Positions 1 through 47,417 of a stretch of DNA of 47,417 nucleotides are shown here, one piece after another. Source of the DNA: Nitrospirota bacterium (lineage in GTDB: Bacteria > Nitrospirota > Thermodesulfovibrionia > Thermodesulfovibrionales > SM23-35); contig JACAFE010000033.1 in NCBI GenBank assembly GCA_013388435.1, forward strand, positions 1-47,417, given 5' to 3'. Each line of letters starts with the position of its first letter. Position 1 is the first letter of the stretch. Under the pieces are notes generated by a model, which worked only from the letters and a program-made list of their open reading frames with translations, searched no databases and was not told the DNA's origin. Position numbers and translations under genes: made by a program.

Positions 1-23
1 CAAGAAATATAAAAATAATAACT

Positions 24-1070
24 ATGAAAAGAAATGTGCCGCTTAGTGTAATTTTATGTACTTATAACAGGGCGAATTATCTAAAAATGGTTCTGGATAG
101 CATATTGCACCAGACTTTTCCAACAGATATGTTTGAAATTGTAATTATTGATGATGGCTCGGTTGATGATACTAAAAAAGTTGTTGAATCTTTTAAATCA
201 TCTCTACCGATTTTCTATTTTTATCAGAATAACGCAGGGCTTGCATCTGCCAGAAATCATGGTATATATGCATCTAACGGAGATATTTTGCTTTTTCTTG
301 ATGATGATGATATAGCTTCTCCATCGCTTTTTGAAGAACATATTAAGACACACCGCAAATATCAAGAAGAAAATGTGGCTGTATTGCATTACACGACATG
401 GGATTCTGGTATGTTAGTGACTCCTTTAATGCATTTCGTAACTGAAGTAGGATGTTTTTTATTTTCATACCCGCATATTAAGCATGGTGAATTTTTAGAT
501 TACACTTATTTCTGGGGAGGAAGAACTTCCTGCAAAAGGAGTTTCCTGCTTGAACACGGGGTATTTAATCCAATTTTTAAGTTTGGCTGTGAAGATATAG
601 AACTTGGTTATAGACTTTCAAAACAAGGTCTAAAAGTTTTTTATAATAGCAAGGCTATAAGCCGAATGATCAGGCCGATAACCTTTGATGACTTTTGCAA
701 TCGTCTTATGAAACAGGGAAAATCTCAATATATATTTAGCACTCTGCATAATGACCCTAATGTAAGACAATGGGCGGAAATAGACGAAGCTGAGGAAATG
801 TGGAAAGATATTTCACTATTATTTGATGCAAAAGTTAATTCAGCAAGACAACTTGACAGGCTTGTAGAACTTAAGAGAAAATATGGCTTTGATTTTGATG
901 AAATGACAAAAATACTTCTTTATAAAACGTACTGGTGGGTATTTAAGGCATGTAAATTTAAAGGAATAATTGAGGCAAAAGAAGCCGGGCTAGAAAATCA
1001 GAGAAAAAATAAAATCCTATCTTTGCAAAAACAGTCTGACAACAATGAAAATTCTTCAGCTTGTTTATGA
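24..1070 (+). CDS. Family 2 glycosyltransferase
   Basis: A GT-A fold glycosyltransferase that probably transfers a sugar from a nucleotide-sugar onto a growing surface polysaccharide or glycan at the cytoplasmic face of the membrane. The N-terminal 'SVILCTYNRANYL' strand, the DDGSVDDT loop near residue 43 and the acidic LFLDDDD (DXD-type metal site) near residue 90 are family hallmarks. The CEDIELGYRL segment near residue 190 matches the acceptor-side ED motif. No strong membrane helices are visible, so it is likely soluble or peripheral. No clear Shine-Dalgarno precedes the ATG. Its end overlaps the next glycosyltransferase by 26 bases, so they are co-transcribed. The exact sugar cannot be told from sequence. 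Confidence 0.9.
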   Translation: MKRNVPLSVILCTYNRANYLKMVLDSILHQTFPTDMFEIVIIDDGSVDDTKKVVESFKSSLPIFYFYQNNAGLASARNHGIYASNGDILLFLDDDDIASPSLFEEHIKTHRKYQEENVAVLHYTTWDSGMLVTPLMHFVTEVGCFLFSYPHIKHGEFLDYTYFWGGRTSCKRSFLLEHGVFNPIFKFGCEDIELGYRLSKQGLKVFYNSKAISRMIRPITFDDFCNRLMKQGKSQYIFSTLHNDPNVRQWAEIDEAEEMWKDISLLFDAKVNSARQLDRLVELKRKYGFDFDEMTKILLYKTYWWVFKACKFKGIIEAKEAGLENQRKNKILSLQKQSDNNENSSACL

Positions 1071-2163
1071 AAGTCAGGGCAGCCCATTTGGCTTTGGAGG
1101 CGCTGGAGTAAGAGCACAGGAAATTTACAGAAGACTGTCACTGCATCACGAGATAACCCTCCTCTACATGAAATATCCAAATGCCCAAAACAAAAAAGAA
1201 GGTAATCTTAATCATATTTTTTTAGGGACAGAATCTCATAATATTGTAAAAAGTGTCATTGCCTATACATTAAAAGCATCAAATTTTATAAAAAGACAGG
1301 GGCATGAATTTGATGTAATAATAGAAAATTTTTTGCCTTGCATGCCTTTTTGTTCTCCACTTTTAACGAAAACCCCTGTTATTCTTCAGGTACAGGGCAT
1401 AATGAAAAAACATGTATTTAGTAAATATAAATTTATTTATGCATTCCCGATGTATATAACAGAGAAATTCTATCCTAAAATATTCAATAAATTTATGTTT
1501 GTATCACCTGTAACCCAGAAGCAATTATTGTCAGAAATAAGCAAAAATAATATAACTGTTTATCTGATACCTAATGGGATTGATGATAGGTTCTTAAATG
1601 CAAAGCCTGAAGAAAAAAATTACATCTTATTTTTTAGCAGAATAGACATGTATCAAAAGGGTATTGATATACTTTTGAAGGCTTTTGACAAAATTGCACC
1701 AAGATATCCTGATTTAAAGCTTGTTCTTGCGGGCTATGAACTGGATAAAACAGAAAAACTATTAAAAGAATATGCCCCGAAATATTGTCAAAGAATAGAA
1801 TATGCAGGTTTTAAAAGTGGAGACGAAAAGATTAGTCTTTTGTCCGGTGCAAAAATAATTGTTTTACCGTCAAGATATGAATCCCAGCCAATAAGTGTAA
1901 TTGAGGCTGCAGCTTGCGAAAAATCCGTTATTGTAAGTAATATACCAGAATTGAAATTTGTTGTGGATAATGGATTTGGAATAAGTTTTCAAACAAATTC
2001 TGTTAATGAATTAGAAAAAAAAATAGAATTTATGCTCAACAACGATAATATAAGGAAACAAATGGGACTCAAAGGTCGCGAATTTGCAAAACAATTTACA
2101 TGGGACAAAATATCATCTGAATATGAAAAAGCCCTTTATGATGCTGTTTCTCTAAACAAATAA
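1045..2163 (+). CDS. Family 4 (GT-B) glycosyltransferase
   Basis: A retaining GT4 glycosyltransferase acting in the same glycan pathway as its neighbours. The N-terminal glycine-rich loop 'GFGGAGVRAQEI' is the acceptor-domain start. The C-terminal donor domain has IPNGIDDRF near residue 177, 'FFSRIDMYQKGIDILLKAF' near 195, and the ESQPISVIEAAACEKSVI block near 278, whose second Glu corresponds to the EX7E nucleotide-sugar site. Length (372 aa) is normal for the family. The start lies inside the preceding gene in another frame, which indicates translational coupling. The donor sugar is unknown. Confidence 0.9.
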   Translation: MKILQLVYESQGSPFGFGGAGVRAQEIYRRLSLHHEITLLYMKYPNAQNKKEGNLNHIFLGTESHNIVKSVIAYTLKASNFIKRQGHEFDVIIENFLPCMPFCSPLLTKTPVILQVQGIMKKHVFSKYKFIYAFPMYITEKFYPKIFNKFMFVSPVTQKQLLSEISKNNITVYLIPNGIDDRFLNAKPEEKNYILFFSRIDMYQKGIDILLKAFDKIAPRYPDLKLVLAGYELDKTEKLLKEYAPKYCQRIEYAGFKSGDEKISLLSGAKIIVLPSRYESQPISVIEAAACEKSVIVSNIPELKFVVDNGFGISFQTNSVNELEKKIEFMLNNDNIRKQMGLKGREFAKQFTWDKISSEYEKALYDAVSLNK

Positions 2164-2208
2164 ATTTATTTTATAAATTTTTCTTAATGATACATTTAAA
2201 AAATTATC

Positions 2209-4158
2209 ATGGCTAAGAAAAGAATATCAAATAAGAAAAAGATAGTTAAACAGGATAATATAAAAGAAAACCCTTTGGGAAATGCACAGAATAGGAACTA
2301 TCCAGAAAAAATACCCCAAAAAATATTCTACAATAATTCCTTGCTACATATTCTTCTAATAATCCTTGCAGTTTTTGTCGCTTACTCTAATAGCTTTAAT
2401 GCAGATTTTACCTTTGATGACTTGAGAAACATTACTGAAAATAAAAGCATAAGAGATTTAGGACATTTTTTAAAAGAATTGATTTATAAACCGTTAAACC
2501 TGAGTTCCAGATATTTTGGATATCTTACACTTGCAGTAAATTTTAAATTGCACAAATTTGAAGTTTACGGCTATCATTTAATAAATTTTTTAATACATCT
2601 TTCTACATCTATACTTGTTTATGCATTTATTGTTTTTACATTCAAAACACCTTATTTAAAAGAGTCTAAATTAAAAGAATACAACAAAATAATTGCTTTT
2701 TTTTCGGGGCTATTGTTTGCAGTACATCCTATTCAAACACAAGCTGTTACATATATTATCCAAAGATTTGCTTCACTTGCTACTTTCTTTTATCTATTAT
2801 CTATTATTTTTTATATAAGATGGAGATTATTAGAACAGGATGTAAGTTATGGTTATGCTAAATTTAAGAAAAATTTTTTTTATTTTTTATGTTTAATATC
2901 AATTTTTATGGCAATGAAAACCAAAGAAATTTCATTTACAATACCTTTAATTATCATTATTTATGAATTATTATTTTTTAAAGGTAATGTAAAGAAAAGA
3001 TTATTAAAACTTTTACCTTTAATAATGACTATACTTATTATCCCTTTAACCTTTATTAAATCTCACACGGTTTATAAAATAGCAGTAAATAACATAGATG
3101 CAATCATAAGACTTGAAACAGAAGTATCAAGATGGGACTATCTTTTCACACAGTTCAGGGTATTAATCACATATCTAAGACTTATGTTTTTCCCCGTAAA
3201 CCAGAATTTAGATTATGATTATCCGCTTTATCATTCCTTTTTTTCTTTAGAAGTTTTTTTGTCATTTATATTCTTGTTAGCAATTTTTTTTGCTGGATTA
3301 TTTCTTCTAATTTTTTATAGAAAAACATCACCTCATTTGCTCATAATATCATTTGGAATATTTTGGTTTTTTATTACTATTTCTGTTGAATCAAGCTTTA
3401 TCCCAATACTTGACCTTATATATGAACACAGAATGTATCTGCCTTCAATAGGTCTAATTATTGCTTTTTGTATCGGTATTTTTAACCTGGCAAATTCATA
3501 CCATAATAAATGGGTTTTTTCAGAAAAAGCTGTCATAATTTCATTAACAATTATTTCGCTTGTATTAATGACAGCAACCTTTAATAGAAATAAGGTCTGG
3601 AGCAATAATATTAGCTTGTGGGAAGATGTGGTTAAAAAATCTCCGCAAAAAGCAAGACCCCATTATAATTTAGGAACAGTATACTTGGAAAAATATTTTA
3701 AAGAAAAAACAACATTTAACGAATATTTGCTTAACAATGCGATTAAAGAGTTCAATTTAGCAATAAGACTAAACCCTAAACATGCAGGAGCATATAATAA
3801 TTTAGGGAACGCATATATAATAAAGGGCATGATAGATAAGGCAATAGAAAGCTATGAAGCTTCTTTAAAACTTAAACCTGATAATCTTGACGCTATCGGC
3901 AATTTAGGCAATATATATCTTCACAAAGGATTAATTGATAAAGCAATTGAATGCTATCTTTTAATATTAAAATCAAAACCAGATAATGCTGATGCACATT
4001 TTAACCTTGGGATAGCATATTTTAAAAAACAAGAAAACAACGAGGCACTAAAAGAATTTCAAACAGCCTTAAAACTAAATCCTGATATGAAAGAGGCAAA
4101 AGACTATATTGATAAACTTTATTATTCTCAGAATAAACAACGGAAATCTAATTATTAA
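2209..4158 (+). CDS. TMTC-like polytopic membrane protein with C-terminal TPR repeats
   Basis: A 649-residue inner-membrane protein. After a basic N-terminus it has about ten hydrophobic segments between residues 45 and 460. The first loop, 'YSNSFNADFTFDD', followed by N-x-x-I, is the signature seen in the TMTC / DUF1736 group of GT-C-like proteins, where the Asp pair may help bind a lipid-linked sugar. Residues 480-640 form four or more TPR units (for example AGAYNNLGNAYIIKGMIDKA and DAHFNLGIAYFKKQENNEAL), a protein-interaction platform. With two glycosyltransferases upstream it may glycosylate exported proteins or belong to polysaccharide assembly. This role is inference; the membrane and TPR architecture is directly visible. 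Confidence 0.8.
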   Translation: MAKKRISNKKKIVKQDNIKENPLGNAQNRNYPEKIPQKIFYNNSLLHILLIILAVFVAYSNSFNADFTFDDLRNITENKSIRDLGHFLKELIYKPLNLSSRYFGYLTLAVNFKLHKFEVYGYHLINFLIHLSTSILVYAFIVFTFKTPYLKESKLKEYNKIIAFFSGLLFAVHPIQTQAVTYIIQRFASLATFFYLLSIIFYIRWRLLEQDVSYGYAKFKKNFFYFLCLISIFMAMKTKEISFTIPLIIIIYELLFFKGNVKKRLLKLLPLIMTILIIPLTFIKSHTVYKIAVNNIDAIIRLETEVSRWDYLFTQFRVLITYLRLMFFPVNQNLDYDYPLYHSFFSLEVFLSFIFLLAIFFAGLFLLIFYRKTSPHLLIISFGIFWFFITISVESSFIPILDLIYEHRMYLPSIGLIIAFCIGIFNLANSYHNKWVFSEKAVIISLTIISLVLMTATFNRNKVWSNNISLWEDVVKKSPQKARPHYNLGTVYLEKYFKEKTTFNEYLLNNAIKEFNLAIRLNPKHAGAYNNLGNAYIIKGMIDKAIESYEASLKLKPDNLDAIGNLGNIYLHKGLIDKAIECYLLILKSKPDNADAHFNLGIAYFKKQENNEALKEFQTALKLNPDMKEAKDYIDKLYYSQNKQRKSNY

Positions 4159-4205
4159 ACTTTAATAACACAGTCATCTATAGCGCATCAGGATAAACTA
4201 AATGC

Positions 4206-4252
4206 TTGACATTAAAAATGATAATAAATTATTGTTGCTTTTGCTGTATAAT
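4206..4252 (+). promoter_or_regulatory. Possible promoter region of the secretin gene
   Basis: The gap before the secretin contains a TTGACA at 4206-4211 and a perfect TATAAT at 4247-4252. They are 35 bases apart, too far to form one promoter, so the pair is only suggestive. The TATAAT lies 28 bases before the start codon and is the more likely functional element. Confidence 0.3.
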
Positions 4253-4280
4253 ATACAAAAATGCTTTTCAGGAGGATTGA

Positions 4281-6233
4281 TTGAAAAATAAGACTTATTT
4301 TGTTATTTTTTTAGGTCTTATATTTACATTTCTCATAGTTACACAGATTAATGCCCAGACTCCTGCAGATAATAAAACATCTTCTGCCGAGACGGGGACT
4401 AAAATGCATGATTCAGCTCTGTCTGACACAAGCCAACAAAAAATACAAATTTCTCCAGAACAATCCAAAACACCGGAAACTGTTTCACAGCCTCAAAAAG
4501 CTGTGCCAACAGTCAGTTTCTTTTTTGATGATGCAGATATTTTTGAAGTGGTCCAGACAATTTTTGCAGATGTTTTAAAGGTAAATTACATAATAGATCC
4601 TCAGGTTAAAGGCAGGGTGAATTTCAGAACTGTAACACCTATTCCCAAAGATGAAGTTCTTAATGTGATGGAAATTATTTTCAGGCTTAATGGTATCGGA
4701 TTTGTTGAAGAAGCAGGATTATATCGCATCGTACCATTGCCAGATGTTTCAAAAGAACTTGTTTATGCCCAGATAGGAAAAGCTCCTGAAAAAGTTGCGA
4801 TAGATATGTTTACATTCAAAAACCTTGAATTAAAAGAAGCCATGCCAGATATCGAGAATGCTCTTGGTCTTCATTTAAAGGGTGGAACTGTAAGAATTGT
4901 GCCTGTATTCAGAATGAATGCTCTTATAGTTGTTGCCTCAGGCGAGGAACAGCTTTCTTACATAAAAAAATGGATAGAAGTATTCGATAAAATGTTTGCT
5001 GTCGCAAAACCAAAAATATTTGTGTATCCACTTCAGAACAGCAAGGCAACACATATAGCGTCATTGCTTCAGTCTATTTTTACTGGATCAGCTCCTGCCT
5101 CAACTACAGCTACAACCCAGGCAACTACACCGGTTAAAATAGAATCAAAAGCTGGAACAGGAACAACAACTGCTGTCTCTCAAACAACAACTGCTCCGAG
5201 AACAGGAGCTGCAGCAACTGTTACAGGCGGTGGAGGCTTTGTTTCTCCTGAAACAAGGGCATTTGCAGATGAGATAACAAATTCGCTAATAATACTTGCC
5301 ACACCGACAGATTATTCATTTATAGAAGAAACTATTAAAAAACTCGACGTTCTTCCAAGGCAGGTTATGATTGAAGCTCTTATTGCTGAAATTACCCTGA
5401 GTGATGAATTTAGTTTTGGGCTCGCATGGTCGCTCAAGACTAACTTAAAAATATCCGGTGTAAAGCCATTCATTAATGATGTTAATTTAGATGGACAGAT
5501 TTCACAACGAGGTGATGCATTATCCGGGGACTCTGCTTCAAAGCTTACAGGAGGCGGTTTTACATTTCTTGCGACAGACCCTACAGGCATTGTAAGGGCA
5601 AGAATAGAATCTTTAACTTCGGATTCAAGAGCCAAAGTGCTCGCATCTCCAAGAATTCTTGTATTAGATAATCGTGAAGCAAAAATTCAAATAGGAGATC
5701 AGGTTCCTGTATCTACTTCCGAGACAACTTATACAGGTTCTGATACAGGGAATATAACGAGAACAATCCAATATAAAGATACAGGTGTAATACTTAAAGT
5801 AAAGCCACAGGTTAATGAAGGCGGACTTGTCACCCTCGAACTTTCTCAGGAAGTATCAAATTTTTATAAAATTGATTTGTCAGGCAATGAGGAGATAGCT
5901 ATTAGCAAAAGAGAAACAAATACGAATTTAGTTTCACAAGATGGTCAGACTATAGTGATCGGCGGACTTATCAGCGAGGAAAAAACTGATACTAAAAGCG
6001 GAATTCCATATTTAAGCAAAATACCGATTATAGGACCTCTATTTGGCACTACAAAAAATCAAAACAAAAGGAAAGAACTTGTTATACTTCTTACTCCCCA
6101 TGTTATCAGGAATCAGCAGGAGGCAGGAACTCTTACCTCCGAATATTTAAAAAGGCTTGATAAGGACGTTGGGAAGGATGTTAGCAGAATAACTCCAGAA
6201 AATATAGAGAAAAAGCTTATCAAAGAAAATTAA
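4281..6233 (+). CDS. gspD: Secretin (GspD/PilQ family outer-membrane channel)
   Basis: Forms the outer-membrane ring of a type II secretion or type IV pilus system. A signal peptide (residues 1-26, hydrophobic core then QINA cleavage site, no lipobox) is followed by an STN/N0 domain at about 75-150 (DDADIFEVVQTIFADVLKVN), an N1-like domain, and another N domain starting at 'FVYPLQNSKATHIASLLQSI' near 248 that is interrupted by a Thr/Ala-rich linker. The secretin core spans about 350-615 and contains the conserved VPVSTSETTYT and IGGLISEEKTDTKSGIPYL blocks. The start is TTG at 4281 with GGAGG at 4271-4275, and no ATG fits better. The C-terminus reads like GspD, but no gspE, pilM-P or other assembly gene adjoins it, so the system type is uncertain. 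Confidence 0.88.
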   Translation: MKNKTYFVIFLGLIFTFLIVTQINAQTPADNKTSSAETGTKMHDSALSDTSQQKIQISPEQSKTPETVSQPQKAVPTVSFFFDDADIFEVVQTIFADVLKVNYIIDPQVKGRVNFRTVTPIPKDEVLNVMEIIFRLNGIGFVEEAGLYRIVPLPDVSKELVYAQIGKAPEKVAIDMFTFKNLELKEAMPDIENALGLHLKGGTVRIVPVFRMNALIVVASGEEQLSYIKKWIEVFDKMFAVAKPKIFVYPLQNSKATHIASLLQSIFTGSAPASTTATTQATTPVKIESKAGTGTTTAVSQTTTAPRTGAAATVTGGGGFVSPETRAFADEITNSLIILATPTDYSFIEETIKKLDVLPRQVMIEALIAEITLSDEFSFGLAWSLKTNLKISGVKPFINDVNLDGQISQRGDALSGDSASKLTGGGFTFLATDPTGIVRARIESLTSDSRAKVLASPRILVLDNREAKIQIGDQVPVSTSETTYTGSDTGNITRTIQYKDTGVILKVKPQVNEGGLVTLELSQEVSNFYKIDLSGNEEIAISKRETNTNLVSQDGQTIVIGGLISEEKTDTKSGIPYLSKIPIIGPLFGTTKNQNKRKELVILLTPHVIRNQQEAGTLTSEYLKRLDKDVGKDVSRITPENIEKKLIKEN

Positions 6234-6284
6234 TTGCCGGGTGTTATCCCTGAAATTCAAAGAATCAGGTTAATATAGAAAATT

Positions 6285-7949
6285 TTATTGCAAACTATAT
6301 CGTGGTCCTCCGCCGCCTTCGGGTAACTCCCACACAATATTTTGAAAAGGACATTTTAAATCACAGGTTTTACAGTGCAGGCAGTTACTGAAGTTTATCT
6401 TGATATATCCTTCATAAAGTTCATAAACACATGCAGGGCAGAAAACTGTGCAGGGAGCTGAATATTCAGAAATACACTTATTACATGTATTTTTGTCTTT
6501 TAATCTAATATGACTTTTTTGTTTCTCATCGTGGAATGTCCCTGAAAAATATACATCAGTTAATTTATTAACAATAATTCTATCATCAGCCTTTGGTAAA
6601 GTTTCCGGCGGTTTGTTTCCATAAAAAGTTTTCATATCTTTTGTAGTTGAATAATCAGGTTCTGTTCTTAAATCACCGGTTATATTTGAACCTCCTGAAA
6701 TCATCTGAAAACCTAAAAGAATACCGCCTGGTAACGGTAGCCCCTTTGAGATAGCAGGTGTAAAATTACGAGCCTGTTTTAAATCTGAATAAATCCAGCT
6801 TCTCTTTAATTTATCCTCGTATTTCTTTAATTGCAGTGAAGAAAAATCACCTTTTAAAAAAGCTTCAAAAAGCACTTCTGCAGCGAGCATTCCTGATTTT
6901 ATCGCAGTATGTAACCCCTTCAATCTTCGCGAATCAACAAGATTTGCGGAATCACCTATAATCATGACCCCATCTGATGTTAGCTCGGGGATTGAAAAAT
7001 AGCCACCGCAGGGTAATGTTTTTGCTCCATAGTGGGTTGGCTTCCCATCTTTAATAATATTGTTTATAAAAGGATGAAGCTTGTATTTCTGCAATTCTTT
7101 GTGAGGGTCAAGTTGTGGGTCTTCTGAGCTAAGGTGTGCTATCAGACCAACAGCAATCATATTTTCGGATATGCAATATACAAATCCTCCACCCGAAAGT
7201 CCTTTCCTGAATGGATAACCAAGAGTATGAATGCATTCCCCCTTTTTTAAAGGATTAATCTTTAGTTCATAGATTTCTTTTACTCCAAGTTCATATATGG
7301 ATGGAGCTTTATTTTTATCGAGATTAAGTTTTTCAATAAGACTTCTGCGCAGAGTTCCGTTACTGCCTTCGCCAAGAACTGTAACCTTTGAATTTAAGAT
7401 GTATCCCGGGGTCTCGTATTCTCCATTTTCAAGAAGACGCTTATCATCTGTCCTAACACCAATAACTTTATTTCCATCATATAGAAGCTCAACAGCAGCA
7501 GTTCCATCAAGAAGCATAATTTTGTTGCTTTCGGCTATTCCTGACAGCCATTTCACAAATTTTGAAAGAGACAGAAGATAATTTCCATGATTATTTAAAA
7601 AGGATGGGGTAAGGGGTATTTTAATATTCCCATTTTTTGTAAGAAAATAAATCGATTCATTGTTTATAACAGCATCAACAGGACAGCCAAGTTCTATATG
7701 GTCGGGCAGTAATTCAGACAGGACATCGGGTATTAATATTGCTCCTGAAATATTATGAGCGCCGAAATAAGCTCCTTTCTCGAGAACTGCTATTCTATCT
7801 TCAATTTCAATTACTTCACCCTGCTTTTTGCCTTCCTGAACCTCATTGTTATGCTTTTTTATTAAATTGGTCAGATGAATTGCGCTGCTCAAATTTGCAG
7901 GGCCACCACCTACAAAAATTACATCAAATTCTATTACTTCGCGTTCCAT
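6285..7949 (-). CDS. Electron transfer flavoprotein:quinone oxidoreductase (ETF-QO)
   Basis: Passes electrons from reduced electron transfer flavoprotein to the membrane quinone pool, with FAD and one [4Fe-4S] cluster. The N-terminal Rossmann motif 'FVGGGPANLSSAIHL' (residues 11-25) binds FAD; 'GVMIIGDSANLVDS' near 330 is the second FAD contact. The C-terminal domain carries the cluster ligands in 'NCLHCKTCDLKCP' and ends with the WELPEGGGGPRY tail typical of ETF-QO. The 554 aa length matches bacterial and mitochondrial homologues. The ATG at 7949 has an AAAGGA six bases upstream. No etfAB adjoins it, so its ETF partner must lie elsewhere. Confidence 0.93.
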   Translation of the reverse strand: MEREVIEFDVIFVGGGPANLSSAIHLTNLIKKHNNEVQEGKKQGEVIEIEDRIAVLEKGAYFGAHNISGAILIPDVLSELLPDHIELGCPVDAVINNESIYFLTKNGNIKIPLTPSFLNNHGNYLLSLSKFVKWLSGIAESNKIMLLDGTAAVELLYDGNKVIGVRTDDKRLLENGEYETPGYILNSKVTVLGEGSNGTLRRSLIEKLNLDKNKAPSIYELGVKEIYELKINPLKKGECIHTLGYPFRKGLSGGGFVYCISENMIAVGLIAHLSSEDPQLDPHKELQKYKLHPFINNIIKDGKPTHYGAKTLPCGGYFSIPELTSDGVMIIGDSANLVDSRRLKGLHTAIKSGMLAAEVLFEAFLKGDFSSLQLKKYEDKLKRSWIYSDLKQARNFTPAISKGLPLPGGILLGFQMISGGSNITGDLRTEPDYSTTKDMKTFYGNKPPETLPKADDRIIVNKLTDVYFSGTFHDEKQKSHIRLKDKNTCNKCISEYSAPCTVFCPACVYELYEGYIKINFSNCLHCKTCDLKCPFQNIVWELPEGGGGPRYSLQ

Positions 7950-8577
7950 TATAATTCCTTTCGAATATTAGAAAATGGTTTTCAATTATCATATTTTAAT
8001 GCCGATTTGTCAAGCTATTATAGTTTGGAGTTTCTTGAGTTTTTAGTGAAACTCAAAACATAACTCAAAACTGTCGATAGTATTCGGTTTTGTCCCCTGC
8101 TCTAAAGAATATCCTTGATTTGTTAGATGTAGTACCATTGTTTAAGGCAAGGTAAATAAAGGAAGATACATTTGCATATGCCTAAAATTCCGAGAGACAT
8201 CTCAGCAGAGCATCTCATATCTATACTTCCAATGTTTGGTTACGAAATAAAGAGTCCGACAGGAAGCCATAATAGAGAATACACCTTCCCCTTTTCCTTT
8301 TACAATATTTTTACACAAAATTTTTATACTACCGTAGCAGCCGCTGCAGGAAATAAATCCAAAAAATACATTATTCAGGGCTGATACAATTTATGTGGCA
8401 TTGGAAAATAATTTTATCGCAACATCATTAGAATTTTGATTATAATAAAAATAAAAGTTGTTATCTTTAATTATAATTTCTATCTTGAGATATTCCGTAT
8501 TGTAGCTAAAAATTCTTAGAATTAAAAAAACTCTATGAAGCATATTTTACAGAAAATTTAAAAACAAAGGATTCAGA
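7950..8577. other. Gene-poor gap of 628 bases
   Basis: Between two divergent genes the only coding trace is the HicA-like fragment at 8178-8384. A perfect 8-base inverted repeat lies at 8035-8042 / 8049-8056 (TTGAGTTT and AAACTCAA, 6-base loop), and AACTCAAAAC is repeated just after it. No T-run follows, so it does not look like a terminator. No tRNA, transposase or convincing promoter is seen in 8385-8577. Confidence 0.6.
8178..8384 (+). pseudogene. Truncated HicA-like mRNA interferase remnant
   Basis: The first 33 residues (MPKIPRDISAEHLISILPMF, then GYEIKSPTGSHN) match the N-terminal half of HicA/YcfA toxins, including the helix, the strand and the catalytic GSH histidine. After 'REYTF' the reading frame loses all resemblance to the family and ends in a low-complexity tail, and no other frame restores the expected 'PNH..LK.GTL' C-terminus. 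There is no hicB antitoxin on either side. I read this as the decayed remnant of a hicAB module. The chosen ATG is at 8178; an in-frame TTG six bases earlier is possible. Expression and activity are doubtful. Confidence 0.55.
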
Positions 8578-9126
8578 ATGATACGCAGATTAAAAATAAT
8601 TTCTATTGCAGCTATTCTGATAGTGCTTATAGGTTCGATATATTATATTTACACAACGGAACGAGACAATTTTCATGCTATAACACATGGTCAGGCTTAC
8701 AGATCAGCCCAGCTCAATAAGGACGAACTTGAATATTATATTAAAAAATATAATATCCGGAGCATTATAAACCTGCGCGGTGAACATCCTGATGAAGATT
8801 GGTATATTGATGAGAAACTGGTCAGTTTAAAAAACAATCTTCAATTTTATAGTCTGCGTTTGTCTTCTTCACGTGAACCTGATTATGAAGATATAAATAA
8901 GTTGATCAGTATTTTCAAAGAAGCTCCCAGACCTGTATTAATACACTGCAAAGCAGGTGCTGACAGATCAGGACTCGCGGCAGCTATCTGGAAAGTTGTT
9001 ATTGATAAAGAACCAAAATCAATCGCAAAAAAACAATTATCCTTTTTTTACGGACATCTGCCTTTTGGAAAAACAAGCGCAATGGACAGGTTTTTTAATA
9101 AATGGAACCCACCTTCGGATAATTAA
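8578..9126 (+). CDS. Membrane-anchored tyrosine / dual-specificity phosphatase
   Basis: A cysteine-dependent protein phosphatase. Residues 7-25 form one hydrophobic anchor, so the catalytic part probably faces the periplasm or lies at the membrane. The P-loop HCKAGADRSG has the nucleophile Cys124 and Arg130 in the CX5R arrangement. An upstream 'SIINLRGEHPDEDWY' segment matches the strand and general-acid loop of this DSP subfamily. ATG 8578 is preceded by AAAGGA at 8566-8571 with good spacing. Similar proteins are often annotated as tyrosine phosphatases near polysaccharide genes. Substrates are unknown, and a link with the kinases in this window is only a guess. Confidence 0.85.
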   Translation: MIRRLKIISIAAILIVLIGSIYYIYTTERDNFHAITHGQAYRSAQLNKDELEYYIKKYNIRSIINLRGEHPDEDWYIDEKLVSLKNNLQFYSLRLSSSREPDYEDINKLISIFKEAPRPVLIHCKAGADRSGLAAAIWKVVIDKEPKSIAKKQLSFFYGHLPFGKTSAMDRFFNKWNPPSDN

Positions 9127-9133
9127 GAAAAGG

Positions 9134-9592
9134 TTATTTATTTAAGTCAATTATAACTGCTATTTCATCACATTCAGGAAAACGGGGACATCTAAGACAA
9201 TCTCCCCATATTTTTTGTGGCAAAGCAGATTTGTCTGTTTCTCTGAACCCGAGTTTTTTAAAAAACTCTGGTTGATATGTCAGCGCAAATACTTTTTTAA
9301 TTCCGAGAGACCTTGCTTCTTTAAGACACCGCTTTACAAGATTTTTTCCGATTCCCATTTTCTGCCAGTTTTTTTCAACAGCGAGCGAACGAATTTCTGC
9401 AAGGTCTTCCCACATTACATGAAGAGCACAAATTCCGCAAATTCTCCCCTTGTTTTCGCAAACAACAAAATCCCTGACAGTCTCATAAAGTTCATTCAAA
9501 GCTCTTGGAATCATCTGTTCTTTGCGGGCAAATTCATTAATGAGCTTCTGGGCATACTTCAGGTCTGATATTTTAGCTTTTCTTATTTTCAA
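9134..9592 (-). CDS. GNAT N-acetyltransferase, possibly short N-acetylglutamate synthase
   Basis: A single-domain GNAT of 152 residues. The acetyl-CoA loop is visible in 'RSLAVEKNWQKMGIGKNLV' (motif A, Q-x-x-G-I-G) and the C-terminal strand in 'VFALTYQPEFFKKLGFRE'. The C-terminal CLRCPRFPECDE segment contains three cysteines and recurs in short ArgA-like acetyltransferases that make N-acetylglutamate, the first arginine precursor. argC and argJ in the same window make this plausible. Its start overlaps the end of the oxidoreductase gamma-subunit gene by 20 bases, so it is the last gene of that operon. The fold is certain; the substrate is inferred. Confidence 0.82.
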   Translation of the reverse strand: MKIRKAKISDLKYAQKLINEFARKEQMIPRALNELYETVRDFVVCENKGRICGICALHVMWEDLAEIRSLAVEKNWQKMGIGKNLVKRCLKEARSLGIKKVFALTYQPEFFKKLGFRETDKSALPQKIWGDCLRCPRFPECDEIAVIIDLNK

Positions 9593-10121
9593 TATACTTA
9601 ATCCCGTTTAATAAAGCTTTCTTATTTGTTGAAATTAACTTTGCCTTCTTCGCCGGCACTGTTTCCGAAAGAACATCAAGCACAGAAGACTCTTTTAACA
9701 TGCCAGTTTTAGCAATAAAAGCACCTGCAAGTACAATATTAGATGTCTGTATTGCATTTAACCTGCTCGCTATTTCAGTGGCAGGAATTCCTATGATTTC
9801 AATATCCTGTCTTTCCTCATGACCGTTAATTAAAGATGAATCATATAACAAAAGACCACCTTTTTTTAATTTGCTGTAAAATTTACTGAATGCGCTATCA
9901 TTCATCACAATCAATGTGTCCGGATTGGAGACAACAGGAGAGCCAATCAATTCATCAGAAAATATTACTGTACAATTTGCGGTTCCGCCTCGCATTTCTG
10001 CGCCATAGGAAGGAAACCATGTTACTTCTTTGCCTTCATTCATGCCTGCAAGTGTAAGTATCTTCCCGAGAAAAAGGATTCCCTGACCGCCAAACCCGCT
10101 AATTATTATACTGTGTTCCAA
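9573..10121 (-). CDS. 2-oxoacid:ferredoxin oxidoreductase, gamma subunit
   Basis: The gamma-domain subunit of a ferredoxin-dependent 2-oxoacid oxidoreductase (Kor/Vor type), which holds the CoA-binding part of the complex. The opening '[20 protein letters not shown]' and the '[20 protein letters not shown]' block are characteristic. It directly abuts the beta-subunit gene (ends at 10121, beta begins at 10122). Length (182 aa) is typical. The matching alpha subunit is not in this window, so substrate specificity (2-oxoglutarate, branched-chain oxoacid or pyruvate) cannot be set. Confidence 0.92.
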
Positions 10122-10874
10122 TTAATCAGCCTCTTTAAATTTATCTTTATATACACCTAAAGGAAAGATTTTCGACATTGTTTCATCAACCCATTTCAAT
10201 GAATCCTCTGGTGACATCTTCCATCCAACAGGACATTGAGATAAGATTTCTACAAGACTGAATCCTCTGTCCTCAATCTGATATCTGAAAGCTTTTTCTA
10301 TTGCTCTTTTTGTGTTCATAAGATTTTTATGGGAATTGACAGCAGTTCTTATAACAAACGAAGTCCCTTCAATAGTTGATAATAGTTCTGCTATACGAAG
10401 AGGATAGCCATGTATTTCAGGCTTTCTTCCTGAGCGTGTGGTAGATGTATATTGCTCCAATAAGGTAGTCGGAGCCATCTGTCCTCCTGTCATGCCATAA
10501 TTTGCATTATTAATGAAAAATACAGAGATATTTTCACCCCTGTTTGCAGCATGAATTATTTCAGCCGTGCCTATTGCTGCAAGGTCTCCGTCTCCCTGAT
10601 AAGAAAAAACAATTTTATCAGGACGTGTTCTCTTAATTCCTGTTGCAACAGCAGGAGGTCTTCCATGGGCACATTCAATCATATCAATATTAAAATAATC
10701 ATAAGCAAAAACAGCACAACCAACAGGAGCAATTCCAATAGTTTTGCCCCTTATACCAAATGAATCTATACATTCCGCAATCAGTCTATGGATGAGACTA
10801 TGACCACATCCAGGACAGTATCGGAATGGTTCTTTTTTAAGACTTTCGGGTCGCTTAAAAACAATTTTTTTCAT
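10122..10874 (-). CDS. 2-oxoacid:ferredoxin oxidoreductase, beta (TPP-binding) subunit
   Basis: The thiamine-diphosphate subunit that decarboxylates a 2-oxoacid and, with its partners, forms acyl-CoA while reducing ferredoxin. CPGCGH (residues 20-25) and the TPP/Mg motif GDGD (94-97) with NNANYGMTGGQ (122-132) are intact. The start codon overlaps the ppx stop in an ATGA arrangement. Operon order is ppx, beta, gamma, GNAT. Normally alpha (pyrimidine-binding) precedes beta, but here Ppx/GppA sits in that place. The enzyme probably assembles with an alpha subunit encoded elsewhere. Confidence 0.93.
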   Translation of the reverse strand: MKKIVFKRPESLKKEPFRYCPGCGHSLIHRLIAECIDSFGIRGKTIGIAPVGCAVFAYDYFNIDMIECAHGRPPAVATGIKRTRPDKIVFSYQGDGDLAAIGTAEIIHAANRGENISVFFINNANYGMTGGQMAPTTLLEQYTSTTRSGRKPEIHGYPLRIAELLSTIEGTSFVIRTAVNSHKNLMNTKRAIEKAFRYQIEDRGFSLVEILSQCPVGWKMSPEDSLKWVDETMSKIFPLGVYKDKFKEAD

Positions 10875-11806
10875 ATATTATCCGACATCCCGAGAACAGC
10901 GCCTTCAAGAATTCCGTATTCACTGATTATTAATTTGCTGAAACCCAAATAATCCATGATTTTTATTGTAAATAGTAAGCCTGGTATAATCAAGTCAGCT
11001 CTTTCAGGTTCGAGTCCTTTTACAGATTTTCTCTGCTCAAGATTTAATGAAATTAGCTCTTTAAACATTTCCACGAGCTTTTCAAGTGAAATGGTGTGAA
11101 GGTGAATCTTCTCTCTTGAATATTCCTCTAATCCCAGATCTATTGCGGCGATTGTACTGAAAGTGCCTGCAGTGCCTGCCAGCAATATATTGCTATCGAG
11201 AAACATACCGAGTTGCATCTGAAGATTTTCAAGTACAGGCAGGATTTCCAGCTCAAGATTGTTTAATTCATCATCAGTAATAACATCGCTTACATTATAA
11301 CGCTGGCATAATTTAATAACCCCGATCGGAATACTCCACATCTTGATGTTATTTGCGCCTTTGTAAAAGATAAATTCAGTGCTTCCTCCACCCATATCTA
11401 TAATAAGATATGGAGGACGATAACCTGCATAGCGAAATGCATGAATTATTCCTTTAAGTGTGAGTTCAGCTTCTTTTTTACCAGGTAATACTTCAATCCT
11501 GATTCCTGTTTCTTCAAATGCTTTCTGCAGGAAAATATCTGCATTTGAAGCTTCGCGAAGAGCGCTTGTTCCAAATGCAGTAATTTTTTCTACGTTATAC
11601 CGCGAACAAATAGAGGCAAATTTTTTCAGGGCTTCGATTGAATCATTCATCCGGGTTTCCTGAAGCATTCCGGATATGCTAAGGCCATCACCAAGACGGG
11701 TAATACTTCTATCAGTATAAATGTCTTTGAATCCTTTATCTTCCAAAGAAGCAACAAGAAGTCTGAATGTATTCGAACCCGCATCTATAGCAGCTACTAT
11801 TGACAT
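10871..11806 (-). CDS. ppx: Ppx/GppA exopolyphosphatase / pppGpp phosphatase family protein
   Basis: An actin-like-ATPase-fold phosphatase that hydrolyses polyphosphate or the pentaphosphate alarmone. The N-terminal phosphate-binding loop 'AAIDAGSNTFRLLVA' (residues 5-19) and the second loop DMGGGSTEF near 139 are canonical. At 311 aa it has only the two core domains, lacking the C-terminal HD-like extension of E. coli Ppx (about 510 aa), as in short archaeal and bacterial forms. Its ATG is one base after the stop of the 54-residue gene and its stop overlaps the beta-subunit start. The choice between polyphosphate and pppGpp as substrate is not decided by sequence. Confidence 0.9.
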   Translation of the reverse strand: MSIVAAIDAGSNTFRLLVASLEDKGFKDIYTDRSITRLGDGLSISGMLQETRMNDSIEALKKFASICSRYNVEKITAFGTSALREASNADIFLQKAFEETGIRIEVLPGKKEAELTLKGIIHAFRYAGYRPPYLIIDMGGGSTEFIFYKGANNIKMWSIPIGVIKLCQRYNVSDVITDDELNNLELEILPVLENLQMQLGMFLDSNILLAGTAGTFSTIAAIDLGLEEYSREKIHLHTISLEKLVEMFKELISLNLEQRKSVKGLEPERADLIIPGLLFTIKIMDYLGFSKLIISEYGILEGAVLGMSDNI

Positions 11807-11807
11807 T

Positions 11808-11972
11808 TTATTTTTTCTCCTTTATTGTTGCTATTCTATCATTAGGGATTACAATCCATCCCATTTCTGATTCAAGATGAACTTCTTCTTCGCCTATTTC
11901 TATTAATTTTCCTGAATACGTAATTCCTTCGATTGCTTCAACTGTTACAATCTTTCCGATTAATTCGATCAT
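11808..11972 (-). CDS. Small conserved-looking 54-residue protein, unknown function
   Basis: A short gene read from ATG (11972-11970) to TAA (11810-11808), starting MIELIGKIVTVEAIEG. An AGGTG Shine-Dalgarno sits six bases before the start, and the stop is one base from the ppx ATG, which supports real translation and coupling. The sequence is acidic and rich in alternating beta-branched residues (KIVTVEAIEG, YSGKLIEIGEEEVHLES, GWIVIPNDRIATI), a pattern suggestive of a small five-strand beta barrel such as an SH3- or LSm-like fold. No family is recognised. Being the first gene of the ppx-oxoacid oxidoreductase operon, it may be regulatory or structural. The fold is inference. Confidence 0.75.
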   Translation of the reverse strand: MIELIGKIVTVEAIEGITYSGKLIEIGEEEVHLESEMGWIVIPNDRIATIKEKK

Positions 11973-12018
11973 TTTTCACCTTGCCTTTATTTATTAAATT
12001 ATACATCAGTTTGATTTA

Positions 12019-12049
12019 TTGACATAATGCCCTGTGTTAGAAGTATAAT
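12019..12049 (+). promoter_or_regulatory. Promoter of the hdrA-mvhDGA operon
   Basis: TTGACA at 12019-12024 and TATAAT at 12044-12049 are perfect sigma-70 hexamers with a 19-base spacer, slightly long. Predicted start of transcription is near 12056, giving a leader of about 60 bases before hdrA. It fits a divergent gap whose other side drives the small ppx-operon gene. Confidence 0.6.
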
Positions 12050-12075
12050 TATCTATAAATGATAATAAAATTATC
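12048..12075 (+). promoter_or_regulatory. Possible operator: three GATAAT-type hexamers at the transcription start
   Basis: ATTATC (12048-12053), GATAAT (12061-12066) and ATTATC (12070-12075) form two overlapping inverted repeats with 7- and 3-base centres, beginning inside the -10 box and covering the predicted start site. GATAAT/ATTATC hexamers are the building block of Fur-type boxes, so an iron-responsive repressor is a reasonable guess for an iron-sulfur operon. The spacing is not the canonical one, and AT-rich DNA can make such repeats by chance. Confidence 0.35.
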
Positions 12076-12117
12076 TTTAATAAATATTATAAGATGAAAG
12101 GCAATAAAAAATAAGCT

Positions 12118-14145
12118 ATGGGGGGTAGAGCAGGAATCTATCTCTGTAGTTGCGGGAACAATATATCAGATAATATTGATTTTGATAATCTCACCAGTTA
12201 CTTATCAAGCCTTGAAGATGTAGCCTATGTAAAAACATATAATCTCTTTTGTTCCGAGGAAGGCAAAAATTTTCTTTATAATGATATTTTAGCTGAAAAG
12301 CCTGAACGTATAGTTATAGCTGCATGTTCACCTAAAGAACATGAGAAAACATTCAGAGATATTATAAAGAAAGCAGGCATTAACCCATATCTTTTTCAGA
12401 TGGTAAATATTCGCGAACAGGTCTCATGGGCTACAGAAGACAAAACTGATGCGACTGAAAAAGCAAAGGCATACATTCGCGCTGCAATTAAAAGAGTAAA
12501 ACTCCATGAGCCACTTGAGGTTCATAAAATAAATTGCAACACAGATGTTCTTGTTATAGGAGCAGGTCCTGCTGGAATTGAAACTGCTTTATTAATGGCA
12601 AGAGCCAATAGAAAAGTTTATCTTGTTGAAAAATCTCCCTGCATAGGTGGAAAGGTTGCAAGGTATGAAGATGTATTCCCGAAAATGGAATGCGCTTCAT
12701 GTATGCTGGAACCAAAAATGGATGAGATTCTTCACAATGATAATATTGAATTATTTGTAAATAGCGAAGTACTCGATATTATAGGTTATCTCGGGAACTT
12801 TACAGTAAAGATTAAAAAGAATGCGACTTATGTTGATAAAGAAAAATGCATGGGTTGTGGTGCCTGCTACGAAGTTTGTCCTGTTAATGTAAAAAATGAA
12901 TATGATTATAATTTAAGCGAACGTAAAGCTATATACGTGCCCTATACAGGAGCTCTTCCAAATGTACCTGTAATTGATAAAGAACATTGTATTAGAATGC
13001 ATCCAGCAAATGACATATGCAAAGAAGCATTTGAGATGGGACTTATTACAAAAGAAGAATATGATTTATACAGGAGTGAGACCTGTGATTTATGCGGGAA
13101 AGCCTGTATGTTCGAAGCGATTAATTATGAAGATAAGGATGAAATAATTGAAAAATCCGCAGGTGGAATTGTTATCGCAACTGGTTTCGAGCTTTTCGAT
13201 CCATCTCAGATAAAAGAACTCGGATACGGGAAAATACCGGAAATTTATACAAGCCTCGAGTTTGAAAGAGTATTATCCCAAACAGGGCCCACATCAGGCA
13301 AACTTTTAATGAAAAACGGAAAAGAACCTGAATCTGTTGCAATAATTCATTGTATTGGAAGCCGTAATAAAAAATATCAGGAGTATTGTTCTGGTATATG
13401 CTGCCTTTATGCTTTAAAATTCACAAAATTAATTAAAAAGCATTCTCCTTCGACTTTTGTTTGTCATATATATACTGATTGGTGTGTTCCGGGAAAAGAT
13501 AATCAGGAATTTTTAAATTTAGTAATTTCAGAATGCAATCCTGAAATTATTCGCACCAGTTTACCTTTAAATATTCTAATATCTCAAAAAGGAAGTAAAA
13601 TATGCCTGAAATATAATGATCTGACAGGAGACAACAAAGAAATAAATATTGATATGGTTGTATTGTGCCCTGCCATTAAATCCTCAGAAAAAAATAAAAT
13701 GCTTTCTTTAATGACAGGGGTATCTATAGACAAGGATGGCTTTTTTGCTGAGAGCCATACAAAACTTGCTCCTGTATCATCTAATATCGAAGGCATCTGC
13801 ATTGCTGGTTGTGCACAGGGACCAAAGGATATTCAAGGTTCTATTGCGCAGGGAGCAGCTTCAGCAGGTCAGTTGCTCTCTATTCTTGTTCCCGGCAGAG
13901 AACTCGAACTTGAGCCAATAATTGCTGTAATTGATGAGAATTCCTGCTCGGGTTGTATGACCTGTGTGGGCTTGTGCCCTTACAAAGCAATAACATTTGA
14001 TAAGATTAAAAAAGTGTCATGTGTAAACCCTGCCTTATGTAAAGGCTGCGGCACCTGTGTGGCAGCATGTCCGAGTGGTTCAGCAAAAAGCATGCATTTT
14101 ACTACACCACAGATATTTGCTGAAATAGAGGAGGTATTGAAATAA
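12118..14145 (+). CDS. hdrA: HdrA-like flavin/iron-sulfur protein (heterodisulfide reductase subunit A family)
   Basis: The FAD-containing electron-bifurcating hub of Hdr complexes. The N-terminal 'GIYLCSCGNNISD' domain is the HdrA-specific Cys region. The FAD Rossmann motif 'VLVIGAGPAGIETALLMA' starts near residue 143. An inserted [4Fe-4S] site (CMGCGACYEVCP) begins near 244, and two C-terminal clusters lie in CSGCMTCVGLCP (from about 610) and CKGCGTCVAACP (from about 641). The in-frame TAA at 12112-12114 fixes the start at or after ATG 12118; the Shine-Dalgarno is weak. At 675 aa it is full length. mvhD, mvhG and mvhA follow immediately, but hdrB and hdrC are absent, so the second electron acceptor is unknown. 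Confidence 0.93.
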   Translation: MGGRAGIYLCSCGNNISDNIDFDNLTSYLSSLEDVAYVKTYNLFCSEEGKNFLYNDILAEKPERIVIAACSPKEHEKTFRDIIKKAGINPYLFQMVNIREQVSWATEDKTDATEKAKAYIRAAIKRVKLHEPLEVHKINCNTDVLVIGAGPAGIETALLMARANRKVYLVEKSPCIGGKVARYEDVFPKMECASCMLEPKMDEILHNDNIELFVNSEVLDIIGYLGNFTVKIKKNATYVDKEKCMGCGACYEVCPVNVKNEYDYNLSERKAIYVPYTGALPNVPVIDKEHCIRMHPANDICKEAFEMGLITKEEYDLYRSETCDLCGKACMFEAINYEDKDEIIEKSAGGIVIATGFELFDPSQIKELGYGKIPEIYTSLEFERVLSQTGPTSGKLLMKNGKEPESVAIIHCIGSRNKKYQEYCSGICCLYALKFTKLIKKHSPSTFVCHIYTDWCVPGKDNQEFLNLVISECNPEIIRTSLPLNILISQKGSKICLKYNDLTGDNKEINIDMVVLCPAIKSSEKNKMLSLMTGVSIDKDGFFAESHTKLAPVSSNIEGICIAGCAQGPKDIQGSIAQGAASAGQLLSILVPGRELELEPIIAVIDENSCSGCMTCVGLCPYKAITFDKIKKVSCVNPALCKGCGTCVAACPSGSAKSMHFTTPQIFAEIEEVLK

Positions 14146-14561
14146 AAGGTTTTGAGCCAAAAATAATCGGGTTTCTATGCAACTGGTGCTCTTATGCCGG
14201 AGCTGATGCCGCAGGTTGTTCAAGAAAAACTCATGCTCCAAATTTAAAAATAATTCGAGTAATGTGCACGGGAAGAATTGAACCTGAATTTATAATTAAG
14301 GCATTTAAATCCGGTGCTGATGGTGTTCTTATTCTTGGATGCCATCCTGGAGATTGTCATTATAAAGAAGGAAATTATAAAGCTTTAAGGCGCTTCCATC
14401 TTTTGAGGAAAGTATTAATTCAATTTGGCATAGAAGAAGAACGTTTAAAACTTGATTGGGTCTCCGCAAGTGAGGCTGATAAATTTGTTAATGTTGTTAA
14501 TGAAATGGTTGAAACTGTAAAAAAATTAGGGCCATTAAAAAAGGAGTCATTCGTTGCCTAA
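14142..14561 (+). CDS. mvhD: MvhD-like [2Fe-2S] hydrogenase subunit with apparent ATA start
   Basis: The small subunit that carries electrons from the hydrogenase to HdrA. The conserved family N-terminus FEPKIIGFLCNWCSYAGADA, with its cluster cysteines, is encoded from 14151 onward, upstream of the first in-frame ATG (14262). Between the in-frame TGA at 14121 and that ATG there is no ATG, GTG or TTG. A strong GGAGG at 14130-14134 lies seven bases before ATA at 14142, which overlaps the hdrA stop (AAATAA). ATT at 14136 is too close to the Shine-Dalgarno. The full product of 139 residues has normal length and continues to GCHPGDCHYKEGN near 65. Its end overlaps mvhG by eight bases. The start is unusual or a sequencing error; the gene itself is clear. 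Confidence 0.85.
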   Translation: MKGFEPKIIGFLCNWCSYAGADAAGCSRKTHAPNLKIIRVMCTGRIEPEFIIKAFKSGADGVLILGCHPGDCHYKEGNYKALRRFHLLRKVLIQFGIEEERLKLDWVSASEADKFVNVVNEMVETVKKLGPLKKESFVA

Positions 14562-15513
14562 ACCAAAAGTCGCTTTTTATTGGTGTGCATCCTGTGGAGG
14601 ATGCGAAGAAGCTGTTGTTGACCTTGCTGAAGACATTCTTAAAGTAGTTGAGGCGGTTGAATTTGTCTTATGGCCTGTGGCAATGGATTTTAAAATTAAA
14701 GATATTGAATCTATCAATGACGGAGAAATAGCGGTTTCTTTTATAAATGGCGCGATAAGAACTTCTGAACAGGAACATATAGCAAAGCTTCTCAGGAGAA
14801 AATCTCAATTGATTGTTGCTTTTGGTTCATGTGCTCATCTCGGCGGCACTCCAGGTCTTGCAAATTTTACTGATAGAAAAAAAATATTTGATTGGGTTTA
14901 TTTAAAAGCTCCATCAGTTATTAACCCAGAAGGTACGATTCCTCTTCAGAAAACAACAACCATTCACGGAGAATTGACTTTACCAGAGTTTTATAATTCT
15001 GTTTTTACAGTCGATCAGTTTATTGAAACAGATTATTATCTCCCGGGCTGTGCCCCTCCTCCTGACCTTATAATAAAAGCTATTGAGGCTATACTTTATA
15101 GAAATCTTCCTGAAAAAGGGACTGTTCTGGCTCCTGATAAAGCTCTCTGCGATTCCTGCAATAGAAGGGACTCAAAACCTGAAAAGTCTGTCATTAAAGA
15201 AATAAAAAGAGTCCATGAAGTTTTGATTGATCCTGAAAAATGTTTTCTGGATCAGGGGATAATATGTCTTGGTCCTGCAACAAGAGACGGATGTGGACAG
15301 AGATGTATCAATGCAAATATGCCCTGCAGAGGATGCTTTGGACCAACGAGCAGGGTTCAGGATCAGGGAGCAAAATTTCTTTCAGCTCTGGCTTCAATTA
15401 TAGATATAAATAATGAAGAAGAGATTAAAAAAATAATTGATTCAATCGCTGATCCAGCAGGCATATTCTACTATTATGCTCTGCCTGCATCAATGCTCAG
15501 GAGGAGAATATAG
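14554..15513 (+). CDS. mvhG: Mvh-type [NiFe] hydrogenase small subunit
   Basis: The iron-sulfur subunit that relays electrons from the Ni-Fe site. Cys11, Cys14 and Cys17 in 'YWCASCGGCEEA', GSCAHLGG near 92, PGCAPPPDL near 168 and the cysteine-rich 'RDGCGQRCINANMPCRGC' near 250 supply the cluster ligands of group 3 soluble hydrogenases. It starts with TTG at 14554, seven bases after AAGGAG (14541-14546), and overlaps mvhD by eight bases. There is no twin-arginine signal, so the enzyme is cytoplasmic, in line with an HdrA partner. Confidence 0.92.
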   Translation: MPKPKVAFYWCASCGGCEEAVVDLAEDILKVVEAVEFVLWPVAMDFKIKDIESINDGEIAVSFINGAIRTSEQEHIAKLLRRKSQLIVAFGSCAHLGGTPGLANFTDRKKIFDWVYLKAPSVINPEGTIPLQKTTTIHGELTLPEFYNSVFTVDQFIETDYYLPGCAPPPDLIIKAIEAILYRNLPEKGTVLAPDKALCDSCNRRDSKPEKSVIKEIKRVHEVLIDPEKCFLDQGIICLGPATRDGCGQRCINANMPCRGCFGPTSRVQDQGAKFLSALASIIDINNEEEIKKIIDSIADPAGIFYYYALPASMLRRRI

Positions 15514-15518
15514 TATTA

Positions 15519-16973
15519 ATGCAAAAAAGAATAACCATAGATCCTATTACAAGACTCGAAGGCCATGGAAAGATAGAGATTTTTCTCGATGACAATGGCA
15601 ATGTTGAAAAAACTTACTTTCAGATACCAGAACTTAGAGGGTTTGAGGTATTTTGTGTGGGGCGTCCTGCAGAGGAGATGCCAAGAATTACACCAAAGAT
15701 TTGCGGAGTATGTCCTACAGCACATCATATTTGCTCTGCTAAGGCGCTCGATTCTCTCTACAAAACTCAACCAACTTCATCAGCCAAAAAAATACGTGAA
15801 CTTATGTATTCAACTTTTATGCTCGAAGATCATACTCTTCATTTCTATTTTCTTGGCGGTCCTGATTTTGTAGTCGGACCAACTGCGAACCCTGCGGAGA
15901 GAAATATTCTCGGAGTGATATCAAAAGTAGGTGTTGATATAGCAAAAAAAGTTATAAACCTTAGGAAAGAATGCAGGGATGTTATTACCCTTATTGGCGG
16001 AAGAGTAATTCATCCAGTTTGCGGACTTCCAGGAGGAGTCTCGAGACCTTTAAATGAAGAAGAAAGATTAAAGATAGAACATGTAGCTGAAAATGGTGTT
16101 GAATTCGCAAAATTTTCTTTGAAAGTTTTCGATGATATTGTCTTGAAAAACAAAGATTATGTTGATGTTATAACCGGCGATGTATATAAACACAACACCT
16201 ATTATATGGGTCTTGTTGATAAGAATAACAAGGTTAATTTTTATGACGGAGATATAAGGGTGGTAACCCCTGACGGAAATGAATTTGCAAGGTTTAAGCC
16301 TGAAGATTATCTCGAACATATAGCAGAACGTGTTGAACCATGGAGCTATATCAAATTTACATATCTTAAAAACATTGGCTGGAAAGGTTTTATTGACGGA
16401 ACAGATAGCGGTGTTTATAGAGTTGCTCCTTTAGCAAGACTGAATGTTGCAGATGGAATGGCAACTCCTCTTGCTCAGGCTGAATATGAAAAAATGTATT
16501 CTACTCTTGGAGGGAAACCACTACATAATACACTTGCATTCCACTGGGCACGGCTTATTGAAGCTTTATATGCTGCAGAAAGAATGCTTGAACTTTCAAG
16601 AGATAAGGAAGTAACAGACACAAATATAAGAAATATTCCGGTTTCTATTCCAGAAGAAGGCATTGGTGTGGTTGAAGCTCCGAGAGGCACTTTGATACAT
16701 CATTATAAAACTAATACAAAAGGAATAATAACAGAAGTAAATCTAATTGTTGCAACTGTAAATAACGCTGCTGCAATATGTATGTCAATCGAAAAAGCAG
16801 CAAAAAAACTCATAAAAAACGGAGAAATATCCGATGGATTACTTAATATGGTGGAAATGGCTTTCCGGGCATATGATCCATGCTTTGCATGTGCAACTCA
16901 TTTGTTAAAAAATGATAATAGACTCAAAATTAATATATATAATAAAAATGGTGATATAATAAGACAATTGTAA
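15519..16973 (+). CDS. mvhA: Mvh-type [NiFe] hydrogenase large (catalytic) subunit
   Basis: Holds the Ni-Fe active site that splits H2. The L1 motif ICGVCPTAHH gives Cys62 and Cys65, and the L2 motif DPCFACATH gives Cys455 and Cys458, so all four metal ligands are intact. 'ITIDPITRLEGHGKIEI' at the N-terminus is the family signature. About 23 residues follow the last His, which may be a maturation peptide or a retained tail. AGGAGGAG at 15499-15506 precedes ATG 15519. It is the last subunit gene of the hdrA operon. No hyp maturation genes are nearby. Confidence 0.94.
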   Translation: MQKRITIDPITRLEGHGKIEIFLDDNGNVEKTYFQIPELRGFEVFCVGRPAEEMPRITPKICGVCPTAHHICSAKALDSLYKTQPTSSAKKIRELMYSTFMLEDHTLHFYFLGGPDFVVGPTANPAERNILGVISKVGVDIAKKVINLRKECRDVITLIGGRVIHPVCGLPGGVSRPLNEEERLKIEHVAENGVEFAKFSLKVFDDIVLKNKDYVDVITGDVYKHNTYYMGLVDKNNKVNFYDGDIRVVTPDGNEFARFKPEDYLEHIAERVEPWSYIKFTYLKNIGWKGFIDGTDSGVYRVAPLARLNVADGMATPLAQAEYEKMYSTLGGKPLHNTLAFHWARLIEALYAAERMLELSRDKEVTDTNIRNIPVSIPEEGIGVVEAPRGTLIHHYKTNTKGIITEVNLIVATVNNAAAICMSIEKAAKKLIKNGEISDGLLNMVEMAFRAYDPCFACATHLLKNDNRLKINIYNKNGDIIRQL

Positions 16974-17054
16974 TATAATGGATTTATTATTTAATAACTA
17001 AAAAATAAAACAATAGCCGTACTTTAAAAAAATTTTGGAGAGGGGGTATTTTAT

Positions 17055-17279
17055 ATGGCAACAGTAACATTGGATTGTAACGGGCTAAGATGTCCGCAAC
17101 CTATTTTAAAAATCGCTGCAAAATCAGCTGAACTTAAACCGGGCGATTTACTTGAAGTTTTTGCAGATTGCCCTACTTTCGAGAAAGATGTGAAGCAATG
17201 GTGTGAGAGAACAAAAAAGACATTGCTATGGGTAAGGGATGAAGGCGGTGGCAAAAAACGTTGCCAGATTCAATTTTAA
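17055..17279 (+). CDS. TusA/SirA-family sulfur carrier protein
   Basis: A 74-residue persulfide carrier. The hallmark LRCPQPIL (Cys13 followed by Pro-x-Pro) lies at the N-terminal helix start, after strand 'TVTLDCNG'. Extra cysteines (Cys39, Cys49 and one near the C-terminus) are present. A strong purine-rich ribosome site (GGAGAGGGGG) precedes ATG 17055. It follows mvhA by 80 bases and may be co-transcribed. In anaerobes such proteins often accompany sulfur or Hdr-like redox genes; the partner sulfurtransferase is not visible. Confidence 0.9.
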   Translation: MATVTLDCNGLRCPQPILKIAAKSAELKPGDLLEVFADCPTFEKDVKQWCERTKKTLLWVRDEGGGKKRCQIQF

Positions 17280-17303
17280 TCAACCATTTATAAATTAAAT
17301 ACT

Positions 17304-19466
17304 ATGTTTAAGAAACTTACCATAGGCAAAAAAATATCCTTTAGTTTCGGGTTTCTATTTATTGTTGTTTTCATTCTCGGCATATTATGGCAGAAGGGGG
17401 TTACAAATCTACAGGAGGTTGAAGCAAAAAAGAACAACCTTATTGAACTAAAAGAGAAACTCAGAGAAATGCAGGTTGCTCATTATAAATGGGTTGACTC
17501 GATGAGAGAAGCTGTAAGAAAGAAAACTAAATTCGATGGCGAACTCGACCCGAAAGAATGTGCATTCGGTAAATGGTATTATTCATATCAAGTGCCTTAT
17601 CAGGAACTGAAACCCTTATTTAATGCGCTGGAGGAACCTCATAAAAAATTCCATCAATCAGGAGCATTGATTGTTAAAGCAATTCAGCAGGGAAATTATG
17701 GAGAAGCTGAAAGACTCTCATTATATGTACGAAGAATTATCCTGCCCGAACTCATGAACGTTTATGAACCTTTCATGAAAGGCATAGGAGATCTTTACAG
17801 TAAATATAAATCTGATTCTGAAAAAACTGTTAAAAGGCAGGCTATTGTTTCAAAAAGCATTATGACTCTTTCTCTCATCTCGGTAATTATTCTCGCAATT
17901 GCACTCATAAAAGCAATGGTTAAACCCTTAAAAAGAGTTACTGAAACAGCAAATAAGATAGCCGATGGACAGATTCCTGAAATATGGCAGAAAGATGAAG
18001 ATTCAGAAAATGGTGATGAAATTGTGCAATTAGAAAGTTCATTTATAAAAATGGCTATCTCTTTAAATGAGCTGGCAAAAGCATCCGAGAAAATATCTGA
18101 AGGAGAACTTGATACAGTAGTGCCGATCCGATCTGAAAATGATGTACTGGGCAAAGCTATTTCAAAAATGGTTCAGAATCTCAAGCAAAGCGTTGATGAA
18201 CTTCATACAAATACAATGAATCTCGCACTCGGGATGAGCGATTATTTTACAGTAATATCTGAACTTTCAATAGGCAACTTAGATATTCAGGCAAACGAAG
18301 AAACAGGAGATGATCTTCTCAATCAGCTTGGTAAAGTTACAAATAATATGATTGCAGAGTATAAGAAACTCGCTGAATGCATAGAAGAAGTCCAGAAAGG
18401 TAACTTGAAAGTTCAGGTGCATATTCGCTCTGACAAAGACCGCCTCGGGATAGGGTTTGAACATATGCTTGAACATTTGAGAAAAACTTCCGATGAACTT
18501 CATTCATATTCAATGAATCTTGCAATGGGGCTAACAGATTATTTCTTCATACTTCAGCAGGTTTCATCTGGAGACCTGACTGTAAGAGCAAATGAAGACA
18601 CTGGAGATGATCTGCTTAATCAACTCGGAAAAGCGACAAACACAATGATTAAATCACTTAAAGATATGACATTAAAAATTCATGAGCAGGCTGATTTTCT
18701 TGCAAACTCAGCCAATGCTCTTGCTCAGGTCTCGAAACAATCCACAAAAGCTTTATCAGAGTTAGCCACAGCAATATCAATGATGTCTTCTGCAGCATCA
18801 AATGTTGCTGAAAGTTCACAGGATGTTGCAGAAGCAGCGCAGATTGCAAACGAAGCAACACGCAAAGGCGAAGAGTTGATGCTTAGTCTTGCTGAAAAAA
18901 CCAAATTATTGCAAGCATCTTCTCAAAGGTCAGTAACTGCAATGCAGGGTCTTGCTTCCCGCTCACAGGAGATTGGGAAAATAGTTAATGTAATGACAAA
19001 AATAGCATTTCAGACAAATCTTCTTGCTTTAAATGCTGCAATTGAAGCAGCAAGAGCTGGTGAATCAGGTCATGGGTTTGCGGTCGTTGCTGATGAAGTC
19101 AGAAAGCTTGCAGAAAGCTCTGCAAATTCAGCAAAGGAAATTTCTAAAATAATTAAAGAGGCGCAGAATGAAACCGAAGAAGCTGTATCATCTGCGCAGG
19201 AAGGGCAAAAAGAAATGGCTACAGGGATAGCCCTTATATCAGAGGTAACTGAAAAATTCACCGGTATCGCTGCAAAAGTTGATAGCATTGTCAAGGATAT
19301 AGAAAAAATTGCATCATCTGCTGCTGATACCGCTACTTCAGCAGCAGAAGCTTCAGCCTCATCAGAAGAACAGACTGCTGCTGTAGAGGAGCTTGCAGCA
19401 TCAGCTGCCCAGCTTTCAAGCACCGCACAATACCTTAGAGAAGCTATGGCAAAATTTAAAGTTTAA
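17304..19466 (+). CDS. Methyl-accepting chemotaxis protein with CZB-like sensor and HAMP array
   Basis: A transmembrane chemoreceptor. TM1 is at about 10-29 and TM2 at about 188-208. Between them is a CZB-like zinc-binding bundle with His60, Cys86 (in ECAFGKWYY), His113 and His117, the three-His/one-Cys zinc set. After TM2, HAMP-like units extend to about residue 460, including a 99-residue-spaced duplication (starts at 18195 and 18492) sharing [14 protein letters not shown] and DELH---MNLA. The signalling tip '[19 protein letters not shown]' is near residue 566. No C-terminal receptor-modification pentapeptide is present. CZB domains usually sense zinc or oxidants such as hypochlorous acid and are mostly cytoplasmic, so a periplasmic one is less usual. 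Confidence 0.92.
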
Positions 19467-19492
19467 TAATAAATGTCCTTAAGGGAGTTATA

Positions 19493-20701
19493 ATGCAGAA
19501 AATCATAAAAGATCTTGTCCAGAAAAACAATTCCAAGATACTTATGATAGTACTTGATGGAGTTGGTGGATTACCAGTAAATGAGAAAACAGAGCTTGAA
19601 GCAGCTAACAAGCCTAATCTTGACAATCTTGCAGCAGCCTCAGCTTGCGGACTTCATATGCCAGTAGGTTATGGCGTAACACCGGGAAGCGGTCCGGGGC
19701 ATCTCGGGCTATTTGGATATGATCCTTTAGAATGGCAGATCGGCAGAGGTGTGCTTGAAGCTCTGGGACTCGGTGTAGAACTAAGAAAAACAGATATAGC
19801 GATAAGGGTTAATTATGCAACTATTGAAAATGGCATTATCAAAGACAGAAGAGCAGGGAGACCGGCAACAGAGGAAAGTAGAAAAATTACCCGGAGGCTG
19901 CAGGAAAAAATAAGAAAAATAGATAATGTCGAAATCATATTCGAGCCAGGAATGGAACATCGTTTTGCAGTTGTCCTCAGATTTCCTGAACCATTGCCAA
20001 AAGGAGCAGATTCTATAAAAGATACAGACCCGCAGAAAGAAGGGAAAGCTCCTATTGAAGTAATACCCGGGACTTCACAGGCAGAGATTGTGGCTGAAAT
20101 AACAAAAAAACTTATTAATGAGATATTAAATGTTATAAAAAATGAACCGAAAGCGAATTATGTATTGTTCAGAGGATTCTCACAGGTTCCTGATATCCCT
20201 GCTTTTGCGGATGTATATGGTTTGAATCCGCTTTGCATCGCTGTTTATCCAATGTACAGAGGCCTTGCAAGACTTATAGGGATGGAAGCACCTTCCTTAT
20301 CAGGTGATATTAAAGAAGAGATTGAATTTTTAGAAGATAATTACAATAATCATGACTTCTTTTTCATGCATATAAAGAAAGTGGATTCATATGGTGAAGA
20401 CGGAAATTTCAAAGCAAAGGCAGATAAGATAAGTGAGTTTGATACATTCATGCCTCGAATTTTTGAGCTTAACCCAGATGTTCTTATAATTACAGGAGAT
20501 CATTCTACTCCTGCTTTAATGAAAAGCCATAGCTGGCACCCTGTTCCTGTAATTTTGAATTCTCCTTATGTGCTTGGTCAAACATGTAAGGCATTTACAG
20601 AAAGAGAATGCTTAAAAGGCGAACTGGGCATATTCCCAACTATGAATCTAATGCCTCTTGCTCTTGCTAATGCTGGCAGGTTAAAAAAGTTCGGCGCTTA
20701 A
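19493..20701 (+). CDS. apgM: Cofactor-independent phosphoglycerate mutase, archaeal type
   Basis: Interconverts 3- and 2-phosphoglycerate in glycolysis/gluconeogenesis without 2,3-bisphosphoglycerate. The N-terminal metal motif 'IVLDGVGGLPVNEKTELEAA' and the block 'TPGSGPGHLGLFGYDP' place it in the ApgM branch of the alkaline phosphatase superfamily rather than GpmI. The C-terminal metal site is TGDHSTPALMKSHSWHP. At 402 aa it is full length. Ribosome site AGGGAG (19482-19487) precedes the ATG. pyk in the same window belongs to the same pathway. Confidence 0.93.
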   Translation: MQKIIKDLVQKNNSKILMIVLDGVGGLPVNEKTELEAANKPNLDNLAAASACGLHMPVGYGVTPGSGPGHLGLFGYDPLEWQIGRGVLEALGLGVELRKTDIAIRVNYATIENGIIKDRRAGRPATEESRKITRRLQEKIRKIDNVEIIFEPGMEHRFAVVLRFPEPLPKGADSIKDTDPQKEGKAPIEVIPGTSQAEIVAEITKKLINEILNVIKNEPKANYVLFRGFSQVPDIPAFADVYGLNPLCIAVYPMYRGLARLIGMEAPSLSGDIKEEIEFLEDNYNNHDFFFMHIKKVDSYGEDGNFKAKADKISEFDTFMPRIFELNPDVLIITGDHSTPALMKSHSWHPVPVILNSPYVLGQTCKAFTERECLKGELGIFPTMNLMPLALANAGRLKKFGA

Positions 20702-20770
20702 TTTTCTTGAGTTATAACTTGCCTGTTGCAACAGATGTTTTCTAATTATTCTGCACAACATTAAATAGAA

Positions 20771-22195
20771 ATGAATAATGATTTTACTTTAAATCAAAAA
20801 TTTATAGACACACATTGTCATCTTGAGATGGATGAATTTAATCCAGATAGAGAAATTGTTATTCAGCGAGCTATCGAGGCTGGAATTGAAGCAATAATAA
20901 CTATCGGGTCTGATATGAAAGGTAATAAAGGAGCACTTGAAATCTCACAGAAATATGATTTTATTTATTGTTCTGTTGGAATACATCCGCATGATGCAAA
21001 AGATTTTAATGAAGAGATATATAATCAAATAAAAGACATGGCAATAAGGCATAAGATACATAATTTATCTCCAGAGAATCGAAAAAACAAAGTTGTTGCT
21101 ATAGGTGAAATAGGTCTGGATTATCATTATGATAATTCACCCCGTGATATTCAACGTAAAGTTTTTCTCAAACAACTTCTTCTCGCTAAAGAAATTAATC
21201 TGCCGGTTGTTATACACAGCCGTGAAGCAAAATCCGATACTTTATCAATTATGAAAGAATCCGGGGTTACAAACGGAGTTCTCCATTGTTTTTCAGGTGA
21301 CATAGATATGGCTGAAAAAGCAATGGCAATGGGTTTTCATATTTCGATAGCAGGACCGGTAACTTTTAAAAATGCGAAAAAACTTCATGAAGTTGCAAGA
21401 ATAATCCCTGATGATTTTTTACTTATCGAAACAGACGCTCCTTATCTTACACCAGAACCTTACAGGGGAAGAAGAAATGAACCTGCATTCATTCTGCAAA
21501 CAGCAAAAAAAATTGCCGAATTAAGAGATTTGCATATTGAAGATGTCGCACGTATTACTACGCTTAATGCAAAAAGACTATTTAATATAGGAGAAATATC
21601 TTCTAAGGCAGAGATTGCTTATAAAATAAGGGACAGTCTTTATTTAAATATTACAAACAGGTGTACAAACCGATGCTCGTTCTGTATTCGTTTTATATCC
21701 GATTATGTTAAAGGGCATAATCTCAGGCTCGCGTATGAGCCATCAGAAGAGGAACTCAAGGCAGCTATAGGCAATCCTCGTAATTATAAAGAAATTGTTT
21801 TCTGCGGCTATGGCGAACCTACCATAAGGCTCGATTTAATCAAGAGTCTGTCTTCATGGATAAAGCAGCATAGAGGCATGGTTAGAATAAATACAAATGG
21901 TCATGGGAATATAATCCATAAAAGAAATATTTTACCCGAACTAAAAGGTTTGGTTGATAGTTTATCAATCAGTCTTAATGCACATAATGAGGAAACATAT
22001 AACAGAATATGCAAACCTGCCTATAAAAATGCTTACAATGAAGTTTTGAATTTTATTAAAGAAGCAAAAAAAATTATACCCGATGTTTCTGTAACTGTTG
22101 TCACAGCAGAAGGTGTTGATATTGAAAAGTGCAGAAAAATAGCGGATAATCTCGGTGTTGGATTCAGGTTAAGAAAACTTGATGTAGTGGGTTAA
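20771..22195 (+). CDS. TatD nuclease fused to a compact radical SAM domain
   Basis: A two-domain protein. Residues 8-270 form a TatD metal-dependent hydrolase with ligands in DTHCHLE, GEIGLDYHYD, HSREA, HCFSG and ETDAPYLTP. Residues 285-474 form a short radical SAM domain whose [4Fe-4S] ligands are Cys298, Cys302 and Cys305 (CTNRCSFC), followed by a GYGEPT-type segment near 348. The second half matches the TatD-linked radical SAM family. Such domains are usually separate but adjacent genes; here a continuous frame joins them. Its reaction is unknown. The stop overlaps the convergent hisS end by four bases. Confidence 0.9.
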   Translation: MNNDFTLNQKFIDTHCHLEMDEFNPDREIVIQRAIEAGIEAIITIGSDMKGNKGALEISQKYDFIYCSVGIHPHDAKDFNEEIYNQIKDMAIRHKIHNLSPENRKNKVVAIGEIGLDYHYDNSPRDIQRKVFLKQLLLAKEINLPVVIHSREAKSDTLSIMKESGVTNGVLHCFSGDIDMAEKAMAMGFHISIAGPVTFKNAKKLHEVARIIPDDFLLIETDAPYLTPEPYRGRRNEPAFILQTAKKIAELRDLHIEDVARITTLNAKRLFNIGEISSKAEIAYKIRDSLYLNITNRCTNRCSFCIRFISDYVKGHNLRLAYEPSEEELKAAIGNPRNYKEIVFCGYGEPTIRLDLIKSLSSWIKQHRGMVRINTNGHGNIIHKRNILPELKGLVDSLSISLNAHNEETYNRICKPAYKNAYNEVLNFIKEAKKIIPDVSVTVVTAEGVDIEKCRKIADNLGVGFRLRKLDVVG

Positions 22196-23442
22196 TTGTT
22201 AGAGATTAAACTATCTATTTCTGAAAAGGAAATCTCTCCCTGACTTTTGTCAGAAAGTTTCTTCCATTTCAATTTCCCTAATTTTATTTCATCTTCTCCG
22301 ATAATGAAAACATATTCTGCTGAAACTCTGTCCGCCCTGCGCATCTGACTTTTAAGAGAATTTCCGGGATACCCCAGTTCTATCCATAAACCTTTTTCTC
22401 TTAAATTATTAGCAATAGACAAAGCTTTTTTGCCAGATTCAAAGTCAAGAGATGCAATAAAAATTCTGGGTGCAGGTATTTTAATTGAACCTGAATTCTT
22501 CAGAAGTGATATTATTCTTTCCATCCCTGCTGCAAATCCTATAGCAGGTGTTTTAGGACCCCCGAATTCTTCAACAAGTTTATCATATCTTCCGCCAGCA
22601 GCTACTGCATTTTGCGCACCTAAATGTTCACATGTTACTTCAAACGTTGTTCGGGTATAATAATCAAGACCTCTTACCATATTTGGATTTATATTAAAAG
22701 GTATATTAAGCAAATTAAGATAGGCCTGAAAGCTATCGAAATGTTCAATGCATTCTTTGCATAAATATTTTATGACAACAGGGGCACCTTCTTTCAGCTT
22801 TATGCAATCAGGAACTTTACAGTCAAGAATACGCAAAGGGTTTATTTCGTATCTTCTCCTGCAATCAGGACATAATGCTTCAAGCTTTGATGAGAAAAAA
22901 TCAATTAATGCTTTGCGGTAATCAGGTCTGCAAACATCACAGCCTATAGAATTTATCTGGAAATTTAACTCCTTAAGTCCAATCCTTTCAAAAAAAAGTT
23001 TCAATAGAGAAAGAATTTCAGCATCAATTATTGAATCAAAAACTCCAAATGCTTCTGCTCCAATTTGATAAAATTGTCTGAAACGTCCTGCCTGTGGTCT
23101 TTCGTATCTAAACATTGGACCTGAATAAAAGAATTTCTGGGGTGAAGGAAGATTGTATAAATGATTTTCAACATAACATCTTACCACAGAAGCGGTTCCC
23201 TCGGGTCTCAATGTAATTCGTCTTCCAGCCTTGTCATTGAAAGTGTACATCTCTTTTTCAACAATATCACTCGATTCGCCAATGCTTCTTACAAAAACTT
23301 CAGTAGATTCAATAATAGGCGGCCTTAATTCGTGAAACCCATATGATGAGAAAATTTCCTTTGCGGTATTTTCAACATGTTGCCAGATAAAGCTGTCAGG
23401 CGGAAAAATGTCGTGAATACCCTTCAGGGCACTATATTTCAT
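22192..23442 (-). CDS. hisS: Histidyl-tRNA synthetase
   Basis: Charges tRNA-His. Class II motif 2 is seen in 'FFYSGPMFRYERPQAGRFRQ', and the histidine-specific loops are VRGLDYYTRTTFE near 250 and 'AAGGRYDKLVEEFGG' near 280. The C-terminal anticodon-binding domain covers about 320-416. Length 416 aa is standard. ATG 23442 shares one base with the divIVA stop (TAATG), showing coupling. Confidence 0.96.
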   Translation of the reverse strand: MKYSALKGIHDIFPPDSFIWQHVENTAKEIFSSYGFHELRPPIIESTEVFVRSIGESSDIVEKEMYTFNDKAGRRITLRPEGTASVVRCYVENHLYNLPSPQKFFYSGPMFRYERPQAGRFRQFYQIGAEAFGVFDSIIDAEILSLLKLFFERIGLKELNFQINSIGCDVCRPDYRKALIDFFSSKLEALCPDCRRRYEINPLRILDCKVPDCIKLKEGAPVVIKYLCKECIEHFDSFQAYLNLLNIPFNINPNMVRGLDYYTRTTFEVTCEHLGAQNAVAAGGRYDKLVEEFGGPKTPAIGFAAGMERIISLLKNSGSIKIPAPRIFIASLDFESGKKALSIANNLREKGLWIELGYPGNSLKSQMRRADRVSAEYVFIIGEDEIKLGKLKWKKLSDKSQGEISFSEIDSLISNN

Positions 23443-23936
23443 TACTGTGATTCACCGCCTTCTTCAGCGGTTTGTTGTGTTTCTTCTTCACGCTCTCTGT
23501 CGAACTCAAGCATTTTCAGATGGCTTTCAACAAGTCTTTTAATCTCTTCCCTGAAATGACGTCTTATGCCTTTTAAGTCAACTATATCCTCATGTATCTT
23601 TATAACTTTCTCCTGTGCCTCTTTGAGAATAGAATCTGCCTTTAATTCAGCTTCTTTTATTATCAATTCAGCTTCTTTGCGGGAATTTGTTTTGTATTCA
23701 TCCACCATCTGCTGAGCGGTCATGAGTGTTTCTCGAAGAGTGGTCTCCATATCCCTGTAATCTTTCAATTGATTTTCAAGCCTTTGAATATTTTCTTTCA
23801 GAGAAGCATTCTCTCTTAGTAAATCTTCCATTTCTTCTCTTATTATTTCTAAAAAAGCATACACTTCTTCGACATCAAATCCCCTTATTTTCATTGGAAA
23901 CTGTTTTTGCTGAATGTCAAGCGGCGTAATTCTCAT
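23442..23936 (-). CDS. divIVA: DivIVA-domain coiled-coil protein
   Basis: The N-terminal 'MRITPLDIQQKQFPMKIRGF' followed by DVEEVYAFLE is the DivIVA membrane-curvature-binding motif. Residues 35-150 are a long, highly charged coiled coil. In other bacteria DivIVA marks poles and septa; in Gram-negative-type anaerobes its role is less known. GGAGG precedes the ATG, which overlaps the yggT stop. The set yggS-proC-yggT-divIVA mirrors the ylm-divIVA cell-division cluster of Gram-positives. Confidence 0.92.
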   Translation of the reverse strand: MRITPLDIQQKQFPMKIRGFDVEEVYAFLEIIREEMEDLLRENASLKENIQRLENQLKDYRDMETTLRETLMTAQQMVDEYKTNSRKEAELIIKEAELKADSILKEAQEKVIKIHEDIVDLKGIRRHFREEIKRLVESHLKMLEFDREREEETQQTAEEGGESQ

Positions 23937-24247
23937 AAGGCAATGCCTCCTTTCAATTTGTAGGCAAAATCAATTAATGACTGAACTATAAAATACTTCA
24001 AAAACAAAATTGCGAGTATTACAATCATTGGAGAAATATCCACAGGTCCGAGTCTGTATCCGATGGCTTTTCTTATTGGCCAGAGAACAGGGTCTGTTAC
24101 TGAATTTAGAAACCTAACAATTGGATTATAAGGGTCAGGATTTACCCAGCTTAATAACGCGCGTATGATTATAATCCACATGTAAATTGTTAAAATAACA
24201 TCAATTATTTTTGCAGCAGCAAATAAAAAATTACCAAAAACAAACAT
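23933..24247 (-). CDS. yggT: YggT family inner-membrane protein
   Basis: A 104-residue protein with two hydrophobic stretches (about residues 10-32 and 70-95) separated by the conserved LLSWVNPDPYNPIVRFLNSVTDPVL block. YggT/YlmG proteins are linked to cell division, osmotic tolerance and membrane biogenesis. The stop overlaps the divIVA start (ATGA) and the start overlaps the proC stop, so the three are one transcription unit. Confidence 0.93.
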   Translation of the reverse strand: MFVFGNFLFAAAKIIDVILTIYMWIIIIRALLSWVNPDPYNPIVRFLNSVTDPVLWPIRKAIGYRLGPVDISPMIVILAILFLKYFIVQSLIDFAYKLKGGIAL

Positions 24248-25035
24248 TATTCTTTTCTCCCTAATTCTCTGGATCTTTCTACCGCGGCAAGAATAACTGA
24301 GTCAATTAAATTCTGAAGACCTTTTTCTTCAAATACCTTCAGCCCGGCAGCAGTTGTCCCACCAGGTGATGTTACCATTTCCCTTAACTTTGAAGGAGGC
24401 ATTCCTGTTTCAAGTAGTTTTGCCGTTCCGATAAAGGTTTGAATCGCAAGCTCTGTTGCCGCATCCCTGCTAAGTCCTGCTTTTACACCTGCTTCTATCA
24501 TTTTTTCAATAATAAAAGCTAAAAAACCAGGACCGCTTCCGGAGAGAGCTGTGACAGCATCCATATACTTTTCAGGCAGCACCATTACTTTTCCTATTGA
24601 CATAAAGATACCACGAATAAAAGTCATTTCATTATCAGGAAAACATTCACACAAAGAAAGTACAGACATCCCTTCCTGAACAAGCGCTGGGGTATTTGGC
24701 ATTACTCTGATTATTTTTGAAGTTTTAAGTTTTGATGTAAGATATGAAAGAGTTATGCCTGCTGCTATTGAGATTATAAATTTTTCAGGAGTTATATATT
24801 CTGCTATCTCTGATGTAACTTCATCCATATTTTGCGGCTTGACCGCAATTATAATAATATTGCATTTATTTACCAAAGAAATATTATCATTCGTTGATAT
24901 AACATTATAGTTTTTTTCAAGATAAACACGCCTTTCAGCTCTCGGTTCAGATACTATTATATCTTTCATATTATTTTGTATCATTCCCTTTATCATTGCC
25001 TCAGCCATATTGCCGCCGCCTATAAAACCAATCAT
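24247..25035 (-). CDS. proC: Pyrroline-5-carboxylate reductase
   Basis: Last step of proline synthesis, NAD(P)H-dependent. The Rossmann motif 'MIGFIGGGNMAEAMIKGMI' is at the start, and 'VTALSGSGPGFLAFIIEKMI' plus 'MVTSPGGTTAAGLKVFEEKG' form the conserved C-terminal dimer and substrate block. I place the start at ATG 25035 (262 aa) because GGAGGTT lies just upstream and the Rossmann motif then begins at residue 1; a longer frame to 25062 adds nine unlikely residues. Confidence 0.95.
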   Translation of the reverse strand: MIGFIGGGNMAEAMIKGMIQNNMKDIIVSEPRAERRVYLEKNYNVISTNDNISLVNKCNIIIIAVKPQNMDEVTSEIAEYITPEKFIISIAAGITLSYLTSKLKTSKIIRVMPNTPALVQEGMSVLSLCECFPDNEMTFIRGIFMSIGKVMVLPEKYMDAVTALSGSGPGFLAFIIEKMIEAGVKAGLSRDAATELAIQTFIGTAKLLETGMPPSKLREMVTSPGGTTAAGLKVFEEKGLQNLIDSVILAAVERSRELGRKE

Positions 25036-25105
25036 ATAACCTCCAGTACTTTTAAAATACAATATTTTAAATCAAAATGACCTTTTTACTCTATTAAATT
25101 AATTA

Positions 25106-25846
25106 TTATTTTCTCTGCCCGAAAATTCCGGTTCCTATCCTGACCATTGTTGCGCCTTCGAGAATAGCAATTTCATAATCATTTGTCATACCCATTGAAA
25201 GCTCTGGCAATTTAAATCCTTTTTTTTCAACTTCATCCCGCAAATATCTTAAATGTCTGTAATATGGTTGACTCATTTGAGGATTTTCGAAATAAGGTGG
25301 AATTGTCATCAGACCTTCGAGTTTCAGATTGGACATTCCATACACTGATTCAATCAGATGAAAAAGATCTTCTTTTTTAACCCCATATTTTGTTGCTTCT
25401 TCAGATAATTTTACTTCGATAAGCACTTTTTGTATCTTGCCTGCCTTTTCAGCGTATTTATTAAGTAAAGCAGCAAGCTCAATTGAATCGAGTGAATGTA
25501 TAAGATCAAATAATTCAACAGCTGTTTTCACCTTATTTTTTTGGAGATGTCCAATCATATGCCACTCAATATTACAATCAGCGCAATTGGCTTTACAATA
25601 AGCTATCTTTCCCTTTGCTTCCTGAACCCTGTTTTCACCAATAGCTCTCAACCCGAGTTCAACCGCTGCTTTAATTCTTTCTGGCGGGACTGTTTTTGTA
25701 GCTGCTATTAATTTAACATCAAAAGGGTTTCTTCCAGACCTGATAGCAGCGGAGGAGATTTTTCTGAAGACGTTCTTAATATTTTCAAGAAGAATTGCGT
25801 CACCAATATTATTGACATTCCCGAAATTCACAAATTCTGATTTCAT
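25106..25846 (-). CDS. yggS: YggS/PLPBP family pyridoxal-phosphate homeostasis protein
   Basis: A single-domain alanine-racemase-fold protein that buffers PLP and affects amino-acid metabolism. The PLP lysine is in LIAATKTVPPERI near residue 51, GENRVQEAKGK and 'EWHMIGHLQKNKVK' follow, and the phosphate loop LSMGMTNDYEIAI is near 217. The N-terminus is about 15 residues longer than usual. A TATAAT (minus strand, 25858-25853) is only six bases before the ATG and no Shine-Dalgarno is visible, so a leaderless mRNA is possible. The pairing with proC and yggT is a widespread gene order. Confidence 0.93.
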   Translation of the reverse strand: MKSEFVNFGNVNNIGDAILLENIKNVFRKISSAAIRSGRNPFDVKLIAATKTVPPERIKAAVELGLRAIGENRVQEAKGKIAYCKANCADCNIEWHMIGHLQKNKVKTAVELFDLIHSLDSIELAALLNKYAEKAGKIQKVLIEVKLSEEATKYGVKKEDLFHLIESVYGMSNLKLEGLMTIPPYFENPQMSQPYYRHLRYLRDEVEKKGFKLPELSMGMTNDYEIAILEGATMVRIGTGIFGQRK

Positions 25847-25914
25847 AGAGATTATTATAGTACATTTTTGGGTTTACTTCTTATTACTTTAGCTTTCCAT
25901 AGAATTTCGGTTGT

Positions 25915-27792
25915 TTATCTCGAAAGTAGTTTTCTAATATCCCCGACTCTCAATGTAACATTATGTGAATCAAGGTATTCAAGAAATGGAAGCGCATATT
26001 TTCTTGTTGTATTCAGTATATCTCTGAATTCAGCAACTGTCATTTCAGGTTTTTTACTGAAAAAGTCTTTCATTTTCTTAATTATCTTTTCATAAACATC
26101 TGATGTTATATATATTGTATCGCTAATTCTAATTAGTTTGCCTTCGTTTGACATAAGCTTTAATATATCCTGAAGTTTTTTTGGGTCTATTTTAAGTGTC
26201 TGTGAAATTTCATCCTTTGATGGTGGCTGAAATTCGCTTTTTTCGAGCAGTTGAATAATTTTCAACTGGGTAGATTCATCTTTGTCGGACAAGGCTACCT
26301 TAAAACTGTTAAGACGAACGAATTCCTTTTCTATAACGATTTCGTTTAGTGTGCTGATTAAATTTCCAAAAAGACGGGGTTCTATATTTAATTTTATTCT
26401 CAGTTCTTCTTTTGACATTCCCGGTTTTAAAGGATTTGCTTTGTGAAATTCACTTAGTTGCTGAATCACATTGTTTTTAAAAGAATCGAAAATTGTTCTG
26501 TGAATTAGTATATCTTCAAATTGTAAAACAGTGTTTTTTTCTTTTAAATATTTTATAGATTCTTTGATAGAAGGTATTTCTTCTTTTATCCATCCTTCTA
26601 TTATTGAAGTTTTGATGCCAAAAGCGCCTGCTCTTTTTATTTTTGCAGCTATCTTATCAGAAAGACTTCCAATCTCAAAAATTTTAAGGTCTTCAACACT
26701 TTCTCTGAAACTTCTTCTAAAGGATAATGGGTCAAGTACTTCACCGCCTCCTATTGTTTCGAGTGGTGAAAATCTTCTTATTATGTATCTGTCGCCTGAC
26801 ATAGCAACTACAGGAGAAGAAAGCCTGAACTGGCCGTAACAATTTTCACCTGGTTTTAATTCACTCTGTCCGAAAAGAATTACACGCGCTGTTGTTTCCG
26901 AAGTGCCGAGATGAAAATGTACAAGGCTGCGTGTTTTCAAAACAGGCGCATCGGAAAGAAGTTCTATTTTTGCATCTATTTTACCTGTTGGCATAAGTTT
27001 GCCTGGAATAACTACCACATCTCCCCTTTGAATAGAGTCCTTATCAACACCTTGCAGATTTATTGCCACTCTCTGTCCTGCATATGCAGAATGGATGGCT
27101 TTCCCGTGACTATGTAATCCCCGCACTTTGCTTTTAATGTTACTCGGGAGTATCTCAATATCATTATCAACCGAGATGCTACCGAGAATAGCAGTTCCTG
27201 TGACAACTGTTCCAAAGCCTTTTAATGTAAAGACCCTGTCTATTGGTAATCTAAATAATCCCTTAATAGGTTTCGGCTCCACCTTCAACGCAATATCTTT
27301 AATTCTTTCTTTAAGCAATTCGATATTAAACATACTTTTTGAGGAAACAGGTATAATTTCAGCGCCTTCAAGAAAAGTGCCCCTTACAAATTCTTTTACA
27401 TCCTCTTTAACCAATTCGAGCCAATCCTGTTCCACAAGGTCTGCTTTTGTAACTGCAATCAAGCCTGATTTTATCTTGAGCAAATTACAAATTTGCAAAT
27501 GCTCTTTGCTCTGGGGCATTATTCCTTCATCCGCAGCAATAACAAGCATGACAAGGTCTATTCCGCCTGCGCCTGCAAGCATATTTTTTATAAGCCTTTC
27601 ATGTCCTGGAACATCTACAATTCCAACTGTAAGACCATCAGGATAGACAATGTCTGCAAACCCGAGATCAATGGTTATTCCTCTTTCTTTTTCTTCCTTG
27701 AGTCTGTCAGGGTCTATTCCTGTAAGTGCTTTAACCAATGAACTTTTGCCATGATCAATATGTCCTGCTGTACCAAGAATTATATGCCGCAT
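25915..27792 (-). CDS. selB: Selenocysteine-specific elongation factor SelB
   Basis: Delivers Sec-tRNA to in-frame UGA codons by binding GTP, the tRNA and the SECIS hairpin. The G1 loop [12 protein letters not shown] (residues 7-18), '[20 protein letters not shown]', DVPGHERLI and TKAD are intact. Domains II and III follow, and the C-terminal half (about 370-625) is a chain of winged-helix domains that read the SECIS, ending '[20 protein letters not shown]'. At 625 aa it is complete. No selA, selC or selD is in the window and no gene here contains a recognisable Sec codon, so selenoproteins must be elsewhere. Confidence 0.95.
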
Positions 27793-27807
27793 TCTTTTTC
27801 TCTTTGA

Positions 27808-28932
27808 TTAAATTAAAAGTTCGCCATTTTTTAAGATTTGTTTTTTGCTTCCATCTTTATAAATGAGTTTAACCGAAGGTTTAAAAAAAACAAAATCCTG
27901 ATGAAAAGGGGTGCTGATTTCCCCTCCAAAAGAACTATTATCGCCAAGAGCTATATGTATTGTTCCAAGTATTTTTTCTGATTCGAGAATGTTATCAGGT
28001 CTTTTTGCCGAATTATTTGTTCCGATGCCGAGTTCTGCGATATTTCTGTTTAAGGAATTTTCTTCAAACTTTTTTTCGAGATATTCAACATACTCATCTT
28101 TCCCTGATATTTGAACAACATTCCCTTTTTCGATTTTTAATTTAATAGGCGATTTTAGTTGTCTTGTCGGCGCCCATTCTATTATAAGTTCTCCATATGA
28201 ACTGCCTTCAACAGGAGCAAGAAAGACCTCACCAGCAGGAAGGTTACTAAAAGCCCCTTTTTTAGTAAGTATTCCTGTATCTGCCAGAGCTTTCCTGCCT
28301 TTTTTTGACAGAAATAAATTTGTACCGTTAGAAGTTCTTATTTCGACATTTTCTGCCTGATTGACAATTTTAGCCAATTTCCGTGTTCTAATTTCAAGAG
28401 CTTTCCAATCAACATTCATAGCTCCTTCGAGCATCGATACTTCAAATAATGGCATGCTTGCATATCTGCAACCACAAATTCCTGTAATAAAATCTCTGAA
28501 TCTTGTGTGGCTTGTTGAATAATTTGAAAGGGCTATTATACAATTAACAGCATCTTTTCTGTTTTTAAAAATAATTTCTTCAGCCTGTCTTAAAATATTG
28601 CTGTCAGCTTTTTTATTTAAAATTGGCTGTAAAAGATGCTTTTTTTCGAGTAAATCAACTGTTTTTTTACCAAAAGCAAGTTCCAAAATTTCCTCTGGCG
28701 GCTCTGAGCCGTGGCCTGGCAACTCAGGATATTCATGAAAAAGAACCTGTTTGCAGAAAGTTTTTCCTGTTTCAGCGGTAAAGATTGCAAGACATCTCAG
28801 TTTTTCTCTTCGGTCAATGTCTGATTCATCATAAGTATCAGTTTTATTAATTCTGTCTGTAAATACAAGTACCCGCTCGGTTTTTTTCACACCGAGATTG
28901 ATTTTAAATATATTCTTAATAGCGTCTAACAA
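27808..28932 (-). CDS. M29-like (AmpS/PepS) metalloaminopeptidase
   Basis: A 374-residue aminopeptidase related to thermophilic family M29. Metal-ligand candidates are Glu in LAPVEGSSYG, Glu in AELGIGTN, His in GTIHIALGDN and the HQD pair in STPFHQDFVF. It starts with TTG at 28932, seven bases after the purF stop, with no clear Shine-Dalgarno, so translation may be coupled to purF. Function is cytoplasmic peptide turnover. Confidence 0.85.
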   Translation of the reverse strand: MLDAIKNIFKINLGVKKTERVLVFTDRINKTDTYDESDIDRREKLRCLAIFTAETGKTFCKQVLFHEYPELPGHGSEPPEEILELAFGKKTVDLLEKKHLLQPILNKKADSNILRQAEEIIFKNRKDAVNCIIALSNYSTSHTRFRDFITGICGCRYASMPLFEVSMLEGAMNVDWKALEIRTRKLAKIVNQAENVEIRTSNGTNLFLSKKGRKALADTGILTKKGAFSNLPAGEVFLAPVEGSSYGELIIEWAPTRQLKSPIKLKIEKGNVVQISGKDEYVEYLEKKFEENSLNRNIAELGIGTNNSAKRPDNILESEKILGTIHIALGDNSSFGGEISTPFHQDFVFFKPSVKLIYKDGSKKQILKNGELLI

Positions 28933-28939
28933 GGTAGTT

Positions 28940-30340
28940 TTATCTGAAAAGAAATTCCATTTGTTTGAGATGCTCTCCGGGGAAGTTTATCGGATAATTA
29001 CAATCAAAACATGCTGTACAATAATTTTTTGACTCAGGAACAATCTTCTTGAGTCCTTCGAGACTGAGATATGATAGTGTGTCAGCTGTTACATATTTTT
29101 TGATTTCATCGAGAAGGTGAGTTGAAGCAATCAATTCTCTTCTTGTAGGGGTGTCAATACCATAAAAACATGGCCCGATTGTTGGTGGTGAGCTTATCTT
29201 AAGATGGATTTCCTTAGCTCCACCACCTTCCCTGAGCATCTTTACAATTTTTTTGCTTGTAGTTCCTCTGACTATTGAATCATCAATAACAATCAATCTT
29301 TTGCCTTCAAGCAGTTTTCTTACAGGATTAAGTTTTATTTTTACCCCAAAATGTCTGATACTGTGTTTTGGTTCTATGAATGTTCTGCCAACATAATGAT
29401 TTCTTATTAATCCAAAGTCAAAAGGTATTTTTGATTCCTCAGAAAAACCAATAGCAGCAGGCACTCCTGAATCTGGCACGGGTATTACAAGGTCAGCTTC
29501 TATTTTAGATTCTCTGGCAAGCTGTCTTCCAAATTCTTTTCTCATTTCATTTACATTTATACCGCCGAAAATATTGCTGTCTGGTCTTGCAAAATAAATA
29601 AACTCAAATACGCAAAAAGCTTTTCTCTGATTATGGAAAATTTTAAGTGATTCGAGCCCATGTTCGTTGATAATCAATATTTCACCAGGCTCTATGTCCC
29701 GTATGTATGTAGCTCCTATAAGGTCGAATGCGCAGGTTTCAGAAGCTATAACATAAGCTCCATCTTTCATACCGAGACTTAAAGGTCTTACGCCAAAAGG
29801 ATCACGGGCAGCTATCATTTCCTTTTCTCTCAGTATAAGAAGACTAAAAGAACCGCTTATCTGTGTTATTGCATGTGCTATTCTTTCGTAAATATCAGAC
29901 CCCTTTGAATGAGCGATAAGATGAACAATCACTTCACTATCTGATGATGATTGAAAAATTGCTCCTTCTGCTTCAAGTTGAGACCTTAATTCAGTGGCTG
30001 TGACGAGATTGCCATTATGCGCGATGGCAAGAGAACCAAGCGCAAAATTGGCAAGAATTGGCTGTACATTCTTAAGAACACTGCTTCCAGCTGTTGAATA
30101 TCTGTTATGACCTATTGCAATATATCCTGGCAATCTTCTGAGCCTTTTTTCGTTGAAAACATCAGCAACAAGACCCATTGATTTTTCGAGATACAGCTGA
30201 CGTCCGTCAGACGAACATATGCCAGCTCCTTCCTGACCCCTGTGCTGAAGCGCATAAAGACCAAGATATGTTAAATTTGCAGCCTCAGGATGTCCGAATA
30301 TCCCGAAGACTCCACATTCTTCATGAATATCATAAAGCAT
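28940..30340 (-). CDS. purF: Amidophosphoribosyltransferase
   Basis: First committed step of purine synthesis, converting PRPP and glutamine to phosphoribosylamine. An eight-residue propeptide (MLYDIHEE) precedes Cys9, the catalytic N-terminal nucleophile. The PRPP loop '[18 protein letters not shown]' is intact. Cysteines in [18 protein letters not shown] and NYCTACFDC match the [4Fe-4S] ligands of the Bacillus-type enzyme, which needs the cluster for processing and is oxygen labile. I chose ATG 30340; an in-frame TTG at 30346 is possible. Neither has a Shine-Dalgarno. Confidence 0.95.
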
Positions 30341-30349
30341 AAACAATTT

Positions 30350-30358
30350 ATTTTAACA
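30350..30358 (-). promoter_or_regulatory. Possible extended -10 of purF
   Basis: On the minus strand TGT-TAAAAT is an extended -10 with its end only nine bases before the purF ATG. Transcription would then start about two bases ahead of the ATG, giving a leaderless mRNA, consistent with the missing ribosome site. No good -35 is present. Confidence 0.3.
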
Positions 30359-30413
30359 CATTGCCTTATATTAAAGTATATGACCTCTATATTCTTTTTC
30401 ATTATTTAACGAA

Positions 30414-30560
30414 TAGCGTTTATTGCGTTATAGCGTTTATTGCGTTATAGCGTTTATTGCGTTATAGCGTTCATTGCGTTATAGCGTTCATTGCGTTATA
30501 GCGTTCATTGCGTTTATAGCGTTTATTGCGTTCATTGCGTCCATTGCGTTATAGCGTTTA
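30414..30560. repeat. 17-bp tandem repeat array
   Basis: Unit TAGCGTTYATTGCGTTA. Copies 1-3 (30414-30464) are identical with T at the variable position. Copies 4 and 5 (30465-30498) carry C, copy 6 has an extra base, and the rest (30517-30560) dissolves into GCGTTCATT / GCGTCCATT half units. The 17-mer is itself an 8+9 doublet of a GCGTT-based word. This looks like a variable-number array formed by slippage. Confidence 0.9.
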
Positions 30561-30610
30561 ATTAAAACCGCACGAAGCATGGCGCAACAACAAAGGCAAA
30601 GAGCAAAAAA

Positions 30611-30638
30611 AGGCTGAAGGCTTTAGGCTGAAGGCTAA
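30611..30638. repeat. 14-base direct doublet (AGGCTGAAGGCTTT / AGGCTGAAGGCTAA)
   Basis: Two adjacent near-identical 14-base units differing at one or two end positions. They stand between the tandem array and the inverted-repeat element; further GAGGCTGAA words occur near 30742 and 30888. Confidence 0.7.
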
Positions 30639-30694
30639 AGTATAAAAAACAACAAGCGAAGAGCTTATAGTAAACAACTAATAACATAATGAAA

Positions 30695-30861
30695 TGGCGA
30701 TAACTCAATTTATGAAACAAAATCACGGGTCTATTTATACTGAGGCTGAAGTCGGAGCGTAAGCCTCAGATATAAAATATGCAACTACATAAAAATATAA
30801 AATAAAGCCATGTTCTTATACTAAGGTAGTTTATTTTGTTACATAAATTGAGTTATTGCCA
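30695..30861. repeat. 167-bp element bounded by 29-bp imperfect inverted repeats
   Basis: Left arm 30695-30723 (begins TGGCGATAACTCAATTTATG) pairs with right arm 30833-30861 (ends ATAAATTGAGTTATTGCCA) with two mismatches in 29. Inside, GAGGCT ... AGCCTC makes a smaller hairpin near 30741-30767. AGTAAACAA occurs just outside on the left (30669-30677) and on the right (30861-30869). It contains no ORF, so it could be a MITE-like element or a large structured RNA or recombination site. Confidence 0.7.
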
Positions 30862-30899
30862 GTAAACAATCCCTGACCCCCTTAACAGAGGCTGAAATT

Positions 30900-30941
30900 G
30901 GCTCTTTGTTCTTTGCTCATGGCTCTTAGCTCTTTGCTCTT
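30900..30941. repeat. 21-base imperfect direct doublet
   Basis: GGCTCTTTGTTCTTTGCTCAT and its follower at 30921 agree at most positions. GCTCTTTGC and GCTCTTCGC within and just after it are reverse complements of GCAAAGAGC near 30596 and GCGAAGAGC near 30655, so these words nest outside the inverted-repeat element. Confidence 0.55.
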
Positions 30942-31187
30942 CGCCAGGTTCCCCTTTGTTAAAGGGATTAAAGTGGGTTGTTATAAAATAAAAATTTTTT
31001 CAACATCTACATTATTTCAATTATTTTTCAGTTCAGGATATATTGATAGATAAATTATTGATATGATAACATTATAAATAAAAAATATTTAAAAATGCTG
31101 TATAAAGCAGGCAGTAAGGAATTCTCCGAGGGGAATTATAAAGCATTTGAAGATAATAAAATTAAGATTTTTTTTATAATTTTATAA

Positions 31188-33683
31188 ATGACTATTAAAA
31201 AAGAACCAACACTTCTCAATAAGCCTTTTCAGTTACTTTTGTTAACTGCTGTTTCATTTTTCACTCTTGAAGTCGTAGTAATGTATTTAATCTATTTTCT
31301 TAATTTGCGATTATCTGTTGCTGGAGAGTTACTTCTGGATGCTGTTTTATTGACATCAACAGGAACAATTGTTCTCTATTATTCCTTGTTCAGACCGATG
31401 AGATTGCACATCAATGAAAGAAAAAAGGCAGAAGATGCTTTAATATATGCATTTAAAGAACTTAACCAGATATTTCAAACTTCTGCTGATGGGATGAGAG
31501 TAATAGACAGGGAATTCAATACAATAAAAGTTAATAAAACTTTTTTATCAATTGTCGGAGCAAAAGAGGACGATATTACAGGGAAAAAATGTTATGAGAT
31601 ATTTCCCGGACCTCAATGTCATACAGCTAATTGTCCGATGAACAGAATATTAAAAGGAGAAAAGCGGATAGAGTATGAATCCGATAAAATTGGACATGGC
31701 AATAAAAAAATTACCTGTATCATAACAGCAACTCCTTTACATAATAACAAAGGCGAAATTATCGGGATTGTCGAAGATTTCAAAGATATTACATTACGCA
31801 AACAGATTGAAGATGAACTTCATAAAACCAAAGAAAGATATAAAAGAATTGTCGATGACATTCCTGATTTTATATGTCGTTATAAGCCTGATACTACGAT
31901 TACTTTTGTAAATGAAGCATATGCGAAATATTTTAATACTGCTCCGGAAAAACTTGTGGGAACGAGTTTCCTTAATTTAATACCTTCTGATTTTCATGAA
32001 GTCATAAAGAATAGCATAAGGTCATTAAATAAAGATAATCCGATAGTAACTATGGAGCACGAGGTTTTCAGCCCTGATGGACTTATTAGATGGCAAAGGT
32101 GGCGTGATAGAGCTTTATTTGATAATAACGGGGATATTCTCGAAATTCAATCAATCGGACAGGATATCACTGAACAGAAGCATTCCGAGGAGGAAATAAA
32201 ATCGCTTAAAAAGAAGATCGAATTCGTTCTCGGAGCAACAAAAACAGGGCTTGATATTATTGATTCAGGGTATATTATTAGATATATTGATCCCGAGTGG
32301 CAAAAAATATACGGGGATTATAACGGGAAAAAGTGCTATGAATATTTTATGAACTCAAATGAAATATGTCCTGATTGCGGACTTAAGAAAGCTTTCGAGA
32401 CAAAATCAACTGTAGTAACAGAGAAGGTTTTAAAGAAAGAAGGCAACAGATCAGTTCAGGTTACCTCTATTCCATTTCAGGAAAATAATAGTGAATGGCT
32501 TGTAGCACAGGTCTATGTTGATATTACCGAAAGAAAGAAGATGGAAGAAGAGCGTCTTAAGATGCAAAAACTTGAATCTATCGGGATACTCGCTGGTGGT
32601 ATTGCCCATGATTTCAACAATATTCTTACTGCTATACTTGGAAATATCAGTTATATAAAACTATTCACAGAACCTGATAGCGATATTTATCAGCCACTTA
32701 TTATGGCAGAGGAAGCGTCTCATAGAGCCAGAGCATTAACCCAGATGCTAATGACCTTTTCGAAAGGAGGCGAGCCTGTAAAGAAAGCATTTAATGTTTC
32801 TAAACTCCTCAGAGATTCTGCAAGGCTCGTACTCAGCGGCTCCAGGGTTAGATGCGGATTTATGATAAAAGATGAGTCATTATATATTGAAGCAGATGAA
32901 GGACAGATTAATCAGGTATTCAATAATCTTATAATAAATGCTATGCAATCCATGCCTGATGGCGGAACTGTAAAAATTTCTGCTGAAAATGTTACGATTC
33001 CACAGGATGAAAAACTCCCGCTCAATGAAGGAAAATATGTAAAAATCAATATATATGATGAGGGCGACGGTATATCTCCTGAAAATCTAACCAGAATATT
33101 TGATCCATACTTTACAACAAGAAAAAAAGGAAGCGGCCTCGGACTTACTATTGCCTACCATATTATTCAGAGACATAAGGGATATATAAAGGTTGAGTCA
33201 GAACAAGGGAAAGGCTCTACCTTTACTGTTTATCTTCCTGCCAGTGAACCAAAAATGGTTGTTATGGATCAAAAAGAAAACTTATATTGTCCGGTTGGCA
33301 AAGGCAGAATATTACTAATGGATGACGAAGATATTTTAAAAGATTTTGTGTGCAGACTTCTCAGAAAAGTCGGTTATGAAGTAGATACAGTTTCTGATGG
33401 AGCAGAAGCAATTGAGATTTACAAAGCTGCAAAGGAGTCAGGGAAACCATATGATATTCTGATACTTGACCTTACAGTGCCCGGAGGTATGGGTGGAAAA
33501 GAGGCGATAAGAAATATTCTTGATTTTGACCCTGAGGCAAAGGCAATTGTCTCAAGTGGATATTCAGATGACCCTGTGATGTCTAACTATGCAGAACATG
33601 GGTTTAAAGGTGTAGTTATGAAGCCTTACTCAATTGAAGAATTAACAAATGCAATTGCAAAAATTATTTCAGAAGCGCCTTAA
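31188..33683 (+). CDS. Membrane hybrid sensor histidine kinase with PAS domains and receiver
   Basis: Two N-terminal membrane helices (about 14-37 and 43-68) are followed by three PAS domains (about 85-205, 210-335, 345-450). The first and third have cysteines in CYEIFPGPQCHTANCP and CYEYFMNSNEICPDC. HisKA has the phospho-acceptor His474 in 'GGIAHDFNNILTAILGN'. The HATPase domain shows NNLIINAMQSMPDGG, DEGDGISPENL and GSGLGLTIAYHII, and a C-terminal receiver has Asp761 in ILDLTVPGG plus KPYS. The ATG lacks a clear Shine-Dalgarno. It belongs to the NtrB-like HDFNN kinase group common in Deltaproteobacteria and Nitrospirota. No response regulator gene adjoins it. Confidence 0.92.
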   Translation: MTIKKEPTLLNKPFQLLLLTAVSFFTLEVVVMYLIYFLNLRLSVAGELLLDAVLLTSTGTIVLYYSLFRPMRLHINERKKAEDALIYAFKELNQIFQTSADGMRVIDREFNTIKVNKTFLSIVGAKEDDITGKKCYEIFPGPQCHTANCPMNRILKGEKRIEYESDKIGHGNKKITCIITATPLHNNKGEIIGIVEDFKDITLRKQIEDELHKTKERYKRIVDDIPDFICRYKPDTTITFVNEAYAKYFNTAPEKLVGTSFLNLIPSDFHEVIKNSIRSLNKDNPIVTMEHEVFSPDGLIRWQRWRDRALFDNNGDILEIQSIGQDITEQKHSEEEIKSLKKKIEFVLGATKTGLDIIDSGYIIRYIDPEWQKIYGDYNGKKCYEYFMNSNEICPDCGLKKAFETKSTVVTEKVLKKEGNRSVQVTSIPFQENNSEWLVAQVYVDITERKKMEEERLKMQKLESIGILAGGIAHDFNNILTAILGNISYIKLFTEPDSDIYQPLIMAEEASHRARALTQMLMTFSKGGEPVKKAFNVSKLLRDSARLVLSGSRVRCGFMIKDESLYIEADEGQINQVFNNLIINAMQSMPDGGTVKISAENVTIPQDEKLPLNEGKYVKINIYDEGDGISPENLTRIFDPYFTTRKKGSGLGLTIAYHIIQRHKGYIKVESEQGKGSTFTVYLPASEPKMVVMDQKENLYCPVGKGRILLMDDEDILKDFVCRLLRKVGYEVDTVSDGAEAIEIYKAAKESGKPYDILILDLTVPGGMGGKEAIRNILDFDPEAKAIVSSGYSDDPVMSNYAEHGFKGVVMKPYSIEELTNAIAKIISEAP

Positions 33684-33708
33684 TATTTTATTTAATGCTT
33701 TTTGCTTT

Positions 33709-35154
33709 TTAGTATGCGCCTTCAGCTTTAATAACCACCTTGATTGTTTTTAATATAATTACAATATCAAGCCAGAGAGACCAGTTCATAACATACCACG
33801 TATCAAGTTTTATCCTGTATCGATAACCTGTTTCGCTTCTTCCTGAGACCTGCCATAGCCCTGTAATTCCCGGTTTTGCGCTTGTTATCATACTTATATT
33901 ATCCGCTATATCATCTTTTTCTCTTGGCAAATATGGTCTTGGACCCACAAGACTCATTTCACCCTTTAAAACATTAAATATCTGTGGTAATTCATCAAGT
34001 GAGGTTTTCCTTAGGAATTTTCCAATGCTGGTTACTCTCGGATCATCTTTAAGTTTCCAGTTAGCTTCCCATTCAGCGCGCATAGCCTCATCCCTGGTTA
34101 ATAATTCCTGAAGTTTTTCTTCTGCGTCTAAATACATTGTCCTGAATTTGTAACATTTAAATAATCTCCCTCCTTCACCGATTCTGTTATGGGCATAAAT
34201 AGCATATCCCGGTGTGCCAAGCTTTATTAATAAAGATATTATGCCCACCATCGGTAAAAGAACAGGCAAAAGCAGAATGCTTGCTGCTATATCAAACAGT
34301 CTCTTTATAAACCTGTTCGTTAATGATTTTAAGTTATTTCTTATGTGCATTAGAAAGAGCTCTTCTGTAAAAAGATGGAAAAGATCTGTATTAAGCAAAG
34401 CTATACCTTTGAGGTCAGGAATAACCATTGTATTTACAGCACTATTTTGAACTTCTGCTGTAATAGCAGATAATTTTTCCGCAGGCAATGAAGGGATAGC
34501 AATAATCACAGTTTCAATCCCGAATTTCTTAATAATTTCAGGAAACTCTGAAATTTTACCAAAGACTTTTTTCCCATAAATAATCTGCCCTATTTTATTT
34601 TCATCATCATCAAGAAATCCCGCAACATCATATCCCATATGCTTTTCTCTATGCAGCCCTGTAAGCACAAGTTTACCCGCGTTGCCAGCTCCTATTATCA
34701 GAACCCTTTCAACACATATTCCTCTCCGATGTAGAAAATGTTTGCCCCATAATCTGAACAGCGGAAAAATAAACAATGAATTTATCCATATGCCGAGAAG
34801 CACAATGCGCGAGACCATATCACTCATCTTGCCAAGAGTTACGATAGCCATTAATGCTATACTTGCGAGTGAGACAGCACGGACAATGTATTTTGTTTCA
34901 TCCCAGAAAGGAAGGTTTTTATCGTATAGTGCTTCGTAAAATATAAAGAATATGAAAACCGCAGGCACCCACCATAGTGAAACAAAATAAAGAAATGAAA
35001 AGTGGAAAAAAGGAAGATCCGCAAAAAAATAAGGTATTACAACCGCTCTTAGAATCCATGAAATTAAGAGTGAAACGTAAAAAGCAGCTATATCTATTGA
35101 AGCAAGGCATAAAAACTGGGTGAAAAGTTTTATAAATTTGTTGAAATCTTTCAT
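33709..35154 (-). CDS. wbaP: Undecaprenyl-phosphate sugar phosphotransferase (WbaP type)
   Basis: Starts polysaccharide repeat-unit synthesis by moving a sugar-1-phosphate, likely galactose or glucose, onto undecaprenyl phosphate. The first 115 residues hold four or so membrane helices. A CoA/NAD-binding-like domain follows ('VLIIGAGNAGKLVLTGL' near 150), then the catalytic bacterial sugar transferase domain from about 285 (KRLFDIAAS, 'YKFRTMYLDAEEKL', DELPQIFNVLKGEMSLVGPRP, PGITGLWQVSGR). Its start overlaps the glycosyltransferase stop as ATGA. Confidence 0.93.
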   Translation of the reverse strand: MKDFNKFIKLFTQFLCLASIDIAAFYVSLLISWILRAVVIPYFFADLPFFHFSFLYFVSLWWVPAVFIFFIFYEALYDKNLPFWDETKYIVRAVSLASIALMAIVTLGKMSDMVSRIVLLGIWINSLFIFPLFRLWGKHFLHRRGICVERVLIIGAGNAGKLVLTGLHREKHMGYDVAGFLDDDENKIGQIIYGKKVFGKISEFPEIIKKFGIETVIIAIPSLPAEKLSAITAEVQNSAVNTMVIPDLKGIALLNTDLFHLFTEELFLMHIRNNLKSLTNRFIKRLFDIAASILLLPVLLPMVGIISLLIKLGTPGYAIYAHNRIGEGGRLFKCYKFRTMYLDAEEKLQELLTRDEAMRAEWEANWKLKDDPRVTSIGKFLRKTSLDELPQIFNVLKGEMSLVGPRPYLPREKDDIADNISMITSAKPGITGLWQVSGRSETGYRYRIKLDTWYVMNWSLWLDIVIILKTIKVVIKAEGAY

Positions 35155-36002
35155 CCTAATAATAAGCCAAGGCGATAACCAGAATATTTTGCTATGACTT
35201 CTGCCAGAATATAAGGCAGATAGTAATATTTTCCCTTACCTGCAATAAATATAACCTGTTGTCTGACAAATCTCAATCCTTCTCCTTCGGATGTTGTATG
35301 CTTCAAAATCCATTTGTGTTTTTTCAATGATGAACCAATATTATAATACCTGCGGAAAAGACTTAAAAGAGAGTATTTATGAGAATGCATAATTTTAGCA
35401 TCCGGGATATAAGCTATCCTATAACCTTTTCTCAAGAGATTTGCGGCAAGTATCATATCTTCATTGGCTCTGACATTCTCAGGAAATTTTCCAGCTTCAA
35501 TGAATTCTTTTCTTCTAATCGCTGAACAGCTATTACTGAAGAAAAAAGTTTTGATTCCCATATTATTCAAGTCTTCAAAGCTTTTAACAAAACTCGTTTC
35601 CGGATAATTGAAATTTCTGGAAAAAATCTCGGTTAAAGAAGCATCCGGGTATGGAATATGTCTTCCGTAAGAAGCTGCTATTTTAGTTTCTGATAGTGGT
35701 TTTATTAGATTTGAAAGCATATTTCTGTCATATGGTAAAGCATCCTGTGTCATAAACACCAGTATTTCAGATTTTGTTTTTTCGGCTGCCATATTTCTTG
35801 CTCTTCCATGATTGAAGCTTTTTCTATCAATGGAAATTACATTTATATTTCTTTTCTTTGCAGTAAAAACAGTATTGTCTTCAGAGGATGAATCGATTAA
35901 GATTATTTCAGAAGGTTTCAATGTCTGGGAAAGCAGCCTGTCTAAAAGTTCTCCAATAGTTTTATCGGCATTTAATGTGGGTATTATCACTGAAACATTC
36001 AT
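35151..36002 (-). CDS. Family 2 glycosyltransferase (rhamnosyltransferase-like)
   Basis: A 283-residue GT2 enzyme opening 'MNVSVIIPTLNADKTIGELL'. DSSSEDNT near 37, FMTQDALP near 83 (a TQDA motif instead of DXD, as in rhamnosyltransferases) and NEDMILAANLLRKG near 180 are seen. It probably adds a sugar to the lipid-linked primer made by the downstream wbaP product. The two genes form an operon facing the RNase H gene. Confidence 0.88.
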   Translation of the reverse strand: MNVSVIIPTLNADKTIGELLDRLLSQTLKPSEIILIDSSSEDNTVFTAKKRNINVISIDRKSFNHGRARNMAAEKTKSEILVFMTQDALPYDRNMLSNLIKPLSETKIAASYGRHIPYPDASLTEIFSRNFNYPETSFVKSFEDLNNMGIKTFFFSNSCSAIRRKEFIEAGKFPENVRANEDMILAANLLRKGYRIAYIPDAKIMHSHKYSLLSLFRRYYNIGSSLKKHKWILKHTTSEGEGLRFVRQQVIFIAGKGKYYYLPYILAEVIAKYSGYRLGLLLG

Positions 36003-36067
36003 AATAAAGTTTATTGTATCATACAGGAAAAAAATACAACATTAATGTAAAATAGGTTATTATTTGA

Positions 36068-36520
36068 ATGAAAAACATAGAAAGACCTGATGTTGAAATA
36101 TATGCAGATGGTGCTTGCAAAGGCAATCCAGGAGTTGGTGGATATGGTATTATCTTAAAATCGGGTGAAAAAGAAAAAGAACTATCAGGTTGTATGGCAA
36201 ATACAACAAATAACAGGATGGAACTTACAGCGGTGATCAAAGGTCTTGAAGCTTTAAAGGTGCCATGCAATGTTACAGTTTTTACAGATTCAAATTATAT
36301 TATAAAGGGCATGACAGAATGGGTTCATTCATGGGTTAAAAATAAATGGAAAAACAGCCAGAAGAAAGATGTTCAAAACAGAGACCTCTGGGAAAAACTT
36401 CTTGAGCTTTCAAAAGTTCATAATATAAAATGGAAATGGATTAGAGGACATGCCGGACATGATGAAAATGAAAGGTGTGATAAAATAGCGAGACTCGCAA
36501 TAAAAAAATGTATTGATTAA
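36068..36520 (+). CDS. rnhA: Ribonuclease HI
   Basis: Degrades RNA in RNA-DNA hybrids. Catalytic carboxylates are Asp14 ([11 protein letters not shown]), Glu52 (NNRMELTAV), Asp74 (FTDSNYI) and an Asp near 138 in [10 protein letters not shown]; the basic handle '[18 protein letters not shown]' and the GHAGHDENE loop are typical. Length 150 aa matches E. coli RnhA. Confidence 0.96.
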
Positions 36521-36529
36521 ATTATTAAG

Positions 36530-37090
36530 ATGAAAAAAGTCGATATAACAAATTTATCGGGAATGTTTCTTATTGCTGTCCCTGGACTTAAAGACCCTAA
36601 TTTTGAAAAGACAGTTGTTTTAATTTGCGATCACACCAATGATGGCGCTTTTGGTCTGGTTATTAATCGCATTCTATTAAGCAGCTTTATACCTTTAAGC
36701 AGCGGGCTTGATATTAAAGAATGCATTATAGATTTGCCCGTATATTATGGCGGTCCTGTAAAACCTGAACAGGGCTATATTCTTTATTCTTCATCAAATA
36801 TTTATTACCCATCGATAAAAATAAACAGAAACCTTTCCCTCACAACATCAAAGGAAATACTCATAGACATAGCAACTGGAAAAGGTCCTTCAAAATATTT
36901 ATTTACTCTCGGCTTTGCCGGATGGTCTCCGGGTCAGCTTGAATATGAATTAATGATCGACAGCTGGCTGGTCGCTCCTTCTAACAATAAAATCATATTC
37001 GAAACTCCTGTTAAAGACCGCTGGAAAGCTGCTGCAGATTTAATAGGGGTTGATCTTAACAGAGTCGTTTGCCGACAGGCGAGAGTGTAA
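36530..37090 (+). CDS. YqgE/AlgH family protein (DUF179)
   Basis: A 186-residue protein of unknown biochemical role. The signature 'PGLKDPNFEKTVVLICDHTN' followed by GAFGLVINR is at the N-terminus, and 'GFAGWSPGQLEYELMIDSWL' is near 128. It sits 9 bases after rnhA, likely in the same transcript. AlgH was named from alginate regulation in Pseudomonas, but that role is not general. Confidence 0.92.
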   Translation: MKKVDITNLSGMFLIAVPGLKDPNFEKTVVLICDHTNDGAFGLVINRILLSSFIPLSSGLDIKECIIDLPVYYGGPVKPEQGYILYSSSNIYYPSIKINRNLSLTTSKEILIDIATGKGPSKYLFTLGFAGWSPGQLEYELMIDSWLVAPSNNKIIFETPVKDRWKAAADLIGVDLNRVVCRQARV

Positions 37091-37092
37091 AG

Positions 37093-37123
37093 TTGACAAT
37101 TATATACTAATTTTATTATCTTA
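37093..37123 (+). promoter_or_regulatory. Probable promoter of rplM-rpsI
   Basis: A perfect TTGACA at 37093-37098 precedes candidates TATTAT (37114-37119, 15-base spacer) and TATCTT (37118-37123, 19-base spacer). Neither is ideal, but the location immediately before the ribosomal genes supports a promoter. Confidence 0.45.
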
Positions 37124-37157
37124 ATAGTCTTAATATTAGTTACAGGAAGGTGAAGAA

Positions 37158-37586
37158 ATGAGGACTATTTTTGCTAAAAAAGGTGATATAGAACGTAAAT
37201 GGTATCTTGTAGATGCCAAAGATGCAGTACTCGGAAGGCTTGCTGTTAAAATAGCTGACTGCCTGCGTGGCAAGAAAAAACCTGTTTTTACTCCAAATGC
37301 CGATACAGGAGATTTCGTTGTTGTTGTAAATGCCGAAAAAGTTAAACTTACAGGCAAAAAGCTTGATAATAAAATATATTACAGGCATTCAAATTATCCC
37401 GGCGGGCTTAAAGCCGAGACAGCAAGGGAACGTTTAAAACGCTGCCCTGAAGAGATTGTAAAAGACGCAGTCTGGGGAATGCTCCCGAAAGGAAGACTCG
37501 GCAGGGCTATGTTGAAAAAGTTAAAGGTTTACAAAGGTTCGGAGCATCCACATGAAGCTCAAAAACCAGAAATAATGACTATTTAA
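37158..37586 (+). CDS. rplM: 50S ribosomal protein L13
   Basis: Early-assembling large-subunit protein. '[20 protein letters not shown]' and '[20 protein letters not shown]', plus [13 protein letters not shown], are diagnostic; 142 aa is exact for the family. The AGGAAGGTG site precedes ATG 37158. rpsI follows by 25 bases in the universal L13-S9 order. Confidence 0.98.
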
Positions 37587-37611
37587 AGCATGGAGAATAA
37601 AGGAGTAACAT

Positions 37612-38004
37612 ATGGCAGATATTCAGTATAACGCAACTGGCAGAAGAAAAACATCAGTAGCAAGAGTTACAATGGTTCCCGGAACAGGTCAGATAATTGT
37701 AAATGATAAACCAGTGGATACTTATTTCCCCAGAGAGACTCTCAGGATGGTTATCCGTCAACCTATAGAACTTGCAGGACTTACAGGTAAGTATGATATA
37801 AAGGCAAAAGTTTTTGGTGGTGGACTAACAGGACAGGCAGGTGCTGTTCGTCATGGCATAGCCCGTGCGATTGTTGATATGAACAGCGACCTCCGCGTAA
37901 AACTCAAGAAAGAAGGTTTTCTAACAAGAGATCCCAGAGAGAAGGAACGTAAAAAATACGGCCAGAAAGGCGCGCGCAAGAGATTCCAGTTCTCAAAGAG
38001 ATAA
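37612..38004 (+). CDS. rpsI: 30S ribosomal protein S9
   Basis: Small-subunit protein whose C-terminal tail reaches the P-site tRNA. '[20 protein letters not shown]', [20 protein letters not shown] and the terminal [18 protein letters not shown] are characteristic, including the essential C-terminal Ser-Lys-Arg. 130 aa is standard. AAAGGAG precedes the ATG. Confidence 0.98.
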
Positions 38005-38036
38005 TTTTAATATATAAACATTATTTATTTTCGGAC

Positions 38037-38055
38037 TTTTTCATTTCATGAAAGG
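38037..38055 (+). promoter_or_regulatory. argC: Hairpin over the argC ribosome binding site
   Basis: TTTTTCAT (38037-38044), loop TTC, ATGAAAGG (38048-38055) can form eight pairs (two G-U) that include the AAGG used by argC, whose ATG is at 38061. It could dampen argC translation relative to the ribosomal genes upstream. It is weak and may be incidental. Confidence 0.3.
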
Positions 38056-38060
38056 TTGGG

Positions 38061-39101
38061 ATGCTTAAGGTTTTTATTTGCGGAGGAAGCGGATATGCTG
38101 GCTGTGAGCTTCTCCGCATACTTTCAAACCACCCTGAAGTTGTGATTACCGGTGTTTCTTCCGAGAAATCTGAGGGCAAATCTGTAACAGATCTTTTCCC
38201 GGGACTGTACAAATATTCAAAACTGATTTATGAGCCTTTAAAAAAAGAAGATATAATTAAAAAGGCTGATTTATTTTTTCTTGCACTTCCCCATGCTGAA
38301 TCTCAGGAAGCGGTTGATTTTTTCTACAGGAATGGCAAGAAAGTTATTGACCTTTCTGCCGATTATCGCATTAAGGACAGCAAGATTTATGAAAAGTGGT
38401 ATAAAACTCCTCATAAGTTCACCGACACATTGGAAAAAGCTGTCTATGGGTTGCCTGAACTTTATCGTAAAAAAATAAGGAAAGCTTCTCTAATTGCAAA
38501 TCCTGGTTGTTATCCCACAGGCGCCATTATCGGGTTGCTTCCTGCCATTAAGGCTAAGATTATCGATACATCTTACATAGTGATTGATTCTAAATCAGGC
38601 ACAACCGGCGCAGGAAGAAAATCAGATATTGCTTTTTCTTTCTGTGAAGTAAACGAAGGTTTTAAGGCTTATGCTGTAGGTACTCACAGGCATACGCCAG
38701 AGATAGAGCAGGAATTATCATACTTAGCCGGGGAAAATATAACAGTTAATTTTACTCCACATCTTCTCCCTCTTGACAGAGGAATTCTGACAACTATCTA
38801 TTGTAAAATTTTCAAGGGAATAACTTCAGATAAAGTTTTAGGCCTCTACAATAAAACTTATTCAAAAGAGCCTTTTATAAGGGTTCTTAATTATGGACAA
38901 TATCCTAACATAAAAAATGTTAGAGGCACTAATTTCTGCGAAATGGGATTAAAACTAAATGAAAGAACCAATACCCTTATAATTATTACTGCTATAGATA
39001 ATCTTGTAAAAGGCGCGTCAGGCCAGGCTGTGCATAATATGAACTTAATGATGGGATTCGAAGAAGAAACAGGCCTTAAAACTTTACCCTTAATACCTTA
39101 A
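38061..39101 (+). CDS. argC: N-acetyl-gamma-glutamyl-phosphate reductase
   Basis: Third step of arginine synthesis. The NADP loop 'FICGGSGYAGCELLRILSNH' and the catalytic-Cys motif 'IANPGCYPTGAIIGLLP' (Cys near 148) are present, with FTPHLLPLDRGIL and GASGQAVHNMN further on. 346 aa is typical. It is followed closely by argJ. Confidence 0.97.
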   Translation: MLKVFICGGSGYAGCELLRILSNHPEVVITGVSSEKSEGKSVTDLFPGLYKYSKLIYEPLKKEDIIKKADLFFLALPHAESQEAVDFFYRNGKKVIDLSADYRIKDSKIYEKWYKTPHKFTDTLEKAVYGLPELYRKKIRKASLIANPGCYPTGAIIGLLPAIKAKIIDTSYIVIDSKSGTTGAGRKSDIAFSFCEVNEGFKAYAVGTHRHTPEIEQELSYLAGENITVNFTPHLLPLDRGILTTIYCKIFKGITSDKVLGLYNKTYSKEPFIRVLNYGQYPNIKNVRGTNFCEMGLKLNERTNTLIIITAIDNLVKGASGQAVHNMNLMMGFEEETGLKTLPLIP

Positions 39102-39109
39102 CCTGAAAA

Positions 39110-40324
39110 ATGCTTAAACCAGAACATATAGATTATAAAAGCAAAAAAGATACTCCTGAAGGTTTTTTGTTTTCAACTGCTGAGGCTGCAATAAAAAAGC
39201 CCGGGAGAAAAGATATTGCTTTAATATATTCACGGAAAGAAGCAGTTCTGGTAGGAATGTTTACTACCAACAAAGTAAAAGCAGCCCCTGTTAAACTCGA
39301 TATGAAAAGAATTATATCAGGGAAAGGGCAGGCAATTATAGTCAACAGCGGCAATGCAAATGCATGTACTGGCAAAAAAGGGCTGGATGATGCAAAAGAA
39401 ATGACTGAATTGATCGCCAGAGGCTTAAATATAAAGTCCTCGCTTGTCTATGTGGCTTCAACAGGTGTTATAGGTGTGCCGATGCCTATGGGAAGGATAA
39501 GGCAAACCATACCATCATTAATTGGGGGCATTGGGAAAGCATCTCTTGAAGATGTTGCAAGAGCTATAATGACCACAGATACTTTCCCTAAAATCATTAG
39601 TAAAAAGATTAAAATAGGAAAAAGCATCTGCACAATTTCAGGTATATGTAAGGGCGCTGGAATGATATGTCCTGATATGGCAACAATGTTATGTTTCATC
39701 CTGTCTGACATATCAATTAATAAAATTGCTCTCAGTAAAGCCCTTAAGGAATCCGTAGAATTATCTTTCAACAGACTTACTATTGACGGGGATATGTCAA
39801 CGAATGATACAGTACTTGCAATGGCTAATGGAATGGCTAAGAATTCTCAGGTTTTATATGGTTCGAATGAATATGCCAGGTTTTCTAAAACACTTATTCA
39901 GTTAACCGATGAAATGGCAAGGATGATAGCTTATGATGGTGAAGGAGCCACAAAATTTGTTGAAGTTTCTGTTAGAGAAGCAGCTTCTGTAGCAGAAGCT
40001 AAGAAAGCAGCACTTGCTATTGCAAACTCAAATCTTGTAAAAACCGCTATATTCGGTAATGACGCAAACTGGGGACGCATAATGGCTGCTCTCGGGTATT
40101 CTGGAATAAAAATGAGAGAAGATAAGGTTGATATATTTTTTAATAATGTTCAGGTGGTTAGAAACGGAATTGCTTCAGGGAATGATAAAGAAGCTGGAGA
40201 AGAATTAAGAAAGAAAGAAATAAAAATCACAATAAAATTGAAAAACGGAAAAGCCTTAGCTAATGTTTATACATGCGATTTAACCGGGGATTATATAAAA
40301 ATTAACGCTGAATACAGAACATAA
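39110..40324 (+). CDS. argJ: Glutamate N-acetyltransferase (ArgJ)
   Basis: Recycles the acetyl group from N-acetylornithine to glutamate. It self-cleaves between Ala and Thr in 'AGMICPDMATMLCFI' (near residue 190); TSTGVIGVPMP, 'LTIDGDMSTNDTVLAMANG' and the C-terminal DLTGDYIKINAEYRT are conserved. 404 aa is full length. It is unclear whether it is mono- or bifunctional. An acetyl-CoA-dependent starter, possibly the GNAT at 9134-9592, would prime the cycle. Confidence 0.96.
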   Translation: MLKPEHIDYKSKKDTPEGFLFSTAEAAIKKPGRKDIALIYSRKEAVLVGMFTTNKVKAAPVKLDMKRIISGKGQAIIVNSGNANACTGKKGLDDAKEMTELIARGLNIKSSLVYVASTGVIGVPMPMGRIRQTIPSLIGGIGKASLEDVARAIMTTDTFPKIISKKIKIGKSICTISGICKGAGMICPDMATMLCFILSDISINKIALSKALKESVELSFNRLTIDGDMSTNDTVLAMANGMAKNSQVLYGSNEYARFSKTLIQLTDEMARMIAYDGEGATKFVEVSVREAASVAEAKKAALAIANSNLVKTAIFGNDANWGRIMAALGYSGIKMREDKVDIFFNNVQVVRNGIASGNDKEAGEELRKKEIKITIKLKNGKALANVYTCDLTGDYIKINAEYRT

Positions 40325-40345
40325 AATTAATTTTTTAATTTTATC

Positions 40346-40375
40346 TTGACAAAGTTTTTTGAGTGATGTTATAAA
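40346..40375 (+). promoter_or_regulatory. Strong promoter of a putative small RNA
   Basis: TTGACA (40346-40351), 18-base spacer, and TATAAA (40370-40375) preceded by TG-n (40367-40369), an extended -10. Predicted start of transcription is near 40382. No gene on this strand follows for 1.5 kb, so it appears to serve the short hairpin unit alone. Confidence 0.6.
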
Positions 40376-40381
40376 TAATTA

Positions 40382-40444
40382 AATGCCTCGTTATCTCCCC
40401 TAATACTGCTGTCCAACTCCCACGGACAGCAGTATTTAATTTTT
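40382..40444 (+). ncRNA. Putative ~63-nt small RNA with two CUCCC motifs
   Basis: Delimited by the promoter at 40346-40375 and the terminator hairpin at 40402-40436. The single-stranded 5' part contains UCUCCCC (40394-40400) and the hairpin loop contains AACUCCCAC (40415-40423), both complementary to Shine-Dalgarno-like GGGAG. The loop's AACUCCC is an exact complement of GGGAGUU at 19483-19489, the apgM ribosome site. It also encodes a possible 6-codon leaderless peptide (40383-40403). No known RNA family is recognised. It could instead be only the argJ terminator with a fortuitous promoter. Confidence 0.5.
40402..40444 (+). terminator. Intrinsic terminator after argJ / small RNA
   Basis: Perfect 13-base arms AATACTGCTGTCC (40402-40414) and GGACAGCAGTATT (40424-40436), nine-base loop, then a T-rich tract to 40444. 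The opposite strand lacks a good T-run, so it is oriented for plus-strand transcripts. Confidence 0.85.
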
Positions 40445-40498
40445 GAGGGCATAAAATATTAAATAATCTTTAACCTCAAAATTCATCTGAAAACTGGA

Positions 40499-41617
40499 TT
40501 AAATTACTATTAATTCATATTCCCTGCTTCCGAGTCCAAGCCTTTCAGCCTCTTCAACCTGTATATGATAGGGCTTTAAAGATAGATTAAAAATAACATC
40601 CTCTCCCTTTTTAATTCCCTTGTCTTCAGCAGCAGATTTAGGCAAAGGTTCTTCTTTGAGAAGCAAATCAATACTTGCTTGTTCTATTGCAACTATATCA
40701 TCTGACATGCATATGCCTATATCCTGAATTACAGGAACATCAGCTATTGGCATACAGTCGCATTCAGGCTGAATTTCAGTAAGGAAATTAATATATATGA
40801 CTTTGTTTGGTTTAAAAGTACTCAAAACAGCCCTGCCAGCTTCAGCAAGAGAACGCATAAAACGTTTATCATCTTTCGGGAGAGAAAGAGCATTAGATTG
40901 GCAAACCCTTTCACATCTTCCGCATCTCCAGCATTCTTTCTCATCCCATATCATTTCATCGTTTTCAAATTTAATTGCATCCAGAGGACATATCTCCATG
41001 CACTGATAACAAAGTTCACATTTTTCCTTATCCCATGAGAGTTTTCCTTCTCCCAGTGTATGCATAGCTCCTCTCCCACATTTCCATCCGCATTGTCTGT
41101 GTTTTGAACTTACACCTCCCATTGCTATATTCTTTATTGCTCCTGCATACCCTGCCTGTATATGACCTTTAACATGAGAACAGACAACCATGGCAGGAAC
41201 ATCATGAATAACGCTCGCAACAGCTATTTCACCGAGAATCTCGCCTGCTTTTACCATTATACTGTCATTACCGTAAAGACCGTCACCGAGAACTACAGGA
41301 GCTCCAACCGACAAATGATTTATACCGTTATAATTCGCAACTTCAAGGTAATCCAATCCTTTAATTCTTACAGTATCTGTTACAAAAGGCTTTGCTTTAA
41401 TTCCTTTCAATGCTTCAACAACTTTTCTCAAAAAAACAGGCCTTACTATTCTGTGCGCTCCTTCTGAACCCCAATGTGTTTTGACAGCAACCCATTCATC
41501 AGGCTCAAAATATTTTTTTAAGTCAAATTCATTCAAAAGCCTTTCCAGCTTACCCGGCATACTTTCATCATGTTTCCATTTTATTGCTCTTGCGGATGCG
41601 AAGTAAACTTTTGACAT
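40499..41617 (-). CDS. DUF362 protein with two [4Fe-4S] clusters
   Basis: A 372-residue protein: a DUF362 domain (about 1-190, opening 'SKVYFASARAIKWKHDESMP') and a ferredoxin domain with CELCYQCMEICP and CWRCGRCERVCQ (about 200-250), followed by a C-terminal part. Family members are widespread in anaerobes; their redox function is unknown. The strong AAAGGAGG site precedes ATG 41617. It is flanked by convergent argJ and divergent nadB. Confidence 0.9.
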   Translation of the reverse strand: MSKVYFASARAIKWKHDESMPGKLERLLNEFDLKKYFEPDEWVAVKTHWGSEGAHRIVRPVFLRKVVEALKGIKAKPFVTDTVRIKGLDYLEVANYNGINHLSVGAPVVLGDGLYGNDSIMVKAGEILGEIAVASVIHDVPAMVVCSHVKGHIQAGYAGAIKNIAMGGVSSKHRQCGWKCGRGAMHTLGEGKLSWDKEKCELCYQCMEICPLDAIKFENDEMIWDEKECWRCGRCERVCQSNALSLPKDDKRFMRSLAEAGRAVLSTFKPNKVIYINFLTEIQPECDCMPIADVPVIQDIGICMSDDIVAIEQASIDLLLKEEPLPKSAAEDKGIKKGEDVIFNLSLKPYHIQVEEAERLGLGSREYELIVI

Positions 41618-41649
41618 AGAAGACCTCCTTTAATAATTATTATGTTTTT

Positions 41650-41677
41650 ATTATATCAGAGGTGTTATTTTTGGTAA
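41650..41677 (-). promoter_or_regulatory. Promoter of the DUF362 gene
   Basis: On the minus strand TTACCA (41677-41672), 16-base spacer, TATAAT (41655-41650), about 30 bases before the start codon. Confidence 0.5.
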
Positions 41678-41886
41678 TGGCACATCGCAGTGTACTTCAT
41701 GTGTTTTACCCATTTATCCCGACAATCACAATCTCTTCTTCTGTAAAACCGTAGAGAATTTATATACAGGATTGTCAATATGGGGTTCCGATTCTATTTG
41801 GCAATTTAAGGTTTACTCTCCACGTTATCACGAACAATATCTGCATTTTTAGTTTAATTGTCTTGATTTCTCCGGAGTTATCCGTT

Positions 41887-41910
41887 ATGCTTTTTGAATA
41901 TGAATATTGA
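41887..41910 (+). CDS. Possible 7-residue upstream ORF overlapping the nadB start
   Basis: ATG at 41887 follows GGAG (41874-41877) at nine bases and reads MLFEYEY then TGA, ending 11 bases inside nadB. The nadB ATG at 41900 has no ribosome site of its own at proper distance, so ribosomes finishing this short frame may re-initiate on nadB. Confidence 0.35.
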   Translation: MLFEYEY

Positions 41911-43504
41911 GAAAACAGATTTCCTTATAATTGGAAGCGGTGTTGCAGGGTTAAGAGCTGCCATCGAGCTTGCTCCTTATGGAGAGGTAATTGTAGTCAC
42001 AAAAGACAGACCTGCTGAAAGTAGCACTGAATATGCTCAGGGTGGAATCGCAGTTGCCCTCAGTGACGAAGATGAAGTAGGAATACATTATGAAGATACA
42101 CTACGTGCAGGTGATGGACTCTGTAATGAAGAAGCTGTAAGAATACTTGTAGGTGAAGGTCCTGAAAGAATAAAAGAGCTTATTTCATGGGGCGCTGAAT
42201 TTGACAAAGAAGGCTTGAAGCTCGATTTCACAATGGAGGCTGCTCATTCAAGAAAAAGAGTGCTTCATGCTCATGGAGATGCAACAGGTAAAGAATTAGA
42301 AAGAGTTCTATTGAACAAAGTAAGAACATTTTCCTCAATAGAAAAATATCCATATGCTTTTACAAAAGACCTTATAATTCAGGATGGAAAATGTTATGGA
42401 GCATATGTTCTTGCAGGAGGACAAATTGTTGCTCTTGTTGCAAAAGCAACAATCCTGACAACAGGTGGAGCAGGACAGATTTTTGCAAGAACTACAAATC
42501 CTGCTGTTTCAACAGGAGATGGAATGGCTATAGCTTTCAGGGCAGGAGCTGTGCTCGGAGATCTTGAATTTATTCAATTCCATCCAACAGTGCTTTATGC
42601 TCCTTCAGCCCCTCAATTTCTTCTAAGTGAAGCGATGAGAGGAGAAGGGGCATTATTGAGAAATATTAACAGAGAATTGTTTATGAAGGAATATCATCCT
42701 GATGCTGAACTTGCACCAAGAGATGTTGTGTCAAGGGCAATAATTTCACAGATGGTTCGCACAAACAGTAACCATGTATATCTCGATCTTACCCATCTTG
42801 ACAGCAATTTCATAAAACACAGATTCCCCCGCATCTATGCTACATGTCTTCAATATGATGTTGATGTTACGAAAGAACTTGTCCCTGTTTCACCTGCTGC
42901 CCATTATATTATGGGAGGTGTTAAAACAGATATAAACGGAGCAACAAGCATAAAAGGACTTTTTGCCGCAGGAGAGGTTGCATGCACAGGTGTCCATGGC
43001 GCAAACAGGCTTGCTTCGAACAGCCTGCTTGAAGGGCTTGTTTATGGCGCAAGAGCCGGTATTTCTGCAAGAGAATATGGACTGCAAGCAAGAATAGACG
43101 AATGTGATATAGAAACTTCGAATTTTAAATTCAATGATACTAAGTACCTCGGGAAACACTCACGAAATATTTTGCGATTTGATATAGAAGAAATTCGACA
43201 TTCTTTGAGAAAATTAATGTGGGAAAGGGTCGGGATAATTCGTTGTGAAGACTCACTTGCAGAAGCCATGGAAAAATTAGGACAATGGTCTTTTATACTT
43301 AAAGAAGAGTTCAGCACAAGAAGAGAACTCGAGCTTCAGAATATGATACAATTAGCACAATTAATAAATTTAGCCGCTACAATAAGGAAAAACAGTGTTG
43401 GCGCGCATTATCGTTCTGATATACCTTATAAGGCTGAGGGATGGGAAAAACATATAGTATTCAGGAAACAAAAAGAAGAGGTTGTTTATGATTTCATCTC
43501 ATGA
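41900..43504 (+). CDS. nadB: L-aspartate oxidase
   Basis: First step of NAD synthesis, oxidising aspartate to iminoaspartate with FAD; anaerobically it uses fumarate or quinone. The FAD motif 'LIIGSGVAGLRAAIELAPYG', SSTEYAQGGIAVAL, 'HSRKRVLHAHGDATGKELER' and ELAPRDVVSRAI with a catalytic Arg, plus GVHGANRLASNSLLEGLV, are all present. I use ATG 41900 (534 aa); an in-frame TTG at 41894 is possible. nadA and nadC are not here. Its 3' end overlaps pyk by 17 bases. Confidence 0.95.
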   Translation: MNIEKTDFLIIGSGVAGLRAAIELAPYGEVIVVTKDRPAESSTEYAQGGIAVALSDEDEVGIHYEDTLRAGDGLCNEEAVRILVGEGPERIKELISWGAEFDKEGLKLDFTMEAAHSRKRVLHAHGDATGKELERVLLNKVRTFSSIEKYPYAFTKDLIIQDGKCYGAYVLAGGQIVALVAKATILTTGGAGQIFARTTNPAVSTGDGMAIAFRAGAVLGDLEFIQFHPTVLYAPSAPQFLLSEAMRGEGALLRNINRELFMKEYHPDAELAPRDVVSRAIISQMVRTNSNHVYLDLTHLDSNFIKHRFPRIYATCLQYDVDVTKELVPVSPAAHYIMGGVKTDINGATSIKGLFAAGEVACTGVHGANRLASNSLLEGLVYGARAGISAREYGLQARIDECDIETSNFKFNDTKYLGKHSRNILRFDIEEIRHSLRKLMWERVGIIRCEDSLAEAMEKLGQWSFILKEEFSTRRELELQNMIQLAQLINLAATIRKNSVGAHYRSDIPYKAEGWEKHIVFRKQKEEVVYDFIS

Positions 43505-44915
43505 TACAGGACGTAGAAAAGCAAAAATTGTATGTACAATAGGGCCTGCTTCATCAAGCAGAGAAATACTCGATTCTCTCGTAAAAAACGGTATGAATAT
43601 TGCCAGACTCAATTTTTCACATGGCGATTATGAAGCCCACAAAAAGAGATTCCAGCTGATTAAAGAAATATCAACTCAACAGAAAATTCCTGTTGCAATG
43701 CTTCAGGATTTGCAGGGAGTCAAGATTAGAGTTGGCACAATGGAAGGTGGCGCTGTTGAGTTAAAAAAAGGCAAAACAATTCTTTTAAGTCCGGGAGAAG
43801 GAATCGGGAATCAAAATGAGATATTTATTTCATATCCTTTTTTATCAAGAGAAGTAAAAACAGGAGATAAAATTTTACTTGATGACGGACTGATTCAGCT
43901 AATAGTGATAGACAAGATAAAAAATTCTCTTAAGGCAAAAATAATAGAGGCAGGAATTCTAAAAGACAGAAAAGGTGTGAATCTTCCGGGCATAAAACTT
44001 TCTGTCAGCTCATTTACTGAAAAAGACGAGCAAGACCTTATTTTTGGTATTAAAATGGGAATTGATTACGTGGCAATTTCTTTTGTAAGAGAAGCAGGGG
44101 ATATAATCAAAGTTAAAGAATGGCTAAAAAAAAGAAGGAAGTACCTGCCCATAATCGCAAAAATTGAAAAACCCGAAGCATTGTCCAATATTAATGAAAT
44201 ATTATCAGAAGTCGAAGGCATAATGATTGCGCGGGGAGATCTGGGTGTGGAGATACCCCCTGAAGAAGTACCATTGATTCAAAAAAGTTTAATCCTTAAA
44301 GCAAATCAAAAGGGCAAAATAGTAATAACCGCAACACAGATGCTTGAATCAATGACAGAGCATCTCAGACCAACAAGAGCAGAAACTACTGACGTAGCAA
44401 ACGCGGTTCTTGATGGAACTGATGCCCTTATGCTCTCGGCCGAGACCGCATCTGGTAAATATCCTGTAGAGACTTTGAAAATGATGGATAGAATCATCAG
44501 ACACACTGAACATTTAAAAAGTGTTGATTCTGCATATCGTCGCGGAAATATTTTTGCTGAAGCAGCTGCTGATGCTGCATGCAGAGCTGCTGAAGATATT
44601 CACGCAAAGGTTCTGGTTGCATTCACTCAATCAGGATTTACAGCAATGCTTCTTTCAAAGTTAAGGCCAAAAGTACCTGTTATTGCCATGACACCAAATG
44701 AAGAAATAATGAGGAGGGTAAATCTATACTGGGGAATAAAACCCATGATTATGAAACTTCCTTCTACAACTGACGAAATGATCACAGGAATAGAAAGAGT
44801 ATTGCTTACAGAAAAAATCGTGAAAAAAGGAGATAATATTGTCATCACTTCAAGCTCTCCGTTATCAACTCAAAGTAAAACTAATTTCATGAAACTCCAT
44901 AAAATTGGCGAATGA
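43488..44915 (+). CDS. pyk: Pyruvate kinase
   Basis: Converts phosphoenolpyruvate and ADP to pyruvate and ATP. 'RRKAKIVCTIGPASSSREIL' and NIARLNFSHGDY form the start of the barrel; 'IIAKIEKPEALSNINEIL', 'GIMIARGDLGVEIPPEEVP' and ITATQMLESM hold the metal and substrate residues. The C-terminal domain is complete (475 aa from ATG 43488, with GAGG seven bases upstream). An upstream in-frame TTG at 43482 is less likely. Confidence 0.97.
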   Translation: MISSHDTGRRKAKIVCTIGPASSSREILDSLVKNGMNIARLNFSHGDYEAHKKRFQLIKEISTQQKIPVAMLQDLQGVKIRVGTMEGGAVELKKGKTILLSPGEGIGNQNEIFISYPFLSREVKTGDKILLDDGLIQLIVIDKIKNSLKAKIIEAGILKDRKGVNLPGIKLSVSSFTEKDEQDLIFGIKMGIDYVAISFVREAGDIIKVKEWLKKRRKYLPIIAKIEKPEALSNINEILSEVEGIMIARGDLGVEIPPEEVPLIQKSLILKANQKGKIVITATQMLESMTEHLRPTRAETTDVANAVLDGTDALMLSAETASGKYPVETLKMMDRIIRHTEHLKSVDSAYRRGNIFAEAAADAACRAAEDIHAKVLVAFTQSGFTAMLLSKLRPKVPVIAMTPNEEIMRRVNLYWGIKPMIMKLPSTTDEMITGIERVLLTEKIVKKGDNIVITSSSPLSTQSKTNFMKLHKIGE

Positions 44916-45007
44916 AATTCAAATTGTATATAATTAAAGGGGAAAAGAAGTAAGGCTTATTTAAGCTTTAAGACAATTTATAACTTAATCAAAAGCAGGA
45001 AGTAAAT

Positions 45008-47417
45008 ATGGATGCAGAAGATAGACATAGATATAAATCCTGCAATGAGTTTTATGATTTAGAAAATTATTTTAATTTAAATCTTGCTCTCCTGTGCATA
45101 GCTGATACAGACGGTTATTTTCGCAGGCTTAATCCCGAATGGGAAAGAGTTCTCGGATATAGCCTGAAGGAACTCGAAAACAAGAAATTTATTGAGTTTG
45201 TACACCCCGATGACATTGATGCAACTCTTAAAGTCTTATCACAAATTTCTCAAAATATTGATGTTCAAAATTTTAAAAACCGCTATCGTTGTAAAAATGG
45301 TTCATATCGCTGGATTGAATGGCGTTCAACTACTGCTAAAGAAGGGTTAATATATGCTGTTGCAATAGATATTACAGAGCAAGTTCAGACAGAACAGAGG
45401 CTGCAAAAGAGTGAAGAACGTTACAGAAAGATTACTTCAGCAATAACAGATTACATTTATACAGTTTATCTTAAAAATGGAGAAGTAACAAAAACTGTTC
45501 ATGGTCCTGGATGCGTTGCTGTAACAGGTTATTCAGAAGAAGAGTTTGAACATGATTCTTATTTGTGGATTAAAATTGTACATCCTGAGGATCGACCTGT
45601 AGTTGAAAAACTTGCTAATGATCTCGCAAAAGGGATTGAATCTAATCCAATAGAACATCGTATCTTCCACAAGAATGGGGGAATACGTTGGGTTCAGAAT
45701 ACACCTGTTCTACAATATGATGAAAAAGGAAATTTATTAAGCTATGACGGACTTATTAAGGATATTACAGATCGCAAAGAGGCTGAAGAAACAATACAAA
45801 AAGAGAAGCAATTTACTGATTTGCTCCTTGAAAGTTTACCCGGCCTTTTTTATTTATATGAGATTAATAAGGAATCTCCGGAAGAAAGCCGCCTTATACG
45901 TTTTAACAGGAAACATTCAACTTTGACCGGTTACTCTTATGAAGAGCTTTATGGCATGAAGATTAAGGATTGGTTCGAACCCGAAACTCTTAAAGAAGCA
46001 ATTGATGCTATCAAAAAAGTCATCACTATGGGGGAGGCACAAATCAATCTGGATTTAAGAGTCAGGGATGGCTCTAAAATTCCTCATACTTTTACAGGAA
46101 AATTGCTCGACTTGAATAATGAAATGTATTTTTTTGGCATGGGACTTAATATATCGGATTCTGTCAATGCTCAGAAAGCACTTAAAGAATCTGAAGAAAA
46201 ATATCGTCTTGTGGTTGAAAATGCAAATGATGCCATATTTATTGTACAGGATAATTTGATTAAATTCCCCAATCGCAGATTAATTGATATTTCAGGATAC
46301 ACTGTGGATGAATTAACTAAAACTCCATTTTATAACTTTATACACAATGATGATAGAAACATGGTAATAAATATGCATAGAAAAAGACTGCAAGGTATTG
46401 AAGTTCCTTCCACTTATGCTTTCAGGGTGGTTAAAAAAACAGGTGAAATAGTCTGGGTTGAGATTAGCGCAGTTATCATAAACTGGGAAGGTAAACCTGC
46501 TACACTTAATTTTTTAAGAGATATAACTATGCAGAAGAAGCTTGAGGAACAACTTATCCAAGCACAAAAATTAGAAGCTGTTGGAACACTCGCTGGAGGT
46601 ATTGCCCATAATTTCAATAATTTATTAATGGGCATACTTGGATATACTTCTCTGATGCTCTTAAAAACTGATGAACATCATCCTTTCTATAAAAAATTGA
46701 AAATAATTGAAAAACTGGTAGAGAGCGGTTCTGAATTAACCAAAAAATTACTTGGTTTCGCAAGAAAAGGCAAATACGAAACAAAACCTGTTGATATTAA
46801 TGAACTTGTTATCGAAACCTCGGAAATGTTTATAAGTACAAAAAAAGAGATTACCCTTCAAAGAAATCTTCAAGAAAATCTTTATTTTGTAGAGGCAGAC
46901 AGAGGACAGATTGAGCAGGTTTTAATAAATCTTTACTTAAATGCCTGGCAGGCAATGCCGTCAGGAGGGAAGTTGTATATTGAAACACAGAATATACTTC
47001 TCGATGAAAATGAAAGTGCAACTTACGATTTAAGTCCTGGAAAATATGTAAAGATAAATATCACAGATACAGGGGTTGGGATGGATGAAGAAACCCTTAA
47101 GAAGATTTTTGAACCTTTCTTTACAACAAAAGGTCTGGCTGAAGGAACAGGTCTCGGGCTTGCTTCTTCTTACGGAATAATAAAAAATCATGGTGGAACA
47201 ATAATAGTCCATAGTAAAAAAGGTCACGGTACAACATTTACTATTTATCTCCCTTCTTCTAATATAGAGGCTTTAGAGAAGCATAGCATAGTTGATCTGA
47301 AGCCTTTTAAAGGAGATGAGACTATACTTATAGTTGATGATGAGAAAATAAATACCGAGGCAGTAAAAGAATTACTCAGTGTCCTTGGTTATAGAGTATT
47401 AGCAGTAAAAAGTGGCA
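45008..47417 (+). CDS. PAS-domain hybrid histidine kinase, incomplete at window end
   Basis: An open frame from ATG 45008 (AGGA six or seven bases upstream) to the last base with no stop. No N-terminal membrane helix is seen, so it is likely soluble. Four PAS domains cover about 15-125, 130-265, 275-390 and 395-515 (for example '[20 protein letters not shown]', [15 protein letters not shown]-like blocks). HisKA has His534 in [17 protein letters not shown], an HNFNN variant of the usual HDFNN. HATPase: [39 protein letters not shown] receiver begins near 775 ([10 protein letters not shown]) and is cut off. Its target is unknown. Confidence 0.92.

Follow-up and report, generated by a model that had tools for sequence, protein, structure and literature searches.

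A free-standing small RNA gene with a nearly invariant anti-Shine-Dalgarno-like 5' end in the Thermodesulfovibrionales

The window analysed here is a 47,417-nucleotide stretch of DNA from a member of the Thermodesulfovibrionales (Nitrospirota), an order to which genomes were assigned by record titles. Two genes named from their translations, argJ (39110-40324, plus strand) and a convergent DUF362/4Fe-4S gene with no assigned function (40499-41617, minus strand), flank a compact element on the plus strand. By its sequence, this element opens with a perfect -35 hexamer, TTGACA (40346-40351), an 18-bp spacer and an extended -10 element, TG-T-TATAAA (40367-40375; TG at 40367-40368, hexamer at 40370-40375). 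A mechanical promoter scan omitted this TTGACA/TATAAA promoter because it demands T at the sixth -10 position, where TATAAA has A. With a start about 7 nt past the -10, as the promoter spacing suggests (± 3 nt), the covariance match and the fold delimit a predicted small RNA of about 62-63 nt (40382-40444, plus strand).

The predicted RNA begins with an unpaired, anti-Shine-Dalgarno-like segment, GCCUCGUUAUCUCCCC (40385-40400, plus strand; order consensus GCGCCUCGUUACCUCCCC), whose conservation is apparent in an alignment of 94 homologues and which we propose as the mRNA-pairing region. It is followed on the same strand by an intrinsic terminator hairpin (40402-40436), recognised from the fold and from compensatory changes, in which a perfect 13-bp inverted repeat, AATACTGCTGTCC (40402-40414) and GGACAGCAGTATT (40424-40436), encloses the 9-nt loop AACTCCCAC (40415-40423), and then by the U-tract TAATTTTT (40437-40444). 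CTCCC occurs twice, at 40395-40399 and in the hairpin loop. A preliminary description of the locus had listed these physical details (TTGACA, 18 bases, TG-n-TATAAA, 13-base hairpin, U-tract, two CUCCC), and on reading the sequence we found all of them correct. The fold of the RNA at 40382-40446 has an energy of -20.3 kcal/mol (z = -6.3), equalled by none of 200 shuffles. The 5' 20 nt are unpaired in its minimum free energy structure; the 5' end was no more unpaired than a shuffled 5' end (0.79 vs 0.82). Judged from its sequence, 40346-40444 is a free-standing, non-coding sRNA gene with its own promoter and its own terminator.

The element is widespread in the order. A DNA search of 60 relatives recovered it in most genomes of the same family and in several other families. 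Covariance searches of related genomes placed the sRNA in 123-124 of 176 order genomes: a first model, built from 16 transcripts, found it in 124, nearly always once per genome, and a second, built from 94 sequences, in 123 as well as in one genome of the same class. The window copy itself matched at 40382-40446 (E 2.9e-21 and 4.1e-16 with the two models). Eleven of the 13 families of the order contain the sRNA by these models. Of 396 genomes drawn from across the phylum, 100 contained it, all in the order except one same-class genome, with no covariance match outside the class. Scanning named records for a pattern of promoter plus 5' end gave 82 matches, 80 of which are Nitrospirota by title (Nitrospirota, Nitrospirae, Thermodesulfovibrionales and similar) or uncultured metagenome-assembled genomes. 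The other two, a Barnesiella contig and a Thermoplasmata MAG contig, were taken as chance matches because no hairpin follows the motif. The sRNA was not found in viral contigs.

Some genomes carry additional matches. The window's own genome (G000) has a second, partial match, TTAATTAAATGCCTCGTATCTCCCAC, at C20:13625-13651 (L002 1501-1527), which consists of the 5' segment without a hairpin and is possibly a decayed copy. Weaker extra copies were seen in G164 (C37, C40, C52), G165 (C5, C171, C222), G099, G100 and G117; two of those in G165 are equally far from the starts of their contigs, a pattern that a repeated mobile element would be expected to give.

Across 94 aligned members, the order consensus consists of TTGACA, 17-18 bp, a TGnTATAAT-like -10, a few bases and then the RNA: AGCGCCUCGUUACCUCCCCU, AAG, the stem CUGCUGUCC, a variable loop, GGACAGCAG and a U-tract. 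An exact TTGACA lies 35-51 nt upstream in 78 of 80 loci found by an RNA-only model, compared with 8 of 1021 control windows; this is a separate test of promoter conservation, because the covariance model did not contain the promoter. Among 145 distinct upstream regions in the alignment, a set that includes loci selected for TTGACA, about 77% have TG one base ahead of the -10. The first 20 nt of the RNA, AGCGCCUCGUUACCUCCCCU, are nearly invariant. Five positions of the 5' segment are identical in all 94 homologues, and its CUCCC is present in 93. The order consensus of the 5' end contains ACCUCC, as in the 16S anti-Shine-Dalgarno sequence of a relative (3' end GGATCACCTCCTTTCTAA). The window copy has U in place of one C of ACCUCC, and pairing with G is still possible there. 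Of 39 substitutions in the segment, most of whose sites are C, 27 are C>U and leave pairing with G intact. Its complement, GGGGAGGUAACGAGGCGC, is a strong Shine-Dalgarno (SD) sequence plus downstream bases.

The hairpin behaves differently. Its stem is maintained by covariation, 11 of 13 pairs showing compensatory changes (73 cells vs 16.9 in shuffles), and a run of 4-9 U follows it in 88 of the 94 homologues. Stem and loop differ in families f3 and f4, where the 5' end is unchanged, and the loop sequence is not conserved: elsewhere it reads AAAUCCCAC, AGUUUCCAC, ACAAUCCAC or is shorter. Only 8 of 94 relatives have a CUCCC within the hairpin part. The earlier proposal of two anti-SD motifs is therefore upheld for the 5' CUCCC and unsupported for the one in the loop. 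The pairing proposed between the loop and the ribosome site of apgM fares likewise: the complementary GGGAGTT is present before apgM at 19483-19489, but the loop is not conserved, and the pairing is therefore unsupported. The preliminary description had also raised a leaderless micro-ORF (MPRYLP in the window), which would make the product a peptide. In the window an ATG does stand directly after the predicted start; however, only 10 of 94 homologues have it, most having GCG (AGCGCC) with no start codon, and a peptide is already refuted by this lack of conservation, to the point that we give it practically no credence. Since the 5' end is almost invariant, the loop CUCCC and the ATG are rare and the hairpin drifts, we conclude that the working part of the RNA is its 5' end and that the hairpin serves as terminator.

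With respect to INDEPENDENCE from neighbours, about a dozen different genes were found upstream of the sRNA, among them argJ, a divergent CRP/FNR-type regulator, a methyltransferase-like gene, acsA, the RNase Y gene, miaB, and TrkA-type and response-regulator genes; these names come from translated sequences, not from family searches. Downstream, the convergent DUF362 gene is found in most loci and families and other genes in the rest. In G030, a 6S RNA gene (L052 3768-3956) lies about 1.7 kb from the sRNA. The window has no plus-strand gene downstream of the element, its next gene being the convergent DUF362 gene, and in most relatives too there is no same-strand gene directly downstream. A transcription attenuator or riboswitch is thereby ruled out, as the preliminary description had argued for the attenuator.

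The arrangement in the window also invites a simpler reading, in which an argC-argJ operon simply ends here in its ordinary terminator and the promoter ahead of that terminator is there by chance. In favour of it, argJ is found 78 nt upstream, the element finishes with a good terminator, and in the window's family as well as in some f3 genomes argJ is what precedes the sRNA. Yet the same RNA is found behind, or divergent to, many unrelated genes, and the promoter and 5' segment are conserved where the spacer and flanks vary. A conserved promoter and 5' end in contexts other than argJ largely refute this reading, which we regard as highly improbable. Because promoter and fixed 5' end are kept beside varied genes, the element is an independent unit, neither part of argJ nor an attenuator. 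The stand-alone gene first described in the window is in this sense conserved order-wide, promoter included, which is the opposite of what conservation of the terminator alone would look like: promoter and 5' CUCCC are both retained.

The sRNA tends to occur together with the RNA chaperone Hfq. The window's genome encodes Hfq (E 2.9e-30). Among the 176 order genomes, 107 have both sRNA and Hfq, 16 the sRNA only, 21 Hfq only and 32 neither; Hfq is thus encoded in 107 of 123 sRNA-positive and 21 of 53 sRNA-negative genomes, and was undetected in 16 sRNA-positive ones. This co-occurrence has a Fisher p of 4e-10 when uncorrected for kinship and of 0.044 by genus. In family f10, 16 of 16 genomes lack both the sRNA and Hfq, and both are absent from genera g46, g49 and g51 of family f12. 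Overall, Hfq was undetected together with the sRNA in all or nearly all members of f10, g46, g49, g51 and g28, a joint absence that may reflect repeated loss of Hfq-based regulation.

Considering the anatomy of the gene, its conservation and covariation, its independence of neighbours and its statistical co-occurrence with Hfq, we think that the element is probably a free-standing gene whose product, a trans-acting sRNA assisted by Hfq, uses its 5' end to block ribosome-binding sites. We infer transcription, Hfq binding, mRNA pairing and repression as follows. The strong sigma-70-type promoter would yield an RNA of roughly 62 nt, made of a ~20-nt unstructured 5' end, directly followed by the terminator hairpin and a U-tail. 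Hfq would hold the RNA through the U-tail, and the 5' end (CUCGUUACCUCCCC) would pair with the G-rich ribosome-binding sites (GGGGAGGU plus a few downstream bases) of several mRNAs, blocking 30S binding and lowering translation. By analogy with the SisA-D and RoxS sRNAs discussed below, Hfq-assisted blocking of ribosome-binding sites appears to be the best-fitting mechanism.

We looked for mRNA targets by scoring the 2216 predicted gene starts of one complete relative, G030. The best sites there were those of actP (12 bp, at the ribosome-binding site), qmoB (11 bp plus wobble), an NHL-repeat gene, a TlpA-like gene and some multiheme cytochromes. Over these 2216 starts, shuffled 5' ends gave duplex energies as good as those of the real one, and no gene class was in excess once SD strength was removed; multiheme cytochromes, Fe-S proteins and exported proteins were accordingly rejected as a target class. 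Individual candidates fared no better. actP has no close orthologue in G000 or in most of the order, and its places do not coincide with pattern matches in other genomes; since most of the order lacks actP, its exact extended match is seen in few genomes only. The sequence GGGGAGGTAA precedes qmoB in several f12 genomes, a match that recurs in one family, and qmoB was rejected since GGGGAGGTAA is also present in G067 and G074, where the sRNA was not found. Several f12 genomes conserve the qmoB ribosome site of G030 (C1:2142934-2142987), GGGGAGGTAATCGAA, irrespective of whether they carry the sRNA. For the DUF362 neighbour, a complementary site at the gene start was present in 0 of 75 cases. 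The top non-self site for the extended complement in G000 falls within another gene, in antisense orientation, rather than in a start region. When the window's start regions are ranked for pairing with the full 5' end, apgM takes eighth place. Across the 176 genomes, the exact extended complement occurs before an ATG in 47 places, compared with about 27 for the reversed pattern. Pairing is either short and multi-target, or general, or not with mRNA.

If pairing is general, the RNA could be the ribosome's anti-Shine-Dalgarno tail in soluble form, competing for strong SDs at large and so acting as a global initiation brake at strong-SD mRNAs. If true, this would explain the invariant core, the lack of a conserved individual target and the fact that the best predicted targets are the genes with the strongest SDs; we consider it rather unlikely. 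If the partner is not an mRNA, the RNA could act via a protein, as titrator or scaffold, with the conserved 5' end as the protein-binding sequence. Some 15 nt that are near-invariant across 11 families, with no conserved target found, would fit a fixed protein partner. The invariant core, however, is exactly anti-SD (ACCUCC) and needs no protein to explain it, a CsrA-type GGA motif is absent from the 5' segment, and the predominance of C>U changes that keep G pairing also speaks against a protein site, though most sites are C. We consider a protein partner unlikely.

A partner RNA is a further candidate. The sRNA could be paired with another, G-rich sRNA, as in the CrfA-SisA pair of Caulobacter, either occupying the place of SisA or being a sponge or decoy only. 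C-rich sRNAs with such a core are indeed paired by G-rich sponge RNAs (PMC12559287, PMC8216469), and there is one intergenic GGGGAGGTAA in G030, near 60981. Against this, no conserved complementary RNA was found, and the exact extended complement is rare before start codons, as counted above. We rate a sponge partnership as very unlikely and retain Hfq-assisted blocking of ribosome-binding sites as the preferred reading.

Finally, we compared the sRNA with known systems. No Rfam 15 family matched at or above its gathering cut-off, and the hits of permissive scans all lay far below it. When the window copy was scanned permissively, PsrR1 (RF02701) scored highest among bacterial sRNAs, with 17.7 bits against a gathering threshold of 42. 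The sRNA is not a member of that family, with which it shares an unpaired C/U-rich stretch before the terminator hairpin. RybB-type enterobacterial sRNAs, which are Hfq-dependent and multi-target and are transcribed from a sigma-E promoter, carry a conserved seed right at the 5' terminus, with a terminator after it. The layout of a conserved 5'-terminal segment and then a terminator is the same here, but the RybB seed is unrelated and not anti-SD, and the promoter here is of the TTGACA sigma-70 type.

Its nearest counterparts include C-rich sRNAs. RoxS/RsaE and FsrA of Firmicutes have a C-rich motif that is proposed or shown to pair with the SDs of metabolic mRNAs (PMC8216469). They share with our sRNA a C-rich motif complementary to the SD, differ in having several C-rich regions and more structure, and gave no match to it in permissive Rfam scans. 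SisA-D, the alpha-R8 sRNAs of Caulobacter crescentus, have the core UUUCCUCCCU, are Hfq-dependent and repress many mRNAs (PMC12559287). Like them, the Thermodesulfovibrionales sRNA is a short RNA in an Hfq context with a CCUCCC-type core that is conserved and single-stranded, reading UUUCCUCCCU in SisA-D and UUACCUCCCCU here. The SisA core, in contrast, is internal, downstream of a weak hairpin, whereas here it sits at the 5' end with about eight more conserved bases ahead of it (GCGCCUCG). SisA-D, from another phylum, also comprise four sibling copies and a sponge partner, whereas the sRNA described here usually has one copy and no sponge was found for it. So short a core says little about a common origin.

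Neither the core sequence nor any report of an order-wide conserved sRNA in Thermodesulfovibrionales was found in the literature searched, and this looks like the first such sRNA described for the order, whose members are mostly uncultured bacteria, many of them in sulfur cycling. It offers a compact natural example of an sRNA with its anti-SD at the 5' terminus, retained almost to the letter in 11 families although the hairpin drifts, and the presence and absence of sRNA and Hfq, with whole genera lacking both, form a ready comparative system. The family is new to Rfam; C-rich, SD-pairing sRNAs as such are already known from SisA-D and RoxS.
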